Translations under genes and position numbers: made by a program
The notes under the pieces: model-generated
Databases searched by the model: none
What the model saw: the letters and a program-made list of their open reading frames with translations, nothing else
What the model was told of the DNA's origin: nothing
Shown: in pieces, positions 1 to 64,000 of the stretch
How the letters are laid out: each line of letters opens with the position of its first letter
Position numbering within the stretch: the stretch's first letter is position 1
Source of the DNA: Arundinibacter roseus
GTDB lineage: Bacteria > Bacteroidota > Bacteroidia > Cytophagales > Spirosomataceae
DNA: 64,000 nt
Reading direction: 5' to 3'
NCBI RefSeq assembly: GCF_004348825.1
Contig: NZ_SMJU01000010.1
Span: 124,001 to 188,000 of the forward strand

Positions 1-880
1 TACAGCTGGAAATCAATAATTTACCCTCATGTTTTTCTACATGAACGAGGCATTTATTGGTATTTACCACTTGCTTCAGATCAATAGCCGCCGTACTCAG
101 GTGCGTGAACGGGTGTGCCTGATAGTACTGCTGATACAACTCCTCTGCTTCCTGCTGTGTGCCGTCAAAATCGGTGTAAACATTGGCCATAATTCCGCGG
201 GTATAGTCTCCCCGATACGGAATAAAATGGATAGCTTTTGCAAAATCGGTTTGCAGTTTTCCCATGCTCATCTTTATTTCCGTCAAATGCTGATGAGTGA
301 AGGCTTTGTAAACCGACACGTTGTTGTTTCGCCAGGTAAAATGCGTCGTGGGGCTCAGGGCCTGTCCGGCGCCGGTACTTCCCGTAACGGCGCTTACGTG
401 GATTTCTTCGCGCAGCAATCCAGCCGCTGCCAAAGGCAAGAGGGCCAGTTCGATACTCGTGGCAAAACAACCGGGATTTGCTACCTTGTTGGCTTCCCTG
501 ATGGCGTCACGCTGCAACTCAGGCAGGCCATAAAGAAAGCCCTCGGATTCATCCCGAAAATCGGTACTGAGGTCAATGATTCGGGTCGTTTCGGCAAGTA
601 CGTGCGCATCGAGGAACTTCCGGGATTCGCCGTGGCCGGAGCACAGAAACAGCACATCCGGTGGGGTTTGGGAGAGCAGTTGCTGCATGTCTTCTCCCGA
701 AAAAATCAGATCCGTATCGCCCAGCAAATCCGTATGCGTGCTGTATACGGGCTTTCCTGCCTGACTTTTGCTGTGGGCAAAGGTGATTTTTGCCAGCGGA
801 TGATGAATCAGAATTCGGAGCAATTCGCCACCCGTATAACCTGCCGCACCTACGATGCCTATATGAATGGGTTGTGTCAT
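1..880 (-). CDS. argC: N-acetyl-gamma-glutamyl-phosphate reductase (C-terminus cut by window edge)
   Basis: NADPH-dependent reductase that turns N-acyl-glutamyl phosphate into the semialdehyde, third step of arginine synthesis, in the cytoplasm. Reading the minus strand from the ATG at 880 gives MTQPIHIGIVGAAGYTGGEL, the N-terminal Rossmann motif GxxGYTGxEL, then the catalytic-cysteine region NPGCFATSIEL and a late IPYRGDYTRGI segment. The frame is open to base 1 after 293 residues; the family is usually 320-350, so some 30-50 residues lie outside the window. Its ATG overlaps the argG stop (ATGA), so the two are translationally coupled. Bacteroidota may use N-succinyl rather than N-acetyl intermediates; the sequence does not decide this. 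Confidence 0.95.
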   Translation of the reverse strand, partial: MTQPIHIGIVGAAGYTGGELLRILIHHPLAKITFAHSKSQAGKPVYSTHTDLLGDTDLIFSGEDMQQLLSQTPPDVLFLCSGHGESRKFLDAHVLAETTRIIDLSTDFRDESEGFLYGLPELQRDAIREANKVANPGCFATSIELALLPLAAAGLLREEIHVSAVTGSTGAGQALSPTTHFTWRNNNVSVYKAFTHQHLTEIKMSMGKLQTDFAKAIHFIPYRGDYTRGIMANVYTDFDGTQQEAEELYQQYYQAHPFTHLSTAAIDLKQVVNTNKCLVHVEKHEGKLLISSC

Positions 881-2082
881 GAGTTGTCTGCTAATTGGCT
901 GATTTTTTGATAAATCATGGATTGATTGGACGCCACTTTGGAAAATCCGCGCACGTCGTCGCCCGTCCAGGCATTGTTCATTTCTCCGTAGCTGCCAAAC
1001 ACCGGCGACATCAGATCGTAAGGCGACTCAATACCCTCCACATGAAAGCGATACGGCGCCAAATGTACATGTACCGTGCCGGTTACGTGCGTTTGGGTAT
1101 CGGCCAGGAAGGTCTCAATGTTGCGCATCACGGGCTCCACAAATTGTCCTTTGTGCAGCAAGCTGCCGTACCAGTTAGCCAATTGCTCTTTCCAGTACAG
1201 TTGCTGTTCGGTCAGCACGTGTTTTTCCAGCGTATGGTGCGCTTTGATAATAATCAGGGGCGATGCGGCTTCAAAACCTACCCGTCCTTTGATACCAATG
1301 ATGGTATCGCCTACGTGAATGTCCCGGCCAATGCCGAAGGGTTGCGCCAATTCGGCAAGTTGCTGAATCACCTCTACGGGTGTTTCGTAGCGTTGGCCGT
1401 TCATGCCAACCAACTCTCCTTTGTCAAATTCAAGCGTAATGGTTTCAGGTTCAGTTTTGGAAACAGGCGTAGGCCAGGCACTTTCGGGCAGGTATTTGTC
1501 CGAGGTCAGCGTTTCTTTACCACCCACGGACGTTCCCCACAGGCCTTTGTTTATGCTGTACTCCGCTTTTTTCCAATCGCGCTCTACGCCTTTTTTGGTG
1601 AGGTACTCGATTTCGGCTTCTCGTGAAAGTTTAAGATCACGGATGGGGGTAATGATTTGTGCCTCAGGGGCAATGATCCGAAAAGCCATGTCAAACCGCA
1701 CCTGATCGTTGCCAGCGCCGGTGCTGCCGTGCGCAATAGCCGTTGCACCAATTTCGCGGGCGTATTCGGCCACCGCCACCGCCTGAAAAATACGTTCGGC
1801 GCTTACAGAAAGTGGGTAGGTATTGTTTTTAAGGATATTTCCAAAAATAAGGTACTTGATGCAATCCGCGTAGTATTCACGGGTTTTGACAATGGTTGTA
1901 TGCTCTTTTACGCCCAGCGCGTAGGCGTTTGCTTCAATCGATTGAAGCTCCTCGGGTGAAAAGCCACCCGTATCCACGAGCACAGAATAAACATCAAAGC
2001 CCTGATCTTCGGCCAGATATTTCACACAGAATGAGGTATCCAGCCCGCCGCTGAATGCTAGTACTACTTTTGGTTGTGACAT
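877..2082 (-). CDS. argG: Argininosuccinate synthase
   Basis: Joins citrulline and aspartate with ATP to make argininosuccinate, the penultimate arginine step; cytoplasmic. The 401-residue protein has the family's usual length. It opens with the PP-loop motif LAFSGGLDTS (residues 8-17) and contains the AHGSTGAGNDQVRFD segment that binds citrulline and aspartate. Its TGA overlaps the argC ATG by 4 bases, so argG-argC form an operon running out of the window to the left. The ATG at 2082 is the natural start because the PP-loop follows at once. The 113-base gap to the divergent gene at 2196 must hold its promoter, but I see no perfect TAnnTTTG element there. Confidence 0.97.
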   Translation of the reverse strand: MSQPKVVLAFSGGLDTSFCVKYLAEDQGFDVYSVLVDTGGFSPEELQSIEANAYALGVKEHTTIVKTREYYADCIKYLIFGNILKNNTYPLSVSAERIFQAVAVAEYAREIGATAIAHGSTGAGNDQVRFDMAFRIIAPEAQIITPIRDLKLSREAEIEYLTKKGVERDWKKAEYSINKGLWGTSVGGKETLTSDKYLPESAWPTPVSKTEPETITLEFDKGELVGMNGQRYETPVEVIQQLAELAQPFGIGRDIHVGDTIIGIKGRVGFEAASPLIIIKAHHTLEKHVLTEQQLYWKEQLANWYGSLLHKGQFVEPVMRNIETFLADTQTHVTGTVHVHLAPYRFHVEGIESPYDLMSPVFGSYGEMNNAWTGDDVRGFSKVASNQSMIYQKISQLADNS

Positions 2083-2195
2083 TAGTAAACGTATAATAAT
2101 TAAATAATCAACTACTCTATTCTCAGAAACTTATTTATACTTTTTGAGTCTCAACGCTACATGTTAAATCCTCCTGAATACTTTTCATAATCGGT

Positions 2196-3362
2196 ATGTT
2201 TCCTACAAAATTACTAGGTTTAGCGGTAGTATCCTTCCTTTGTTCATTTTCCCTCGTCGGTCAGGACCTTGATTTCCAGACCTCCCTGCCCAACTACACG
2301 GCCGGTGATGCTGACGGCCATAGCTATGTGAACCTGGGAAATCCGGCAACTGACGTGGAAATTGCGGTAACGGGAGACAAAAATTTTATCTCCACATTCG
2401 GTACTCCCACCCCGCGCCCCGTTTCGAGCGGGCTGAGCCTGCAAATGAACTGGTCGGCCAATAGCCAATGCGTCACGTTTACTTTTACCTTCGCTGCCGG
2501 GGTTTCCAATCTTTCCTTCAATATGGTTGAGATCGACCGCGGTGGTGCTACAAGCAGCGAGCCGGGAAAATTTCAATACCAGGATCAGGTCACAATTTCG
2601 GGTATGTTAGGTACAACACCCGTAGATCCACTATTGGGAACCGCCACGGGAACTTCCATCAGCGGGAACACCATAACAGGAACTGCCGCCACGAGTGGGG
2701 TGATCAATACCGTCTCGTTCCAAAACCCGGTTACGCAGGTAACGATTCAATACTGCAATGGCCCCGATAGTCGAGCCGATCCAACGTCTCAGGGCATCAG
2801 CATTGGCGATATGTCGTGGGACGGCCCCTTGCCCGTAGTTTTGACTCGATTTGAAGGCCGACCGTCCGAAAACCTGATAACCCTCAACTGGCAAACGTCC
2901 GAAGAGAAAAACAGTCAGCACTTCGACGTACAGCGTAGTCAGGATGCCCAACAATTCAGCACCATCGGCACGGTTGCCGCTCGCGGTATGAGTCCTGCGC
3001 TTCTCGACTATACCTTTACCGATTCAAATCCATCATCGGGTACCAACTACTACCGCTTACGCATGATGGATGTGGACGAAACGGAGGCTTTTTCCCGAAT
3101 AATTGCCGTTTCAACTGCATCTGACAATGAAGCGATCTATACTATCCAAAGTAATTTCAATGAACTTATCGTAGAAACTCAGGCAGAAAACCCGGCCTTT
3201 GAACTCTACACCTTGTCGGGCCGCAGGATACATTTTACTCTTTCCCGGAGTGATTCCCGTACCTACCGTCTTTCGCTTCCTCCCGGAACCACCGAGCCCC
3301 TGATTTTTCGTTTACTCACTCCTCAAAAAGCTTTTAGTAACAAGCTGATTCTTACTGATTAA
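2196..3362 (+). CDS. Secreted protein with type IX secretion-like C-terminal domain
   Basis: Function unknown. Residues 1-22 form a signal peptide ending near VGQ. The middle (about 25-210) is Gly/Thr/Ser-rich beta structure with no motif I recognise. Residues 210-300 look like a fibronectin type III-like segment, starting LPVVLTRFEGR and including NYYRLRMMDVD, which in Bacteroidota commonly precedes a sorting domain. The last 75 residues, with FELYTLSGRR and the end NKLILTD, fit a type A C-terminal signal for type IX secretion. That would place the mature protein on the surface or outside. It sits between argG and the GNAT gene, on the opposite strand to both, so it looks like an insertion into the arginine locus. 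Confidence 0.75.
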   Translation: MFPTKLLGLAVVSFLCSFSLVGQDLDFQTSLPNYTAGDADGHSYVNLGNPATDVEIAVTGDKNFISTFGTPTPRPVSSGLSLQMNWSANSQCVTFTFTFAAGVSNLSFNMVEIDRGGATSSEPGKFQYQDQVTISGMLGTTPVDPLLGTATGTSISGNTITGTAATSGVINTVSFQNPVTQVTIQYCNGPDSRADPTSQGISIGDMSWDGPLPVVLTRFEGRPSENLITLNWQTSEEKNSQHFDVQRSQDAQQFSTIGTVAARGMSPALLDYTFTDSNPSSGTNYYRLRMMDVDETEAFSRIIAVSTASDNEAIYTIQSNFNELIVETQAENPAFELYTLSGRRIHFTLSRSDSRTYRLSLPPGTTEPLIFRLLTPQKAFSNKLILTD

Positions 3363-3397
3363 ATTAAAAATCACTCTTAGTCAGGAGCCACCTACAT

Positions 3398-3446
3398 GCC
3401 AAAGCCCCGCTGCGGTTCTTTTCAGAAATCCGGGCGGGGCTTTGGC
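3398..3446. terminator. Bidirectional stem-loop terminator
   Basis: Perfect 13-bp inverted repeat GCCAAAGCCCCGC (3398-3410) and GCGGGGCTTTGGC (3434-3446) with a 23-base loop, between the convergent secreted-protein gene and the GNAT gene. Flanking T-tracts are weak, so it may act only partly as an intrinsic terminator. Confidence 0.75.
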
Positions 3447-3471
3447 GTACTTTGCGTAATCAACTAGTTAT

Positions 3472-4173
3472 TTAAGATACCAGCATCGCTTCGGGCCCCT
3501 TCTTTTTGGCACGCTCTTCCCTTCGCAACAGGACCCGCTGTTTGATCTGCATCCACCGCTCATAGAGCTTCGACTCTTTCAAAAAATTCCAGGTTTCGTT
3601 TTTTTCGTTCTTTTTGGCTTCTTCCGGATTGTACATCATGCCCGTACACAGGCAATGCTTCCGGTTGGTACGGGTCAGTACGTCATAATTCACGCAGCTT
3701 GCGCAGCCTTTCCAAAAGGCATCATCGGCAGGAAGCTCGCTAAACGTCACGGGTTCGTAACCCAAATCAGAATTGATCTTCATCACGGCGAGACTCGTCG
3801 TGATTCCGATGATTTTGGCCTGCGGATATTTCTTCCGCGAAAGCTCAAACGCTTTGGCTTTGATGGCTTTGGCGATGCCGCTGTTGCGGAAATCAGGGTG
3901 AACAATAAGGCCGGAATTAGCTACAAATTTGCCGTGCTCCCAGGTTTCTATATAACAAAAACCAACCCACTCGCCCGTTTGGGTGGTGGCAATGATGGCT
4001 TTACCTTCCACCATTTTTTCCATTATATAAATCGCTGAACGCTTGGCAATGCCGGTTCCCCGCTTTTTGGCACTTTCTTCCATTTCCGAACAAATCGTCT
4101 CTGCATAGTGCAGATGATCTTCGGTGGCTAGCTGAACAACAAAACGAATATCGATTCCTTCTTTATTTTTCAT
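3472..4173 (-). CDS. GNAT-family N-acetyltransferase next to arginine genes
   Basis: A 233-residue Gcn5-related acyltransferase. The acyl-CoA-binding motif A is visible as GLIVHPDFRNSGIAKAIKA. A cysteine/histidine-rich stretch follows (CASCVNYD, then KHCLCTGMMY), and a basic C-terminal tail (LLRREERAKKK). An upstream GTG at 4206 would add 11 residues; the ATG at 4173 is preferred. From memory, a GNAT gene beside argG recurs in Bacteroidota arginine clusters, so it may supply the first N-acylation of glutamate; that is inference. The cysteine cluster is unusual for a plain GNAT and could bind a metal. It lies upstream of argG in orientation but is separated from it by a terminator and an opposing gene. 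Confidence 0.8.
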   Translation of the reverse strand: MKNKEGIDIRFVVQLATEDHLHYAETICSEMEESAKKRGTGIAKRSAIYIMEKMVEGKAIIATTQTGEWVGFCYIETWEHGKFVANSGLIVHPDFRNSGIAKAIKAKAFELSRKKYPQAKIIGITTSLAVMKINSDLGYEPVTFSELPADDAFWKGCASCVNYDVLTRTNRKHCLCTGMMYNPEEAKKNEKNETWNFLKESKLYERWMQIKQRVLLRREERAKKKGPEAMLVS

Positions 4174-4282
4174 GGTAAAATACTGATATTGACTCCTTCT
4201 GCTCACCGCTTGGGAACAATCACATCAAAATTAGATGAACTCCTGAAATTGAAAATGAACTAAGAAAATGGGCAGAAATAGA

Positions 4283-4325
4283 TTTGCCACGTAGGCAAAC
4301 GAAGATTAGACGGTCCTGACGGACC
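4283..4325. promoter_or_regulatory. Two short inverted repeats in the 0.6-kb GNAT/aat intergenic region
   Basis: TTTGCC-acgta-GGCAAA (4283-4299) and GGTCC-tgac-GGACC (4312-4325) lie 110-150 bases upstream of the GNAT ATG. They could be operators for the arginine-linked gene or small dispersed palindromes; the second resembles the CTCC-taac-GGAG hairpins at 36306 and 41605. The rest of 4174-4754 is AT-rich with no gene that I can see. Confidence 0.35.
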
Positions 4326-4589
4326 TAAATCGAAAGGGGGTAGTATGAAAGAAAGTAGAAGACACTTTGCTGTTCACTGCGTTTGATTTGTTTAAAAGCG
4401 ATGCAAATTTTGTAAAAAAAATGAATCTACCCCAACTTAACCGAAAATATATTTTTTATGTTCCGTCTTGTTCACTCTTGCTCGAACAGAAATAAGCCAT
4501 TTTCTTGCTTTTTTCGCCTTTTTGTTTGACCTTTTAAAAATAAAAATAAACACAACCTATTGATAATCATATTTTTATGTAAAATACTA

Positions 4590-4618
4590 TTGTAATTTCA
4601 AATAAAAGTATACTTTTG
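4590..4618 (+). promoter_or_regulatory. Candidate Bacteroidota-type promoter for aat
   Basis: TTG at 4590-4592, then 18 bases, then TACTTTTG (4611-4618), matching the Bacteroidota primary sigma pattern TTG / TAnnTTTG. Transcription would start near 4625, leaving a leader of about 130 bases before aat. Confidence 0.5.
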
Positions 4619-4754
4619 TTTATCTGCCCTGGGAAGGTTAATTTACTTGATAGTGATTTGATTTTTTTCTTCCTGATTCAGGCTGTCAGCCCCCGGGCCC
4701 GCACCTGACTGCACCGAAACCCAACGCAGAGAACACTTGCAGACCTGTTACCCC

Positions 4755-5396
4755 ATGAATGTACTGACCGCTGACGATCTTATATACGGATACATAAACG
4801 GAATTTTCCCTATGGCCGATGCCGACAATACCCTCTATTGGTATTCGCCGGACCCACGGGCTATTATACCTATTGATACCTATCGTACGCCCAAATCTCT
4901 CCGCCCGGTTTTGAACAAGCGACTGTTTGACGTGCGGGTCAATCATAATTTTGAAGAGGTAATGCGGCAATGCGCAGCTCCGCGGGTTTATGAAGAAGGT
5001 ACCTGGATTTCCGAAGACATCATCAAAGCCTATTGTGAACTTCATACTGTTGGACTGGCGCACAGCGTGGAAGTATACCTCGACAGCAAACTTGTAGGCG
5101 GGCTGTACGGCGTTGCGATTGGCTCAGCGTTTTTTGGGGAATCTATGTTTTATAAAGTCAGCAATGCGTCCAAGGTCGCTTTTCACTCGCTGATGGAAAT
5201 CCTGAAAAGGCAAAAATATATTCTTCTGGATACGCAGTTTATTAACGATAATGTGCGGCGTTTCGGCGCTATTGAAATTCCGAAAATAGAATATATGGCT
5301 CGCCTGCGGAAAGCAATTGCGGCTAAGTCTCGCTTCACCGATCCTGACCTGGATCACATGTTTCAGCGGGAGGTTGACTCTAAAATTACAATTTAG
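4755..5396 (+). CDS. aat: Leucyl/phenylalanyl-tRNA-protein transferase
   Basis: Transfers Leu or Phe from its tRNA to the N-terminal Arg or Lys of proteins, marking them for ClpAP in the N-degron pathway; cytoplasmic. Family signatures are clear: YINGIFPMAD near the N-terminus, WYSPDPRAIIP, the core VGGLYGVAIGSAFFGESMF, and the C-terminal LLDTQFINDNVRRFGA. The length of 213 residues is normal. The ATG at 4755 is chosen over the one at 4737 because homologues begin close to the LTADDLIYGYINGIFP stretch. proB follows 62 bases later but has its own likely promoter. Confidence 0.95.
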   Translation: MNVLTADDLIYGYINGIFPMADADNTLYWYSPDPRAIIPIDTYRTPKSLRPVLNKRLFDVRVNHNFEEVMRQCAAPRVYEEGTWISEDIIKAYCELHTVGLAHSVEVYLDSKLVGGLYGVAIGSAFFGESMFYKVSNASKVAFHSLMEILKRQKYILLDTQFINDNVRRFGAIEIPKIEYMARLRKAIAAKSRFTDPDLDHMFQREVDSKITI

Positions 5397-5420
5397 TGGC
5401 GGTGTAAAGACGAAATGCTC

Positions 5421-5428
5421 TATTTTTG
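5421..5428 (+). promoter_or_regulatory. Candidate -7 element for proBA
   Basis: TATTTTTG fits TAnnTTTG and sits 31 bases before the proB ATG. No clear TTG lies at the expected upstream distance, so the call is tentative. Confidence 0.4.
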
Positions 5429-5458
5429 GAGAAATTTTTTGTCTTAACTCCCTGTCTG

Positions 5459-6496
5459 ATGGCTGGCGTCAAGCCCATTTTGGTCATAAAATTTGGAACG
5501 GCTTCCATAACCCGATCTACCGGCGAACCCGATGAAGATATTATTGGCGAAATAGCCCGGCAGGTGGCAATTCTTCATCTGGACTACCGGGTTATTCTGG
5601 TGTCATCGGGAGCAGTAGGTGCTGGTAAAGCCCACATTGTGGACTACCGGGGCACGCTCACACAACGCAAAGCGGCCGCCGCAGTGGGCAACCCCTTGCT
5701 GATTGGTCTGTACGCGCGCTATTTTTTGCCCTATCAGATTCCGATTGCTCAAAGCCTTTGTGAGCGGCAGCATTTTGCCAACCGGCATCAATTTCTTCAA
5801 CTCAAAAACACCTACGAAGAACTGTGGCAAAGCGGCATCATTCCGATTGTCAACGAAAATGACGTTGTCAGCGACCGCGAATTAAAATTTTCGGACAATG
5901 ACGAATTGGCCACGCTCATCGCCACCGGTTTTGGGGCAGAGGCGCTCATGCTGTGCACCTCGGTAGGCGGTCTGATGGATGATGAAGGCAGGATCGTGCG
6001 GGAAGTGCAGACCGTGAATGATGTTTTTAAATGGGTACGTACCGGAAAATCGGACCTGGGCCTGGGCGGTATGGCATCTAAGCTAACCTTTACCAAACTT
6101 GCCACCCGCATGGGAATCAGCGTGGTAATTTTTGGCATGTCCGAGCCGGACGGTCTGATTCGGGCGCTCAAAAAAGAAGTTGGAACGGCCTTTCCAGCCC
6201 AGAAAAGCACGCTTTCGGCCCGTAGCCGATGGCTCGGCAGTGGCGGTTTGGTGGTAGGGCAGCTACGCATCGATGAAGGTGCTGTACGGGCACTCAAAAA
6301 CCGAAAAAGCTTGCTGGCTGTGGGTATTCTGGACGTTCAGGGGGAATTTGAATCCGGCGAACTGGTCGAAATTTTTGACCCGAATCACGAAATGGTGGCC
6401 GTTGCCCGCGCCCGCGAAACCTCTCAGGCTATTCTGAATAATCTTAGAACTCTGAATTTTGAAGTAGCCAATGCCAGTGATATTGTTCTGCTTTAA
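5459..6496 (+). CDS. proB: Glutamate 5-kinase
   Basis: Phosphorylates glutamate to gamma-glutamyl phosphate, the committed step of proline synthesis. Residues 1-255 form the amino-acid kinase domain, with PILVIKFGTASI at the N-terminus, the VSSGAVGAGK loop and NENDVVSDRELKFSDND. Residues 255-345 form a PUA domain (from RSRWLGSG onward), typical of the proline-feedback-regulated enzyme. A TTG at 5426 would add 11 residues, but the ATG at 5459 sits directly before the kinase motif and downstream of a promoter-like element. proA follows after 22 bases, so proB-proA form an operon. Confidence 0.96.
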   Translation: MAGVKPILVIKFGTASITRSTGEPDEDIIGEIARQVAILHLDYRVILVSSGAVGAGKAHIVDYRGTLTQRKAAAAVGNPLLIGLYARYFLPYQIPIAQSLCERQHFANRHQFLQLKNTYEELWQSGIIPIVNENDVVSDRELKFSDNDELATLIATGFGAEALMLCTSVGGLMDDEGRIVREVQTVNDVFKWVRTGKSDLGLGGMASKLTFTKLATRMGISVVIFGMSEPDGLIRALKKEVGTAFPAQKSTLSARSRWLGSGGLVVGQLRIDEGAVRALKNRKSLLAVGILDVQGEFESGELVEIFDPNHEMVAVARARETSQAILNNLRTLNFEVANASDIVLL

Positions 6497-6518
6497 TTAT
6501 TCTTACTGATAAAACTTT

Positions 6519-7799
6519 ATGTCAACTTCTATTTCTGAAACCACTGCCGCAGTCGGTAGCATTCTTCCACAGCTCAAAGCCACGCAGCGGGCTTCGGAGG
6601 TTGTGCGCGGCCTGAGTAGCAGCCGCAAGTCGGACTTCCTGAATGACCTTGCCACCCGGATTTTGGCAAATACAGAGTTTATTCTGGCAGAGAATCAGAA
6701 AGATCTGATACGAATGGACGACAGCGACCCAAAAAAAGACCGGCTGTTGCTCAACAAAGTCCGGATTGAAGGTCTTGCCCAAAGCCTTCGGGAAGTATCG
6801 CTCCTACCCGATCCGGCAGGTGTGGTGTTGCTGGAAAAAACGCTGGAACAAGGGCTGAAACTTCAAAAAATAGCCGTTCCGCTGGGTGTAGTGGGTGTTA
6901 TTTATGAATCGCGGCCCAACGTCACACTGGATGTAGCGGCTCTGTGCCTGCGCTCCGGCAATGCCTGTGTGCTGAAAGGCGGCAAGGAAGCATCATATTC
7001 CAATGAATGTCTGGTCAGCCTCATTCACGAATCACTACGTACATTCGACATACCTACGACCGCCGTCACGCTGCTTCCACCCGACCGCAGCTACGTTCAG
7101 GAGCTATTGAATGCGACCCGCTACGTTGACATCATTATTCCGCGCGGGTCAGAATCGCTGATTCAGTTTGTGCGGAAGAACTCGCTCGTACCAACCATCG
7201 AAACCGGCGCCGGCGTGTGCCATACGTATGTAGAAAAATCGGCTGATCTGGAAAAAGCACGCGCTATTGTGGTAAATGCCAAGGTGTCACGACCTTCGGT
7301 TTGCAACTCCCTCGATACCATTATAGTAGATCGAGCCGTTGCTGAATCATTTTTGCCCCTATTGAAGGAAGGACTTGCGGCCTATTCCGTAGAGATTTTT
7401 GCTGACGCTACGGCCAGCGAAATTCTGGAAAAAGCGAATTATCCATTTCTCAAACTTGCTCAGGCCGAAGATTTCGGACGAGAGTTCCTGGATTATAAAT
7501 GTTCGATAAAGGTAGTAGAAAACCTGCCTGAGGCTTTGGATCATATTAGGGAATATTCATCACGGCACTCGGAAGCCATCGTATCCGAAGACCTCAACGC
7601 CATAGAAACTTTTCTGAATGCCGTAGATGCCGCCGCTGTGTACGCCAATGCGTCCACTCGTTTTACGGATGGGAGCGTTTTTGCACTTGGTGCCGAAATC
7701 GGCATTTCGACCCAAAAACTTCACGCCCGTGGCCCGTTTGCCCTTGAAAAACTGGTTACAGAAAAATGGGTGATTCGGGGAAATGGACAGGTCAGGTAG
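6519..7799 (+). CDS. proA: Glutamate-5-semialdehyde dehydrogenase (gamma-glutamyl phosphate reductase)
   Basis: NADPH-dependent reduction of gamma-glutamyl phosphate to glutamate semialdehyde, which cyclises to pyrroline-5-carboxylate. The 426 residues cover an aldehyde-dehydrogenase fold with GVVGVIYESRPNVTLD, LKGGKEASYSN, the catalytic-cysteine motif RPSVCNSLDT and the C-terminal DGSVFALGAEIGISTQKLHARGP stretch (split here: DGSVFALGAEIG, then ISTQKLHARGP). It is cotranscribed with proB just upstream. No proC is in the window. Confidence 0.97.
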   Translation: MSTSISETTAAVGSILPQLKATQRASEVVRGLSSSRKSDFLNDLATRILANTEFILAENQKDLIRMDDSDPKKDRLLLNKVRIEGLAQSLREVSLLPDPAGVVLLEKTLEQGLKLQKIAVPLGVVGVIYESRPNVTLDVAALCLRSGNACVLKGGKEASYSNECLVSLIHESLRTFDIPTTAVTLLPPDRSYVQELLNATRYVDIIIPRGSESLIQFVRKNSLVPTIETGAGVCHTYVEKSADLEKARAIVVNAKVSRPSVCNSLDTIIVDRAVAESFLPLLKEGLAAYSVEIFADATASEILEKANYPFLKLAQAEDFGREFLDYKCSIKVVENLPEALDHIREYSSRHSEAIVSEDLNAIETFLNAVDAAAVYANASTRFTDGSVFALGAEIGISTQKLHARGPFALEKLVTEKWVIRGNGQVR

Positions 7800-7821
7800 A
7801 TTTTCTATGGAGGCTTTTTTG

Positions 7822-7829
7822 TACATTTG
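7822..7829 (+). promoter_or_regulatory. Candidate -7 element before the argE-type gene
   Basis: TACATTTG fits TAnnTTTG, 33 bases before the ATG at 7863. It could give the deacetylase gene its own promoter inside a possible proBA-argE transcript. No good upstream element is evident. Confidence 0.3.
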
Positions 7830-7862
7830 GCTCCACGACATCGACTCGTTAACCCTAATTTT

Positions 7863-8951
7863 ATGACTTCATCAACGGACAAAAATACCATTCAGCAACT
7901 CAGTCAGGAAGCCATTTTACTTCTAAAAACCCTCATCGCTACGCCTTCATTCAGTCGGCAGGAAGATACCACAGCTCTTCATATTGAGGAATTTTTGAAA
8001 AAGAAAGAAATCCTTTATCATCGCAAAAAAAACAACATCTGGGCGCTGAATGCCTCTTTTGATCCCGCCAAGCCTACACTTCTGCTCAATTCGCACCACG
8101 ATACCGTGAAGCCAAACCCTTCCTGGACACTAAACCCCTTTGAGCCGCTGGTACAGGATGACAAACTTTATGGGTTGGGAAGTAATGACGCGGGTGGATG
8201 TCTCGTGTCGCTTATAGTTACGTTTTGTTATTTCTACCACCGAAATGATTTATCGTATAACATCGCCCTTGCGGCTACGGCTGAGGAAGAGGTTTCGGGG
8301 AAAGAGGGATTGGAAATCGTAGTTCCGGAGCTGCCACCCCTGGCATTTGCCATTGTGGGCGAACCTACCCAAATGCATCTGGCCGTTGCGGAAAAGGGTT
8401 TGCTGGTGCTGGATTGCACCGCTACCGGTAAGTCGGGACATGCGGCTCGTGAAGAGGGTGAAAATGCGCTTTATAAGGCTATTCAGGATATTGAATGGAT
8501 ACGCAACTACCGCTTTCCAAAGGTTTCTCCCACGTTGGGACCTATCAAGATGTCAGTAACGATTATTCAATCAGGTACGCAGCACAATGTCGTACCGGAT
8601 ACCTGCACGTTTACGGTGGATGTACGCGTGACCGAGCAATATACGCTGGAAGAAATTATTGAAACGGTTCAGGCACATATTGGCTCGCAGGTAGAAGCCC
8701 GCTCGATCCGGCTACGCCCGTCGAGCATTGCCCTCGACCATCCGATTGTACAGGCAGGCGTCCGGTTGGGGCGTGAAACCTACGGCTCACCTACTACTTC
8801 CGATCAGGCACTACTCGACTGCCCTTCGCTTAAAATGGGACCGGGCCATTCGGAGCGGTCACATACGGCCGATGAGTTTATTTATTTGCATGAAATTGAG
8901 GCCGGAATTGCGCAGTACATTCGTATGCTGGAAGATGTTTTAGCCCGGTAA
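7863..8951 (+). CDS. argE: M20-family deacetylase, likely N-acyl-ornithine/citrulline deacetylase
   Basis: Zinc-dependent amidohydrolase that would remove the N-acyl group from ornithine or citrulline in arginine synthesis. Metal-site motifs are in order: NSHHDTVKP, YGLGSNDAGGC, the catalytic Glu pair in ATAEEEVSG, GEPTQ, and a C-terminal MGPGHSERSHTADEF. The dimerisation domain (TATGKSGHAAREEG) is present. At 362 residues it has family length. The ATG at 7863 is preferred to an upstream start at 7827 that overlaps the promoter-like element. Location after proBA supports an arginine role, but M20 substrates are hard to assign, and succinyl- or acetyl-citrulline are also possible. Its stop abuts the stop of the convergent gene at 8952. 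Confidence 0.85.
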   Translation: MTSSTDKNTIQQLSQEAILLLKTLIATPSFSRQEDTTALHIEEFLKKKEILYHRKKNNIWALNASFDPAKPTLLLNSHHDTVKPNPSWTLNPFEPLVQDDKLYGLGSNDAGGCLVSLIVTFCYFYHRNDLSYNIALAATAEEEVSGKEGLEIVVPELPPLAFAIVGEPTQMHLAVAEKGLLVLDCTATGKSGHAAREEGENALYKAIQDIEWIRNYRFPKVSPTLGPIKMSVTIIQSGTQHNVVPDTCTFTVDVRVTEQYTLEEIIETVQAHIGSQVEARSIRLRPSSIALDHPIVQAGVRLGRETYGSPTTSDQALLDCPSLKMGPGHSERSHTADEFIYLHEIEAGIAQYIRMLEDVLAR

Positions 8952-9785
8952 TCAACTTTTCTTTTCTTTCAAAGGGCGATAAGCCAGCGTAAAATGGTGG
9001 GAAATTCCCAGCTGCGTGTGGCTGGACAGCGCATAATCAATCGAGAAATTTCTGGCGTTAAATCCTATCCCCGCATGCGCAATACGCGGTTTTGTGGAAA
9101 AACCGGTACGTAAAAAAAGGTGAGGTACTACTTCATATTCCAACCCATAACGCAGGGACATCGGATCGTCCGTGTTTTTAACAAGTTCTGTGCTTAGCCG
9201 TATGACGCTCGAAGGGCTGTACATAAAACCAACCCGGAGAATTGTGGGGATTTGTTGCAGATCGGTTTCTGATTTTCCACTTTGGGTTAGATTGTAAATA
9301 TGAGCTCCCATATACAGAGAAGAACTGAGCTGTACCAGCCCGCCCATTTCGATCACGACGGCGTGCCTGCTTATAGAAAGTGAGGGAGTGAGTGCGGCTA
9401 TTTGTCGGTAATTAACTTTAATTCCAAGACTTACGCGGTTAATCCGGTGCGCTACCCCTATGCCCATAGACAATTCATTGTAGGCTTTGTCGCCAAAGCG
9501 CTGCACAGAAAAGCCAGAAGTTAACTCTTTTTTTATCGGTAAAACGGCCCCAAAGGCCACAGTACTGAGACCATCAAAGCCATGGTACGAATGGTAGGCT
9601 GCAAAAAAGGCCGGATCCTGAAGAGCGGCGATCCCGGCAACGTTATTTACAATTGATTCCCGGGCCGATTGAGCAATTATTGCGTGAGCCATTCCCCAGG
9701 AACGCGCGCCAATCGGGAAAACATCGTCCCCGGCAAACCCGGCACAGGGGATCAGGCAACACAGCAGCAGGCGTAAAATGCGCAC
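8952..9785 (-). CDS. Outer-membrane beta-barrel protein, PorV/PorQ-like
   Basis: A 277-residue predicted outer-membrane barrel of unknown role. A signal peptide (RILRLLLCCLIPCAGFAG) precedes the motif GARSWGMAHAII with SIVNNVAGIAAL, which resembles the start of the PorV/PorQ/UPF0164 group in which a small glycine/alanine loop precedes the barrel. Alternating hydrophobic strands continue to the end (GISHHFTLAYRP). The start is a GTG, since no ATG precedes the signal peptide. It begins 7 bases after the stop of the unknown gene upstream, so the two form an operon. A type IX secretion link is possible but unproven. Confidence 0.6.
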   Translation of the reverse strand: MRILRLLLCCLIPCAGFAGDDVFPIGARSWGMAHAIIAQSARESIVNNVAGIAALQDPAFFAAYHSYHGFDGLSTVAFGAVLPIKKELTSGFSVQRFGDKAYNELSMGIGVAHRINRVSLGIKVNYRQIAALTPSLSISRHAVVIEMGGLVQLSSSLYMGAHIYNLTQSGKSETDLQQIPTILRVGFMYSPSSVIRLSTELVKNTDDPMSLRYGLEYEVVPHLFLRTGFSTKPRIAHAGIGFNARNFSIDYALSSHTQLGISHHFTLAYRPLKEKKS

Positions 9786-9792
9786 GCCTGTA

Positions 9793-10923
9793 TCAATTAA
9801 ACTTCCGCTTCACAATCGCCATCAGGTCATTGACGGCATCGCTGCTCATGTCCCAAAAATACCTCGAGGCAAATTTGTAGGACATCAGCTCGCGGGCTGC
9901 TTCAAATGTAGTGACATTATCCAACTCATGCATTGCCTCATCAAAGGCGTCGCTGTTTTTATTAAAAAGTTGGTTAATAAACATAAATCGCTGCCCAAGC
10001 GCAATGCTATTGACAATACTATCGACTTTCAGCTGTACCCGTCCGTACGCACTTTCCTGCGATTCGGCAGGAAGCTCAACCTTAAAACGGCTATTGAGCG
10101 AATTGTCGAGAGCAGTAGCTACCTCCGGTGTGGGTTTGGGCGGAGCTATCGGTATGGGTGCAATAGGCGGTGCCGAAGGAACTGCGGGAGCCGGAACGTC
10201 CGGCGAAGCTTCCACAACGGCGGTATCAAAGAATGATCGGGTTTCCATCACCGAAGCCGGAGCCGCTTGCAGAGGAGCCTGCACCGGGGAATAATCCGGC
10301 AGCAAAGCGTCTAGCGGCAGGGGCAAAACCCGGGAGAATTCGGACAGGTATCCTGCCCGGTCGTCGAGAGTGGCGCCTTCTTCCAAAATATTTTGCAACC
10401 AGCTTAGCGCCTGATTGACATAAACAAAATCCCTGGCGCTATCGGTAAGTCGCAGCGAAATTGCCTTGGCTACTCCGGCATGAATATGCGTATATTTCAC
10501 CAGTTTTCGGGCATTTTCATGATCCAGGGTAAAATTTGGCAGAGCACGGAGCTTTTGATCAAAGTACTGCGCCGGAGTCAGCAAAAGCACGAGGGCTTCT
10601 TCGGTAGATGCATAAAGCAAAGGCTGCAAATCTGATTGGCTGACCGAAATATACTGCGAAACAGTATTCATAAAATCCTGCATGGCAGAGCGAACTTCCT
10701 CCCGTTCAAAATCAAAATAGGGACTTCGGAACGCTTCGGCGTCTTTTTTCCATTGCTCAAACAACCGGCTGATGATTTCCAGATTTACCTGACGGGAAGG
10801 CGTCAGCGAAAGGATTTCCTGGCCCGTAATGACTGACTTGCCCGCGAAAAAATCAGCAAGTACCTTTAATGAAAAATCAGTTGAATACTGTTTAAGCGCG
10901 GCTTGATTCAATTTGCTGGACAT
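9793..10923 (-). CDS. Conserved-looking protein of unknown function, two domains with Pro/Ala linker
   Basis: I do not recognise this 376-residue protein. Residues 1-215 are mainly helical with a possible repeat character (EILSLTPSRQVN, YFDFEREEVRSAMQDF). Residues 216-275 form a low-complexity Pro/Ala linker (PAVPSAPPIAPIPIAPPKP). Residues 276-376 form a compact helical domain containing SIALGQRFMFINQLFN, EAMHELDNVTTFEAAREL and the end DLMAIVKRKFN. There is no signal peptide, so it is likely cytoplasmic. It lies 7 bases upstream of the beta-barrel gene, which suggests a linked function. The C-terminal domain looks like the part under strongest constraint. Confidence 0.75.
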   Translation of the reverse strand: MSSKLNQAALKQYSTDFSLKVLADFFAGKSVITGQEILSLTPSRQVNLEIISRLFEQWKKDAEAFRSPYFDFEREEVRSAMQDFMNTVSQYISVSQSDLQPLLYASTEEALVLLLTPAQYFDQKLRALPNFTLDHENARKLVKYTHIHAGVAKAISLRLTDSARDFVYVNQALSWLQNILEEGATLDDRAGYLSEFSRVLPLPLDALLPDYSPVQAPLQAAPASVMETRSFFDTAVVEASPDVPAPAVPSAPPIAPIPIAPPKPTPEVATALDNSLNSRFKVELPAESQESAYGRVQLKVDSIVNSIALGQRFMFINQLFNKNSDAFDEAMHELDNVTTFEAARELMSYKFASRYFWDMSSDAVNDLMAIVKRKFN

Positions 10924-11026
10924 GACTAATTCAGGAAAGTTTTATGGGAGCTGGAAAAAAATGTGCTTGCTTTGTAAAAGTAACATACTCCGAAGGCCAA
11001 AAAAGCCGACGCCAATATACTAAACA

Positions 11027-11623
11027 ATGTTTATTGAACCTTCACGTAAAAAAGAAATTATGACTCCCCGCACGGGCTGGATCGAAGTTATCTGCGGTTC
11101 GATGTTTTCTGGTAAAACCGAAGAACTGATCCGCCGCCTGAATCGCGCTAAAATTGCCCGGCAGCAAGTCGAGATCTTTAAACCTGCGTTTGATAAACGC
11201 TATCATGCCGAGGACATTGTTTCTCACAACGATAATTCGATCCGTTCTACTCCGGTTCAAACGCCTTCCGAAATCCTTTTGCTGGCCGGAAGCTGCGATG
11301 TGGTTGGACTGGACGAGGCGCAGTTTTTTGACCAGTCCATACTGGATGTTTGTAATACCCTGGCCAACAGCGGCAAGCGGGTCATTGTGGCCGGACTCGA
11401 CATGGACTACGAAGCCAAACCCTTTGGATGCATGCCTCAGCTCATGAGTATTGCTGAATATGTCACAAAAGTGCACGCCATTTGTGTCGTGTGTGGCGAG
11501 GTGGCTTCCCACTCCTTCCGCACCTCACCCTCGCGGGAGCGGGTACTGCTGGGCGAAACCGACGCCTACGAAGCGCGCTGCCGCCGTTGTTTCAATCTGG
11601 GCGACCGCGTTCAACGCCCCTGA
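11027..11623 (+). CDS. tdk: Thymidine kinase (type II)
   Basis: Phosphorylates thymidine to dTMP in the salvage pathway. The P-loop is [16 protein letters not shown] (residues 25-40), the Walker B/lid motif is DEAQFFD, and the structural zinc is held by the CVVCGE and RCRRC pairs. At 198 residues it has family length. The ATG at 11027 gives MFIEPSRKK before the conserved [11 protein letters not shown], as in related Bacteroidota proteins; an in-frame ATG 11 codons later is possible. It is monocistronic, convergent with the GreA-like gene 31 bases away. Confidence 0.96.
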
Positions 11624-11654
11624 TGATTGGTATTGGCTGTTGTATTGATTTTGT

Positions 11655-12104
11655 TTAATACACCTCCCGAACTTGATAGGTGCGTCCGTTGACGGAGAAG
11701 GATTCACCCTGTTTTTTGTTCTTCATTTGGGCATAAATCGGTGCAGAGGTTGAAATACCGTGGATTTTTTTTCCATCACTTAAAAACTCACCACTCATAC
11801 CTACCAAAAAAACATGGGTATCTGTCACGACAAGTGCGCCTGGCAATACTTCATCAAAATCTGAGCCGTAGTCAATGCGGTTAAACAACGCGGCAGATTC
11901 TTCCAGAAACTCAAAATGGGTCTGCAAATCTGACATTTCGTTGAGCATTTCCTGCTTATTTGACTCATAGTTTTCACTCATGTTGTCGTCAGCATTTATG
12001 CCAGCAGCTTCCCGCAGCCGGCGCATATCTTCCTGAATATTTATAAGTCGTTCATTCAGATGCGTCTTATAGTCTGTAACGATTCGTTGTTTATTTATTT
12101 CCAT
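11655..12104 (-). CDS. Small protein with GreA/GreB-like C-terminal domain
   Basis: A 149-residue cytoplasmic protein. The N-terminal half is a predicted coiled coil (INKQRIVTDYKTHLNERL; LQTHFEFLEE). The C-terminal half, GALVVTDTHVFLVGMS through STSAPIYAQM to SVNGRTYQVREVY, resembles the FKBP-like domain of transcript-cleavage factors GreA/GreB. Related short Bacteroidota proteins are often mislabelled as 3-oxoacyl-ACP synthases. An acidic patch at the coiled-coil tip, needed for cleavage in GreA, is not obvious. The upstream in-frame extension to 12302 is rejected because it is hydrophobic low-complexity sequence. It may bind RNA polymerase as a GreA-like modulator. Confidence 0.7.
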   Translation of the reverse strand: MEINKQRIVTDYKTHLNERLINIQEDMRRLREAAGINADDNMSENYESNKQEMLNEMSDLQTHFEFLEESAALFNRIDYGSDFDEVLPGALVVTDTHVFLVGMSGEFLSDGKKIHGISTSAPIYAQMKNKKQGESFSVNGRTYQVREVY

Positions 12105-12292
12105 GGTTTTTTCCGTGTTAATCAGATTAGAATTGAAAATGCATTCCCTCCTAAAAAAAGCGCGCCAGCCCATACAAAAATAGAAAAAAAGACAGACGTA
12201 AAAATATAGGAACAAGGGGCTGTAAATCCGGAATCTGAAAAAATATCCATGCATCCACTTTATATTCATTCCTCCCCGCTTCTTCAAAACAA

Positions 12293-12318
12293 AAGAGGCC
12301 ACCCGAAGGCAGCCTCTT
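12293..12318 (-). terminator. Terminator of the DAHP synthase-chorismate mutase gene
   Basis: On the minus strand AAGAGGC...GCCTCTT pairs to an 11-bp stem (two wobble pairs) capped by a TTCG tetraloop, then TTG and T-rich sequence. It lies 25-50 bases past the stop. Confidence 0.75.
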
Positions 12319-12343
12319 ACTATTTTTGTGAGCGTGAACGTTC

Positions 12344-13438
12344 TCAGGCATTCACCTGATTCATCACTTCGGTTTGTTTACGAATCGACTCCATGTGCAC
12401 CAACTTGAAGAGCTCATCGACAAGATTTGGAAACAGGTTCAGGCTTTTGCCCCACTCAGCGCGCGTATTCAGAATTTCCCGGAAACGATCTACCTGATAG
12501 GCCGACACATTGTTGTCGCGCTTGTACTCGGCCAATTTTTCTACCAGCGACATGCGGGCAGCCAAAGTATCAAGCAGTTCGCGGTCGAGGTTGTCCAGCT
12601 TGCCCCGGATAATTTCCAGTTGAGTTTGGTACTCATCGCCATATTCCTGCTTGCGAACGTGTAATTCGTGGAGCATCTCGCCCAATGCTGCGGGCGTCAG
12701 CTGTTGTGCAGCATCCGACCATGCCTTATCAGGATCGCGGTGCGACTCAATAATTAGTCCGTCGTAGTTTAGATCCAACGCACGCTGCGCAAGTTCAAAC
12801 AGATAGGCACGCTTACCGGCCATGTGGCTGGGATCGCCGATTACGGGCAACTGTGGAAAGAGCGTTTTGAGCTCAATGGCAATTGACCACATGGGTGTAT
12901 TGCGGAATTTAGCTTCCTGAGCATTGGAGAAACCCCGGTGAATCGCACCTAATTTTTTGACGCCAGCCTGATTGAGACGCTCGAGTGCACCCACCCATAG
13001 CTGCAAATCAGGGTTTACCGGATTTTTTACCAATACCGGTACGTCCACACCTTTCAGGGCGTCGGCAAGTTCCTGTACATTAAATGGATTTACGGTTGTA
13101 CGGGCACCAATCCAGAGAATATCGACACCATATTTCAGGGCCAGTTCAATGTGTTGAGGCGTCGCCACTTCAACAGCTACGGGCAGACCGGTTTGCTGTT
13201 TCACTGTTTGCAGCCAATGCAGGGCAACTTCTCCCATACCTTCAAAGCTACCGGGACGTGTGCGTGGCTTCCAAACTCCCGCCCGGATTACATGCGCAAA
13301 TCCTTCCGTTTTGATTTGGGAGGCAGTTTCTACCATTTGTTCCTCAGTTTCGGCACTACATGGCCCGGCAATCACCAAGGGTTTACCGTCGGTATTAATC
13401 CAGCTACTAAGAGGCAGGATGTCTAGCGAAGCGTTCAT
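12344..13438 (-). CDS. Bifunctional DAHP synthase (type I beta)-chorismate mutase
   Basis: Residues 1-265 are a KDO8P synthase-like DAHP synthase, joining PEP and erythrose 4-phosphate at the head of the shikimate pathway: IAGPCSAE, RAGVWKPRTRPGSFEG, VLVKNPVNPD, GAIHRGFS and VIGDPSHMAGKR are visible. Residues 275-364 are an AroQ-type chorismate mutase (IRGKLDNLDRELLDTLAAR, LVEKLAEYKRD). This order, synthase first and mutase last, is known in Bacteroidota such as Porphyromonas gingivalis and Prevotella, where prephenate regulates the synthase through the mutase domain. The ATG at 13438 is preferred to the TTG at 13444. It is monocistronic with its own terminator. Confidence 0.93.
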   Translation of the reverse strand: MNASLDILPLSSWINTDGKPLVIAGPCSAETEEQMVETASQIKTEGFAHVIRAGVWKPRTRPGSFEGMGEVALHWLQTVKQQTGLPVAVEVATPQHIELALKYGVDILWIGARTTVNPFNVQELADALKGVDVPVLVKNPVNPDLQLWVGALERLNQAGVKKLGAIHRGFSNAQEAKFRNTPMWSIAIELKTLFPQLPVIGDPSHMAGKRAYLFELAQRALDLNYDGLIIESHRDPDKAWSDAAQQLTPAALGEMLHELHVRKQEYGDEYQTQLEIIRGKLDNLDRELLDTLAARMSLVEKLAEYKRDNNVSAYQVDRFREILNTRAEWGKSLNLFPNLVDELFKLVHMESIRKQTEVMNQVNA

Positions 13439-13521
13439 ATTCAACTACTTAAACCTAAAATAATAATTAACAATACAGATTTCTAAAAACTTTATTTATG
13501 GAATTCCTGCGTTTAGTTACC

Positions 13522-13538
13522 TTTGTTGTCTCAACAAA
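13522..13538. promoter_or_regulatory. Inverted repeat in the DAHP synthase/proline dehydrogenase divergent region
   Basis: TTTGTTG-tct-CAACAAA, 84 bases upstream of the DAHP synthase ATG and 150 bases upstream of the proline dehydrogenase ATG. The same arms with a 1-base spacer occur at 59512. It is a candidate operator. Confidence 0.35.
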
Positions 13539-13659
13539 TAGTAGGCAAATAATAATTAGCAAGAATCTAAAAAAAATCATACAATCCGGCAACTTCATTC
13601 CCTCGTGGCCCGGTTGAAATATACCTCCCAAACTTTTCGTTTTAAAGGCGGGAAAGGGA

Positions 13660-13667
13660 TATATTTG
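13660..13667 (+). promoter_or_regulatory. Candidate -7 element for proline dehydrogenase
   Basis: TATATTTG fits TAnnTTTG and lies 22 bases before the ATG. The upstream element is imprecise: TTTTCG at 13634-13639, about 20 bases away. Confidence 0.45.
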
Positions 13668-13689
13668 CCTTACTAACCTATCACTAAAA

Positions 13690-14892
13690 ATGGCTTCGGT
13701 AGCACAAAAAGACGTTTCATCCATCAATTTTGAAGATACTTCGGTAGCCTTCTCGTCCAAGTCTGATTTTCAACTCCAAAAGACTTATTGGCTTTTTGCG
13801 ATGATGAATCGAACATGGCTTGTAAATTTAGGTACTTTTTTTATTAAGTTAGCTTTAAGATTGCATTTACCTATAAAAAAACTTATACGAAGCACCATTT
13901 TCGCCCAATTCTGTGGGGGAGAAACTATCGACGAATGTGCAAAAACAATCGATCATTTGAATCAATTTGGGGTTGGCACGATCCTGGATTATTCGATTGA
14001 AGGGGAAGACCACGAGGCCGTTTTTGAGGCCACAACCCTCGAATTGCTCCGTACCATTGAGCGCGCTGCTCAGTCAGAAAGTATCCCCTTCACGGTCTTT
14101 AAAGTCTCTGGGATTGCCTCTACGGATCTTCTTGAAAAAGTACAATCAAAAACCCTGCTATCTCCGCAGGAACAGCATAATTACGAACGGGTGCAGCAAC
14201 GGGTTGATGAATTGTGCAAGCTTGCGCATGCCAAAAAGGTTCGGATTTTTATAGATGCGGAAGAAAGCTGGATTCAGGATGTGATTGACGAACTCGCCTA
14301 CACGATGATGGAGCGCTACAATTCCGAACGAGCCATTGTTTTCAATACTTATCAGTTGTATCGCCACGAAACCCTGGCGGCATTTAAGAACGCCTACCTG
14401 AAAGCCCGTGAGCATGGCTATTTTCTGGGTGGCAAACTCGTGCGCGGCGCCTACATGGAAAAGGAGCGGGTGCGGGCAAGAGAAAATAATTACCGCAGTC
14501 CAATTCACGTCTCCAAGGAAGCAACCGATCAGGATTTTAATCTGGCCATTGACTTTGCCCTGGATCATATTGAACTCATCGAGATTTGCCTTGGCACCCA
14601 CAATGAGTACAGTTCTCAGTATTGTGCGAGCCGCATGGAAAAAAATGGCATAAAGCCTTCCGATACCCGCATATGGTTTGCACAGCTGCTTGGCATGAGT
14701 GACAATATTTCGTTTACGATGGCTAATTTAGGCTATAATGTAGCGAAATATGTACCCTACGGCCCTATTGATTCGGTCATGCCGTACTTATTCAGAAGAG
14801 CCGAGGAAAACAAATCTATTGCCGGCCAAAGCAGCCGTGAGTATTTGCTCGTGAAGCGTGAAATGAAACGCAGACAGTTAAGAACTATTTAA
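13690..14892 (+). CDS. Proline dehydrogenase
   Basis: FAD-dependent oxidation of proline to pyrroline-5-carboxylate, first step of proline catabolism, passing electrons to quinone at the membrane. The protein is a monofunctional 400-residue TIM-barrel enzyme, not the large PutA fusion. Visible signatures are FCGGETIDEC, ILDYSIEGE, the substrate/FAD motif GGKLVRGAYMEKER (residues ~249-262), GTHNEYSS, and the C-terminal YVPYGPIDSVMPYLFRRAEEN, whose RRAEEN carries the conserved arginine pair. It has its own promoter-like site. Having proline synthesis genes 7 kb away gives both directions of proline metabolism in one region. Confidence 0.95.
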   Translation: MASVAQKDVSSINFEDTSVAFSSKSDFQLQKTYWLFAMMNRTWLVNLGTFFIKLALRLHLPIKKLIRSTIFAQFCGGETIDECAKTIDHLNQFGVGTILDYSIEGEDHEAVFEATTLELLRTIERAAQSESIPFTVFKVSGIASTDLLEKVQSKTLLSPQEQHNYERVQQRVDELCKLAHAKKVRIFIDAEESWIQDVIDELAYTMMERYNSERAIVFNTYQLYRHETLAAFKNAYLKAREHGYFLGGKLVRGAYMEKERVRARENNYRSPIHVSKEATDQDFNLAIDFALDHIELIEICLGTHNEYSSQYCASRMEKNGIKPSDTRIWFAQLLGMSDNISFTMANLGYNVAKYVPYGPIDSVMPYLFRRAEENKSIAGQSSREYLLVKREMKRRQLRTI

Positions 14893-14994
14893 AAGCAGGA
14901 AAAACGTTTACATTTACGGCGCTTTCAATCGTTTATTTTTCAGTAAAAAAGATCAGACGCCTTTTGGCAGTCGGGTTTTTCAACTACCGCAGGA

Positions 14995-15813
14995 ATGAAT
15001 CAACCCAAAAACCCAGTTAAATATCTTCTTTTAAGTTTTCTTTTAATCGGCATCGATCAAGCCTCCAAATTGCTGGTGCATCAATACATGGAACCGGGCT
15101 TTTCGGGCCAAATTGCCCTGATTGGGGACTGGTTCAAGTTGCATTATGTGCTCAATCCGGGCATGGCTTTTGGTATGCAGCTGGGACATGAATACGGAAA
15201 GCTTTTTCTGACTCTGTTCCGGTTAGTTGCCATGGGCGCTATTGCCTGGTACCTCATTAGCCTGGCCCGTCGCGGTGCCGCGCCGGGTTTGCTTTGGGCA
15301 TTGTCTATGATTTTGGCAGGTGCCGTCGGAAACGTTATTGACAGTACGTTTTATGGCGTTTGGCTGGGAAATGCGCCCTATGGCTCGCCTACACCCTGGT
15401 TTCATGGTCAGGTGATTGACATGGTTTTTGTCGATTTCTGGGAAGGATTTGTACCCGATTGGGTACCTGTTTGGGGCGGACAATACTACTCTACTCCTAT
15501 TTTTAACATTGCCGACGCCTGTATTTTTGTCGGAGTTTGTACCATCCTGATTTTTCAGAGCCACTTCTTTACTCCTGCACATGAAGAGGACGAGCATCCG
15601 GAGGAAATTTCTGTGGAAGCTCAGGAGACAAATTCCCCGGAAGAAAACGACTATCAAACCGACGAAGATCTGGAAGCAGAACGGGCGCTGCCCCGTGAGG
15701 ATGTTCCTTTAACGGTCATTCCCGCTGCAACTGCCGAAGAACCCGAATCGGAGACGCCACTTCCATCGGCGCACTCTGAAAAGGAAGACGAGCCAACTGA
15801 CCGGAAGAACTAG
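14995..15813 (+). CDS. lspA: Lipoprotein signal peptidase II with long acidic C-terminal tail
   Basis: Inner-membrane aspartyl protease that cleaves prolipoproteins before the lipidated cysteine. Four membrane segments occur within residues 8-190. The catalytic aspartates are D116 in GNVIDS and D174 in NIADA, with the LNPGMAFG motif between segments 1 and 2. The catalytic core ends near residue 192. A further 80 residues are strongly acidic and low-complexity (EEDEHPEE, EENDYQTDEDLEAE, EKEDEPTD), an extension absent from classical LspA of about 160 residues. The tail would lie in the cytoplasm; its role is unknown. A strong terminator follows. Confidence 0.95.
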   Translation: MNQPKNPVKYLLLSFLLIGIDQASKLLVHQYMEPGFSGQIALIGDWFKLHYVLNPGMAFGMQLGHEYGKLFLTLFRLVAMGAIAWYLISLARRGAAPGLLWALSMILAGAVGNVIDSTFYGVWLGNAPYGSPTPWFHGQVIDMVFVDFWEGFVPDWVPVWGGQYYSTPIFNIADACIFVGVCTILIFQSHFFTPAHEEDEHPEEISVEAQETNSPEENDYQTDEDLEAERALPREDVPLTVIPAATAEEPESETPLPSAHSEKEDEPTDRKN

Positions 15814-15840
15814 GAAAACCCTATTTATTAGTCATCAAAA

Positions 15841-15881
15841 AACCTGAGTCCTGCCAAAATAATTTTGGCAGGACTCAGGTT
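15841..15881. terminator. Strong bidirectional terminator after lspA
   Basis: Near-perfect palindrome: the 20-base arms AACCTGAGTCCTGCCAAAAT (15841-15860) and its complement (15862-15881) are flanked by A-run and T-run. It serves both lspA and the convergent Ig-domain gene. Confidence 0.92.
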
Positions 15882-15902
15882 TTTTAAGTTGTCTACTGCA
15901 AA

Positions 15903-17495
15903 TTATTGCTGAACATCTAACGGCGAAAAATCCTTGAAAGCCCTTTTGAGCGCTTTGTCGGTCGCTTCCTTTTTATTTTCCCAGTTTGCATCCAATTCCA
16001 GCGCTACCAATCCTTTCAGATTCATCAGCGCACGAAATTCGTCCAGCTTGCGGATAAAGTCATTGGTACGACGGGTTGATTTAAGCGAATATTCGCGCGC
16101 AAAAATATCTCCTTTGTTTTGAAGCTCACTCTTTTTCTCCATCACATAATTAAAACGATCGAGTAAATCTTTGGTAGAACGGCCAATTACTTCGGTTGCT
16201 TCGAGCGTCCCGATCGTCATTACGGTAGTTCCGCCCACGGTGGTTATGCTATTTTTCAAACTCGGCCGATTCGTTCCGGCAATGACCGGTGCGAGGCCGG
16301 TGGTAGCGCCCAACGATGCATTCAGCACCGAGCGGTTTTGCTTGCCTTTTTTGGCTTTGCGATATCCCCGTTTAAGTTCTTCTTCTTTTTCCTTCATTTG
16401 TTCCAGGAGCCCCCACGCATTCACGAGCGCGCTTCGGTACAATGTATACAAATATTGATCGCGCTCAGACTCGTTTATGGTGTTTTCAATCACAAATCGA
16501 ATGGTTCGCTCCTCTCGATTTTGCGCTTTATCCAGCACGTAAAAGGTAATATCAAATGCCAGCGTATCGAAGGGATCCCGCACGAAGTCATAACCGGGCG
16601 TCCAGATAAACTCATATTGAGTAGGCGTGTTTTTTACGATTGTATTTCGGGGGACATTCCGATTTTCCGAAATAAAGTCAAAAGTCGTAATGTCGTCATC
16701 ACCGTTAGGGTCTGATAAAAAGAACTTGATATTGATGGCATTATTCTCCTTGCTGCGAACACGCGTTGTTTTAGGCACCACCGTTATTTCGGGAGGCAAA
16801 TCCATTTGCGTAGCTTCCAGCTTGATCCGCCCTTTGGTTCGGGCTTTGGTGGGTTGATCTTCGGCATAAAACTCCACGTACCGGGCTCCTTTGCGGAGAA
16901 TATTAAACTGAGTCAGCGAAGGCTCCCAGGTAACTTCTCCATTGGCCGAGAGCCGCATACCTTCCGGCATTTGCTCGGCTACCGGAATAAACACCAACGG
17001 GTCGCTGTCGGCGTCACGTACCGCGTTCATGTCAATTTGGTACGTATTCTGCGTTTTATACTGTACATAAAAGGGTCGAAGCTCGTCTACCTCCGGCGGG
17101 CGATTGACGTGAATTACTTTAAAAGATACTTGCTGACTGATACTCTCCCCAGCGGTATTGGTTGCCTCGAACACAATGGGAAAGGAGCGTAAGGTATTGA
17201 TCCGGTCGGCGAGATCATAGGAAGGCGTCCAAATGAACGTGCCCAATGAGTCAAAAATAATGTCTTTATGCCGCCCTTCTTTGAGGGAATAGTACACGGT
17301 ATCCGATTTTCCTCCTTTGGTCTTTAAGGTAAACGTAATTTCCTGCCCCTCTTCTACGATGTTCCAGTCAGGCTGGGAAGGTAATATAAACTGAAAAGGT
17401 TGAGTTTCTGATGAAATATCCTGGGCAAAAACCACATTTGTAACTGTTCCAAGGAGAGTAAATAACAAAAAGTTAAATCTCTTTATAAAGTACAT
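15903..17495 (-). CDS. Secreted or periplasmic protein with putative Ig/cadherin-like domains
   Basis: A 530-residue exported protein of unknown role. The signal peptide is FIKRFNFLLFTLLGTVTNVVFA. Three repeats of the putative-Ig (He_PIG/cadherin-like) type follow in residues 25-340; each carries a phrase of the form GTFIWTPSYD, GEVTWEPSL or YEFIWTPGYD with an NRPPEV- or PPEITV-type linker. Residues 345-530 are helical and charged (EQMKEKEEELKRGYRKAKKGK; coiled coil) with a Gly/Thr-rich middle. The ATG at 17495 starts a proper signal peptide; the longer frame to 17534 is rejected. It may be a periplasmic envelope factor tied to the neighbouring biogenesis genes, but nothing shows it directly. 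Confidence 0.75.
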   Translation of the reverse strand: MYFIKRFNFLLFTLLGTVTNVVFAQDISSETQPFQFILPSQPDWNIVEEGQEITFTLKTKGGKSDTVYYSLKEGRHKDIIFDSLGTFIWTPSYDLADRINTLRSFPIVFEATNTAGESISQQVSFKVIHVNRPPEVDELRPFYVQYKTQNTYQIDMNAVRDADSDPLVFIPVAEQMPEGMRLSANGEVTWEPSLTQFNILRKGARYVEFYAEDQPTKARTKGRIKLEATQMDLPPEITVVPKTTRVRSKENNAINIKFFLSDPNGDDDITTFDFISENRNVPRNTIVKNTPTQYEFIWTPGYDFVRDPFDTLAFDITFYVLDKAQNREERTIRFVIENTINESERDQYLYTLYRSALVNAWGLLEQMKEKEEELKRGYRKAKKGKQNRSVLNASLGATTGLAPVIAGTNRPSLKNSITTVGGTTVMTIGTLEATEVIGRSTKDLLDRFNYVMEKKSELQNKGDIFAREYSLKSTRRTNDFIRKLDEFRALMNLKGLVALELDANWENKKEATDKALKRAFKDFSPLDVQQ

Positions 17496-17668
17496 AATTG
17501 GTTGAACTAGGTAAGTAAAAAATAGGGGAAACACTCTGTTCTAAACGTAAAAATACAAAATCCCGTATGCTTATAACTACCGGGCGCAATCCTTTTTCTT
17601 TTGTTAAATAGTTATTTAAGCTATCTTTCTAATATATAGTACTTTTCTATGATCCCATTCTGACTACG

Positions 17669-18259
17669 ATGAACTACTTTTTTTTATGTTTGAGTTGGGT
17701 GCTTTACGGTGCCCTCCACAGCATTTTAGCTACGCACACACTAAAAGATTGGGTTGCCAGCTGTTGCCCCCGAATGTTCAACTACTATCGGCTTTTTTAT
17801 AACTTTCTGGCACTTGTACTTTTTTTTCTGATTCTATGGTATCAAAGACAAATACCCCCGGTTTTTTTATGGACACCCGGATTTTACTCTTCCCTCGGCG
17901 GAGGAACACTTGCCGGTGTGGGAGGAGGTGTGCTTTTGATGGCAATTTTTCACTATAACTTACTTGAATTCAGTGGATTGGATTCATTTGAAATATTCCA
18001 AAAAACGTCTGCTCAGCTCAATACACGGGGACTTTCGCAGTGGGTTCGGCATCCGTTATATACAGGTACTTTGCTGGTTTTATGGGGTTTATGGATTAGA
18101 AATCCTGTGTTCAGCGGGCTTGCTACGGCTGTTTGTCTGAGTGCCTATATCCGAATTGGCATTTACTTTGAAGAGAAAAAACTACTTTGCGAATTTGGCG
18201 AAAATTACCGGGTCTATCAGCAGCGCGTTCCCATGCTGTTCCCGACCCTTTTCACATAA
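17669..18259 (+). CDS. Membrane protein of the isoprenylcysteine methyltransferase/NnrU-like group
   Basis: A 196-residue integral membrane protein with about five hydrophobic segments. The C-terminal motif RHPLYTGTLLVLWGLW followed by EEKKLLCEFGENYRVYQQRVP is the SAM-binding signature of the ICMT/PEMT/NnrU fold, so a small-molecule, lipid or thiol methyltransferase is likely (methanethiol S-methyltransferases belong here too). The substrate cannot be read from sequence. A TACTTTTC element at about 17640 is one base off the promoter consensus. It is convergent with the ompH cluster across a terminator. Confidence 0.7.
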   Translation: MNYFFLCLSWVLYGALHSILATHTLKDWVASCCPRMFNYYRLFYNFLALVLFFLILWYQRQIPPVFLWTPGFYSSLGGGTLAGVGGGVLLMAIFHYNLLEFSGLDSFEIFQKTSAQLNTRGLSQWVRHPLYTGTLLVLWGLWIRNPVFSGLATAVCLSAYIRIGIYFEEKKLLCEFGENYRVYQQRVPMLFPTLFT

Positions 18260-18261
18260 AA

Positions 18262-18285
18262 AAAGCGGAGCAAATGCCCCGCTTT
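18262..18285. terminator. Terminator between the membrane methyltransferase and ompH
   Basis: AAAGCGG (18262-18268) and CCGCTTT (18279-18285) with a 10-base loop, and an A-run on the left. It is positioned to end the uppS-bamA-ompH transcript on the minus strand. Confidence 0.7.
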
Positions 18286-18314
18286 CCAACAATAGGATTA
18301 TTTGTTAAGTCTGC

Positions 18315-18917
18315 TTATTTTTTTGGTGCCGTAGCAGGGGCTGGCGCAGCAGGCGTTTCACCAGCTTTAGGATCAACGCCCAATTGCTTCAACACTAAAT
18401 CCGTTACGTTATTATCTTCTGATCCTACGTACAACAGGATTGGAGTAGTATTTGCACCTGCATCCGAATTTAGAATATACAGGTAGTTGTTAGCTTTACC
18501 TACTTCCTGAATCGCCGTATTGATTTTGGTCAATACCGGCTCAATCAGCTGCTGATACTTGTTTTGCAGTGATGTTTCAGAGTTACGCTGTAATTCCTGA
18601 ATTGAGTTTTGCAGGTTTTGCAATTCCTTCTCTTTATCAGTACGAAGCACATCTGCCATACCGGCGGCTGCCTTGTTGTAGTTGTCCAGTTTTTCCTGAA
18701 ACTCCTTGTATTTATCAGAAAGCGCTTTATCAAGCTGAGCTTTTGTGATTTCGAGCTCATTCTGTATTTTTTTACTTTCAGGAAGTTTACCAAGAATAAA
18801 ATCGACGTTTGTATATCCTATTTTGGTTGGGGCCGCTGCGGGGGTGGTGGTTTGAGCAAACAGAGGGGCGCATGCTACTGCCAAAACCGTCATAAGGGCA
18901 ATTACTTGTTTTTTCAT
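18315..18917 (-). CDS. OmpH/Skp-family periplasmic chaperone (copy 2)
   Basis: Periplasmic holdase that carries unfolded outer-membrane proteins to BamA. The signal peptide (residues 1-21, ends LFAQ) leads to a short beta segment (KIGYTNVDFILGKLPE), then a long charged coiled-coil pair (residues 45-130) and a return strand (NYLYILNSDA). The Ala/Pro-rich end (GETPAAPAPATAPKK) is low-complexity. It is last in the uppS-bamA-ompH-ompH series, 18 bases after the paralogue, which is the normal Bacteroidota arrangement. Confidence 0.9.
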   Translation of the reverse strand: MKKQVIALMTVLAVACAPLFAQTTTPAAAPTKIGYTNVDFILGKLPESKKIQNELEITKAQLDKALSDKYKEFQEKLDNYNKAAAGMADVLRTDKEKELQNLQNSIQELQRNSETSLQNKYQQLIEPVLTKINTAIQEVGKANNYLYILNSDAGANTTPILLYVGSEDNNVTDLVLKQLGVDPKAGETPAAPAPATAPKK

Positions 18918-18935
18918 TGGAAAGAGATTTATTTA

Positions 18936-19511
18936 TTATTTAGGTTTTTTGGTTAAACTATTTTGGTTGGTTGCCTCGGCGGAAGCAGGCACAGGCTTGG
19001 TATCTATTCCTAATTCTTCCAAGATATAATCTGTGTAGTCATGACGCGGGTTGGTATAAACCATCACAAAATCACTGGATTTATCAAACAGAAATTCCAG
19101 CCTTCGTTGAGCACATACTTTCTCTACGGCCCTCTGCACGCGTTCCAGCACGGGTTTCATGAGTTCTTTCTTTTTTTCAAACATCATTCCATCCATGCCA
19201 AATACCTTATTGTTGTATTCGCGGGCTTCAAGTTCTTTTTCTTTCAGTTCGTTTTGACGTTTGCGTTTCAGCTCATCAGTCAGCAGCACTTCTTCGGCCA
19301 TGAATGCCCGTTGCAGGCGATCTATTTCTGCAAATTTTTCCTGAATCTCCTTCGCCCATTTTTCAGAAAACTGATTCATTTCCGATTGGGCCTTCTGATA
19401 TTCGGGCATTTTGCTCGTTATATATTCCATATCAACATACCCAAATTTCTGTGCCTGAGCGTGAAGACAGAAAAAAGAAAGCAAAACTACTAAAAATACA
19501 TTCTTCTTCAT
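18936..19511 (-). CDS. OmpH/Skp-family periplasmic chaperone (copy 1)
   Basis: A 191-residue Skp-like chaperone with signal peptide (KNVFLVVLLSFFCLHAQA), the strand KFGYVDMEYITSKMPEY, long charged helices, and the conserved closing part LEFLFDKSSDFVMVYTNP. The C-terminal tail is Thr/Ser/Lys-rich. It lies 49 bases downstream of bamA and 18 bases upstream of copy 2. The two paralogues differ clearly in sequence, which argues against a very recent duplication. Confidence 0.9.
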   Translation of the reverse strand: MKKNVFLVVLLSFFCLHAQAQKFGYVDMEYITSKMPEYQKAQSEMNQFSEKWAKEIQEKFAEIDRLQRAFMAEEVLLTDELKRKRQNELKEKELEAREYNNKVFGMDGMMFEKKKELMKPVLERVQRAVEKVCAQRRLEFLFDKSSDFVMVYTNPRHDYTDYILEELGIDTKPVPASAEATNQNSLTKKPK

Positions 19512-19560
19512 GAGAAGCGTCTGGTTTTTTGCACTCTATAACGAAACCTATCCTGCATTA

Positions 19561-22149
19561 TTATCGGATTTGCTGTCCGATGGTAAAATGGAATTGGCCG
19601 CCACTCCGGGTATTTTGTCCCTGAATCCTGTCGAATCCATAGCCCCAGTCAATTCCCAAAAGTCCGAAGGCAGGCATAAAAATACGGGCGCCCACACCAG
19701 CTGAGCGTTTAATGTCGAAAGGATTGAAATCCTGATAATTTCCCCAGTTATTTCCACCTTCTGCAAAACCAAGCAGGAATATCGTGGCCTGTGGATTGAG
19801 CGAAACCGGATACCGAAGTTCCATCACAAATTTATTGTACACCACTCCACCACCACCGGCAAGGCTGCCATTAGGACTAAGCGGACCTACTTTGCGGTCG
19901 CCATAGCCACGCAAACCAATGATGTCCTGATCGGCCAACGCAAAAGATCCCTGACCAGCCAAACCTGAGCCACCTACGATGAAGCGTCCGAATGGGCTAA
20001 GGCCGACTTTGTCGCCATAACTCCCCAGGAAGCCCATGTGTGCCCGGGCGCTCAGCACGAGTTTTCCAGTGATTGTTGCATACCAACTAGCGTCAAACAT
20101 CCATTTGTGGTATTCCACCAATTTGAATTTCTCCTGCTCATCCGAAAAATCACGCGTTCTGAATGCGGAATAGGGAGGCGTAAAAGTTGCACTAAGTGAA
20201 AACGATGACCCGCTGCGTGGATATTGGAAATCGCTCAGGGTATTTCGTGACAGCGTGGTATTGAACGTAATGTTGTTCGAGATACCGTTGTTATAGCCGA
20301 TGCTGAAAAAGTCCAGGCTGTCCAATCGGTAGCGTTGCAGCGACAGCGAATGACTCAGCACCAAAAAGCGGTCGGGTTCTTTGAGGCGACGCCCAAGCGA
20401 GAACGTGATTCCGTTGTTGTAGTATGAGCCGATAAAGGTTTGCCGACCCGCCGCAACCCGCGTATACATAGAGGCAAAATCGGTGATCCGGTAAACGGTA
20501 CGGGTAAGCGCTACCCCAAAATTGATCGGTTTTTTGCCACCAAACCATGGTTCGCTAAATGAAAGCGAATAGGTTTGAAACTGACGTCCGTTGGCCTGAA
20601 AACGCACCGAAAGCTTTTGGCCATCGCCCGAAGGCAGTGGGCGCCAGGTAGAGCGATTGGGGATATTCCGAATCGAGAAGTTATTAAATACAAGTCCGAG
20701 AGTACCAACAAATCCAATGTAGCCTCCCCATCCACCCGAAAGCTCAATCTGATCGGAAGGTTTTTCTTCTACTGTATATTCTATATCAACCGTTCCATCG
20801 CCTTGGTTGGGAATTGGGTTAATTTGTATTTTCTCAGGATCAAAATAGCCCATTTGCGACAGCTGACGCTGCGTGTTGATTAGCTCGGTCTTACTGAATT
20901 TCTGACCCGGCAGCGTAAACAACTCCCGAAGCACCACGCGATCACTCGTTTTGGTATTTCCGTTCAGAATAATGCGGTTGATAGTCGCCTGTTTTCCTTC
21001 AAAAATTCGTATTTCAATATCAATGGAATCTTTCAAAACCGAGGTTTCGACCGGAAGCGCACGGAAGTACAGATAGCCGTCGTCCATGTACAATGAACTT
21101 ACATCACCGCCAGGAATTCCGTTGATTTTTTTATCCAATTCTTCCGGATTATAAACATCTCCTTTTTTAAGACCCAAAATTATATTCAGCCGGTCAGTCG
21201 TGTGCAGGTAATTTCCTGACCAGGTAATGCTACGGTAAAAATATTTAGGACCTTCTTCAATACGCATCAGGATTTTAATGGTTTCCTGACCTTCGTTCTG
21301 AATGGAGTCAAACTCAATCGTTGCATCGCGATACCCATTTTTGCGGTAGTAGGCAATGAGTTTTTCTTTATCCTCGTCGTACGTTTTGGGAATATATTTG
21401 GAAGGCGTAAACAAGTGCCAAAGCTTTTTTTCTTTGGTTTTTTTCAGCTTGCGTTTCAGTTTTGAGTCAGCTATAGCTTCGTTTCCCTCAATGATAATTT
21501 CATCAATCTTAACCTTATTGCCCTTATCAATGGTAAAATTCAGGGTTGCCTGTCCACGGGTAGAATCGGGAATTTGCACCACTTTTACAGATGTGTTATA
21601 AAAGCCTTTATCCATAAAGTGCTTTTTGATAACCAGTTGGGTATTTTTAATTACCGTTGGCGTAATAACCCGTCCTTTAATCAATTTCACTTTATCGTTC
21701 AGCGTTTCGCGTTCTCCTTTACGGATTCCCGAAAACGTAACTGTGTATAAGCGAGGGCGTTCTTTAATATGAATATTGAGCCAAACCTTTCCTCCTTCTA
21801 CCTTTGTGGCCAGAATTTCTACATCGTCCAATGTTCCAAAATCCATCATCCGTTTAATAGATGACGAAATTGCCGGGCCGGGTACGCGCATTTTGTCTCC
21901 GGCTTTCAACCCTGAAATAGAAATCATGGAGTTCGGATCCAGAAACTGAGTTCCAGAAACGGTCACCTCGGCTACTTCATATTCTTTGGGATCGGCATAA
22001 TTGATTGCCGGTGCTTCTTTCGTCGCCGTCGGTTTGGTGTTACCTCCCAGGCCAATCCGCTGTGCATCTGCCGAAATAGCACTAAGGCAAGCAAGTAGCA
22101 AGGCCCATCCTGTACATTTGAAAGACGTAGACATTTTTACAAATTTCAT
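19561..22149 (-). CDS. bamA: Outer-membrane protein assembly factor BamA
   Basis: Central beta-barrel of the outer-membrane protein insertase. At 862 residues it fits the family. Residues 1-30 are a signal peptide ending near ISADAQ. Residues 45-460 hold the five POTRA domains, readable by phrases such as VKLIKGRVITP, VDEIIIEGN-like KIDEIIIEGNEAI, and RIILNGNTKTSDRVVLRE. The barrel covers about 480-862, and its GLRGYGDRKVGPL stretch is the loop-6 VRGF/Y-type region. It sits 12 bases downstream of uppS and is followed by two ompH genes, so UppS, BamA and chaperones are co-expressed. Confidence 0.96.
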   Translation of the reverse strand: MKFVKMSTSFKCTGWALLLACLSAISADAQRIGLGGNTKPTATKEAPAINYADPKEYEVAEVTVSGTQFLDPNSMISISGLKAGDKMRVPGPAISSSIKRMMDFGTLDDVEILATKVEGGKVWLNIHIKERPRLYTVTFSGIRKGERETLNDKVKLIKGRVITPTVIKNTQLVIKKHFMDKGFYNTSVKVVQIPDSTRGQATLNFTIDKGNKVKIDEIIIEGNEAIADSKLKRKLKKTKEKKLWHLFTPSKYIPKTYDEDKEKLIAYYRKNGYRDATIEFDSIQNEGQETIKILMRIEEGPKYFYRSITWSGNYLHTTDRLNIILGLKKGDVYNPEELDKKINGIPGGDVSSLYMDDGYLYFRALPVETSVLKDSIDIEIRIFEGKQATINRIILNGNTKTSDRVVLRELFTLPGQKFSKTELINTQRQLSQMGYFDPEKIQINPIPNQGDGTVDIEYTVEEKPSDQIELSGGWGGYIGFVGTLGLVFNNFSIRNIPNRSTWRPLPSGDGQKLSVRFQANGRQFQTYSLSFSEPWFGGKKPINFGVALTRTVYRITDFASMYTRVAAGRQTFIGSYYNNGITFSLGRRLKEPDRFLVLSHSLSLQRYRLDSLDFFSIGYNNGISNNITFNTTLSRNTLSDFQYPRSGSSFSLSATFTPPYSAFRTRDFSDEQEKFKLVEYHKWMFDASWYATITGKLVLSARAHMGFLGSYGDKVGLSPFGRFIVGGSGLAGQGSFALADQDIIGLRGYGDRKVGPLSPNGSLAGGGGVVYNKFVMELRYPVSLNPQATIFLLGFAEGGNNWGNYQDFNPFDIKRSAGVGARIFMPAFGLLGIDWGYGFDRIQGQNTRSGGQFHFTIGQQIR

Positions 22150-22161
22150 AGCTTATTTCTT

Positions 22162-22908
22162 TTACCTCCCTACTTTTATCTGTTCACTGGTTTTTCCAAA
22201 TCTACGTTCTCGCCGCTGAAAGGCCACAATTGCTTCATACAAATGGGCTCTTCGGAAATCGGGCCAGTAAACTTCATCATATATATACAACTCAGCGTAC
22301 GCGAGTTGCCATAAAAGAAAGTTGCTGATTCGATGATCTCCGCCGGTACGAAGCATCAGGTCCACGTCGGGCCGTCCCCGGGTAGCCAATCGTTCGTTTA
22401 GTAGACCCTCGGAGATGTCTTCGGGTTGTAACGTCCCTTCTTTTACTTCCCGAGCCAGCTGTTGCGTGGCCTGAATGATGTCCCATTTGCCACTATATCC
22501 CAACGCAAGTATCAAATTAAGACCGGTATTTTGGCTGGTTTTTTCGATGGCTTCCGCCAATTGCCGCTGACAACCGGTAGGGAGGCTATTTACATCGCCA
22601 ATCGAATCCAGGCGGACATTATTTTTTTGCAAGGTAGGAAGTTCATCCCGAATGGTTTGTACCAGAAGTTCCATCAAAGCCTGTACTTCCATGCGGGGTC
22701 TGCCCCAGTTTTCAGTCGAAAACGCATAAAGGGTCAGGTATTCTACTCCCAGTTCGGCACAGCCTTCGGTGGCTTCACGAACGGCTTTAATGGCATTTCT
22801 ATGGCCAAAAACACGCGCAGCGCCCTGCTTCTGAGCCCATCTGCCGTTGCCGTCCATGATAACGGCAATGTGCTTTGGCAGATTGCTCAGGTCAATGAGT
22901 TCTTTCAT
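22162..22908 (-). CDS. uppS: Isoprenyl (undecaprenyl) diphosphate synthase
   Basis: cis-Prenyltransferase that makes the C55 carrier lipid for cell-wall and O-antigen synthesis; at the cytoplasmic face of the membrane. Motifs: HIAVIMDGNGRWAQKQG (catalytic Asp, phosphate-binding loop), YLTLYAFSTENWGRP, NLILALGYSGKWDI, and the C-terminal DVDLMLRTGGDHRISNFLLWQ (shortened here: DLMLRTGGDHRISNFLLW). The length of 248 residues is normal. It leads the bamA-ompH-ompH transcript. The 193-base gap before it (22909-23101) has no gene and no clear terminator for the upstream regulator. Confidence 0.97.
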   Translation of the reverse strand: MKELIDLSNLPKHIAVIMDGNGRWAQKQGAARVFGHRNAIKAVREATEGCAELGVEYLTLYAFSTENWGRPRMEVQALMELLVQTIRDELPTLQKNNVRLDSIGDVNSLPTGCQRQLAEAIEKTSQNTGLNLILALGYSGKWDIIQATQQLAREVKEGTLQPEDISEGLLNERLATRGRPDVDLMLRTGGDHRISNFLLWQLAYAELYIYDEVYWPDFRRAHLYEAIVAFQRRERRFGKTSEQIKVGR

Positions 22909-23101
22909 TTCGCAGGCCTAATTTTAACTTTTTTTAACACAAATATTCTCGATTAATCAGCCGGAATTGGGGGAATTCCCGTAGAAATATGCTTAACACA
23001 TTACTTCACAACGTTTTACTTCCGACCCCGTCTGCCAAATAAGGCGCAATTTAGGCATAAGTCTGACCTCTTCAAAATCAATAGCTTGTGTAATTTCAGG
23101 A

Positions 23102-23878
23102 TTACAAATTAAGGAGTATCCGAATCGCTTCGGCATAGGTAGTTCCGCTGTGCAGCGTGGTTGCTTTTCGATCTCGCAGTTGAATAATAAATTTTCCGTT
23201 AAAGTAGCGTTGGACTTCCCCCAAATGATGCGTATTGATCATGGCCGAGCGGCTGATGCGCATGAAGTGCGCCGGGAGTTTTTCTTCCAGGGTAGTAAGG
23301 GTATGGGACACCAGGTATTGCTGTCCTTCGAGAGTATTTAAAAAAACGTATTTGTCTTCGGCCTCAAAATGCGAAACCTCTGTTAATGGAATAAGCAGAA
23401 TGCGGTCGCCGGATTTGACCGACATGGAAAACATTTCGCGTTTGGGCTGCATGCGTTCCAATAATCTCATCATGTTTTCGGCCTGTATGCCGGGCAGAGT
23501 TGCCTGAGTGGCTTCCATGCGGGATTTGAGCTTTTCGACGGTTTTTGCCAGGCGCTCATTTTCGATAGGTTTGAGCAGATAATCAACCGAATTTTCCTCA
23601 AAGGCCCGAATCGCATACTGATCATAGGCCGTGGCAAATACTACCATAGGCATTTGGCTCACACGTGCCAGCATTTCAAATCCGTTAAGGATGGGCATTT
23701 CTATATCAAGAAAAATGAGATCCGGCGCATGCTTCTCGATAAGCGCCAACCCCTCAGCTCCATTATGCGCCTCAGCCAGTATATCAAATGTATCTGAATA
23801 GCCACCCAACAACCGCCGCAGTCGATTCAGGGCAAGCTGTTCGTCGTCAATAATTAGTGTTCGCAGGGGTAATTTCAT
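23102..23878 (-). CDS. LytTR-family response regulator
   Basis: DNA-binding partner of a LytS-type kinase. Residues 5-122 form a receiver domain with LIIDDEQ, the phosphoacceptor site LIFLDIEMPILNG and KP in LLKPIEN. Residues 150-258 are the LytTR beta-sheet DNA-binding domain (YFNGKFIIQLRDRKA). It lies 82 bases downstream of the pentapeptide-repeat kinase in the same direction, so the two are its likely pair. Target genes are unknown; the TonB-dependent receptor upstream in the cluster is a candidate. Confidence 0.93.
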   Translation of the reverse strand: MKLPLRTLIIDDEQLALNRLRRLLGGYSDTFDILAEAHNGAEGLALIEKHAPDLIFLDIEMPILNGFEMLARVSQMPMVVFATAYDQYAIRAFEENSVDYLLKPIENERLAKTVEKLKSRMEATQATLPGIQAENMMRLLERMQPKREMFSMSVKSGDRILLIPLTEVSHFEAEDKYVFLNTLEGQQYLVSHTLTTLEEKLPAHFMRISRSAMINTHHLGEVQRYFNGKFIIQLRDRKATTLHSGTTYAEAIRILLNL

Positions 23879-23960
23879 GGCAAAGTAACGTTGACCAAAA
23901 AGTTGTAAATGTACCTATTTATCTCAAAAATTGGGTGCTAACAGCAAAAGCTGAAAGAAC

Positions 23961-25451
23961 TCAGGCTGGCGAAAAAGTAGATTCCGGTGGCATTTCTTCC
24001 AGACGTTGCTTCCGAATACGCACACACACATGCTTGTCCGGCATATTGCGTAGCTCCACGGAAGCATCTTCCTGATACAGCAATCGAAGTTTTTCCTGAA
24101 TGCTCCTAATGCCATAACCCGCCGAAAGGTTCTCACGAAATGCGGGGCCGTTGTCGTGCACACAGAGCATCAGCCAGCCATTTTCTTCATAAATATGTAC
24201 CCGAATGTACCCGTTCTCGGAGATTTTACTAATCCCATGTTTTACGGAATTTTCAACAATTGGCTGCAACAAAAATCGGGGAATGGCCAGCTCTTTGGTC
24301 GTAGCGCTATCCACCTGTACTTCAAAATTCAGTCGATCACCAAACCGCACCTGTTCGACCTGCAGATAGGTTTGGACCATTTCCAGTTCGTTCTGTATGC
24401 TATCAAAATACTCGTCGTTGGTGCGGCCGGTGGTGTAGCGAAATAAGCGGGCAAGTAAGATGGTCATGAGCTCCGCCTTGTCGGGGTCTTCGTGCACCAG
24501 GCTGGCGATGCTGTTCAGCGAATTATACAAAAAATGGGGATTGATACGCGCCTGCAGGGCGTTTAGTTCAGCGCGGGTTTTGAGCTTTTCCAACGTGAGT
24601 AATTGGTACTCCTGCTCGGAAATTTTGTGGGTGAGTTGCCGGCCCTGCCGGTTGAGGTAATAAAAAAGATTAGCCATCATCAGCGGCCCGAGGGTAAACA
24701 GGTACCAGCGCGATGAGGTGTAGCTCAAACCTTCCGGCTTTTCAACAGGGACATTCTGAAATATGTACTGTCCCCACACAAAATACAAAACGGTGGCAAA
24801 TAAGAGGTAGCCCCCGATTACGACCAAACTAAGAAAACCGTACCGAATCCAGTTTTTTGAAAAGGCCTGATCCAGCCAGGGCGAAATCCAGGATGTGAGC
24901 TGCACGGTAAGGATGCCCGACAGTACGTTGGTAACTACCACATACTGATTTATACGCACCACATGTGGATCAGATTCTGTAAAAATCTGATCCGTAAAAA
25001 AGATAATGCCGCTGGATCCATACACAAAAATGGCTCCTACGAGCATGGCCGTCACCATGCCAATCCAGCTTTGACTTTGCAGCAGAGCGACCAGATTCAG
25101 ATCTGTCCAGCGAAAGGATTTTCCTTTGGAAGAAAAACTGAGATCCAGCCCGTCAATCAGCGCACCGGTCAGGTCGGCGTCTTTCAGGTTGGAATAGCTC
25201 AGATCGGCATCGGTCAGGTCGGCATTTCGAAAGTTGGCACCCGTCAAATTAGCCGCCCGAATGCGGGCTTTGCGCAAAATAGCTCCTTCAAACGATGCAC
25301 CGTTCAGATTGGAATAACTCAGGTTGGCCCCGGTCAGGTCCTGTCTGCTAAAATCAAACTCCCGCAGATTTGATCCTACCATTCGGACCTGACCAGATTC
25401 CTGCTGTTTTCCGGTAAATAGGTTTGCCCAAAACATACACACGTGCGGCAT
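23961..25451 (-). CDS. Pentapeptide-repeat/membrane histidine kinase fusion (LytS type)
   Basis: A 496-residue sensor kinase with an unusual N-terminus. Residues 27-106 are 16 consecutive A(N/D)LxX pentapeptides (SNLRE, QDLTG, ANLSY and so on), which form a right-handed square helix. Four membrane segments follow (about 128-152, 172-192, 205-232, 253-270). The kinase part starts near residue 280 with a coiled linker, then the His box INPHFLYNSLNSIASL, the N-box LLQPIVENSVKHGI and the G-box AGYGIRSIQEKLRLL. No signal peptide is seen, so the repeats are probably cytoplasmic. The cognate regulator is just downstream. Confidence 0.9.
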   Translation of the reverse strand: MPHVCMFWANLFTGKQQESGQVRMVGSNLREFDFSRQDLTGANLSYSNLNGASFEGAILRKARIRAANLTGANFRNADLTDADLSYSNLKDADLTGALIDGLDLSFSSKGKSFRWTDLNLVALLQSQSWIGMVTAMLVGAIFVYGSSGIIFFTDQIFTESDPHVVRINQYVVVTNVLSGILTVQLTSWISPWLDQAFSKNWIRYGFLSLVVIGGYLLFATVLYFVWGQYIFQNVPVEKPEGLSYTSSRWYLFTLGPLMMANLFYYLNRQGRQLTHKISEQEYQLLTLEKLKTRAELNALQARINPHFLYNSLNSIASLVHEDPDKAELMTILLARLFRYTTGRTNDEYFDSIQNELEMVQTYLQVEQVRFGDRLNFEVQVDSATTKELAIPRFLLQPIVENSVKHGISKISENGYIRVHIYEENGWLMLCVHDNGPAFRENLSAGYGIRSIQEKLRLLYQEDASVELRNMPDKHVCVRIRKQRLEEMPPESTFSPA

Positions 25452-25525
25452 TTTTTAGTAGTTAGTATTTGGTGCCTTTCCGATGCAGAAAAACAGCATG
25501 AATATACATAGTTCGTTTCAAAAGT

Positions 25526-26179
25526 TTAATTACACTGGCTCAGCATCCAGGCCGCCTGCTCTTTTCCCCAGCCAGGGTGTAGCTCCGTTTCGGGGCGAAA
25601 CTCAGCGTATTTTTCAAGGGCTTTTTCAAGGACTGGTTTCGCCATTTTTTTTCCGCCGCCAAACTGATCCGGTGTATACAGCAGCGTTGTGCCCCGCAGC
25701 GTGTAGATACGCGGGTTATTTGGGTCAAGGGCGGTGGCTTTGGCCAGGCTTTCTTCAAATTTAGTGCCGTAGGTTTGCCAGCGGCTCATGGGGTCTGCCG
25801 CAAGCCGGGCCTGCTGCACCTGTGCTTTCATGACCCACAACTCCGACGACTCTCCGGTTAGGGCTTCGGCTTCTTTCAGGAACGCATCGGCTTTGTCGGA
25901 CATTTGGTCTTTTTCAAGCATATCTTCTCCCATAAATCCCAAAGAACTGTAACAGTAAGCGGCATAGTAGCGAGGCAGCCATTGAGTAGGTTCGGCGGAG
26001 GCAATCCGTTCAAACCTGTTGGCGAGCCCCAGCAACTCGTCGCGTTTGGGCTCGCCTGCCATCGATTGGTGCAGGGCTCGCAGGGCCGACTTCATGGCCT
26101 CGGTGTACTTTTCGGTTTGTGCAAAAGAAACCTGCATGGCAAAAACAAAAATCAGGAGTGTAAAAACGGTCTTTTTCAT
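25526..26179 (-). CDS. Exported TPR-like protein of unknown function
   Basis: 217 residues with a signal peptide (KTVFTLLIFVFAMQVSFAQ). The mature part is alpha-helical with TPR-like phrases: RYYAAYCYSSLGFMG, KAQVQQARLAAD and ATALDPNNPRIYTLRGTTLL. It is likely periplasmic. It sits between a TonB-dependent receptor gene (93 bases upstream) and the pentapeptide kinase gene (74 bases downstream) on the same strand. Co-occurrence suggests a role in receptor-linked transport or signalling, but no catalytic motif is present. Confidence 0.75.
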   Translation of the reverse strand: MKKTVFTLLIFVFAMQVSFAQTEKYTEAMKSALRALHQSMAGEPKRDELLGLANRFERIASAEPTQWLPRYYAAYCYSSLGFMGEDMLEKDQMSDKADAFLKEAEALTGESSELWVMKAQVQQARLAADPMSRWQTYGTKFEESLAKATALDPNNPRIYTLRGTTLLYTPDQFGGGKKMAKPVLEKALEKYAEFRPETELHPGWGKEQAAWMLSQCN

Positions 26180-26272
26180 GATGAATAGATGGTTAAATTG
26201 TATCTGGAAAATGTAAAAAATGATAATTAACAGTGAATAAAATTTTGCTTTAATACTATCATAATCAATAAA

Positions 26273-28435
26273 TTATAAATCATCTTTGGTTACTTTGGCT
26301 TTTTTGGAAAGCATGATCTGCATTCCTACAAAAAAACTACGGTAACTCTGCGGGCCGATGGCATAGCGGGTTTTGCCATCGGGTGTGTAGCGGTAGGTAA
26401 ACACGTTGCGGGTATTGAGCAGATTGTCCACAGCCACGTACAAAACCGCAAAGTTTCCTTTGATGGACATAATTTTGCTGGCTGTAAAACTCAGGTTATG
26501 CACCGCCGGCGTCCGGTCGGCCAGGAACACTTCATTGTTAGGATTGTAGTACGGCCGACCGCTCGTATACGCGTAGGTAAAACCCGCACTCGTGGTCAGT
26601 TTTTCAAACCATCGCTTGGCCACCACACTTAGGTTATGGGTTGAAACGAAGGTAGGCGTGGCAGCAACTTCAAATTGTTCAGACAAACGGCGGGTGTCTA
26701 CCAGCGAATACGAAATCCAGTAATCCACATTTTTCAGTGTTTTCTGATCCCGCCAGAAAAAATCTACACCCTGCGCATAGCCCGAACCACCGTTAGTGGT
26801 TTGTCCCCACGGAAACCGATATGGATTGGCATCGAAAGGCTGATTTGTAATTTCCCGCACGAGCTGAGCGTAGTTTTTGTAATAGCCTTCAACCCGAAAC
26901 GTCCGTTTGTTTTTCATGATCTGATAATTCAAAATCAGGTGGTCTGCCCGTTCAAAATTGAGATTCGGATTTTGGTACAGATAGCGGTAGTCGGGATTTT
27001 GGTAAAACTGTCCGGCCGCGAGCGATACCTGACTATATTCACCCGTTTTGTAGGCAAATGAAAGCCTCGGCGCCAGATTGTACCGTCCCAGCAGCGACGA
27101 GTACTCGGCCCGCAACCCAATTCGCCCGGCAAAAGCACGAGTTACGTATACCTCCGCCTCGGCAAAGGTCGCCGCGTAGGTATCCCGCAAATCGTACGTC
27201 CGGTTATCCACGGCATTCCGAAGGTTGATTTGATGCACTTCTGCGCCAAACAATAGAGTGTTGCTGCCTTTCAGCTGATGCGTCAGCACGGTCCGGCCCT
27301 GAATACGCTCGTCGAACCGACCAAAATCATTTCCGTCAAAGGTCATATCATCTTCATTGCGGCTGTACGAAAAGCCACTCAGCAGGCTCCATTTGCCTTC
27401 GTTCCAGTGCGTAGAGTAAGTACTCGTGGTAAATGCATTGCGATTATGCAGGCCAATCTGCGTACGGGTTTCGCTGGCCAGCGGCGCCTGCGTGGTCATG
27501 CCCAGGCGGCTGTCGGAGTACATACCGTATACTTTCAATAGTCCGTTGGAAGACGTTTTGAGACGATACGTAAGCGAGGTTCCCGTAAATTCCGGCTCGC
27601 GCTGCCAGTCAATGGTTTGCCTGACTAGCGCAAATAGCGGTTTCAGATTTCCGTAGTAGGCCACTGCCGACAGCGACTGCCGCTCATCGGCTACATCATA
27701 ATTCAGTGCGGCATTGGCCATATTCAAACTTACGCCGAGGCCATTGTTGGCGGTTTTGTCGGTCGTATGCAGCAGCAGCACCGACGACAGCGCTTGTCCA
27801 TACTGCGCCGAATACCCCCCGGTACTGAACGCCGTTCCTTTAAACATAAAGGGATTGAACCGACCGCGTTGGTTGGCATCGGGCAGTGAGCTGAAAAACG
27901 GATTCTGAACAATCATGCCGTCGATTACTACCTTGGTTTCCTGTCCTGATCCTCCCCGTACAAATAATCCCTGCTGCTCGCCTACGCGCTGGGCACCGGG
28001 CAAAAATTGCATGGCTCCGGCAATATCTGCCAATGCTCCGGCAGTGGTAACGATGTCCAGCGGTTTGAGCATGGCCATTCGTTTTTCGTCCGAAGCCTCA
28101 AACGAACCTGCGGTAATAACCACTGTGTTGAGCTCATTGGCCATTTCGCGCAACACCACCGGAACCGAAATGGGTGTACCGACGAGCCGTAATTTTTTTT
28201 CGAAAGATTCGTAGCCTACAAAACTTACGCTCAATAGGACCGTGTCTTTTTCATACGTTGTAAATTGAAATTTACCTGACGAATCGGACGTTGCCCCGTC
28301 GTAGGTTCCTTTCAATAGTACATTGGCTCCTGGCAAAGCACGCCCTTTTTCACCGGTAATTTTTCCGCTCAGGATGGTTTGCGCCGGGAGCAGAATGGAA
28401 AGATGCAGGAGTACAAAAAGGTATAAAAATTTCAT
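26273..28435 (-). CDS. TonB-dependent receptor with carboxypeptidase-regulatory N-domain
   Basis: Outer-membrane TonB-driven transporter of 720 residues. The signal peptide is followed by a CarboxypepD_reg-like domain (about 20-105; SGKITGEKGRALPGANVLLKG, split as LSGKITGEKG and ALPGANVLLKG), then the plug (QFLPGAQRVGEQQGLFVRGG and IDGMIVQNPFF, the second shortened), then the beta-barrel (about 230-720). It ends FFVGMQIMLSKKAKVTKDDL, so the barrel's final strand is followed by a short charged tail. It is followed by the TPR gene and the kinase. The substrate is unknown, and no SusD-like partner is adjacent. Stretches of 28436-28667 before menB carry no gene. Confidence 0.93.
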   Translation of the reverse strand: MKFLYLFVLLHLSILLPAQTILSGKITGEKGRALPGANVLLKGTYDGATSDSSGKFQFTTYEKDTVLLSVSFVGYESFEKKLRLVGTPISVPVVLREMANELNTVVITAGSFEASDEKRMAMLKPLDIVTTAGALADIAGAMQFLPGAQRVGEQQGLFVRGGSGQETKVVIDGMIVQNPFFSSLPDANQRGRFNPFMFKGTAFSTGGYSAQYGQALSSVLLLHTTDKTANNGLGVSLNMANAALNYDVADERQSLSAVAYYGNLKPLFALVRQTIDWQREPEFTGTSLTYRLKTSSNGLLKVYGMYSDSRLGMTTQAPLASETRTQIGLHNRNAFTTSTYSTHWNEGKWSLLSGFSYSRNEDDMTFDGNDFGRFDERIQGRTVLTHQLKGSNTLLFGAEVHQINLRNAVDNRTYDLRDTYAATFAEAEVYVTRAFAGRIGLRAEYSSLLGRYNLAPRLSFAYKTGEYSQVSLAAGQFYQNPDYRYLYQNPNLNFERADHLILNYQIMKNKRTFRVEGYYKNYAQLVREITNQPFDANPYRFPWGQTTNGGSGYAQGVDFFWRDQKTLKNVDYWISYSLVDTRRLSEQFEVAATPTFVSTHNLSVVAKRWFEKLTTSAGFTYAYTSGRPYYNPNNEVFLADRTPAVHNLSFTASKIMSIKGNFAVLYVAVDNLLNTRNVFTYRYTPDGKTRYAIGPQSYRSFFVGMQIMLSKKAKVTKDDL

Positions 28436-28667
28436 GGCTGACAGATGTTTTGCTTGCTTGATGATACAAAACTATATCTGCATTACCACCACGGCACGTC
28501 AATTCTGACGAATCGCAGGGTTTTGATGGATGAAGGATAGATATTTTGGAGTGAATCGAGGAACTGGTTTTTAAAGTGGCAGACGCATAAGGTTTACAAA
28601 AGGTTCGTGCAAATTGAGACTCATTGTTTACTTTTAAGCTTTCAAGAAATAAAACCCGGAACCCGCT

Positions 28668-29507
28668 ATGAGTACTCAGGACTGGCAAATAGCCAAAGAA
28701 TACGAGGATATTACCTACAAAAAAAGAAACGGTGTGGCGCGCATCGCCTTCAACCGCCCCGACGTTCGGAATGCTTTCCGGCCCGGTACAGTCTTTGAAC
28801 TTCTGGATGCTTTTGATGATGCCCGAAACGATGGCAACATCGGTGTAGTGTTGCTGTCGGGCGAAGGTCCCGCCAAAGATGGCGTGTATGCCTTTTGCTC
28901 TGGCGGCGATCAGCGCTTTCGAGACAAAGGTGGCTACAAAGGTCAGGATGGCCTGGACCGGCTGAATATTCTGGAAGTACAGCGGCAGATTAGGTTCATG
29001 ACTAAGCCGGTTATTGCGGTGGTGCCCGGCTGGGCCGTAGGCGGCGGGCACAGCCTGCACGTGGTGTGCGACCTGACGCTTGCCAGCAAAGAACACGCAA
29101 TATTTAAACAAACCGATGCCAATGTAGCGAGCTACGATGCGGGCTATGGCTCGGCCTATCTTGCCCGGCAAATCGGACAAAAACGTGCCCGCGAGATTTT
29201 CTTTCTGGGCCGAAGCTACTCCGCTCAGGAGGCGTTCGAGATGGGTATGGTCAATGCTGTGGTACCGCACGAAGAGCTGGAAGAAACGGCTTACCAATGG
29301 GCACAGGAAATTCTCGAAAAAAGCCCAATGGCGATTCGTATGTTAAAATTTGCCTTTAATCTCGTGGATGATGGCATGGTAGGTCAGCAGATTTTTGCCG
29401 GGGAAGCCACCCGCCTGGGCTACATGACCGACGAAGCTCGCGAAGGACGGGACGCCTTTCTGGAAAAACGGAAACCCGGTTTTGATCAGTTTCCAAAATA
29501 TTCCTGA
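28668..29507 (+). CDS. menB: 1,4-Dihydroxy-2-naphthoyl-CoA synthase
   Basis: Crotonase-fold enzyme that closes the naphthoquinone ring from o-succinylbenzoyl-CoA in menaquinone synthesis. Clear signatures: RIAFNRPDVRNAFRPGTV, the CoA-site loop FCSGGDQRFRDKGGYKG, VVPGWAVGGGHSLH and SYDAGYGSAYLARQIGQK. The 279 residues match the family. No other men genes are in the window, so it is a lone gene here. The frame on the minus strand at 28350-29297 is only a shadow. Confidence 0.96.
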   Translation: MSTQDWQIAKEYEDITYKKRNGVARIAFNRPDVRNAFRPGTVFELLDAFDDARNDGNIGVVLLSGEGPAKDGVYAFCSGGDQRFRDKGGYKGQDGLDRLNILEVQRQIRFMTKPVIAVVPGWAVGGGHSLHVVCDLTLASKEHAIFKQTDANVASYDAGYGSAYLARQIGQKRAREIFFLGRSYSAQEAFEMGMVNAVVPHEELEETAYQWAQEILEKSPMAIRMLKFAFNLVDDGMVGQQIFAGEATRLGYMTDEAREGRDAFLEKRKPGFDQFPKYS

Positions 29508-29536
29508 AACAGTTTAATCAACGAGCAAGTCAAAAC

Positions 29537-29594
29537 AAAAACGCTGCACAAATCGCCGGTTTGGATATCCCAGGGCGATTTGTGCAGCGTTTTT
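29537..29594. terminator. Bidirectional terminator between menB and deoC
   Basis: Perfect 21-bp arms, AAAAACGCTGCACAAATCGCC (written here as AAAAACGCTG then CACAAATCGCC; 29537-29557) and its complement (29574-29594), with a 16-base loop and T-run. It separates the convergent menB and deoC genes. Confidence 0.92.
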
Positions 29595-29620
29595 TAGTGA
29601 AAATTAAAAATCAGATTTGC

Positions 29621-30379
29621 TTAGTAACCGGGCGTATCATCAAAAGGTGGAGCCTCAGCACTCAGCTCGTTGGTATAGCGCCTTTTGGCGTCTTCCAGCA
29701 TGGACACCGTTGCGGTGGCACCTACCCGGGTAACGCCCCACTCGCGAACACGCAGCAGATCATCCAGGCTACGCACCCCTCCGGCGGCTTTTACCTGCAC
29801 CTGCGGAGCGCTGTGGAGTCGCATCAATTTCAGGTCATGCTCTACGGCGCCCAAATAGCCATACCGGCCGTCATCACCCTTTACAAATCCGTAGCCCGTG
29901 GAGGTTTTTACAAAATCGGCCCCTGCTTCGCTACACAACTCACACAACTTTATCTTGTAGGAATCTTCCGGCAAATAATCATTTTCAAAAATCACTTTTA
30001 CAATTGCCCCGTTGGCGTGAGACGCCTGCGTAATTTCCTTTATCTCGTCAAACACATAGCTCCAATCTTGTTGCAATACCTTGCCAATCGTCACCACCAT
30101 GTCGATTTCCGTAGCACCATCGCGGCAAGCCTGAATCGTTTCGGCGAGTTTTATACTGATACTACTACTGCCATGTGGAAACCCAATCACCGTACCCACG
30201 GCAACATCAGAGCCTTCCAGCCACTGAACGGCATCGGCTACTGCATAGGGTTTTATGCACACAGAAGCTACGTCATACGTTCGGGCAATGTCACATCCTT
30301 TGCGGAGATCGAAGTCGGTCATTGTGGGATGAAGCAACGAATGATCGATCATTTTGGCAAGCTCTCGAATGATATTCAT
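29621..30379 (-). CDS. deoC: Deoxyribose-phosphate aldolase
   Basis: Class I aldolase splitting 2-deoxyribose 5-phosphate into glyceraldehyde 3-phosphate and acetaldehyde in deoxynucleoside catabolism. The Schiff-base lysine lies in GADFVKTSTGYG, and the proton-relay lysine in VKAAGGVRSLDDLL. The length of 252 residues is normal. The ATG at 30379 lies 23 bases after the stop of the GntR-type gene, so the two are probably cotranscribed. Confidence 0.96.
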   Translation of the reverse strand: MNIIRELAKMIDHSLLHPTMTDFDLRKGCDIARTYDVASVCIKPYAVADAVQWLEGSDVAVGTVIGFPHGSSSISIKLAETIQACRDGATEIDMVVTIGKVLQQDWSYVFDEIKEITQASHANGAIVKVIFENDYLPEDSYKIKLCELCSEAGADFVKTSTGYGFVKGDDGRYGYLGAVEHDLKLMRLHSAPQVQVKAAGGVRSLDDLLRVREWGVTRVGATATVSMLEDAKRRYTNELSAEAPPFDDTPGY

Positions 30380-30402
30380 GGGAGTAAATTCTTTTTTGGT
30401 GG

Positions 30403-31110
30403 TTATTGATAGTTGCTAATGGTATATTTTTCGGTATTGGCAAACAGCAGGCTATACAAGTAATAATCAGGCACGCTCGTATGGTAACGCCGGTAAATCT
30501 GCACGAGCGGGGTAAGCGGCTTTACTTTTAGCAAAAAAGCAATCACTTCGTCGGCAACAACGGCCCGGATATCCTGTTCGTAACTTATGACATCTATCTG
30601 ATAGCGAACGCTTAGCGTTTTAAAAAAAGATCCATCCAGCAAAGGTTCACTACAAAATGTATCAAGGCCGTGGTTGGGCAAAAAACTATGTTCGAGCAAT
30701 ACCGGATACTGATCCACAAACCGGACTCGCTCAAAAGTAATGCACCCCGTTTCCTGTTCCTTTGGGGAAAGTTTATAGAAAAAACGGTCGGGCCAGGGCA
30801 TGGCATGCGGCGCCCGCAGCATCATGGTTTTGGCCTCAAACTCTGTGCCCACAACTTCCGAGAAACCCTTGAATGACAATAGCCCCAACGACTTGCGTGA
30901 GGCACTCACGAGGCTGCCCTTGCCTTTTATTTTTTGAATATATCCTTCATTTGAAAGTTCTGTCAATGCCCGTCGAACGGTCATCCGTGCAATTTTATGT
31001 TTAGTACTAAGCTCGTTTTCAGAGGGCAACAGGTCACCTTCCTTAAATTGTCCTACCTGAATCTGACTTTTGAGGAGTGCATATAGCCGTTGATAATGGG
31101 CTGGTTCCAT
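30403..31110 (-). CDS. GntR/HutC-family transcriptional regulator
   Basis: Residues 5-70 are a GntR winged helix (GQFKEGDLLPSENELSTKHK, RALTELSNEGYIQKIKGKGS). Residues 80-235 form a UTRA effector domain (LLSFKGFSEVVG, FKLSP-like FYKLSPKEQE, FERVRF, YRRYHTS). It precedes deoC with 23 bases between, so it may regulate deoC and respond to a sugar phosphate or nucleoside; the ligand is not evident. The ATG at 31110 gives MEPAHYQRLY, the usual GntR start; the frame to 31197 is rejected. Confidence 0.88.
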   Translation of the reverse strand: MEPAHYQRLYALLKSQIQVGQFKEGDLLPSENELSTKHKIARMTVRRALTELSNEGYIQKIKGKGSLVSASRKSLGLLSFKGFSEVVGTEFEAKTMMLRAPHAMPWPDRFFYKLSPKEQETGCITFERVRFVDQYPVLLEHSFLPNHGLDTFCSEPLLDGSFFKTLSVRYQIDVISYEQDIRAVVADEVIAFLLKVKPLTPLVQIYRRYHTSVPDYYLYSLLFANTEKYTISNYQ

Positions 31111-31366
31111 GAGTAAAGGTTGTTTAAGTATGCGATAGTAAGGATTAATTCTTGTATATACAAGGTAAAATATCCTGACTTTTGTGCATTTTACCACTTT
31201 TTATGTGAAAAATCAATTACGGCATACTAATTGGTAATATTGAATCACTAAACGGGAATATCAGTTGTAACCAACTATCTATAAGTGAGATATAGAAAAC
31301 AAATACACTTACATATCTATACAGGATACATGGTATCAAATTTTGTTTGCGAGCTAACAGGAGCGA

Positions 31367-34300
31367 TTACCCATTGTTCGGAATTTCGATTGGAACCTCC
31401 AATCCTTTTCCGGGTGCAGAAAACCATTGTATTTTACCTCCCAAAATGGAAACTCTGGACTCAATGTTATGAATACCAAGCCCTTTACTCGCATTGGAAT
31501 ACACAAATCCTTTGCCATTATCGGAGTAAAAAAAGGAGATAGAATCGCCTGACGGAATAACCGAAATCGTAATTTCGCTGGCTTCTGAGTGTTTGAGACT
31601 GTTATTCAACAGCTCCTGCGTAATGCGATAGAGGCCAATTTCGATGGATTCGGGAAGTTGTTCGGGAAGTTTGCGGCACTCAAAGGTGACGTGAATCTGC
31701 TCGGCTGCATTGATTTTCGACACCAATTCTTCTACTGCCGCGGCGTAGCCATATTGTTCGAGCGTTCGCGGACTGAGCTCTCGCAAAAGTCGCCGGATAT
31801 CAACCAGCGAAATATGAATAATATCAAACACTTCTTTTTTCAAGCGGTCTGCTTCCGGGCTCTCTTTCAGGTAATTGGTGAGAGAAGAGATGTAAAGTTT
31901 CAGCGTTGCCAGGCGTGAGCCTACCTCATCGTGCAGATCCTGCGCAATGCTTTTCCGTTCCTGCTCCTGCGCATCCAATATAATTTTCAGCCGTTCTTTT
32001 TGTTTCTTACTGATCCGGCGCAGGCGGCCCTGCGCCACAACGAAAGTTCCTCCCGCAATACCAAGCAGATACAACGCCGAAAACCACCACGTGCGCCAGA
32101 AGGGAGGCCTGATCGTGATGTATAGTTTACGACCACGGTCGTTCCAGACACCGTCCCGATTGGCCGATTTTACCGTAAATACATAGTTTCCCGGCGAGAG
32201 ATTAGCATAGCGCACGTAGGTACGATCACCGGCATTTACCCACCCCTGATCCTGCCCTTCGAGGAAATATTTGTAGTAATTTTTCCCATTACTATAATAG
32301 TCGATCGAGGTAAATTCCAGAGAAAAAGTACTCTGATTATGATTGAGTGTAATAAGATTCATTTCGTCCACGTAACCGGTAGACTGAAAGGGTTCTTCGT
32401 TAACCCTGAAATTAAAAAAATGGATGCGGGGCTGGTACGAAAGTGTTTGGAATTGTCTGGGATAGAAATAATTAACTCCCTTCACTCCTCCAAAATAACA
32501 CTCGCCCGAGCGTGTCTGAAAAAATGCATTTCCGTTATATTCATAGCCTTGCAGGCCGTCTGTGAGGTCAAAGTTTCGGATGAGCCCGGTGGTACTATTC
32601 AGGCTCGAAATTCCGTGATTGGTACTCATGAAAACATTCCCGTCTTTCCCGATTACAACCCCATATATATAAGAATTGACCAGTCCGTCGGCTTCGTCAT
32701 ATAGTTTATACTTGCGGGAATTGCGGTGAAATGCTACGAGACCTTTCTCCGTACAAATCCAAAGCAGCCCCCGGGCTTGATCCTCACGAATCGCATTGAT
32801 GTTGAAATTAGTTAACCCCTCATAAATTTTCTCCCAGGTATCTCCCTGAATTTTGTAGGCATACAGGCGATCAAAATAGGATCCTAACCAGAGTATCCCC
32901 TGATGATCAATGAAGGTTGAAAAAATATTTTGGTCAGTCAGATACGGAACCCGGATGTATGAAGCATCTTTTGGATCAAAAATCCACATGCCGAGCTGCG
33001 TTCCGAGCAAGAGCCTGTGGTCGGGAAGTTCTACAATATTGCGGGTATAGATTCTTGTTCCCGGATCCTGATTATACAAAAACCGCTTAAAATCTTTCGT
33101 TTTAGGATCAAACAGCAGGAGTCCGCCATAGGTCCCAATCCACATGAGCTTCCGGCTGTCACGAAAAATAAATTTCAGAATATTATGTTCATCTGTAAAA
33201 TACCGGGCTTCAATACTTTCTTTTTGACGGTTAAAAATATCGAGTCCGCCTTCGGTACCGAGCCAAATCCGGCCTTCGGCATCTTCCCCAATGCTGCGGA
33301 TGGAGAGGTCGCTGAGGTTTCGTTCGGGTCGGGTTGGGTCAGGCTGACCAAAGTAGCCAAACATGGAAGCATTAGGAACAATCTTGACCAGTCCGTCCGG
33401 ATCTGAGTTGGCCCAAATAATGCCCGAGTTGTCAACATATACCCGATAAAATTCATAGTTTTCAAAGCTTTCGGGAGAATTGATGCGATGATTAACCTCC
33501 CTGAATTTCTGACTTTTTTTATCAAAAATCCATAATCCATTGCGCTGCGTACCGATCCACAGCTGCTCGTTATGATCTTCCGCCAGGCTAAATACATCCC
33601 CCAGTTTATCAGGTTGCTGCGGATGGGTTGCGTCAAATATCTGATGTTTCTGCGCCTGATGATCAAAGCGCACCAGGCCACGGTCGGTGCCCAGCCAGGC
33701 AATATTATTTTTGTCGATTACAAAGGAATATACGTTAAATGGTTCTCCGTATTCATTCCGAAGGTGGTCGGTAAAATAGTAGTGATAAGTCTTTTCCTGA
33801 ATATCAAACCGAACCAGGCCTTTGGCATATTGCAGCCAAACATCTCCAAACGTAGTATAGGTGGTCCAGTCTACATAGTCAAAATCCCGGTTGATGTACG
33901 CATATTTTCCCAATTGCCGCAGTTTGCGGGTTTTGAAATTATAGGTCATAATCCCCTCGCCTTCCGAAGTAAACCAGAGCTCTTCTTTGGTAGCATAAAA
34001 GGGAGAGGTACGCCGTTTGTGAGGAGACGTTTTGATAAGAAAGAACCGATCTTTGGAGCGCTCGTAGCAGTTGAGCCCTTCTTCGGAACCTACCCAGATA
34101 TTTCCGCTTTTATCTTCTACAATCCCGGCAATGTTTACCCCTTTGAGCGAATACGGATTACGGGCATCGGGTTTATAGACACGAAAATGATGCCCATCAA
34201 AGCGATTGACACCATCCTGTGTACCTAACCATAAAAACCCGCGCGAGTCTTTCAGCATATGGTAAGGCGAGCTCTGCGAAAGCCCGTCCTTAACCGTCAG

Positions 34301-34396
34301 ATGCTGAATTTGCATGGGTTGTGCCCATAACCCGGGTGCCAGCAGTGCCACAAAAGCAAGCAGGTACGTGAGCTTTATGTTTTTGCTTTGTATCAC
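31367..34396 (-). CDS. Two-component propeller sensor histidine kinase, no receiver or HTH domain
   Basis: A 1009-residue sensor. The signal peptide (YLLAFVALLAPGLWAQ) exports about 700 residues of beta-propeller repeats (phrases such as LWLGTQDGVNRFD, IWVGSEEGLNCYE, IWLGTEGGLDIFN) and a Y_Y_Y domain (FLEGQDQGWVNAGDRTYVRYANL; shortened). One membrane segment lies near residue 770. The cytoplasmic kinase is HisKA_3 type: EQERKSIAQDLHDEVGSRLA carries the His, then LYRITQELLNNSLKH and FSDNGKGF-like FYSDNGKGFVYS. The start is a GTG at 34396, because no ATG precedes the signal peptide. Unlike SusR-type hybrids it ends after the ATPase domain, and no response-regulator gene is next to it. Confidence 0.9.
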   Translation of the reverse strand: MIQSKNIKLTYLLAFVALLAPGLWAQPMQIQHLTVKDGLSQSSPYHMLKDSRGFLWLGTQDGVNRFDGHHFRVYKPDARNPYSLKGVNIAGIVEDKSGNIWVGSEEGLNCYERSKDRFFLIKTSPHKRRTSPFYATKEELWFTSEGEGIMTYNFKTRKLRQLGKYAYINRDFDYVDWTTYTTFGDVWLQYAKGLVRFDIQEKTYHYYFTDHLRNEYGEPFNVYSFVIDKNNIAWLGTDRGLVRFDHQAQKHQIFDATHPQQPDKLGDVFSLAEDHNEQLWIGTQRNGLWIFDKKSQKFREVNHRINSPESFENYEFYRVYVDNSGIIWANSDPDGLVKIVPNASMFGYFGQPDPTRPERNLSDLSIRSIGEDAEGRIWLGTEGGLDIFNRQKESIEARYFTDEHNILKFIFRDSRKLMWIGTYGGLLLFDPKTKDFKRFLYNQDPGTRIYTRNIVELPDHRLLLGTQLGMWIFDPKDASYIRVPYLTDQNIFSTFIDHQGILWLGSYFDRLYAYKIQGDTWEKIYEGLTNFNINAIREDQARGLLWICTEKGLVAFHRNSRKYKLYDEADGLVNSYIYGVVIGKDGNVFMSTNHGISSLNSTTGLIRNFDLTDGLQGYEYNGNAFFQTRSGECYFGGVKGVNYFYPRQFQTLSYQPRIHFFNFRVNEEPFQSTGYVDEMNLITLNHNQSTFSLEFTSIDYYSNGKNYYKYFLEGQDQGWVNAGDRTYVRYANLSPGNYVFTVKSANRDGVWNDRGRKLYITIRPPFWRTWWFSALYLLGIAGGTFVVAQGRLRRISKKQKERLKIILDAQEQERKSIAQDLHDEVGSRLATLKLYISSLTNYLKESPEADRLKKEVFDIIHISLVDIRRLLRELSPRTLEQYGYAAAVEELVSKINAAEQIHVTFECRKLPEQLPESIEIGLYRITQELLNNSLKHSEASEITISVIPSGDSISFFYSDNGKGFVYSNASKGLGIHNIESRVSILGGKIQWFSAPGKGLEVPIEIPNNG

Positions 34397-34432
34397 TCAG
34401 GGGATGAGGATTTTGTAGAAATAAATTAGCCC

Positions 34433-35056
34433 TTATAACTCCTGCACCATAATTTTTTTCCAGCGAACCTTAATTCCTCCTCCATCATGAATTTGCAGGG
34501 CAATGGAGCCATTGGCTGCCGCTATTTTTTCGTCTTCAAAATCTACCATCGGATGTCCGTTTAGCCAGGTTTGTACACGGCCACCTTCTACCCGAATCCG
34601 CAGGTCGTTCCACTCACCCATTTTGAGGTGAATTTCCTCAGCGTCCGGAATTTGTTTCAGCCATCCACGACCATACGATTCGTAGACGCCGCCGGTATCA
34701 TGATTCGGCGGAGCCACCTCCACCTGCCAGCCACTCACACGCGTACCTTCGAAAGTAGAACGAAAAAATACGCCGCTATTGCCATTGGCTTCCTGCTTAA
34801 ATTGTAAACTGAGGTCAAAATTTTTGTAAAATTTTTCGGTTGCCAGATAACCGTACTGTTTGTCGGGTCCGCTTTCGCAAATCAGCTCGCCGTTTTGGAC
34901 GTACCATTTTTCGGTCCCCTGGATTTTCCATCCTTTTAAATCCTTGCCGTTGAACAACTTAACCGCCTTTTTAGCAGGTTTATCCGGCGTACTTTCTGCC
35001 AGCACAATACAAGAGAAGAGCAGGGCGAGCCCAAGAATTAAACTACATTTTTTCAT
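34433..35056 (-). CDS. Secreted DUF1080 (3-keto-disaccharide hydrolase-like) protein
   Basis: 207 residues. The signal peptide (SLILGLALLFSCIVLAES) precedes one concanavalin-like DUF1080 domain: LFNGKDLKGWKIQGTEKWYVQNGELICE (shortened: LFNGKDLKGWKI, WYVQNGELICE), FKQEANGNSGVFFRST and the end IQIHDGGGIKVRWKKIMVQEL (shortened). Members hydrolyse 3-keto-glycosides or bind glycans, in the periplasm or outside. The kinase gene follows after 36 bases on the same strand, so they may be cotranscribed. Confidence 0.85.
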   Translation of the reverse strand: MKKCSLILGLALLFSCIVLAESTPDKPAKKAVKLFNGKDLKGWKIQGTEKWYVQNGELICESGPDKQYGYLATEKFYKNFDLSLQFKQEANGNSGVFFRSTFEGTRVSGWQVEVAPPNHDTGGVYESYGRGWLKQIPDAEEIHLKMGEWNDLRIRVEGGRVQTWLNGHPMVDFEDEKIAAANGSIALQIHDGGGIKVRWKKIMVQEL

Positions 35057-35168
35057 AAGTTTAGGAATTTTTGTTTAATGTTTTTCTCTAAAAATTCAAC
35101 AAGATTAACAACAATTAACTCAAAGTTCAGTTATTATGGTGATTTATCAACTAAAACCAGACTAAGTT

Positions 35169-36119
35169 ATGAAAAAAGTGAGTGTGTTTTCCCGCTACAT
35201 CGGGAAGTTGGCCCTGATGGGGTTGCTGGTAGGAATGGTATCGGCATGTAAAGACGATGAGGAAGAGGTAGCTCCCATGACCATTACAGATGTTGTATTG
35301 ACCAATAACGATTTTACAATCCTTCGGGCTGCCGTTCAACATGCAGGTTTGGCCGATGCCCTTCGCACCGGAACTTTAACCGTTTTTGCTCCAAATGATG
35401 CTGCATTCAATGCCTCAGGTTTTGCCGACGCAGCTGCCATTACTGCTTTGCCTGCCGCTACGGTTCGCGGAATTCTGGAATATCATGTCCTGGGAAGTAC
35501 TGTTCGTTCTGCGGACATTCAAACTGCCGACAATCAGTCGGTGCCTACGTTGGCTACTACACCGGTGTACGTGACCAAGAATGCCGCTGGCGTGTCTGTT
35601 AATGGTGCTACCGTTACGGCAGCTGACATCAGTGCGGACAATGGGGTGATCCATGTGATCAATCGAGTGCTGTTGCCTCCCAGCCAAAATCTGCTGGAAG
35701 TAGTGCAGGGAAACAGTAATTTCACGCTATTGCTCGCTGCGGCCACGCGTGCTGCACAGGGAAATCCAGTAGTTTTGCAGGCTCTGACTTCCGATGCATC
35801 GGCCTTTACGGTTTTTGCACCAACCAATCAGGCGTTTATTGCGGCAGGTTTTCCTGACGAAGCAGCGCTGAATGCTGTGCCCGCAGAAACATTGGCAAAT
35901 ATCATTTTGTACCACGTAGTACCGGGTCGGGTATTCTCCACGAACCTTGCTGCCGGAAATGTAACTACCGCAGCTACGCTGCCTGTTGCCATTAATGTAT
36001 CAAACGGCGTAACTGTAACCGGAACGGGCAATGGCACACAGGGCGCGACTGTCACTACGGCCAATGTACTTGCGAGCAATGGCGTTGTACACATCATTGA
36101 CCGCGTGTTGCTTCCGTAA
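35169..36119 (+). CDS. Lipoprotein with two fasciclin (FAS1) domains
   Basis: 316-residue cell-surface or periplasmic lipoprotein. The lipobox VSAC puts the lipidated cysteine at residue 27, followed by an acidic KDDEEE stretch, which in Bacteroidota favours surface export. Two FAS1 domains occupy about 38-165 and 175-316. Each has the TVFAPNDAAF/TVFAPTNQAF motif, a YHVL/YHVV motif and a closing VHVINRVLLP/VHIIDRVLLP strand. FAS1 domains mediate adhesion. A strong terminator follows, so the gene is monocistronic. Confidence 0.92.
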   Translation: MKKVSVFSRYIGKLALMGLLVGMVSACKDDEEEVAPMTITDVVLTNNDFTILRAAVQHAGLADALRTGTLTVFAPNDAAFNASGFADAAAITALPAATVRGILEYHVLGSTVRSADIQTADNQSVPTLATTPVYVTKNAAGVSVNGATVTAADISADNGVIHVINRVLLPPSQNLLEVVQGNSNFTLLLAAATRAAQGNPVVLQALTSDASAFTVFAPTNQAFIAAGFPDEAALNAVPAETLANIILYHVVPGRVFSTNLAAGNVTTAATLPVAINVSNGVTVTGTGNGTQGATVTTANVLASNGVVHIIDRVLLP

Positions 36120-36146
36120 TTATTTGATTATCTTTCCTTTGAAAAC

Positions 36147-36179
36147 GAGGGGTGTCTTGATTGGCACTCCTCTTTTTTT
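36147..36179 (+). terminator. Intrinsic terminator after the fasciclin gene
   Basis: GAGGGGTGTC (36147-36156) pairs with GGCACTCCTC (36163-36172) in a 10-bp stem with two G-T pairs, followed by a run of seven T. Confidence 0.85.
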
Positions 36180-36300
36180 GTTTATCCATACACCGAAAGC
36201 ATCGATGATTGCTGATGAAAAGCAAGGCAGGGAGAAATAGATTGAAAATAGTGGATAGGCGGCTTTCTTTGGCTAATCCACATTGGCGTCTATTGGTACA

Positions 36301-36490
36301 GGTCACTCCTAACGGAGCTCATAAGTAGCTGTTAGCTGTTAGGTTATTAGCTGTTAGCTCTTTATTGCGCTGATAATCTAGTGTTTGTAATGTTATTTAA
36401 CTGTCCATTTAATAAAACTAAATATGCTTAAGTACTTAGGATATTTAATTGAAATATTTCTACAAACAGATCGCCTCTTTGAGGCTAATG
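36301..36490. repeat. REP-like palindromic element, copy A
   Basis: Contains the hairpin CTCC-taac-GGAG (36306-36317), TTAGCTGTTAGCT-type direct repeats (36326-36358) and the hairpin GCCTC-ttt-GAGGC (36473-36485) preceded by TCTACAAACAG. The same two hairpins with the same flanks and order recur at 41601-41671. Apart from this and the fasciclin terminator, the non-coding stretch 36120-36715 shows no gene. Confidence 0.65.
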
Positions 36491-36715
36491 ACAGATAGAT
36501 TTCGGACAATGAACGCTATGACAGAATCTACATGTAGGTGGGTACAGAGTTGATAAGAAACTAATCTTGTTGGGAAAAATGGCTTTGGGGAAATACTATC
36601 AAAGGCTAATTCACTTCTAAATATATCAAAAACCAACCTTGTATACCCAAAAACAAAGAGGCTGCCTCCCAAAGGAAAGCAACCTCTTCAACTCCTCACT
36701 CGCTCTACACTAAGA

Positions 36716-37504
36716 CTATACAATAAACAGACTTGCAATAGCCAAAACCTCATCTTTGGTCAGCGGCTCATCAAAAGCTTCGGTAATTGCTTCTTTTGAT
36801 TTCCCGGCAATGCCATTAATATCTACACCTCCCTGAACCGTATTATCATCTCCGGCATATACCTGAGCGGGAGATCCTTCGTTCAGCGTGATCCAGGGCT
36901 TGATGTCTGCGTTTCCACGTATTTCCGACAAAATTGCACGAGCTTTTGCCGCATGACGTGCTTCTACGGAGTGAATCTGCAAGGCATATTCTAGCAAAGC
37001 CGGATCATTAATCAGGTTGCCTGCCTGTCCCTTGTAGGCCCGCACACCAGTATCTTCAAAAGCGTGCGACAAAAACACAAACGTATCAAAATTGCTGAAT
37101 GGGTTAGGAAAAGCACCACCGGCCGAAAAGTCGAACGTTGGCTTGGCTACGGCCTGCGCACCCAAAGCACCTGCCAAAAACTTCACGTGCTGATCTTCGT
37201 GCTTGCCAATTTGTCTAAATACAGTTTGATACATGGAAGGAATCAGGCCGGAGGCGGCATTTCCCATTTTGTAAAACTCATCTTCCAGGTATTCCAGCGT
37301 AAGTGCAAAGTTCAGTACGTCAATGGCCGCAGGAGATTGTGCATAGGCTTTATTGACAATTGTAGCCATCACCGCAGGCACCGCCGCAGCGGACAGATTT
37401 CTGGAAAACTTCGTTAAAAAACTCCGACGCGTGGCGTATTCCAACCGGTCTACCGCATCGCCATCCACTTTCTGGATCTCATCTATAATTTTGAAAATAT
37501 TCAT
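36716..37504 (-). CDS. Ferritin-like domain protein with Tat-type signal (copy 1)
   Basis: 262 residues. A twin-arginine-like signal (RRSFLTKFSRNLSAAAVPAV, arginines at 26-27) suggests folded export. The ferritin-like four-helix bundle has candidate diiron ligands in TLEYLEDEFYKMG, in GKHEDQHVKFL and in HSVEARHAAKAR. Residues 150-200 are a helix with VFLSHAFEDTGVRAYKGQ. It is the downstream partner of a second ferritin-like gene 33 bases away, on the same strand. The role could be iron storage, oxidation or peroxide defence; the family has no proven uniform activity. Confidence 0.85.
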   Translation of the reverse strand: MNIFKIIDEIQKVDGDAVDRLEYATRRSFLTKFSRNLSAAAVPAVMATIVNKAYAQSPAAIDVLNFALTLEYLEDEFYKMGNAASGLIPSMYQTVFRQIGKHEDQHVKFLAGALGAQAVAKPTFDFSAGGAFPNPFSNFDTFVFLSHAFEDTGVRAYKGQAGNLINDPALLEYALQIHSVEARHAAKARAILSEIRGNADIKPWITLNEGSPAQVYAGDDNTVQGGVDINGIAGKSKEAITEAFDEPLTKDEVLAIASLFIV

Positions 37505-37537
37505 AGTCTTTGTGAAATGTTAATTCGGTGATTAAAA

Positions 37538-38248
37538 TTATTTCGGCAGATTGTTTCCACTGATCATGGTAGTAATGAACGGCGCAACCGCTGGCAAAAC
37601 CATGTCAGGTGATTTGGCAAGATCCAATCCGTTGGAGTCGGTGATATCATCGCCGGCAAAATCAGCGGAATTTGGATTGAGCAGATCACGAATGATGGCT
37701 GCGTGGCGCGCTTCTACCGAAACAATTTTACCTGCTAACAAAAGGTACCCTGCATCGGCAATTAGTTTTCCGGCACCGTTGTAGGCCGAAACTCCCGTAT
37801 CTTCAAATACTTTGGCTACTCCCAGCACACTGGCACGGTCGTTGAAATTGACGGATGAAAAATTCACTTCCAGACCCGGAATGGCCGAACTGCCAAGTGC
37901 TGCTTTAAAAAACTCGCGGTGAATAATCTCGTGGTCGCGGATGTCGGTCAAAATGCTCATTTCCATGGCACTCATGCCTGCATACGGTGTGGCGATTACT
38001 TGTGTGTAGTAGGCTGCTTCCAGTTGTTCCAAAGCGTAGGCGTAATTCAGAATCCCGATGTCGCCTGAGCCCAGGTCAACGGTCATATCGGGATCAAGGT
38101 CGTGGTCTTTACAGGCTCCCAAAATAAATGCACCCGTAGTGGCGGCGATTCCGGCTGAGCGAAGGAAGAAACGTCGGTTTACCATCGCCAGCATCTGACT
38201 TTCTTTGGAAGCGCCGGATGATGGTGGCGTTTGTGTCGTTTTTTTCAT
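37538..38248 (-). CDS. Ferritin-like lipoprotein with Tat-type signal (copy 2)
   Basis: 236 residues. The N-terminus has the twin-arginine NRRFFLRSAG (arginines 25-26) and a lipobox FILGAC, so C46 may be lipidated after Tat export. The helical bundle carries EQLEAAYYTQ, IRDHEIIHREFF and SVEARHAAIIRDLL, which match the ligand-bearing parts of copy 1. FEDTGVSAYNGAG also parallels copy 1. The two genes are an operon, this one first. The 396-base region upstream (38249-38644) holds the tyrS promoter and no gene. Confidence 0.87.
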   Translation of the reverse strand: MKKTTQTPPSSGASKESQMLAMVNRRFFLRSAGIAATTGAFILGACKDHDLDPDMTVDLGSGDIGILNYAYALEQLEAAYYTQVIATPYAGMSAMEMSILTDIRDHEIIHREFFKAALGSSAIPGLEVNFSSVNFNDRASVLGVAKVFEDTGVSAYNGAGKLIADAGYLLLAGKIVSVEARHAAIIRDLLNPNSADFAGDDITDSNGLDLAKSPDMVLPAVAPFITTMISGNNLPK

Positions 38249-38598
38249 AGTTGTAAAAGGTTTTTAAATTCTTAGTCTGTTATTCCGAGTCACTTTACAA
38301 AAACCTACGCCCTTGCCTCAGGCTTGGATCAAACGGAACAAAAAAAACCTTTACACTAAATTTTCAGAACACAATTTTTCTTGAACTTAACTTAGATTTT
38401 TGGGCCAAAATGAACTTTTTTATTAAATATTTCCATGAAAAATCTTTTTTGATATATTTAAATCTTACCCTATTTTCCTGCAAAATTCTGCACCAGAATG
38501 CGCATGGTAGGGTTACTATTTTCTTCAAAAACTACGGTAGCTTTTCTGTGTGTATGTACTATTTGGATCATCTTCGTCTAAACTTCCGAGAATCGCTT

Positions 38599-38606
38599 TA
38601 AATTTG
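38599..38606 (+). promoter_or_regulatory. Candidate -7 element for tyrS
   Basis: TAAATTTG fits TAnnTTTG and lies 39 bases before the tyrS ATG. The upstream element is not clear. Confidence 0.45.
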
Positions 38607-38644
38607 CAGTCCAAAAATTTGACTGCCTCAGAGCTAAAAAGAAC

Positions 38645-39952
38645 ATGACAAAACCTGATTTTATAGAAGAGTTACGCTGGCGTGGCATGCTGCACGACAT
38701 GATGCCGGGCACCGACGAGCAATTGAAAAAACAATTAACCGCCGGATATATTGGCTTTGATCCTACGGCGGCTTCGCTGCACATCGGCAATCTTGCTACC
38801 ATCATGCTATTGGTCCATTTTCAGCGGGCGGGCCACAAGCCTTTTGCTCTCGTGGGCGGGGCTACGGGCATGATCGGCGACCCGTCGTTCAAAGCTTCGG
38901 AGCGTTCATTTTTGTCCGAAGAAACCCTCCGGATCAATCAGGAGGGAATCCGTAGCCAACTTGCTTCTTTTCTGGATTTTGACTGCGGCGACAACTCTGC
39001 CGAGATGGTCAATAACTACGATTGGTTTAAGGAAATTGGCTTTCTTGAATTTTTACGGGAAGTAGGTAAATTCCTGTCGGTCAACTACATGATGAGCAAA
39101 GACTCCGTCAAAAAACGGCTCGAAACCGGTATTTCATTCACCGAATTCTCGTATCAGCTTTTGCAGGGCTATGATTTTTACTGGCTCTATAAACATAAAA
39201 ACATCCGGTTGCAGATGGGCGGCTCCGATCAGTGGGGAAACATCACCACCGGCACCGAGCTGATCCGCCGTAAAGAGGGCGACGAAGAAGGGTATTTTAA
39301 AGCTTTTGCGCTTACGACGCCGCTCATTACCAAAGCCGACGGCACGAAGTTTGGCAAAAGTGAAGGCGGCAATGTGTGGCTCGACCCCACCATGACCTCG
39401 CCCTACCAGTTTTATCAGTTTTGGATCAATCAGTCCGACGAAGACTGTCATCGGCTCTTGCGGGTTTTTACGCTTTATTCCAAAGAAGAAATCGAGGCGC
39501 TCGAAGCGCAGCACGCAGAAGCACCACATACCCGCGCCATGCAAAAAGCTCTGGCCGAGGAAGTTACGACCCGGGTACATTCGGCGCATGACTATCAGCT
39601 GGCGGTTAAGGCTTCGGAGGTACTGTACGGAAAAGCTACGCTCGATACCCTGCGCAGCATTCATGCCGACGAATTTGCGGTCATTTTTGACGGCGTGCCA
39701 CAGTCCGAAATCAGCCGTGCTGACTGGACTACCTGCGCCGGTATCACAGACTTACTTGCCTCCACGACTCAGGGCGAAATATACGCCTCCAAGAGCGAAG
39801 CCCGCCGGGCTATTCAGCAGAATGCGGTGAGTATTAATAAGGTTAAAGTAAAAAGCGCTGAGCAACCGATGAGCGATTTTGACCTGTTGCAGGACCGGTT
39901 TGTGCTCGTGTCAAAAGGCAAGAAAAATCATCTGATCAAAATCATAGACTAG
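38645..39952 (+). CDS. tyrS: Tyrosyl-tRNA synthetase
   Basis: Charges tRNA-Tyr. Class I synthetase motifs are the HIGH variant HIGN (near residue 47), YDFYWLYKHKNIRLQMGGSDQWGN (shortened: LQMGGSDQWGN) and the KMSKS variant KFGKS. The C-terminal 80 residues form an S4-type RNA-binding domain (SKSEARRAIQQNAVSINK). The length of 435 residues fits the bacterial enzyme. No T-box leader is seen. It ends just before a bidirectional terminator. Confidence 0.97.
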   Translation: MTKPDFIEELRWRGMLHDMMPGTDEQLKKQLTAGYIGFDPTAASLHIGNLATIMLLVHFQRAGHKPFALVGGATGMIGDPSFKASERSFLSEETLRINQEGIRSQLASFLDFDCGDNSAEMVNNYDWFKEIGFLEFLREVGKFLSVNYMMSKDSVKKRLETGISFTEFSYQLLQGYDFYWLYKHKNIRLQMGGSDQWGNITTGTELIRRKEGDEEGYFKAFALTTPLITKADGTKFGKSEGGNVWLDPTMTSPYQFYQFWINQSDEDCHRLLRVFTLYSKEEIEALEAQHAEAPHTRAMQKALAEEVTTRVHSAHDYQLAVKASEVLYGKATLDTLRSIHADEFAVIFDGVPQSEISRADWTTCAGITDLLASTTQGEIYASKSEARRAIQQNAVSINKVKVKSAEQPMSDFDLLQDRFVLVSKGKKNHLIKIID

Positions 39953-39958
39953 TATTTT

Positions 39959-39990
39959 TGAGGGGAAAGTTGGTTTACGCTTTCCCCTCA
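39959..39990. terminator. Bidirectional terminator overlapping the phosphoesterase 3' end
   Basis: TGAGGGGAAAG (39959-39969) and CTTTCCCCTCA (39980-39990), 11-bp stem. The right arm encodes the last residues (EGKA) of the phosphoesterase and the loop contains its TAA stop at 39975-39977, so one hairpin serves tyrS and sits inside the convergent gene's 3' end. Confidence 0.85.
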
Positions 39991-40781
39991 AACGTATTCA
40001 GAATTGGCGTAGCCATCGGGTTATACTGGTACGATTGCCACGAGCCGTTTTCGTAAATCTCCACAATCCGGTAGCCTTTGTAAGTAGTGCCCCAACTGCC
40101 GCCAAAGTGACCATCAAAAAAGTAGGGCTTACCTCCGCTCATTTTTCGACCGTCTTCGTCGTGGTCGTGGCCATGAAAAACGGCTTTTACGTTGGGCGTT
40201 TTTTCCAACAACTCACGGACATCGGCACAGTCGCGGCCGTGGACTGTCCACAGGGCGGGCGTAATGTGCAGGAAAACAAAAATGCCTTTTTTACCTGCAT
40301 ATTTGGCGAGTTCGTTGCGCAGCCAATCGACATCCGGGCAGAGGTATTCGCCTTTTTCGTTGGAGGTATCGCCCAGAATAAACGCGTATTCTCCTCGTGC
40401 AAAACTGTGGTTGGTAGGATAGCCCCACGTACTTTCCCAGACATCATTCCCCACGCGGTCGTGGTTGCCCCGGACAACAAAAAAAGGAACCGTAAGACGT
40501 TTCAGGGCGGTTTTTACATCATACAGCAGCGTAGGCTCGTCATGAATCAAATCTCCGTTAAAGATCGTAAAGTCCAGGCCTTTTTGTAATTTTTCCTGAT
40601 TGAGCCACCGGACAATGTCTGTATGAAATTTTTCAAAATCGGTATTCGGCTGTCCGTAGTGCCCGTCCGAAGCCACCGCAAAGCGCAGCAGGAGCGGAGC
40701 CGCAGGAGTCGTTTGCCAGTCGAAAGTAAGCCACGGAAATGCAGGTAAAAATTTCAGAAGGTCACGTCGAGCCAAAAGCAT
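39975..40781 (-). CDS. Exported metallophosphoesterase
   Basis: 268 residues. N-terminal LLARRDLLKFLPAFPWL resembles a Tat/Sec export signal. The calcineurin-like fold is set by VASDGHYG (first metal ligands), NGDLIHDE, VRGNHDRVG, LHITPALW and GHDHDEDG, the expected dimetal order. The C-terminus is STYQYNP-type beta (YENGSWQSYQYNPMATPILN, shortened). The substrate is unknown; phosphodiester or phosphomonoester hydrolysis is likely in the periplasm. The ATG at 40781 is chosen over an upstream start at 40919 because it starts the export signal. Confidence 0.85.
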   Translation of the reverse strand: MLLARRDLLKFLPAFPWLTFDWQTTPAAPLLLRFAVASDGHYGQPNTDFEKFHTDIVRWLNQEKLQKGLDFTIFNGDLIHDEPTLLYDVKTALKRLTVPFFVVRGNHDRVGNDVWESTWGYPTNHSFARGEYAFILGDTSNEKGEYLCPDVDWLRNELAKYAGKKGIFVFLHITPALWTVHGRDCADVRELLEKTPNVKAVFHGHDHDEDGRKMSGGKPYFFDGHFGGSWGTTYKGYRIVEIYENGSWQSYQYNPMATPILNTFEGKA

Positions 40782-40931
40782 AGAGAATAGGGGTTTGGGG
40801 CCTGTAAGTTGTTTTATTTCCAAAGTAAAGGATTTTAACGTTCTTTCGTTGGATAAAAAAGCATCTAATTTGTAGCAATTATTAATTCCTGACAGCGTAT
40901 AATCAAAACATATTCTCAAAAAACAATCGTC

Positions 40932-41537
40932 ATGAAAAAATTTCTGCCGTATGTATGGGTACTTCTGGGACTGCTTTTTTCGTCTTCATCCACCCTGGCA
41001 CAGCTGAGCGTAGAAGCAAATGCCGGCTATGGGCTGCCTACCGAAACTGGAAGTGCGGGTGTGTGGGGCGGTGGTGTGGCGGTCAAATATTACCTCAACT
41101 CACAAATGGCGTTTGGCGTCCGTGGCAGGCTCTATGCGGAGTCTATCCAACAATCCGGAAACGGCATCAGCGGCTCGCTGACAGCGGTCAATATTCCCAT
41201 CATGGGTATGTTTGAATACCATTTTTCAGAACGTGACCTCCACCCCTACGTGGGGATGGAAGCAGGCGTGATCCGGTCGGCGCTAACGGCCGATATTAGT
41301 TTCAATCGTCAGCAGTTTTACAACGACACCGTCAGCGACCTGCACCTGGGCGTAGCGCCAAAAGCCGGCGTTGGCTACGATCTGACGCAAGGCCTGACTG
41401 CCATGGCAGAGGTGATTTATACCGTTGGTTTTGGAAAAAATCAGGCTGGAAATACGCAGTTTAATCTGGAAAGTGCTTCCCGTTTTTTGACCGTTCACGC
41501 CGGACTTTCGTTTACGTTTGGAAATCGATATAAGTAG
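40932..41537 (+). CDS. Small outer-membrane beta-barrel protein
   Basis: 201 residues with a signal peptide (FLPYVWVLLGLLFSSSSTLAQ) and an eight-strand OmpA/OmpX-like barrel (AFGVRGRLYAES, EYHFSERDLHPYVGMEAGV, TVHAGLSFTFGNRYK). The terminal aromatic strand FTFGNRYK fits BAM recognition. Function not readable. Confidence 0.8.
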   Translation: MKKFLPYVWVLLGLLFSSSSTLAQLSVEANAGYGLPTETGSAGVWGGGVAVKYYLNSQMAFGVRGRLYAESIQQSGNGISGSLTAVNIPIMGMFEYHFSERDLHPYVGMEAGVIRSALTADISFNRQQFYNDTVSDLHLGVAPKAGVGYDLTQGLTAMAEVIYTVGFGKNQAGNTQFNLESASRFLTVHAGLSFTFGNRYK

Positions 41538-41600
41538 CTGCGAGCATGTGAGCATTTAGTAAACAGCTCATTCAGCAGTGTCCCGAATGTACTGCCGAAG

Positions 41601-41671
41601 GGTCGCTCCTAACGGAGCTAGCTGGTGTATTTCAACCTATGAGATCTACAAACAGGTCGCCTCTACGAGGC
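41601..41671. repeat. REP-like palindromic element, copy B
   Basis: GCTCC-taac-GGAGC (41605-41618) and GCCTC-tac-GAGGC (41659-41671) preceded by TCTACAAACAG, with the order and flanks of copy A at 36301. Only 44 bases separate the two motif starts here, against 158 in copy A. Confidence 0.65.
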
Positions 41672-41717
41672 TTATTTTATGATCATTTAGAACTACTCGA
41701 CTTTAAGATTTGACTCA

Positions 41718-41725
41718 TATCTTTG
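41718..41725 (+). promoter_or_regulatory. Candidate -7 element for recX
   Basis: TATCTTTG fits TAnnTTTG, 69 bases before the recX ATG; no clear upstream TTG at the right distance. Confidence 0.35.
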
Positions 41726-41794
41726 AATTTGCACACTAACAAAATTTCATGTAGTAACAACCTTCATGTTCTTATTCCTCCACTCTACCTGACT

Positions 41795-42250
41795 ATGGAT
41801 CGACTGATTTTACAAAAAGCGGCTTCCTACTGTGCGTATCAGGAACGTACGCAGGACGAACTACGCCAAAAACTCAAAACCTGGGGCGTGTGGGGCGATG
41901 AAGCCGAAGAGCTGATTGCAGAATTGGTTTCTCAAAATTATCTGAACGAAGAGCGTTTTGCCAAAACCTACGCCGGTGGCAAGTTCAGAATGAAGCAGTG
42001 GGGAAAAAGGCGAATAAGTCAGGAACTGACGCGCCGCGGCCTGACCGACTACACGATTCAGCAGGGAATGAAAGAAATTGACGACGAGAGCTATCTCAGT
42101 ACGTTGAATGTGCTTTTAACAAAAAAAAATGCTGCTTTACAAAAAACGGAATCAAGCGCCCTGCAACGAAAACAAAAACTAGCCCGCTACGCCCTGTCCA
42201 AAGGCTACGAAAGTGAGGCTGTCTGGAAACTGATTAACGAATTGACATAA
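41795..42250 (+). CDS. recX: RecX-family regulatory protein
   Basis: Modulates RecA filaments. The 151-residue protein has the three-helix repeats of RecX: YCAYQERTQDELRQKLKTWG (shortened: QERTQDELRQKL), LVSQNYLNEERFAKTY and KMKQWGKRRISQEL-type GKFRMKQWGKRRISQEL. The ATG at 41795 starts MDRLILQKAASYC; the frame from 41723 is rejected because its added residues are in the intergenic repeat-rich region. recA is not adjacent. Confidence 0.9.
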   Translation: MDRLILQKAASYCAYQERTQDELRQKLKTWGVWGDEAEELIAELVSQNYLNEERFAKTYAGGKFRMKQWGKRRISQELTRRGLTDYTIQQGMKEIDDESYLSTLNVLLTKKNAALQKTESSALQRKQKLARYALSKGYESEAVWKLINELT

Positions 42251-42254
42251 AAAA

Positions 42255-42281
42255 AGGTGAATGAAAAGCTTCCATTCACCT
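42255..42281. terminator. Bidirectional terminator between recX and nrdB
   Basis: AGGTGAATG (42255-42263) and CATTCACCT (42273-42281) with a 9-base loop, A-run to the left and TATTTTTT to the right; suited to both convergent genes. Confidence 0.85.
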
Positions 42282-42305
42282 CTACTATTTTTTCCTTACT
42301 GGTTA

Positions 42306-43304
42306 TCAGAAATCTTCATCAAATGAAATCTTATGCGCTGATTCTTTGTCAGTTACACCCGACATTACACCCGCTTTCTGGTATTCTCCCACGCGTTTTT
42401 CGAAGAAATTGGTTTTGCCGGGCAGCGAAATCAACTCCATAAAATCGAACGGATTGGAAGCGCCGAAATGCTTATCGCAGCCGAGGCGTTCGAGCCAGAA
42501 ATCGGCCACAAACTCAATATATTGCTTCATCAGCACGGAGTTCATCCCAATGAGCGAAACCGGCAGCGCTTCGGTGATAAACTCCTTTTCGATTTCTACG
42601 GCATCCAGAATAATTTCGAGCACGCGCCCTTTGGGCAGTTTATTTTTGATGTGATCGGTATATAGCAAGCACGCAAACTCGCAGTGCAGGCCTTCGTCAC
42701 GTGAGATCAGCTCGTTGGAAAACGACAGACCGGGCATAAGTCCGCGCTTTTTCAACCAGAAAATAGAACAGAACGAGCCTGAAAAGAATATACCTTCCAC
42801 CGCCGCAAAGGCAATGATCCGCTCCGTAAAATTGGGGCTATTGATCCACTTCAAGGCCCATTCGGCTTTCTTCTGTACACAGGGAACGGTGTCAATTGCC
42901 CGCAACAGGTGATCTTTCTCTACGGGGTCCTTGATGTACGTATCAATGAGCAGCGAGTAGGTTTCAGAGTGGATATTCTCCATCGCAATCTGAAATCCGT
43001 AGAAGCACTTGGCTTCGGCATACTGCACTTCACTAAGAAAATTAATGGCGAGATTTTCGTTGACGATGCCGTCAGAAGCGGCAAAAAATGCCAGTACGTG
43101 CGAAATAAAATGGCGTTCTGAGTCCGAAAGATTTACCCAATCCTTCTGATCCTGCGACAAGTCAATTTCCTCGGCCGTCCAAAACGATGCCTCGTGGCGC
43201 TTGTACATCTGCCATATATCCTGGTGTTTGATGGGGAATAAAACAAATCGCAGCGGATCTTCAATCAGGAGGGGTTCCTGTTGGCTGGTCGTTCCTTGTG
43301 ACAT
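42306..43304 (-). CDS. nrdB: Ribonucleotide reductase small (R2) subunit
   Basis: Class I reductase R2 subunit holding the diiron-tyrosyl cofactor that starts reduction of ribonucleotides. Ligand motifs are visible: [33 protein letters not shown] (Glu, His and the radical Tyr seven residues after the Glu), and [13 protein letters not shown] with [13 protein letters not shown]. The C-terminus (KISFDEDF) fits the peptide that binds the large subunit. The length of 332 residues is normal. nrdA is not next to it in the 418 bases upstream (43305-43722), which hold no gene, so the large subunit is elsewhere. Confidence 0.96.
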
Positions 43305-43592
43305 ATTGTGGTTTTATTTTTTTGATAAAAAACTATCGTATAAACAGGTACTGAACAGAATTGTTGGTACAAAAAAGTAATAAACAAAACTACACCCATA
43401 AGACGTCATATTCAAGGTGAGGTCAGTTGCAGGTAGCTCTAAGGCAGAAAAGTTCTATTCTTTATTTTAATAATACGCTACTAATCAAGTGCTTGCGAAA
43501 AGTAAAAACCTTTGAAAGTGAAAAAGGAAATACAAGGCTCCGCAAATCTCATTCGAGCCGCTCTGAGGCATGGATTACACCAAATACTTTCT

Positions 43593-43600
43593 TACATTTG
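43593..43600 (+). promoter_or_regulatory. Candidate -7 element upstream of the glycosyltransferase gene
   Basis: TACATTTG fits TAnnTTTG, 123 bases before the ATG at 43723. No clear upstream TTG, so only tentative. Confidence 0.3.
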
Positions 43601-43722
43601 AAGTTGGCCGATATACGCCTGCCTCTCCTGATTTGATTTTTTACTTCTAAAAATTCCGAAAGTAAAGGATGCTGATTAAATCGGGTTGACGTTTTGGAAC
43701 CAAAAACTGACTTGTTAAACTG

Positions 43723-44592
43723 ATGAAAATTGTTGGATTCACAATCATAAAAGACGCCATCCTGAATGATTATCCGATTTACGAAGCCATCGAATCCATC
43801 CTTCCGGTGGTAGATGAAATGTGGGTAAGTGTTGGAAAAAGTGAAGACGATACGCTTGGGCTGATTCAATCCATTGCTTCGGATAAAATCCGGCTTGTTG
43901 AGTCAACCTGGGATATATCCTTGCGGCAAGGGGGAAAAGTACTAGCCGTAGAAACGGACAAGGTTTTTCGACAACTCCCGGCGGATGCAGATTGGGTGTT
44001 TTATATTCAGGGAGATGAAGTTCTGCACGAACAATACCATAAGGCGGTACGGCAAGCCTGCGAGGCGCATAAAGATGACCGGCGCGTGGAAGGATTGGTC
44101 TTTGATTATCTACACTTTTATGGCACCTACGACTATGTCGGCGATAGCCGTACGTGGTACCGCAATGAAGTGCGAATTATTCGTAATGACCCTGCCATAA
44201 GTGCCTATCGGGATGCTCAGGGATTTCGGAAAGGTTCTAAAAAACTGGCCGTCAAGCCTGCCCAAGCCGCTATTTATCACTATGGTTGGGTGAAAAGTCC
44301 GACACAAATGAAGAAAAAAATGAAGAATGTGGGCCGCTTTTGGAAAGATGATGACGAATGGAAAGAGCTGCTTCAATCTGACGATTTCTTTGATTTTACT
44401 CAATTCGACTCCCTTTCGCTTTTTACAGGAACGCAACCCCAGGTGATGCAGGCACGAATTGCCCGTCAGGATTGGAATATTACGATTGATACAAGTCAGA
44501 AAAAATTTGCTCTAAAAGATCGTCTGCTCTATTGGTTTGAAAAGAAAACGGGAATTCGTCTTTTTGAGTTTAGAAATTTTTATTACATCTAA
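43723..44592 (+). CDS. Glycosyltransferase, GT-A/family 2-like
   Basis: 289 residues, probably membrane-associated cytoplasmic. N-terminal MKIVGFTIIKDAILNDYPI starts a Rossmann-like GT-A fold; DWVFYIQGDEVLHE is a DxD-like metal site; EVRIIRNDP and IYHYGWVKSP are typical of hypothetical Bacteroidota glycosyltransferases of this type. The acceptor is unknown. It precedes an FkbM methyltransferase gene by 123 bases, so both may modify a surface glycan. Confidence 0.75.
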   Translation: MKIVGFTIIKDAILNDYPIYEAIESILPVVDEMWVSVGKSEDDTLGLIQSIASDKIRLVESTWDISLRQGGKVLAVETDKVFRQLPADADWVFYIQGDEVLHEQYHKAVRQACEAHKDDRRVEGLVFDYLHFYGTYDYVGDSRTWYRNEVRIIRNDPAISAYRDAQGFRKGSKKLAVKPAQAAIYHYGWVKSPTQMKKKMKNVGRFWKDDDEWKELLQSDDFFDFTQFDSLSLFTGTQPQVMQARIARQDWNITIDTSQKKFALKDRLLYWFEKKTGIRLFEFRNFYYI

Positions 44593-44715
44593 ACTACCTT
44601 AACTCGCCCTCTATACGCTGTAAAGTTTCTGGTTCGGTTTTTTAGTCCATCATTCCAACGAACGAATGATTGCTTTTTCCTAAGAATTATTGGTTACACA
44701 CTTAAATTAAAACCT

Positions 44716-45543
44716 ATGTTTACTTACATCAAAAAAGCATTGGCAAAGAAAAAAGCGAGAAGGTATTTTGACGAATATGGTCATCGGATTGATACCTTTA
44801 AACTGGCGGAAGAAGGCGAAATTCGATTTGCTAACTGGACAAATCCACTCATTAAACCTAAGGAAATTACTCAGCAGGAGGTCAATTTTTTTAAAAAATT
44901 CATACCCAAAGGTAGCCTTTGTATTGACATCGGCACCAATATTGGCGACACCACCGTACCCATGGCTTTGGCCGCAGGAAAAACGGGCACAACGCTGGGT
45001 TTTGACCCTAATCCCTACGTGTATAAAATTCTGGAAGAGAACGTACAACTGAATCCTGATAAAACAAATATTGTACCTTTCCCTTATGCCATTACCAAAG
45101 AAGAAGGGGAGTTCAACTACGCGTCTTCGGAAGCTTCTTTCGGAAATGGAGGCATTTCCAACGAAGTTGTGCAGGAACATGGTGCTTTTCAATTATCAGA
45201 GAAAATAAAAGGAATTGTGCTTGAAAAATTCCTTACGGAGCGATTTTCCCAACTACTACCTACGCTTTCTTTTATAAAAGTAGATGTAGAAGGCGCTGAT
45301 AAAGAGGTCATTCGCTCGATTGGCGGATTGCTTAAAAAATATAAGCCGGTACTTGTAGCCGAATGTTTTACCAAATCAAAACCTGCCGAGCGCGCCGAAT
45401 TGTTCCATACCGTGGCCGATTTGGGCTACTCTCTCTACTATTTTTCGGATTTTAGTTCGCAGGCCGAAATCATTCCCATTCCCGAGGCTAAGGATATGAA
45501 TCGCTGGAAAACATTTAATTTTTATGCAGTAGCCAAAGCCTGA
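44716..45543 (+). CDS. FkbM-family SAM methyltransferase
   Basis: 275 residues. The FkbM fold shows in SLCIDIGTNIGDTTVPMALA (SAM-binding loop), GFDPNPYVYKILEEN and SFIKVDVEGADKEVI. FkbM enzymes O-methylate sugars or secondary metabolites. Gene neighbourhood with the glycosyltransferase suggests methylation of a surface sugar. The N-terminus (FTYIKKALAKKKARRYFD) is basic and may anchor at the membrane. Confidence 0.85.
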   Translation: MFTYIKKALAKKKARRYFDEYGHRIDTFKLAEEGEIRFANWTNPLIKPKEITQQEVNFFKKFIPKGSLCIDIGTNIGDTTVPMALAAGKTGTTLGFDPNPYVYKILEENVQLNPDKTNIVPFPYAITKEEGEFNYASSEASFGNGGISNEVVQEHGAFQLSEKIKGIVLEKFLTERFSQLLPTLSFIKVDVEGADKEVIRSIGGLLKKYKPVLVAECFTKSKPAERAELFHTVADLGYSLYYFSDFSSQAEIIPIPEAKDMNRWKTFNFYAVAKA

Positions 45544-45564
45544 TAAAAATGTTTCGCTTTCGCC

Positions 45565-46116
45565 TCAATAACCCCAGGCCACTACGTTCCAGGTATCTAC
45601 ATGATCTTCATGCTCAAAGATCGTCCGAAATCCAACCCGCTCGTGCGCTCGTTGCGAGCGGGTGTTACTTTTGGAGATTTCTGTTACAAGCACATCAAAA
45701 TTAGGGCTGTACACCTCCCGATGCTGCTGATACAGGCCATCAAAAACGCCCATTCCCCGGTGTGAAGCGCCCACGCAGACCTGCCCCATGACATAGTAGC
45801 GGTGCCTGGAAAGCGGTGTACCTTGCCAGGGAATTTGTTCCAATAGCGCAAACATCGGCTGCAAATCAGGAATCAACTCCCCCATTTCAGGCATCATCGA
45901 CAGCGCATATCCGACTACCAGTCCGTTATCTTTGGCCACAATCTGCGGCGTCAGGCGGTGCATCAGGCTCAGCTGTTCCCATGTGTGCTGCACGGTCACA
46001 AAGCCCTGCTGCTGTTTGGCTTCTTCACTAAGGTTTGTTTTCAGGTTTTGGGCCTGCAAGGACAGAATTTGCCGTAGGTCTTCGTCGGTTTGGGCGGTTG
46101 TGAACGTAAGGGACAT
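45565..46116 (-). CDS. GNAT-family acetyltransferase
   Basis: 183 residues. Motif A is seen in GQVCVGASHRGMGVFDGLYQQH, shortened to VGASHRGMGVFDGL, and TEISKSNTRSQRAHERVGF closes the acetyl-CoA pocket. Substrate unknown. The ATG at 46116 begins a normal first beta strand (SLTFTTAQTDEDL); the upstream frame to 46212 is rejected. It is divergent from the ModE-type gene. Confidence 0.8.
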   Translation of the reverse strand: MSLTFTTAQTDEDLRQILSLQAQNLKTNLSEEAKQQQGFVTVQHTWEQLSLMHRLTPQIVAKDNGLVVGYALSMMPEMGELIPDLQPMFALLEQIPWQGTPLSRHRYYVMGQVCVGASHRGMGVFDGLYQQHREVYSPNFDVLVTEISKSNTRSQRAHERVGFRTIFEHEDHVDTWNVVAWGY

Positions 46117-46297
46117 GAAAGGGATTAATTTTAATAATTTCTGCAAATTTGTAATTAATTTCTGAGTTTGCAGAAGCAGGCTACTCATTAAAAGATTCAT
46201 CAGCTTTGTCAAAATGGAAGGTTTGTCCAGTCCTTATAGCTCTTCAGGGTACGTACTTGTACCATTCTTATTACTAATAATTTACTAAGCAATTTGT

Positions 46298-46642
46298 ATG
46301 GAAACAACTCTCGAACTGCGCCTTACGTATTGGGTGTACCTGAATGGCATTCGGTTTTTTGGGCCCGGTCGGGCAGAACTTCTGGCGCATATTCAGGAGA
46401 CAGGCTCCATTTCGGGAGCAGCCAAAGCAATGGAAATGTCTTACAAAAAAGCCTGGCGAATGGTAGAAGAAATGAACCTGGAAGGTAAAAGCCCCTATGT
46501 TGTTGCCAAAAAAGGAGGTAAGGAAGGTGGCGGCACAGCGCTTACTGAACGAGGCAAAGCCGTGGTGGCCGCCTACAACAGGCTGGATCACAAGCTACAA
46601 GCACTGCTCAAAGAAGAACAGGAATTACTTGACCTAATTTGA
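46298..46642 (+). CDS. ModE-type winged-helix regulator, DNA-binding domain only
   Basis: 114 residues that match the N-terminal DNA-binding domain of ModE/LysR-like regulators: GRAELLAHIQETGSISGAAKAMEMSYKKAWRMVEEMN (shortened: ETGSISGAAKAMEMSYKKAW). It lacks the molybdate-binding TOBE domains, so any ligand sensing is not through them. It is 201 bases before a molybdopterin-fold gene on the same strand, which supports a molybdenum-related role. A palindrome at 46693 is a possible operator. Confidence 0.8.
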   Translation: METTLELRLTYWVYLNGIRFFGPGRAELLAHIQETGSISGAAKAMEMSYKKAWRMVEEMNLEGKSPYVVAKKGGKEGGGTALTERGKAVVAAYNRLDHKLQALLKEEQELLDLI

Positions 46643-46684
46643 AAAATTTATTTTTAGATACGTATCAATCATCCATTTCTTTTC

Positions 46685-46718
46685 TATTTTTGCGATATAG
46701 CCATTCGTACATATCGAT
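46685..46718 (+). promoter_or_regulatory. Promoter-like element overlapped by a palindrome upstream of the molybdopterin-fold gene
   Basis: TATTTTTG (46685-46692) fits TAnnTTTG. It abuts the inverted repeat CGATAT-N12-ATATCG (46693-46716). That places a candidate operator across the start of transcription. The repeat is reminiscent of the AT-rich ModE palindrome, but the match is loose. Confidence 0.4.
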
Positions 46719-46843
46719 AAAATACTAATACCCTTTGCCAATCTGACGTTCATTCAAAACCAGATGATTATGCCGGATACTTACTGATTCTGCCTTTCTG
46801 GCTCATCCTGATTTCTCAGATCCTCACAAGCACCAAACGTCCA

Positions 46844-47350
46844 ATGAAAATGATTCTTAAAAAAAAATTCTGGTTTACAATGACCCTGAGTTTGGGTATG
46901 CTAGTTGCTGCCCAAGCCCAACAAGCTTCTACACTTAGTATTGAGGGGGAAGTGGCTAGTCCGTTAAAACTAACTGTTGCGGAACTGCTTTCTATGGATA
47001 GAATGACGCATACGGTCAAGGATCGGGACAATCAGGAACATACCTTTTCAGGTATTCCACTGATTAAACTTCTGGAAAAAGCCGGTGCAGCTACCGGACC
47101 AGCCCTCCGTGGCAAAAATATGTCGCTGTTTATTCTTGCACAAGCCGCGGATGGGTATGAGGTGGTCTACGCCCTGCCCGAGGTTGATCCGGGATTTTCT
47201 GACCGATTGGTTTTGGTGGCTATTGAAAAAGATGGACAAGCATTACTCAAGGGGGAAGGCGCATTCAGGCTGATCGCTACGGGAGATAAAAAGCAGGCTC
47301 GATGGGTGAGAGAGCTGCAAACCATTAAAGTACTTTTTGCAAAACCCTAG
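46844..47350 (+). CDS. Exported molybdopterin-fold domain protein without the catalytic cysteine
   Basis: 168 residues. A signal peptide (FWFTMTLSLGMLVAAQAQQ) precedes a sulfite oxidase-like (Oxidored_molyb) fold: STLSIEGEVASPLKLTVAELLS, shortened to LSIEGEVASPLKLTV, then FSGIPLIKLLEKAG, ALPEVDPGF and FRLIATGDKKQARWVREL. The family's molybdenum-ligating Cys is absent; the whole protein has no cysteine. It may be a structural, electron-free or cofactor-free relative. It stands 201 bases after the ModE-type regulator and its stop is 2 bases from the convergent corA stop. Confidence 0.75.
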   Translation: MKMILKKKFWFTMTLSLGMLVAAQAQQASTLSIEGEVASPLKLTVAELLSMDRMTHTVKDRDNQEHTFSGIPLIKLLEKAGAATGPALRGKNMSLFILAQAADGYEVVYALPEVDPGFSDRLVLVAIEKDGQALLKGEGAFRLIATGDKKQARWVRELQTIKVLFAKP

Positions 47351-47352
47351 GT

Positions 47353-48297
47353 TCAAATCCATTTCTTCTGCCTGAAAAACCACAGCACCACGAGCGACGA
47401 CAAAATCATGAGCAGCAGCGAGGCCCAAAAACCCCACGACCAGCCCGACGTAGGCAGCGACACGAAGTTCATGCCAAAAATACCGGCAATGAGCGTGGGC
47501 GGCATGAAGATAATTGTCACGACCGTGAAGATTTTGATCACCTGACTTTGTTCAAGATTGATCAAACCCATGAAGGTATTTTGCAGGTATTCCAGCCGTT
47601 CAAAATTGAAGGTGGTGTATTCAAGCAGCGAGCTGATGTCTTTTAGAATAATGCGTAAATGTTCTTTGCGATCTTCGGGAAAATACTGACTTCGCAGGAT
47701 GCCCGAGAGAACCCGCTGTTTGTCAATGGAAGTTTCGCGCAGCATCATGGTTGTTTCCTGCAACGAACTAATACTTATTAGTACTTCCTGCCGGGCTTTC
47801 TGCTCCCGGATGAGGTCTTTGCTAATCATGGAAATATCCCTTGAAATGGCTTCCAGCGAATCGGCATCGGCTTCGATGCGGGTTTCGAGCAGCATCAGCA
47901 TAAAATCTACGCCCGTCTGAAAAGTATCCGGGCTTACCTTCATTTTCTTGACCGTATCCGCAAAGGTCTTGGAGTCGCCGCGGCGGTAGGTAAAAAGGAC
48001 GTTTTCCCGCAAAATAAACGAAACGGGATAGGTCTGATAGCCATCGGAATTTATTTGCAGAAAATTGGAGTTGGCGTTAATCGTAGAGTTTTGTTCAAAA
48101 AAACGTGCGCTGCTCTCGATTTCCACAATCTCCTGCGGAGTTTGAAAATCAATGGCACATTTTGTCTCTACCCACTCCTCCTCTTCGGGCGAGGGCGACT
48201 GCAAATCTACCCACAACAATTGCTTGATCTTACCCAACTCCCGTACATCCGCCTCCCGCCGAATGTGCCTGCCTTCTTTATAGAAAATACGTACCAT
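47353..48297 (-). CDS. corA: CorA-type magnesium/divalent cation transporter
   Basis: 314-residue inner-membrane channel. The large cytoplasmic domain is helical and charged (residues 1-250). Two membrane helices end the protein, the first with the selectivity motif in GIFGMNFVSLP (the GMN signature). The ATG at 48297 gives MVRIFYKEG; the 19-residue longer frame is rejected because it would run into the divergent MFS promoter region. The protein is probably a Mg2+ or Co2+/Ni2+ transporter. Confidence 0.93.
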   Translation of the reverse strand: MVRIFYKEGRHIRREADVRELGKIKQLLWVDLQSPSPEEEEWVETKCAIDFQTPQEIVEIESSARFFEQNSTINANSNFLQINSDGYQTYPVSFILRENVLFTYRRGDSKTFADTVKKMKVSPDTFQTGVDFMLMLLETRIEADADSLEAISRDISMISKDLIREQKARQEVLISISSLQETTMMLRETSIDKQRVLSGILRSQYFPEDRKEHLRIILKDISSLLEYTTFNFERLEYLQNTFMGLINLEQSQVIKIFTVVTIIFMPPTLIAGIFGMNFVSLPTSGWSWGFWASLLLMILSSLVVLWFFRQKKWI

Positions 48298-48411
48298 AGT
48301 CTCAAAGATAACCAGAAAACCGACACTCCACTCGTTCAAAGATAGTTGGGGCAATCGTTCAGTTTAGCATCAGCACAGCATATTTTTACTTTTCCTGTGT
48401 ACCTTTGCGGC

Positions 48412-49599
48412 ATGCAACTACCTGTACCCACCCGCATTTTTACGCTGCAATTCTGGCTGCTGAGTCTCAGTTCCTTTCTGTTTTTTGCCAGTTTCAACAT
48501 GCTCATTCCTGAGCTTCCCGCCTACCTCACCGACATGGGCGGTGCCGAGTACAAAGGGCTGATTATTAGTTTATTCACTGTCACAGCAGGGCTTTCCCGG
48601 CCATTTAGCGGCCGCCTCACCGACCGCATCGGGCGGGTGCCGGTTATGGCTTTTGGCTCGTTGGTATGTTTTGTGTGCGGGTTTTTATATCCGGTTTTCA
48701 TCACAGTTGTTCCTTTTCTGCTGTTACGCCTGGGCCACGGCTTCTCAACGGGTTTCAAGCCCACAGGCACAGCGGCCTACATTGCCGACATTGTGCCGGC
48801 GCATCGGCGCGGAGAAGCGTTGGGCGTGTATGGCATGAGCGTCAGCGTTGGTGCAGCTCTCGGGCCGGCAATCGGTAGTTGGGTGGCAAAGGCGTTTTCT
48901 ATTGATGCACTCTTTTATAGCTCTTCGTTTGTGGCGTTTTTGTCCATTGCCATTTTGATCAATATGAAAGAGACGCTTCCGAAGAAAGAGAAACTTTCCT
49001 GGGATGCGTTCCGCATTACGCGTCAGGATATTTTTGAACCTCGCGTGGTGTCGCCTTCGCTCGTTGTATTTCTGACCTATTTTAGTTTTGGTGGAGTCCT
49101 TACGCTCATTCCGGATTTTAGCGACGCCCTGGGCCTTCATAATCACGGCCTGTATTTTCTGGTATTTACGCTTACTTCCCTGCTGATCCGGCTGGTGGCG
49201 GGCAAAGTCTCCGACCGCTACGGACGGGTAGAAGGCACTGTGGTGGGGTGTGCCAACCTGATTGTGGCTATGCTTGTGACGGCATTTGCAACTTCGCAGG
49301 TACTTTTCTTTACGGGAGCCGTATTTTTTGGATTTGCCACGGGTATTTTATCGCCAATTCTCACCGCCTGGACCGTCGACCTGAGCGATGAGAACAACCG
49401 GGGACGGGCAATGGCCACTATGTATATTTCGATGGAAGCAGGCATTGGCATTGGGGCGTTTTTGTCGGCGGCTATCTTTGCCAACACCATGACCCGCATG
49501 CCGCTGGCATTTGTCGTGATGGCGCTTTTTGCTTTGGCCGCTTTGGTATATGCTTTGTTTATTTTAAAAGTTAAAAGAAAAACCGCCCATGTTGTTTGA
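48412..49599 (+). CDS. Major facilitator superfamily transporter
   Basis: 395 residues with about 12 membrane segments. The loop 2-3 signature is GRLTDRIGRVPVM, and a second copy is KVSDRYGRVEG, as in drug or sugar exporters of the MFS. Substrate unknown. The ATG at 48412 (MQLPVPTRIF) is chosen; the earlier start overlaps corA's 5' region. yigZ overlaps its 3' end by 11 bases, so the two are cotranscribed. Confidence 0.88.
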   Translation: MQLPVPTRIFTLQFWLLSLSSFLFFASFNMLIPELPAYLTDMGGAEYKGLIISLFTVTAGLSRPFSGRLTDRIGRVPVMAFGSLVCFVCGFLYPVFITVVPFLLLRLGHGFSTGFKPTGTAAYIADIVPAHRRGEALGVYGMSVSVGAALGPAIGSWVAKAFSIDALFYSSSFVAFLSIAILINMKETLPKKEKLSWDAFRITRQDIFEPRVVSPSLVVFLTYFSFGGVLTLIPDFSDALGLHNHGLYFLVFTLTSLLIRLVAGKVSDRYGRVEGTVVGCANLIVAMLVTAFATSQVLFFTGAVFFGFATGILSPILTAWTVDLSDENNRGRAMATMYISMEAGIGIGAFLSAAIFANTMTRMPLAFVVMALFALAALVYALFILKVKRKTAHVV

Positions 49600-50203
49600 C
49601 GATTCTTACCAGACGATTGAGGCACCCGTCGAAGGTTTTTTTAAAGACCGCGGCAGTAAATTTCTGGCTTTTGCCTACCCCATACGATCCGAAGAAGACA
49701 CAAAACCTCTGCTGCTGAACCTGCGCGAACAACACCCGAAGGCCGTGCATCATTGCTATGCCTACCGCCTTGGGCCCGACCGCAACCACTTCCGGGCCAA
49801 CGACGACGGCGAGCCTTCGGGCACCGCCGGGCGGCCCATTCTGAACACGCTCTATTCACGCGATCTGACAAACCTGCTGGTCGTAGTTGTGCGGTACTTT
49901 GGCGGCACACTTTTGGGCGTGCCGGGGCTGATCAATGCGTACAAAACTGCTACCGAAGAAGCACTCAGTCAGGCCACCGTGACCACTCATTATGTATGCG
50001 ATATATATCAAATCCTGTTTCCGTATGAAACCATGAACGAGGTCATGCGCGTCGTCAAAAGCTACGCCCTCGATGTGCAGGAGCAGGACTTTGCCATGAC
50101 GTGTAAACTGCTGGTGCGGGTCCGAAAAACGCAGCTCAATCAGGTCGTACCAGCTTTGGAAGCAATTCGGCACGCCGAAGTAAAGTATTTACACACGGTC
50201 TGA
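49589..50203 (+). CDS. yigZ: YigZ/IMPACT-family protein
   Basis: 204 residues. The N-terminal IMPACT domain has SKFLAFAYPIRSEED and the signature RNHFRANDDGEPSGTAGRPIL (shortened: RANDDGEPSGTAGRPIL), then VVVVRYFGGTLLGVPGLI. The C-terminal half has a DUF1949-like ferredoxin fold (YVCDIYQILFPYETMNE). The family has an unclear role in translation or stress. Its stop abuts the stop of the fucosidase gene on the other strand. Confidence 0.92.
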   Translation: MLFDDSYQTIEAPVEGFFKDRGSKFLAFAYPIRSEEDTKPLLLNLREQHPKAVHHCYAYRLGPDRNHFRANDDGEPSGTAGRPILNTLYSRDLTNLLVVVVRYFGGTLLGVPGLINAYKTATEEALSQATVTTHYVCDIYQILFPYETMNEVMRVVKSYALDVQEQDFAMTCKLLVRVRKTQLNQVVPALEAIRHAEVKYLHTV

Positions 50204-51631
50204 TTATTCTTCAATCCGAAATACATACGCATACGACGACCCGACGGCCTGCGCTGTTTTGGCGGAGACTTCAATAAAACCGTTTTTAACCGGACATTTT
50301 TTCTCCGGGCCGAGTAGCATGACGCGGGCTTTTTCGGGCAGCGAGAGGCCATCCGGTTTCAGGCGCGTTGGTAGCGTCTCCCCGGCTTCTGCCAGGTAAG
50401 TTGCGTAGCGCGTCTTTCCTTTTTGGGTAAAAGCCCATTTCCCCTGACGATAGGGTGCCAAAGGCCGCGTTTCATAAATAGATTCCCCGTTACGATCCAT
50501 CCAAACTCCAACTTCCCGCAAGCGATCGTAGGCTTCGTTGTGCCACTCGCCGTCGGGCCCGGGTGCAATATTGAGCAGTAAGTTTCCGCCTTTGGCCACA
50601 ATATCAACGAGCGTATGTACCAGTTGATGCGCCGATTTAAAATTCTCCTTCGGAACATACGACCACGAACTACCCATCGTCATGCACGACTCCCACGGAA
50701 TGGGCATGTACTGATCCGGAATCTGCTGTTCAGGAGTCACATAATTTTCAAACTCCCCCGTTACCGTCCGGTCTACTACCAGCAAACCCGGCTGATGGCT
50801 GCGGGCCATTTTGGCAATGCGCGCCATGTCAATATCCTGCTCGTAAGGAATCGATTTTTGCCAGCTGATGGCCGGATCAATGGTGTTATAGGGACGAACC
50901 CATCCGCCATCGAGCCACAAAATATCCACCGACCCGTAGCCCGTCATGAGTTCTTCAATCTGATTGTAGGTAAAGTCCTGAAATTTTTTCCACATATCCG
51001 GGTACTTTTTGGGGTCATACGACGAGTTCCGGTCTTTGGGTGGAAAATACGGCCACCAATACGAATCGACGTTCCAATCGGGCTTGGAAAAATAAGTCCC
51101 CGTCATAAACAACCCCTTGTCTCTGAAAGCAGCCAAAATCTCCTTCGTAACATTGCTGCGCGGATTATCGGCAAACGGAGATTTTGCACCAGTGATCTTA
51201 TAGTCAGTCTGTTTGGTATCAAACATACAGAAACCATCGTGATGCTTGGTCGTAAAAACCACATACTTCATCCCTGCTCCCTTCGCTGCTTCTGCCCATT
51301 TTTCAGGCGCAAAGCGGGTGGGGTTAAAGGTCGTTTGCAGCGCCTCGTAGTTCTTCTTGTACTCGTACCAATTATGCGCATGCGGCCCCCGGCGCTCGCA
51401 CCAGCCTTCATCTTCGGGGCATAGCGACCACGACTCCACAATGCCCCACTGACTATACGTGCCCCAGTGCATCAGCAGCCCAAACTTTACATCCTGCCAA
51501 TGACTTAGTTTGGCTTTTACCTGCTCGTCGGTGGGTGGCACATACCTTGAATGGTCTTGTTCGGCATGCTGTTGCGCCTGAGTCATCCGGGCAATTCCCA
51601 GAAGGAGAAGGAGTACAATATATTTTTTCAT
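50204..51631 (-). CDS. Secreted alpha-L-fucosidase (GH29)
   Basis: 475 residues. Signal peptide (KKYIVLLLLLGIARMTQAQ), then the GH29 TIM barrel: FGLLMHWGTYSQWG, TKHHDGFCMFDT, ANPRSNVTK-like DNPRSNVTKEIL and VDILWLDGGW, whose Asp is the nucleophile position. The C-terminal beta-sandwich ends SYAYVFRIEE. It would release fucose from glycans in the periplasm or outside. No adjacent SusCD or other glycosidase, so it is not in a clear polysaccharide-utilisation locus. Upstream bases 51632-51837 are AT-rich with no gene. Confidence 0.93.
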   Translation of the reverse strand: MKKYIVLLLLLGIARMTQAQQHAEQDHSRYVPPTDEQVKAKLSHWQDVKFGLLMHWGTYSQWGIVESWSLCPEDEGWCERRGPHAHNWYEYKKNYEALQTTFNPTRFAPEKWAEAAKGAGMKYVVFTTKHHDGFCMFDTKQTDYKITGAKSPFADNPRSNVTKEILAAFRDKGLFMTGTYFSKPDWNVDSYWWPYFPPKDRNSSYDPKKYPDMWKKFQDFTYNQIEELMTGYGSVDILWLDGGWVRPYNTIDPAISWQKSIPYEQDIDMARIAKMARSHQPGLLVVDRTVTGEFENYVTPEQQIPDQYMPIPWESCMTMGSSWSYVPKENFKSAHQLVHTLVDIVAKGGNLLLNIAPGPDGEWHNEAYDRLREVGVWMDRNGESIYETRPLAPYRQGKWAFTQKGKTRYATYLAEAGETLPTRLKPDGLSLPEKARVMLLGPEKKCPVKNGFIEVSAKTAQAVGSSYAYVFRIEE

Positions 51632-51837
51632 GGTCTGATGAGCTAGCTACTACGAAGTTTCTTTTTAAATTAATTTTCTAATGTACGCAAGTATATTAAA
51701 AAAATTAATCATTAAGAAAAACTAACTGCCTTGAAGCACCAAAGCCATTCTATTTTAATTTACCTGAATATGAAAGCAGGTGAAGCTAATCGAGCTTCAG
51801 ATTTTTGAGGAAGTTTAATCAAGATCTTTACCCCCCC

Positions 51838-52074
51838 TCACTTCCGAAGTTTGTCAGAGCGAATATCCGCGTCATCATAAAAGTATTCGTCAAACGTACG
51901 CCCGGAGGCTTTTCCGTGCCGCAACACCGAATACACAAGTCCGATCATAATCACCGGCGAAAACATGAACATCCCCAGGGCCAGGTTATTTGACAAACCC
52001 AGCGCAATTACCAGAATGTAAATCAACAAATAGGCTGTGGCAGCCAATGCTACTATATTTGGATTTTTGAGCAT
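51838..52074 (-). CDS. Small membrane protein, function unknown
   Basis: 78 residues with two membrane segments (AATAYLLIYILVIALGL and ALGMFMFSPVIMIGLVYSVL) and a charged C-terminal tail (YFYDDADIRSDKLRK). Its start ATG lies 168 bases from the uvrA TTG in the divergent direction. It looks like a small inner-membrane protein of the sort common next to cell-envelope genes. Confidence 0.65.
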   Translation of the reverse strand: MLKNPNIVALAATAYLLIYILVIALGLSNNLALGMFMFSPVIMIGLVYSVLRHGKASGRTFDEYFYDDADIRSDKLRK

Positions 52075-52193
52075 GAGTAAAAATCGTTTAGTATGAAAAT
52101 ATGTCTCAATTTTTCACAAAAACATTCGTACCAGGCAATTGTTCAGATGTCCCTTTGCCCTGATCAATCCTCTTTCTTCCCGAACCTATCCCC

Positions 52194-52201
52194 TATCTTT
52201 G
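52194..52201 (+). promoter_or_regulatory. Candidate -7 element for uvrA
   Basis: TATCTTTG fits TAnnTTTG, 40 bases before the uvrA start. No SOS-type palindrome is obvious. Confidence 0.4.
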
Positions 52202-52241
52202 GGGTTACTATTCAGATACAGTACTAGCCAAATTTTCCCCC

Positions 52242-55079
52242 TTGAAATCAACCAATACAACCGACCTCACGGGCTACGATTCCATCGAAGTACAGGGTGC
52301 CCGGGAGCATAATCTCAAAAATATTGACGTCACTATTCCCCGCAACAAGTTGGTAGTAGTGACCGGCATCAGCGGCAGCGGTAAGTCTTCGCTGGCTTTT
52401 GATACCATTTATGCCGAAGGACAGCGGCGCTACATGGAAAGCTTTTCGAGCTACGCCCGGGGATTTATCGGTGAAATGGAGCGGCCCGATGTGGACAAAA
52501 TCAGCGGGTTGTCGCCCGTGATTAGCATCGAACAAAAAACTACGTCCCGCAATCCGCGCTCAACGGTAGGCACCGTTACGGAAATCTACGACTTCCTGCG
52601 CCTGCTGTATGCGCGTGCCGGCACGGCTTACTCCTACGTTACGGGCCGGCCCATGGTCAAGCAATCTCAGGATCAGATTATTGATCAATTGCTTAGTCAA
52701 TTTTCGGGGCAGAAAATCAGCTTGCTTGCTCCCGTTGTCAAGGGCCGCAAAGGGCATTACCGGGAGCTTTTTGTGCAGATTGCCCGCCTGGGCTACAACA
52801 AAGTACGGGTAGACGGCGAGGTGCAGGAAATTGAACCCAAAATGCAGCTCGACCGCTACAAGGTGCACGATATTGAGATTGTGGTAGACCGCGTCATTCC
52901 CAAAGCCGAAGAACGTTTTCGTTTGAGTCAGTCGGTAGCGACGGCCATCAAACAAGGCAAAGGAGCGATGATGATTCTGGATCAGGCGGGCGAAACCAAC
53001 TATTTTTCCCAAAATCTAATGGACCCCGAGTCGGGCATTAGCTACGACGACCCGGCGCCCAATAGTTTCTCTTTCAACTCTCCCTATGGCTGGTGCCCGG
53101 GTTGTCAGGGGCTTGGATTGGTGGAAGAAATCACCGAAGAATCGATCATTCCCGACCGCAGCCTGAGTATCAGCCGGGGCGGGATTGCGCCGATGGGCGA
53201 GTACCGCGAAGCCTGGATTTTTAAGCAGCTGGAAGTCTTGCTCAAAAAACACAAGGTAAGTCTCAGTACGCCTATCGAAAAGTTTCCACCCGAAGCGCTT
53301 CACCTCGTGCTGTATGGCAGCGACGAGCCCGTACCGGTACCTTCCAAGAAATATCCCGGCACGGAATGGGATACTAAGTTTGACGGAATTATTAATTTCC
53401 TAAAAAGGCAACAGGAAAACGGGACCGAAAAAATTCAGGATTGGCTCAAAGATTTTATGGTGATTCGCACCTGTCCCGAATGCGAAGGCGGGAGGCTGCG
53501 CAAAGAATCTTTACACATAAAAATTGACGGAAATAATATTGCCACGCTGGCCGAAATGGACATCCGCGAGCTGGCCAACTGGCTCGTAGGTCTGGAAGAT
53601 CGCCTTGAAAACCGGCAGCGGGTCATTGCGCACGAAGTACTGAAAGAGATTCGAAAACGGGTCGGTTTTTTACTCGACGTAGGTCTTGATTATCTGACTC
53701 TTAACCGTGCGCTGCGTACGCTGTCGGGCGGGGAAGCGCAGCGCATTCGGCTTGCTACCCAAATCGGCACGCAGCTGACGGGTGTGCTATACATCATGGA
53801 CGAACCGAGCATTGGTCTGCATCAGCGCGACAATGTCCGGCTGATCAATTCCCTCAAAAACCTCCGGGATCTGGGCAATACCGTACTCGTGGTGGAGCAC
53901 GACAAAGACATGATGCTGGCTTCGGATTATATCGTGGATATTGGCCCCGGTGCCGGACGCCACGGCGGACACATTGTAGGACAAGGCACGCCCGAGGAGT
54001 TTTTGAAAAATGGCTCCACCACAGCCGATTACCTCAGCGGTCGGCAAGGCATTATTCCGCCTGCTCAGCGGCGCAAAGGCAACGGAAATTTCCTGCACCT
54101 GAAAGGTTGCACTGGCCACAACCTCAAAAATGTGACGCTCAAATTTCCGTTGGGTGCCATGGTTTGCATTACGGGTGTAAGTGGTAGCGGCAAATCTTCG
54201 CTGATTCATGAAACCCTGTTTCCGCTGCTCAATCAGCATTTTTATCGCTCCCGCCGCGAACCGCTTGCGTATAAAAGCATTGAAGGCCTCGAACATCTCG
54301 ACAAGGTTATTGAGGTAGATCAGTCGCCAATTGGCCGTACGCCACGTTCTAATCCGGCGACATATACCAACCTGTTTACAGACATCCGCACGCTTTTTGC
54401 CGAACTCCCCGAATCCAAAATCCGGGGCTACAAGCCGGGGCGTTTTAGTTTTAATGTCAAAGGTGGTCGCTGCGAAGACTGCGAGGGAGCAGGGATGAAA
54501 AAAATTGAAATGGATTTTCTGCCCGATGTCCATATCAATTGCGAAACCTGCAAGGGAAAACGCTTCAACCGCGAAACCCTGGAAGTACGTTTTAAAGGAA
54601 AATCAGTGGCTGATATTCTGGATATGACGGTAGAAACTGCCCTGGATTTTTTTGAAAATCAACCCCGAATCCTGCGTAAAGTACAAACGTTGCACGATGT
54701 AGGGCTGGGGTATATCACTCTTGGTCAGCACGCCACTACGCTTTCGGGCGGTGAAGCACAACGCGTGAAACTATCCGAAGAACTATCCAAACGGGATACC
54801 GGAAAAACGCTCTATATTCTGGATGAACCTACCACAGGTCTGCATTTTCAGGACATCCGGCATTTGCTGGTAGTGCTGCAAAAACTCGTCGATAAAGGCA
54901 ATACGGTTTTGATTATTGAACATAACCTCGACGTTATCAAGGTATCAGATTATGTCGTTGATCTCGGTCCCGAAGGCGGCGGGCTTGGCGGCAAGATTAT
55001 CGCCGAAGGCACCCCCGAAAAAGTAGCGCAGGTAAAAGGCAGCTACACCGGGCATTTTTTGAAGCTGGAGCTGGGATAG
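52242..55079 (+). CDS. uvrA: Excinuclease ABC subunit A
   Basis: Damage-sensing ATPase of nucleotide excision repair; 945 residues. Two ABC domains: Walker A in [10 protein letters not shown] (42-51) and [10 protein letters not shown] (645-654), signatures [16 protein letters not shown] and [16 protein letters not shown]. Zinc modules are CPGCQGLG with CPECEGGRL, and CEDCEGAGM with CETCKGKRF. The start is a TTG, because no ATG lies before the conserved [14 protein letters not shown]; it is inferred from that. Bacteroidota often carry more than one UvrA, so this may be UvrA or a paralogue. Confidence 0.95.
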
Positions 55080-55213
55080 AAAAATCTGCTTTTGAGAAGT
55101 TATCAGAATTAATGAACTAAAAAATCTTCACCCCCCTTTTGCAACTTTTCTTTCTAATAGTTACTCTTGGTTAATAATTGAAGTTCTTACTTTTTTCATT
55201 AACCACAATATGT

Positions 55214-55801
55214 ATGAAAAACTATCTGATCCTTGCACTATTCCTGATGGCAGGAAACACATTTGCACAATCTTCCACACCAACTCCCTGGCTAAACAAA
55301 GGTGAAATACAGGTTGGCGTGGGCTTTGGTACAGGTTTTGGCGATTATTCGGGTACTACCGTTCGCACAAGGCCTTATATTCAATATTTTATCAAAGACC
55401 GATGGGCCGTTCAGCTGGAAGGTCAGTATGAAGTGCATGGATTGGATAAGCAACAGGAATATCTAAGAGAGGATTTGAAAAGGCCTCAATACCTTGGAGC
55501 GGGAATAGCTACGCAATACCATTTCCTGAAAACCAATCGATTTTCTCTGTATGGTCAGGCAGGATACACTTATGGGAGATATAGGGTTTATACGTATGAT
55601 TTCAGCAGCAGTAGCCTTCCCTTTCCCACCCGAACGATCACCACAGACTACGGCCGTTTCAGCCTCGGCGCAGGTGTTCAGTACCGATTGGGAGATCGCT
55701 GGAGGATTCACGCCCTGGTGGAGAGGCAGGCCGCTACGGAGTTAAAATTCAAAGGGGGTGCTACCTCGGTTCAGGTTGGGGTAAGTTTCCGAATCAGGTA
55801 G
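55214..55801 (+). CDS. Outer-membrane beta-barrel protein (porin-like)
   Basis: 195 residues with a signal peptide (KNYLILALFLMAGNTFAQ) and a small barrel (GEIQVGVGFGTGFGDYSG, SLYGQAGYTYGRYRV, RFSLGAGVQYRL and the closing VQVGVSFRIR). The ATG at 55214 is preferred over a TTG at 55178. Function unknown. Confidence 0.8.
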   Translation: MKNYLILALFLMAGNTFAQSSTPTPWLNKGEIQVGVGFGTGFGDYSGTTVRTRPYIQYFIKDRWAVQLEGQYEVHGLDKQQEYLREDLKRPQYLGAGIATQYHFLKTNRFSLYGQAGYTYGRYRVYTYDFSSSSLPFPTRTITTDYGRFSLGAGVQYRLGDRWRIHALVERQAATELKFKGGATSVQVGVSFRIR

Positions 55802-55836
55802 GTCTATGTAAAAAAGAGTAAGCCAAAAAAGTCGGG

Positions 55837-55917
55837 CAAACTTTCAGATTACATAATTTTCAGCCCGTTTTACTGCAATTTGAAAGTTTGACTTTCAGAT
55901 TGCAGTAAAACGGGCTG
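55837..55917. repeat. Hairpin element with two alternative pairings
   Basis: A 19-bp perfect stem CAGCCCGTTTTACTGCAAT (55861-55879) with its complement (55899-55917), extended inward by TGAAAG/CTTTCA. The loop-side arm AATTTGAAAGTTTG (55877-55890) can also pair with CAAACTTTCAGATT (55837-55850) at 13 of 14 positions. The two pairings exclude each other. There is no T-run after 55917, so it is not a standard terminator. Confidence 0.7.
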
Positions 55918-55964
55918 AACCGGATAAGAAACGTCCGGCCATAAGTAATGAATCTGTAAAGCAC

Positions 55965-56075
55965 CTAGTCGTGCGATGGGCTGTTTTTCTTCGCTTTTTT
56001 ATCGGCTCTTTTCTCCTTCAGATTCTTCTCAGCCTTTTTCTTTTCTCCTTTTTGCGGAGATTTCTCTTTTGCCAT
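55965..56075 (-). CDS. Lysine-rich 36-residue small protein
   Basis: An ATG at 56075 opens MAKEKSPQKGEKKKAEKNLK, ending SPSHD. It is too short to be found by common length filters. Charge is strongly basic, with KEK/KKK repeats and no hydrophobic segment, so it is a soluble or nucleic-acid-binding micro-protein. Short basic proteins of this style occur in many Bacteroidota genomes. It lies between a barrel gene and the methyltransferase on the opposite strand to the former. Confidence 0.6.
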   Translation of the reverse strand: MAKEKSPQKGEKKKAEKNLKEKRADKKAKKNSPSHD

Positions 56076-56183
56076 GATCGTAATTGGTTTTTAGGAAAGA
56101 TACCAATTTAAACCCACAACCGCTAATTCTTTCTTTATCAGTCGCCTGACCAATACGGTTCCTGAGTGATGCGGTCAAATTGG

Positions 56184-57371
56184 CTAAACCAGCCCCAAAA
56201 GCCGTTCGAGATGATGGTAGCCAATTCCAAAAAAGTGTTTGGAAGCGTCTATTTTTCGACGAATTGCTTCACGATCGGGCGAAGTACCACGGCGTTTTTC
56301 TCCAACAATGAGTACATTTTTGGGCGTGTGAGCATCCGAAATAAACTCCATGACACGCGTTGAATAGCCATAATATTCCAGGATCAGCGAACGGATTCCA
56401 TCCGTCACCATTTCGGCCTGTCGTTCCAGAAAAATGCCATGTTTTGTCAAAAAATCCAGATCTGACGACGCCCGGTGTTTTTCCATTTCGCGTCGAATCT
56501 GTTTATGACAGCAGGGCGCCACAACAATCAGATCAGCGTCTGCCCGAATGCCCTGAAAAATGGCTTCGTCCGTTGCCGTGTCGCAGGCATGCAGGGCAAT
56601 CAGCACGTGTATTTGCTCCGGAGAAACATAATTTTCGATGGTTCCTTCTGCAAATTTCAGCCCGCTGAACCCCGATTCTACGGCTACGCTGTTACAAAAA
56701 CCAACCAGTTCTTTTCGGAACTCTACACCGGTCACCTGCGTATTTTTTAGTAACGTGTGCGTCAGGTAATCGTACAGGGCAAAGGTGAGATAGCCCTTTC
56801 CAGCCCCCATGTCCACAATTGTCGTGAGCGGGCGAGCGGGTAAATTTTGGAGCAAATTGCTCAAAATTTCGATGTAGTGATTGATCTGCCGGTACTTGTC
56901 CTGCCCCTGTTTGTAGACCGTCCCCTGCGCATCCGTTAGGCCCAATTGGTACAGGTACGACTTGCCCTGCGCTTCAATTTTACGAGGCTTCTGTTTGTCA
57001 TGTTCCAGTGATGGCAATTCGGTAACGGACGGCTTCTCGTGCCGCAGCCCAAAACGGCCTTTGGAGTACTGAACGACTACGTCCTGATGCAGTGTAAACA
57101 AATGCCCAAACCGAAATCCATTGACTGTCAGCAGCGTTTGCAGGAGCAGCAGAGCTTCTTCGGGTGAATAATTTTTGGTAACATCCTTCCGTTTGTAGCG
57201 ATACAGAAACGAGAGTTTTTCCTGTTTTTTGACAACTATTTTTTTGATATACAGGCTTTTCAGCTCTTCTTCCGGACCTTTATAATCACCAAAGTTAGCT
57301 TTTATAAACAAGCCGTTGGCCAGACTTTCCTGAACATGGGAGATAAAATCGCGGGTAATTTCTGCGGTCAT
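56184..57371 (-). CDS. SAM-dependent methyltransferase (Methyltransf_32-like)
   Basis: 395 residues. Residues 1-150 have no recognised fold. A Rossmann methyltransferase core starts at VDMGAGKGYLTFALYDYL, with the motifs VTGVEFRKELV, LIALHACDTATDEAI and VVAPCCHKQIRREM, as in the METTL25/GSTCD-like family. The substrate is unknown; the PCCHKQIR motif is used in RNA- or protein-directed members. The ATG at 57371 is preferred over a TTG at 57434 that overlaps the regulator gene. It is downstream of the LytTR regulator on the same strand. Confidence 0.82.
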   Translation of the reverse strand: MTAEITRDFISHVQESLANGLFIKANFGDYKGPEEELKSLYIKKIVVKKQEKLSFLYRYKRKDVTKNYSPEEALLLLQTLLTVNGFRFGHLFTLHQDVVVQYSKGRFGLRHEKPSVTELPSLEHDKQKPRKIEAQGKSYLYQLGLTDAQGTVYKQGQDKYRQINHYIEILSNLLQNLPARPLTTIVDMGAGKGYLTFALYDYLTHTLLKNTQVTGVEFRKELVGFCNSVAVESGFSGLKFAEGTIENYVSPEQIHVLIALHACDTATDEAIFQGIRADADLIVVAPCCHKQIRREMEKHRASSDLDFLTKHGIFLERQAEMVTDGIRSLILEYYGYSTRVMEFISDAHTPKNVLIVGEKRRGTSPDREAIRRKIDASKHFFGIGYHHLERLLGLV

Positions 57372-57424
57372 AGATTGGTGGTTTCGGATAGTAACAGCCG
57401 ATTCCTTCAAAACATTCGGTTGCG

Positions 57425-58183
57425 CTAGGTCCAACGGCTCACGTAGTCCGAAAACACATCCTTATACTGATCACCAATGGGCACGTGGGCGCTGCCGATT
57501 TGAATATTGTTGCGGGCGATTGCTCCTATTTTTTCAAGATTAACGATAAACGAGCGATGCACACGCATGAAGCGCTCAGCAGGCAGCTTTTCTTCCAGCG
57601 CTTTCAGGCTCGTGAGCGAAAGCAATGGTTTGCTCTCATTCAGGAGATGTACTTTTACGTAATCTTTTAACCCTTCAATGTACAGAATATCGCTGTAAGC
57701 TACCCGGATAAGCTGATATTCGACTTTCAAAAATAGATAGTCTTCTCTGATTGGCTGGGTCTGAGGTGCTTGCTGAACCATGGGCGTTTCGGCTTTGTGA
57801 ATGAGCTCAAAATACGTCAGCGCTTTTGTGGCAGACCGCAGGAATTCCTCGTAATTGAAGGGTTTGAGCAAATAATCAAGCGCATCTACCCGAAACCCTT
57901 CCAGGGCAAAATGATTGAAGGCCGTTGTAAAAATAATACGCGGGCCCTGCCCCTGCGCGCCTGATTTTTCGAGCACCCGCGCCAGTTCAAGACCCGTCAG
58001 GTCCGGCATTTGAATATCCAGAAAAAGTACATCTACCTGCTGCGTGTGCAAGCCCTGCAAGGCTTCCACGGCACTGGAAAAACGTCCCGTAAGCTTTAAG
58101 AAAGGGGTTTTTTCGATAAATGCACACACGAGCCCGAGAGCAAGCGGCTCATCGTCGACGGCCAGGCAGTTTAAAGTTATCAT
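57425..58183 (-). CDS. LytTR-family response regulator (second pair)
   Basis: 252 residues. Receiver domain with LAVDDEPLALGLV, phosphoacceptor in VLFLDIQMPDLTG and LLKPFNYE. LytTR domain from about 145 (EYQLIRVAYSDILYIEGLKDYV, shortened; RFMRVHRSFIVNLEKI). Its ATG overlaps the kinase stop in an ATGA, so it is translated together with the kinase gene upstream. Confidence 0.94.
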   Translation of the reverse strand: MITLNCLAVDDEPLALGLVCAFIEKTPFLKLTGRFSSAVEALQGLHTQQVDVLFLDIQMPDLTGLELARVLEKSGAQGQGPRIIFTTAFNHFALEGFRVDALDYLLKPFNYEEFLRSATKALTYFELIHKAETPMVQQAPQTQPIREDYLFLKVEYQLIRVAYSDILYIEGLKDYVKVHLLNESKPLLSLTSLKALEEKLPAERFMRVHRSFIVNLEKIGAIARNNIQIGSAHVPIGDQYKDVFSDYVSRWT

Positions 58184-59253
58184 ACGGCTTGTAATTCCAG
58201 ATGAACACTGTATTCACTCTCTGCCCGATTTTCCTGCACGTCGAGTGCGTAGCGTCCGGGGTAAAGCAGATCGAGGCGGCGGCGCGTATTGACGAGCCCA
58301 ATGCCGTTGCTTTCTTCCAGATTGACTGATTTTTTATCAGAAAATAGCGTGTTACGTACTTCCACATAAATTTTCCCACCATCCTGCCTGATCAGAATTT
58401 CGATGCGGCTCGGCTGCGTGGCACTCACTCCGTGCTTGAAGGCATTTTCGATAAATGGTAAAAACAGCATCGGCGCAATCGGCACGTCGTTCATCGGGTG
58501 TGGCGGGGTCAGCAGCACCGTCACTTTATCGGTCAGCCGCAGCTGCATAAGTTTGATGTAATCCTGCGCAAAGGCTATTTCCTGACTCAGCTGCACGGTA
58601 CCCTGCTGCGAATCATAGAGTACGTAGCGCATCATGCGCGACAATTTGTGCAGGGCCTCCCGGGAGGCCTCCACGTCAATCACCGTCAGGGCGTAAATAT
58701 TATTAAGCGTATTGAAGAAAAAATGCGGGTTAATCTGCGCTTTTAGAAACGAAAGTTCGGAGTCGATTTTTGCCCGTTCCAGTTTTTGTCGAAGTTCCAC
58801 ATCATGCTGCCATTTCTGAACTACCGCGAAGCTTGTGCTGATACCAATGACCATCAGAGCGGTGAGTAAGGAAAAATAGTCGAACCAATCTTCGCGCCTC
58901 ATGACGCCCGTATTTCTAACCGCCTTAAAGGCGTTTTCCATGCTTTCACGAAGGCCAATCAGCTGTTCTACTTTCTGCACGAGCACTGCTACGGTAATAA
59001 CAGCGACCATATTATAAAGGATAAACTTGCCGGTTCGGTTCATAAACAGCAGCCTGGGAACCCACACCTGCGTATTGACATAAAATATAGCAAGCAGCAT
59101 TCCAAACAATACCGCCTGCTTAACCCAAAACTGCATCGGAATGGTGATACGCCAGGTTAGTGGTTGCCACAGCAAAAGAATTGCCCCAAGCAGTGACCAA
59201 ACCAGGGCCTGAATAACCCAGGGCATGAAGCGGCGTGATGAAAGTGATTCCAT
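58180..59253 (-). CDS. LytS-type membrane histidine kinase (second pair)
   Basis: 357 residues. Four or five membrane segments in residues 10-150, then the kinase: coiled helix, His box INPHFFFNTLNNIYAL, N-box LPFIENAFKHGV and G-box GIGLVNTRRRLDLLYPGRY. It has no N-terminal repeat domain, unlike the pentapeptide kinase at 23961. Overlap of 4 bases with its regulator. Upstream 59254-59649 is the divergent region to the 858-residue receptor. Confidence 0.93.
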   Translation of the reverse strand: MESLSSRRFMPWVIQALVWSLLGAILLLWQPLTWRITIPMQFWVKQAVLFGMLLAIFYVNTQVWVPRLLFMNRTGKFILYNMVAVITVAVLVQKVEQLIGLRESMENAFKAVRNTGVMRREDWFDYFSLLTALMVIGISTSFAVVQKWQHDVELRQKLERAKIDSELSFLKAQINPHFFFNTLNNIYALTVIDVEASREALHKLSRMMRYVLYDSQQGTVQLSQEIAFAQDYIKLMQLRLTDKVTVLLTPPHPMNDVPIAPMLFLPFIENAFKHGVSATQPSRIEILIRQDGGKIYVEVRNTLFSDKKSVNLEESNGIGLVNTRRRLDLLYPGRYALDVQENRAESEYSVHLELQAV

Positions 59254-59511
59254 AGGTATAGTACCGACAGGTGGTTAAGTACGCGTAAAAAAATCAAAAA
59301 AACATCCCTATACGTCAATCGGCACCAACAAGACTACATAGTACTTTTTAAAGATTTACTTTCAATAGACGAATACGTATTTTATATCGACGAACTGCCC
59401 TGATTTATCTATTAACTTATTGATACACTTTAATTTCCAAATCTTTCCAGGTTTATCGGTCAAAAAAGGGGTTTAGTCTATATGAACAATGTTCCTGTCT
59501 ATTGTGCTTCT

Positions 59512-59580
59512 TTTGTTGTCAACAAAGGTTGTTATTTTGGAGTAGTATCTGAGTCATGCAACGGCAGAAAACTAATTTTG
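59512..59580 (+). promoter_or_regulatory. Palindrome and -7-like element in the LytS/receptor divergent region
   Basis: TTTGTTG-t-CAACAAA (59512-59526) is a near-perfect palindrome, and TAATTTTG (59573-59580) fits TAnnTTTG, 70 bases before the receptor ATG. The same palindrome arms occur at 13522. The rest of 59254-59649 has no gene. The arrangement fits an operator for the adjacent LytTR regulator, untested. Confidence 0.4.
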
Positions 59581-59649
59581 TACATTTTTAGGATTTAGCT
59601 TTTGTTTCAAACTCTTTTACTTGTTTAAATACTCCAATAAATATTAGCC

Positions 59650-62226
59650 ATGAAAAAGCATTATCTACTTTTATTTTTACTCACCTTCTTCGCTGCTCAG
59701 GCATGGGCTCAAATCCCGACCTTCCCGGGTGGTGGCGGTGGACGGCCTTCGCAGCAACCGGCAGTAATTCCGGGCACAGCCGACGACGTAGCCCGCGGAA
59801 ATGGAAAAATCAGTGGAACGTTGGTTGACTCTGTGTCCAAACAACCCATTGAGTTTGCTGCGATTTCGCTGGTAGAAATTAAAAGTAACAAGCCAATCGA
59901 CGGAACAACGACCGACGACAAAGGCAATTTTTCGCTGACCAAAATCGCAGAAGGCGATTACAATTTACTCATTTCTTTTATTGGGTATAAAGGAAAACAG
60001 GTAAAAAAAGTAAGCATTGGCCGTCGTGCCACGATTGAACTCGGCGAAGTGGTGCTAATTCCCGATGTGGTGCAACTGAACGCAGTTAACGTGGTTGGAC
60101 AGGCCGAAATGATCGAGGAACGGGTTGACCGCCTGGTTTATAATGCCGAAAAGGACATTGCCAGCAAAGGCGGCGACGCAACGGAGGTCATGCGCAAAGT
60201 GCCGATGCTCAGCGTGGATTTGGACGGAAATGTATCGCTACGCGGTAGCTCAAACGTAAGGGTATTGATTAACAACAAGCCGTCCACAATTCTGGCAAAC
60301 AGCGTGGCTGATGCGTTAAAGCAAATCCCGGCGGATATGATCAAATCGGTTGAGGTAATCACCTCGCCTTCTGCCAAGTATGATGCCGAAGGTACTGCCG
60401 GGATCATCAACATTATTACCAAAAAGAATACGCTTCAGGGCGCTACGCTTGACCTGAACACAGGAGTAGGCAACCGAGGCTCCAACCTCGGCCTGCGCGG
60501 AAGTTACCGGACCGGCAAGATGGGTTTTAATCTTGGTGGATTTGGCCGCGCTACGTACAATGTCATTGGTAAAGGAGAAAATATTCAGGAAGGAAATAGA
60601 AATGGCAGTCCGTTTTCTACCCGGCAAACAACCGAATCACTCAACACCGGCGGTTTTGGCTCCTACAATTTGGGCTGGGATTATGATATTACTGAGAAGT
60701 CATTTGTGACAGCAAGTGTACGCTATGGCGTGCGCAATCAGAATAATACGCAGTCAATTTCAACGATCAGTTCGTTTGGAAATAATCCTGCTACAAATTC
60801 ATTCCGGGATGTTACAGTGACGGACTTATCCGGAACCGTTGACGTAAACATTGACTACACCCGTCAGTTGAAAAAGCCACAGCAGGAGTTCAGCATTCTG
60901 TCGCAGTTTAGCCGGAATAACCGCACCAATGATTTCGACGCTGATTTGTTCAGTTCTTCTACCTCCCTGGAACTTCTGGGTCAGGAAGGCAACCGCAACG
61001 GCAGCTACAATCAGGAAAGTACGATTCAGCTTGACTATCAGTCGCCGATCAAAAAAACGCAGATGATTGAGTTTGGTGCGAAGGGGATTTTCCGGGAAGT
61101 AAATAGCGATTTTACCTATTTTAGCACGATTGCTACGCCACGGCCCGCCAACGAGCTTAACTACGATCAGAATGTAGCCGCTACGTATTTGTCCTACACC
61201 TTTTCTACAAAAAATAAATACTCGTTCAAAATCGGTAGCCGCTATGAATATACTACGATCATGGCCAATCAGGGAGAAGCTGATCTTGCCATTCCTGATT
61301 ACGGCAATTTGGTTCCAAGCGTAAATATTTCAAAAACATTTAAAGGTGGAAAAACCGTTAAACTGGGCTACAATCGTCGCTTGCAGCGTCCGGGGATTCA
61401 ATTCCTGAACCCAAACATCAACGCAGCTAACCCACAAAATATCACGGTAGGTAATCCAAACCTTGCACCCGAACTGACCGATCAGTACGAGCTGAGCACG
61501 AGTTGGTTTAAAAAGTCGGTATATCTGAATCTTTCGTTATTTGCCCGGAATACCAATAACTCCATCGAGAGCATTCGCTCTACCGACGAGCAGGGCGTGA
61601 TTACAACTACGTACGGCAACATTGGCCAAAAACAAAACTACGGCCTCAACCTCTTTGGTAACGTAACGCTCTTTTCCAAATGGCAGCTTGGCGGTGGATT
61701 GGATACGTACTACGCGTACCTCTCGAACAATAGCGGAAACACAGCTCTTGGTACGACGAACTCCGGTATGGTAATTTCCGGACGGATTTTTACCAACCTG
61801 ACTATCAAAAATGGCTGGGGTCTGCAGGGCTTTGGGTTTATCCGTGGCCGGGATGTACAGCTGCAGGGCACCCAAACGGGCTTTGCGTTTTATAGCCTGG
61901 GCGCCAAGAAAGATTTTGCCAATAAGCGCGGTAGCGTGGGTATTGGTGCAGAGAACTTCCTGGCAAAGGCGTTTAGGGTAGAAACCATTTTGGACACACC
62001 CAACTTTACACAAACGAACATCAACAATCTATATAATCGTGGCGTGCGGATCAACTTCTCTTATAAGCTAGGTAAAATGAGCTTTGATGAGCAGCCCCGC
62101 CGTCGCCGCAAGAGCGTCAATAACGACGACGTGAAGAGCGGTGGAGATGGTGGTGGTGGCGATGGCGGCGGTCAGCCGCAGCAAGCCGCCCCTGCCGCAG
62201 GAGGTGGACGCCCCCGAGGAAAATAA
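59650..62226 (+). CDS. TonB-dependent receptor-like outer-membrane protein with Gly/Pro-rich tail
   Basis: 858 residues. The signal peptide (HYLLLFLLTFFAAQAWAQ) is followed by a short Gly/Pro linker, a carboxypeptidase-regulatory domain (about 50-135), a plug (AEKDIASKGGDATEVMRKVP; RVLINNKPSTILANS) and a barrel of the OMP_b-brl_3 group. The last strand, near residue 820, is followed by a low-complexity tail rich in Gly, Pro, Ala and basic residues (GGDGGGGDGGGQ, GGGRPRGK) rather than the usual aromatic terminus. It is divergent from a LytS/LytTR pair. Substrate unknown. Confidence 0.9.
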   Translation: MKKHYLLLFLLTFFAAQAWAQIPTFPGGGGGRPSQQPAVIPGTADDVARGNGKISGTLVDSVSKQPIEFAAISLVEIKSNKPIDGTTTDDKGNFSLTKIAEGDYNLLISFIGYKGKQVKKVSIGRRATIELGEVVLIPDVVQLNAVNVVGQAEMIEERVDRLVYNAEKDIASKGGDATEVMRKVPMLSVDLDGNVSLRGSSNVRVLINNKPSTILANSVADALKQIPADMIKSVEVITSPSAKYDAEGTAGIINIITKKNTLQGATLDLNTGVGNRGSNLGLRGSYRTGKMGFNLGGFGRATYNVIGKGENIQEGNRNGSPFSTRQTTESLNTGGFGSYNLGWDYDITEKSFVTASVRYGVRNQNNTQSISTISSFGNNPATNSFRDVTVTDLSGTVDVNIDYTRQLKKPQQEFSILSQFSRNNRTNDFDADLFSSSTSLELLGQEGNRNGSYNQESTIQLDYQSPIKKTQMIEFGAKGIFREVNSDFTYFSTIATPRPANELNYDQNVAATYLSYTFSTKNKYSFKIGSRYEYTTIMANQGEADLAIPDYGNLVPSVNISKTFKGGKTVKLGYNRRLQRPGIQFLNPNINAANPQNITVGNPNLAPELTDQYELSTSWFKKSVYLNLSLFARNTNNSIESIRSTDEQGVITTTYGNIGQKQNYGLNLFGNVTLFSKWQLGGGLDTYYAYLSNNSGNTALGTTNSGMVISGRIFTNLTIKNGWGLQGFGFIRGRDVQLQGTQTGFAFYSLGAKKDFANKRGSVGIGAENFLAKAFRVETILDTPNFTQTNINNLYNRGVRINFSYKLGKMSFDEQPRRRRKSVNNDDVKSGGDGGGGDGGGQPQQAAPAAGGGRPRGK

Positions 62227-62245
62227 ACCCCTAATCTATATGTTG

Positions 62246-62280
62246 AAAAACGGCCAACCTGATTCAGTTTGGCCGTTTTT
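62246..62280 (+). terminator. Terminator after the receptor gene
   Basis: AAAAACGGCCAA (62246-62257) pairs with TTGGCCGTTTTT (62269-62280), 12-bp stem, followed by more T. Confidence 0.9.
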
Positions 62281-62332
62281 TTTGATGTTATTTATTGTTT
62301 GAAACCTGTTTCACATTTTTACATTCAAATTT

Positions 62333-62832
62333 TTCAGATTCACAGGGCTGCAACCTGTGCTTGCAAATTGCGCCCTTTCAGGGCTGAGGGCAGGAAGTTT
62401 TTGACTTTTGATCTATCAATAAAAAACCTAATTATTCAGATTCACAGGGCTGCACCCTGTGCTGGCAAATTGCGCCCTTTCAGGGCTGAGGGCAGGAAGT
62501 TTTTGACTTTTGATCTATCAATAAAAAACCTAATTATTCAGATTCACAGGGCTGCAACCTGTGCTTGCAAATTACGCCTGAGGGCAGGAAGTTTTTGACT
62601 TTTGATCTATCAATGAAAAACCTAATTATTCAGATTCACAGGGCTGCACCCTGTACTTGCAAATTGCGCCCTTTCAGGGCTGAGGGCAGGAAGTTTTTGA
62701 CTTTTGATCTATCAATAAAAAACCTAATTATTCAGATTCACAGGGCTGCACCCTGTGCTGACAAATTGCGCCCTTTCAGGGCTGAGGGCAGGAAGTTTTT
62801 GACTTTTGATCTATCAATGAAAAACCTAATTA
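62333..62832. repeat. Five-copy 102-bp tandem array of palindromic units
   Basis: Units start at 62333, 62435, 62537, 62629 and 62731; the third is 92 bp through a 10-base deletion. Each unit holds CACAGGG-ctgca-CCCTGTG (mismatched in units 1 and 3) and GCCCT-ttc-AGGGC, the last absent from unit 3, then GAGGGCAGGAAGTTTTTGAC. Small variants (CAATAAAA/CAATGAAA; CTTGC/CTGGC/CTGAC) show units have diverged. Spacers are not unique, so it is not CRISPR. The final TAATTATTCAG runs into the next gene. Confidence 0.9.
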
Positions 62833-64000
62833 TTCAGCGGCTTCACGTCAAAAGTCAATTGTTGGCTTCCCGGCACGCCTTCGGGGGTTACTCCCTGAAT
62901 AACTACCTGATACGTTCCGGGTTGATCAGACGTAAAAAACTCTACCTGCTGCTTGCCTTGTGCGTCGGTCGTAAGCGTGGGTGCCCAAAAAAGAAGGTTG
63001 CGAAAATCGGGCAGACGGCTGCTTTTCCGCAGGGCACTGTCGTAGCGGGGCGAATAAAACTCTTTGGGCGATTGCTCAAACGAATACGAAAGCACCAACG
63101 CCCGCGGGTCGAGCGGAAAGCCCGCCATGTCGCCTTTGTAGGTAGAGTAGCTCACGATTCCTGAAAACGACAAATGTCCCAGGTAATAGCGGGCATCAAT
63201 TACTTCCAGCTTTTTGATTTTTAAGGGGTCCATTTCCATGATTTTATCAGTATCAAAAATGGGTACTCCATCCAGCAAAATCAACGGATCCTGTGTAAAA
63301 AGTGCCGAAGGCTGATTGATTTTATCAATCACATAAAAGTGAAATTTCTTGTCTCGTTTGCGAACAAAAACGCCCGGAACATACTCCCGCATGACCTCTT
63401 CCATCGTTGGAAAACGGGTGTAGGCATCCAGAAAATATTTCTCGTCGGGTTTGCCATAAAACCCAAGACTGTCTTTTTCAAAAAGCTCTTCCTTACGTAC
63501 TGCCGCAGGTGCAAAGGCATTGAGCGTCTGCATATTGATACTTCTGTTGAGCAACAATGCCGCCTGCTCTGTGCTAAGTGTCAGTTGAGGAACTGGGCGC
63601 ATTGAGCGCTTGTCGGTATATGGACTTTTCAATTCGATGCGGTGCGTGCTGTCTTCCCGCAGATTGGTCTGTAAAATAATCTCTTTGGAATCCCGAAGTT
63701 TTTTTACCTCAAAACGAAAAGCCCCCACACTATCGGCCTGCGCCACAAAGAGCCTTGCCTGTGTATCAGGCGCTGCAAGGTACACGTTGGTATAAGGTTC
63801 GGGTTGGCCGGAAATGGTATTCGTAACTTTGCCTTCCAGAAAATGCCCGCCATATTCGGGAAGATGTGCAAAAGCAGGTTTTGAAACATCCTCTGCCTGC
63901 GGCCTGAATCGGCTCCATCCGTGGGTAAGCATCAGGTGGTCAAGCGATTCTTTTGCTTCCGGACCCGTTTTTTCAAAATACCAATCGGGAGACTCTACGG
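62826..64000 (-). CDS. Surface protein with carboxypeptidase-regulatory and TonB plug-like domains (N-terminus cut by window edge)
   Basis: The frame is open to base 64000, so the start is outside the window; the 391 visible residues are the C-terminal part. Residues near LDHLMLTHGWSRF begin the part seen. A carboxypeptidase-regulatory-like segment follows (LEGKVTNTISGQPEPYTNVYL, shortened to LEGKVTNTISGQPEPY). A plug-like part follows (LILLDGVPIFDTDKIMEMDP and KKLEVIDARYYLG) and a beta-sandwich at the end (PGTYQVVIQGVTPEGVPG). Such proteins are usually large and surface-exposed. The stop codon and the last codons (LNN) come from the tandem array. Confidence 0.8.
   Translation of the reverse strand, partial: VESPDWYFEKTGPEAKESLDHLMLTHGWSRFRPQAEDVSKPAFAHLPEYGGHFLEGKVTNTISGQPEPYTNVYLAAPDTQARLFVAQADSVGAFRFEVKKLRDSKEIILQTNLREDSTHRIELKSPYTDKRSMRPVPQLTLSTEQAALLLNRSINMQTLNAFAPAAVRKEELFEKDSLGFYGKPDEKYFLDAYTRFPTMEEVMREYVPGVFVRKRDKKFHFYVIDKINQPSALFTQDPLILLDGVPIFDTDKIMEMDPLKIKKLEVIDARYYLGHLSFSGIVSYSTYKGDMAGFPLDPRALVLSYSFEQSPKEFYSPRYDSALRKSSRLPDFRNLLFWAPTLTTDAQGKQQVEFFTSDQPGTYQVVIQGVTPEGVPGSQQLTFDVKPLNN

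Follow-up and report, generated by a model that had tools for sequence, protein, structure and literature searches.

A histidine kinase with an N-terminal pentapeptide-repeat solenoid in Arundinibacter roseus, and its bare and Toastrack-bearing relatives

The stretch of DNA analysed here (64,000 nucleotides of Arundinibacter roseus; hereafter, the window) contains a histidine kinase gene on the reverse strand (23961–25451; open reading frame of 496 aa). It is adjoined by a gene for a LytTR response regulator of 258 aa (23102–23878, reverse strand; PF00072 and PF04397), as an earlier sequence-only reading of the window had recognised, and the best NCBIfam match of this regulator is BtsR (166 bits versus a cut-off of 246). 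The next gene downstream of the regulator was named by eye as UppS (undecaprenyl diphosphate synthase; 22162–22908) and is followed by a BamA-like gene, also identified by eye (19561–22149). On the other side of the kinase lie a TPR-like protein of 217 aa (25526–26179), with a hydrophobic N-terminus that looks signal-peptide-like by eye, and a 720-aa TonB-dependent receptor with a CarboxypepD_reg-like domain found by Pfam (26273–28435), all on the reverse strand. Elsewhere in the window (57425–59253), a second PF06580 kinase has its own LytTR-like regulator gene and no solenoid.

Based on Pfam, the kinase core (DHp and ATPase domains, residues 271–486; 23994–24641, reverse strand) is a PF06580 His_kinase (E = 6.4e-26, above the curated cut-off) with intact NPHFLYN (from residue 304), VENSVKHG (399), DNGP (433), and GYGI (445) boxes, of which the first contains the presumed phospho-acceptor, His306. 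The VIA structure match for this core was GanS (6swj; Z 17.2, rmsd 4.8, 178 aligned). LytS proper is defined by a 5TM-LYT membrane input domain and a GAF domain, neither of which was present in the Pfam scan of the window kinase at E-values up to 0.01. The sequence-only label of a LytS-type kinase therefore describes the core but not the input end: the protein shares its PF06580 core and LytTR partner with LytS/BtsS-type kinases, but has four membrane helices and an N-terminal solenoid and lacks 5TM-LYT and GAF. From the adjacency of the two genes, we infer that the kinase phosphorylates the neighbouring LytTR regulator.

The N-terminal part of the kinase (residues 27–106; 25134–25373, reverse strand) consists of 16 consecutive in-frame pentads, or four coils of a pentapeptide-repeat solenoid, exactly at the coordinates reported earlier, and matches PF00805 Pentapeptide above the cut-off (E = 6.3e-20). 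The first eight pentads (residues 27–66) are SNLRE, FDFSR, QDLTG, ANLSY, SNLNG, ASFEG, AILRK, and ARIRA, and the remaining eight (residues 67–106) are ANLTG, ANFRN, ADLTD, ADLSY, SNLKD, ADLTG, ALIDG, and LDLSF. The A(N/D)LxX pattern that had been assigned to them is looser than was stated: the pentad centre is L, F, or I in every case, and [AS]x[LFIMV] describes 13 of the 16, whereas the strict A(N/D)L form is kept by only 5. Under a loose rule, a run of 17 pentads occurred in none of 100,000 shuffles of residues 1–125, in which the longest run was seven. No Toastrack domain (PF13349, DUF4097) was matched by Pfam in the window kinase at E-values up to 0.01.

In the AF2 model, the repeats form a four-coil solenoid that is predicted with confidence (pLDDT 84–97 for residues 21–100, and 74 for residues 101–110). 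Residues 21–108 were matched by VIA to MfpA (2bm5_B; Z 13.4, rmsd 2.0, 88 aligned) and the solenoid to HetL (3du1; Z 12.8, rmsd 2.1, 88 aligned), at Z-scores of about 13 that can reflect an arrangement common to repeats. The kinase core accounts for most of the VIA lists, and missing further solenoid matches therefore carry no meaning. The modelled domain has the pentapeptide fold (i.e., a right-handed quadrilateral beta-helix) in common with the stand-alone proteins HetL, MfpA, Qnr, and Alr5209, which differ in having no kinase fusion, and the window protein scores below the NCBIfam cut-off for each of them. This common fold, together with the MfpA match, is what would favour a module of the Qnr/MfpA kind, which mimics DNA or binds gyrase and so couples the kinase to DNA topology. 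We reject this explanation as extremely improbable, given that the solenoid has only four coils and that its NCBIfam Qnr and MfpA scores (18.6–27.5 bits versus cut-offs of 240–500) place it outside both families. Its net charge (−3 in the window; −3 to −10, mean −5.8, across the 42 aligned rows described below) is one that we take to be modest for a DNA mimic. Among other pentapeptide proteins, HetL is described in PMC7476756 as binding the regulator HetR, and PMC1262709 describes cyanobacterial kinases that likewise carry such repeats on a protein kinase, although these are unrelated, Ser/Thr-type enzymes with the repeats at the other (C-terminal) end.

To describe the distribution of the fusion, we used 181 genomes of the window's family, each at least 90% complete. 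A match that runs from the repeats into the membrane domain, unbroken by a stop, was present in 97 of them, representing 12 genus codes (counted by hand, with the query match starting at or before residue 29 and ending at 280), and in a 98th genome (G203, locus L099) the fusion is split by a frameshift. This disposes of the possibility that all orthologues lack the repeats. Named relatives with a match over the repeats include Dyadobacter, Telluribacter, Spirosoma, Fibrisoma, Fibrella, and Runella zeae. Searching genome contigs with an alignment returned 79 loci, and searching with a single protein returned no relative. Detailed comparisons were made in 42 rows, comprising the window and 41 of the other 96 fusion genomes, chosen so that every genus code was covered, the two largest in part. 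Mean pairwise identity among these rows was 0.55 in the repeats, 0.40 in the membrane domain, 0.85 in the DHp helices, and 0.63 in the ATPase domain, and it was 0.31 in residues 107–126. The repeats evolve under purifying selection (dN/dS 0.01–0.28 in 10 pairs, some of them near silent-site saturation).

All 42 members studied in detail, that of the window among them, have repeats and kinase in one reading frame, and the join is accordingly a genuine fusion, as had been proposed. The contrary explanation, that an error of sequencing or assembly joined two separate genes, has one apparent case in its favour at L099 (2684–3140), where repeats and kinase do not share a frame, and a similar one in L172, a Toastrack-bearing member described below. 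Both breaks occur in single-base runs, that of L099 being either a sequencing error or a real break, and the relatives have one frame; with 42 in-frame members, this explanation is refuted.

Outside the family, no fusion was found in an order sample of 291 genomes, and samples of the class and the phylum (395 genomes each) contained it in family members only; these samples overlap, include family members, and have few genomes per family, such that rare cases could escape. Close relatives of the kinase (E-values up to 1e-45) were found in 14 order genomes outside the family, with frames of 369–430 aa that are too short for the fusion. Three genomes of the phylum sample outside the family were matched by the repeats alone: G936 (a 194-aa frame, too short for a fusion), G1125 (a 571-aa frame), and G1075. 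The locus in the last of these (L330, 142–1821), from a distant phylum member, encodes a long pentapeptide array with a C-terminus that is TIR-like by eye and no NPHFLYN-type motif. Among plasmids, 154 records matched, none of them across 80% of the 280-aa query.

Comparison of kinase relatives revealed three forms (bare, pentapeptide, and Toastrack) that have their membrane domain and signalling helix in common. In the Toastrack form, a PF13349 DUF4097 domain of ~320 residues is located where the pentapeptides sit otherwise. A whole-Toastrack-kinase match was counted by hand in 25 of the 181 family genomes, in one of which (G006) the match is interrupted by a stop near its end. PF13349 was above the cut-off in all three family members run through Pfam (L027, L033, and L247), and the remaining Toastrack assignments follow a GG-repeat pattern and tblastn with a Toastrack query. 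For L247, AF2 predicted a beta-rich domain at residues 7–323 (mostly pLDDT >90) on a disordered linker. In the order-level relatives from outside the family, only the bare form was encountered, as judged by length. The Toastrack form may reach past the family, based on a 694-aa kinase relative in a Saprospiraceae MAG (L245, 4520–6601), the N-terminus of which resembles a divergent Toastrack by eye and in which Pfam calls the kinase only. Form labels were given by simple pattern rules, except that L172 (Toastrack) and L099 (pentapeptide) were set by hand; L099 is a pentapeptide row in the tree and in the neighbour counts (43 rows) and is absent from the 42-row alignments.

Phylogenetic trees were built with the solenoid columns excluded. 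The 93-row kinase-core tree required 5 label changes, compared to a mean of 41 for shuffled labels, with the long-branched bare rows L116 and L161 grouping with Toastrack (then 2 changes for Toastrack). A 55-row tree that omits 38 of the 93 rows as long branches or near-duplicates (L116 and L161 among them) required 4 changes, compared to a shuffled mean of 26. In this tree, a single clade (99/96) unites the Toastrack kinases, and the pentapeptide type is nested in bare kinases, which occupy the next splits outward with moderate support (93/96 and 85/89). Two rows within the pentapeptide clade are without repeats: L101, and L100, in which a remnant is possible. Because the two solenoids are on opposite sides of a strongly supported branch and bare kinases are on the pentapeptide side, independent gains are the simplest history, i.e., one gain per solenoid on a bare kinase that was presumably ancestral to both, plus two pentapeptide losses. 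Given that the tree is unrooted, an ancestral Toastrack may alternatively have been lost before the pentapeptides came.

These repeat-less rows, along with bare kinases that have the whole operon, indicate that the solenoid is dispensable for the basic function. The two repeat-less rows also favour the idea that it is a lineage-specific passenger under mild folding constraint with no signalling role, as does its presence in one family only among the samples taken. We nonetheless consider a passenger unlikely, because the solenoid was kept in those 97 genomes and 12 genus codes, its dN/dS is low in all 10 pairs, and the aromatic position on one of its faces is nearly invariant (see below).

Gene order (TonB receptor, TPR, kinase, LytTR) was found in members of all three forms, and neighbours were counted by tblastn with the window's own proteins, in which misses may be diverged copies. 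The LytTR gene adjoins the pentapeptide kinase in 36 of 43 cases, the Toastrack kinase in 22 of 22, and the bare kinase in 21 of 27. A TPR neighbour was present in 24 of 43, 13 of 22, and 21 of 27 loci, respectively, and a TonB receptor in 21 of 41, 8 of 20, and 15 of 24. A tight link of the repeats to the TPR and TonB-receptor genes, which the sequence-only reading had suggested testing, is thus not borne out, since these neighbours went undetected at many pentapeptide loci and also stand beside repeat-less kinases; co-inheritance was rejected because it is not strict in either direction. UppS was found downstream at 17 of 41 pentapeptide, 4 of 21 bare, and 0 of 22 Toastrack loci. Its adjacency in the window suggested a role in the envelope, but it is absent from 24 of 41 pentapeptide and all 22 Toastrack loci. 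At two Toastrack loci (L172, 3104–3685; L162, 5800–6498), a membrane protein of 193–232 aa without a Pfam match is encoded directly upstream of the kinase.

The seven pentapeptide loci without an adjoining LytTR gene all belong to genus code g31, the only one in which both solenoid forms occur, which includes species with the pentapeptide form only, species with the Toastrack form only, and two genomes (G169 and G170) with both. Toastrack kinases of g31 keep LytTR. At L112 (2492–5946) and L168 (3403–6926), an orphan pentapeptide kinase without LytTR is found at another locus, beside three genes, of which one belongs to the SpoIIM family (from Pfam, in the case of L112), one is RDD-like by eye, and one encodes an uncharacterised membrane protein. 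Replacement of Toastrack by pentapeptides at one locus within the genus was rejected: the pentapeptide kinases of L112 and L168 are at SpoIIM/RDD loci and the Toastrack ones of g31 are with LytTR, and there was accordingly no displacement within a locus.

In the window kinase, the solenoid is followed by a flexible linker (about residues 107–118; 25098–25133, reverse strand; pLDDT <50 for residues 110–118) and a four-helix membrane domain (residues 129–270; 24642–25067, reverse strand) that is common to the Toastrack-type and bare relatives. Four membrane segments had been proposed, but hydropathy is clear for only three (133–151, 171–189, and 207–225), the fourth being weakly hydrophobic. The AF2 model has four helices (129–146/150–158, 162–196, 200–232, and 249–301), the last of which runs from the membrane into the kinase, and four is therefore the better count. 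Together with a kinase that must be inside the cell, four helices would put the N-terminus, and hence the solenoid, on the inner side of the membrane. The solenoid is thus probably cytoplasmic, as was suggested earlier, and no signal peptide was seen by eye. Among the 18 of 42 pentapeptide rows in which hydropathy called four segments, mean K+R counts (1.2 in loop 1–2, 3.1 in loop 2–3, and 3.2 after TM4) broadly fit an N-in orientation, even though loop 3–4 has 2.6.

A periplasmic N-terminus with repeats that sense the envelope directly would agree with the odd number of segments (three) called in the other 24 of the 42 rows, and with neighbours that are outer-membrane and putatively exported proteins. 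PMC9239133 also places the DUF4097 domain of LiaG outside the cell; the membrane side of Toastrack is disputed between that paper (extracellular) and PMC11237479 (intracellular). We regard a periplasmic solenoid as very improbable, because it has no apparent signal peptide, because hydropathy called four segments in the homologous membrane domain of most bare (23 of 28) and Toastrack rows (19 of 21), and because the modelled helices and, loop 3–4 apart, the loop charges point to N-in.

The solenoid has an aromatic ladder on its face 4 (25134–25316, reverse strand), formed by position i+2 of every fourth repeat (residues 46, 66, 86, and 106). In the window these are Y46 (25314–25316), A66, Y86 (25194–25196), and F106 (25134–25136); residue 66, Ala in the window, is Phe in 38 of the 42 rows. 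Across these rows, Phe or Tyr occupies 159 of 168 cells on face 4, compared to 3 of 504 for position i+2 on faces 1–3. Aromatics occur at other repeat positions as well: face 2 has 21 of 168 at i−2, and face 3 has 11 of 168 at i+1. Six other pentapeptide ORFs, taken as a control after dropping two L105 frames without the A(N/D)L pattern (0/10 and 0/11), had aromatics at 6 of 94 positions. In the canonical pentapeptide fold, i+2 side chains point outward. By this geometry, the ladder should form a stacked aromatic strip along one face, where docking or dimer contacts might be made.

Dimers are generally the working form of histidine kinases, and an uninterrupted hydrophobic ladder along a single face is well suited to a symmetric interface. 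The solenoid could accordingly be a dimer clamp or stability module, in which the aromatic face packs on its twin face or on the protein's own membrane helices and sets the resting state with no outside partner. This possibility is doubtful, although it is the strongest of the competing explanations: it leaves unexplained why relatives have an unrelated, approximately four-times-larger solenoid at the same end, and bare kinases manage without one.

Among the open-licence papers listed (titles and abstract openings), we found no description of pentapeptide repeats fused to a histidine kinase, LytS, or LytTR, consistent with the earlier statement that no sensing role is known to have been described for this combination. 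The closest parallel is Toastrack (DUF4097/DUF2154/DUF2807) of the extended PSP/Lia envelope-stress network, which Ravi et al. (PMC11237479) propose as an intracellular surface that assembles sub-membrane signalling complexes. As in the window kinase, a beta-solenoid stands there beside a multi-helix membrane domain with two-component or LytTR output, and Toastrack occupies the same end in the kinase relatives. The window kinase differs in having pentapeptides, in a membrane domain that Pfam did not recognise as LiaI-LiaF-TM (it gave only a DUF3392 match below cut-off in the four-helix region), and in that no PspC gene was found at the locus (five PspC matches in the window's genome are on contigs C8, C22, C43, and C44, and none on the window's contig, C1). 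The same source notes that HAAS domains may pair with Toastrack or with pentapeptide repeats, the latter mostly in Firmicutes. On that account, the window's kinase family is a second case in which the two kinds of solenoid alternate on one sensor module, differing from HAAS in that the HAAS-PadR system is without a histidine kinase and belongs to another phylum.

The Toastrack docking proposal and the HAAS alternation together led us to read the solenoid as a docking or scaffold input, and the existence of relatives that are bare or carry an unrelated solenoid suggests that solenoids are exchangeable docking surfaces. We propose, with middling confidence, that the pentapeptide solenoid is a cytoplasmic, membrane-proximal docking or scaffold input to a kinase with LytTR output, and a counterpart of Toastrack. 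The four coils would hang in the cytoplasm by the flexible linker, just beneath the membrane, and offer a surface for protein docking or scaffolding. A membrane or envelope protein, or a second subunit, would bind the aromatic face, making the input signal of the kinase an envelope-related one. Binding would bias the four-helix membrane domain and, via that domain, the kinase, and its output would pass by phosphotransfer through the neighbouring LytTR regulator. The pentapeptide solenoid and Toastrack would then be counterparts at the same end, each added to an ancestral bare kinase. The input or scaffold role that the sequence-only reading had suggested gains support from the Toastrack parallel.

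A broader and more tentative version of the docking proposal is that two unrelated beta-solenoids were independently recruited to the same kinase end because all that the input dock requires is a rigid solenoid beneath the membrane with one sticky face, and that pentapeptide repeats read the assembly or crowding of membrane proteins. If true, they would form a general and so far unrecognised class of input domains that serve sensor kinases inside the cell. Pentapeptide repeats occur very widely, and most are of no known function. What makes the kinase described here valuable is not so much the fusion as the natural series of bare, pentapeptide, and Toastrack relatives, which are often at one conserved locus and permit a direct test of what a solenoid contributes to signalling. 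The series may also offer a handle on envelope-state sensing in the window's family.

Separate Toastrack-like frames of 378 and 347 aa were also found (G008:C1:128534-129478 and G000:C43:274670-275149), in genomes that have pentapeptide kinases, including that of the window. They are possible interaction partners of these kinases or possible donors of the domain.
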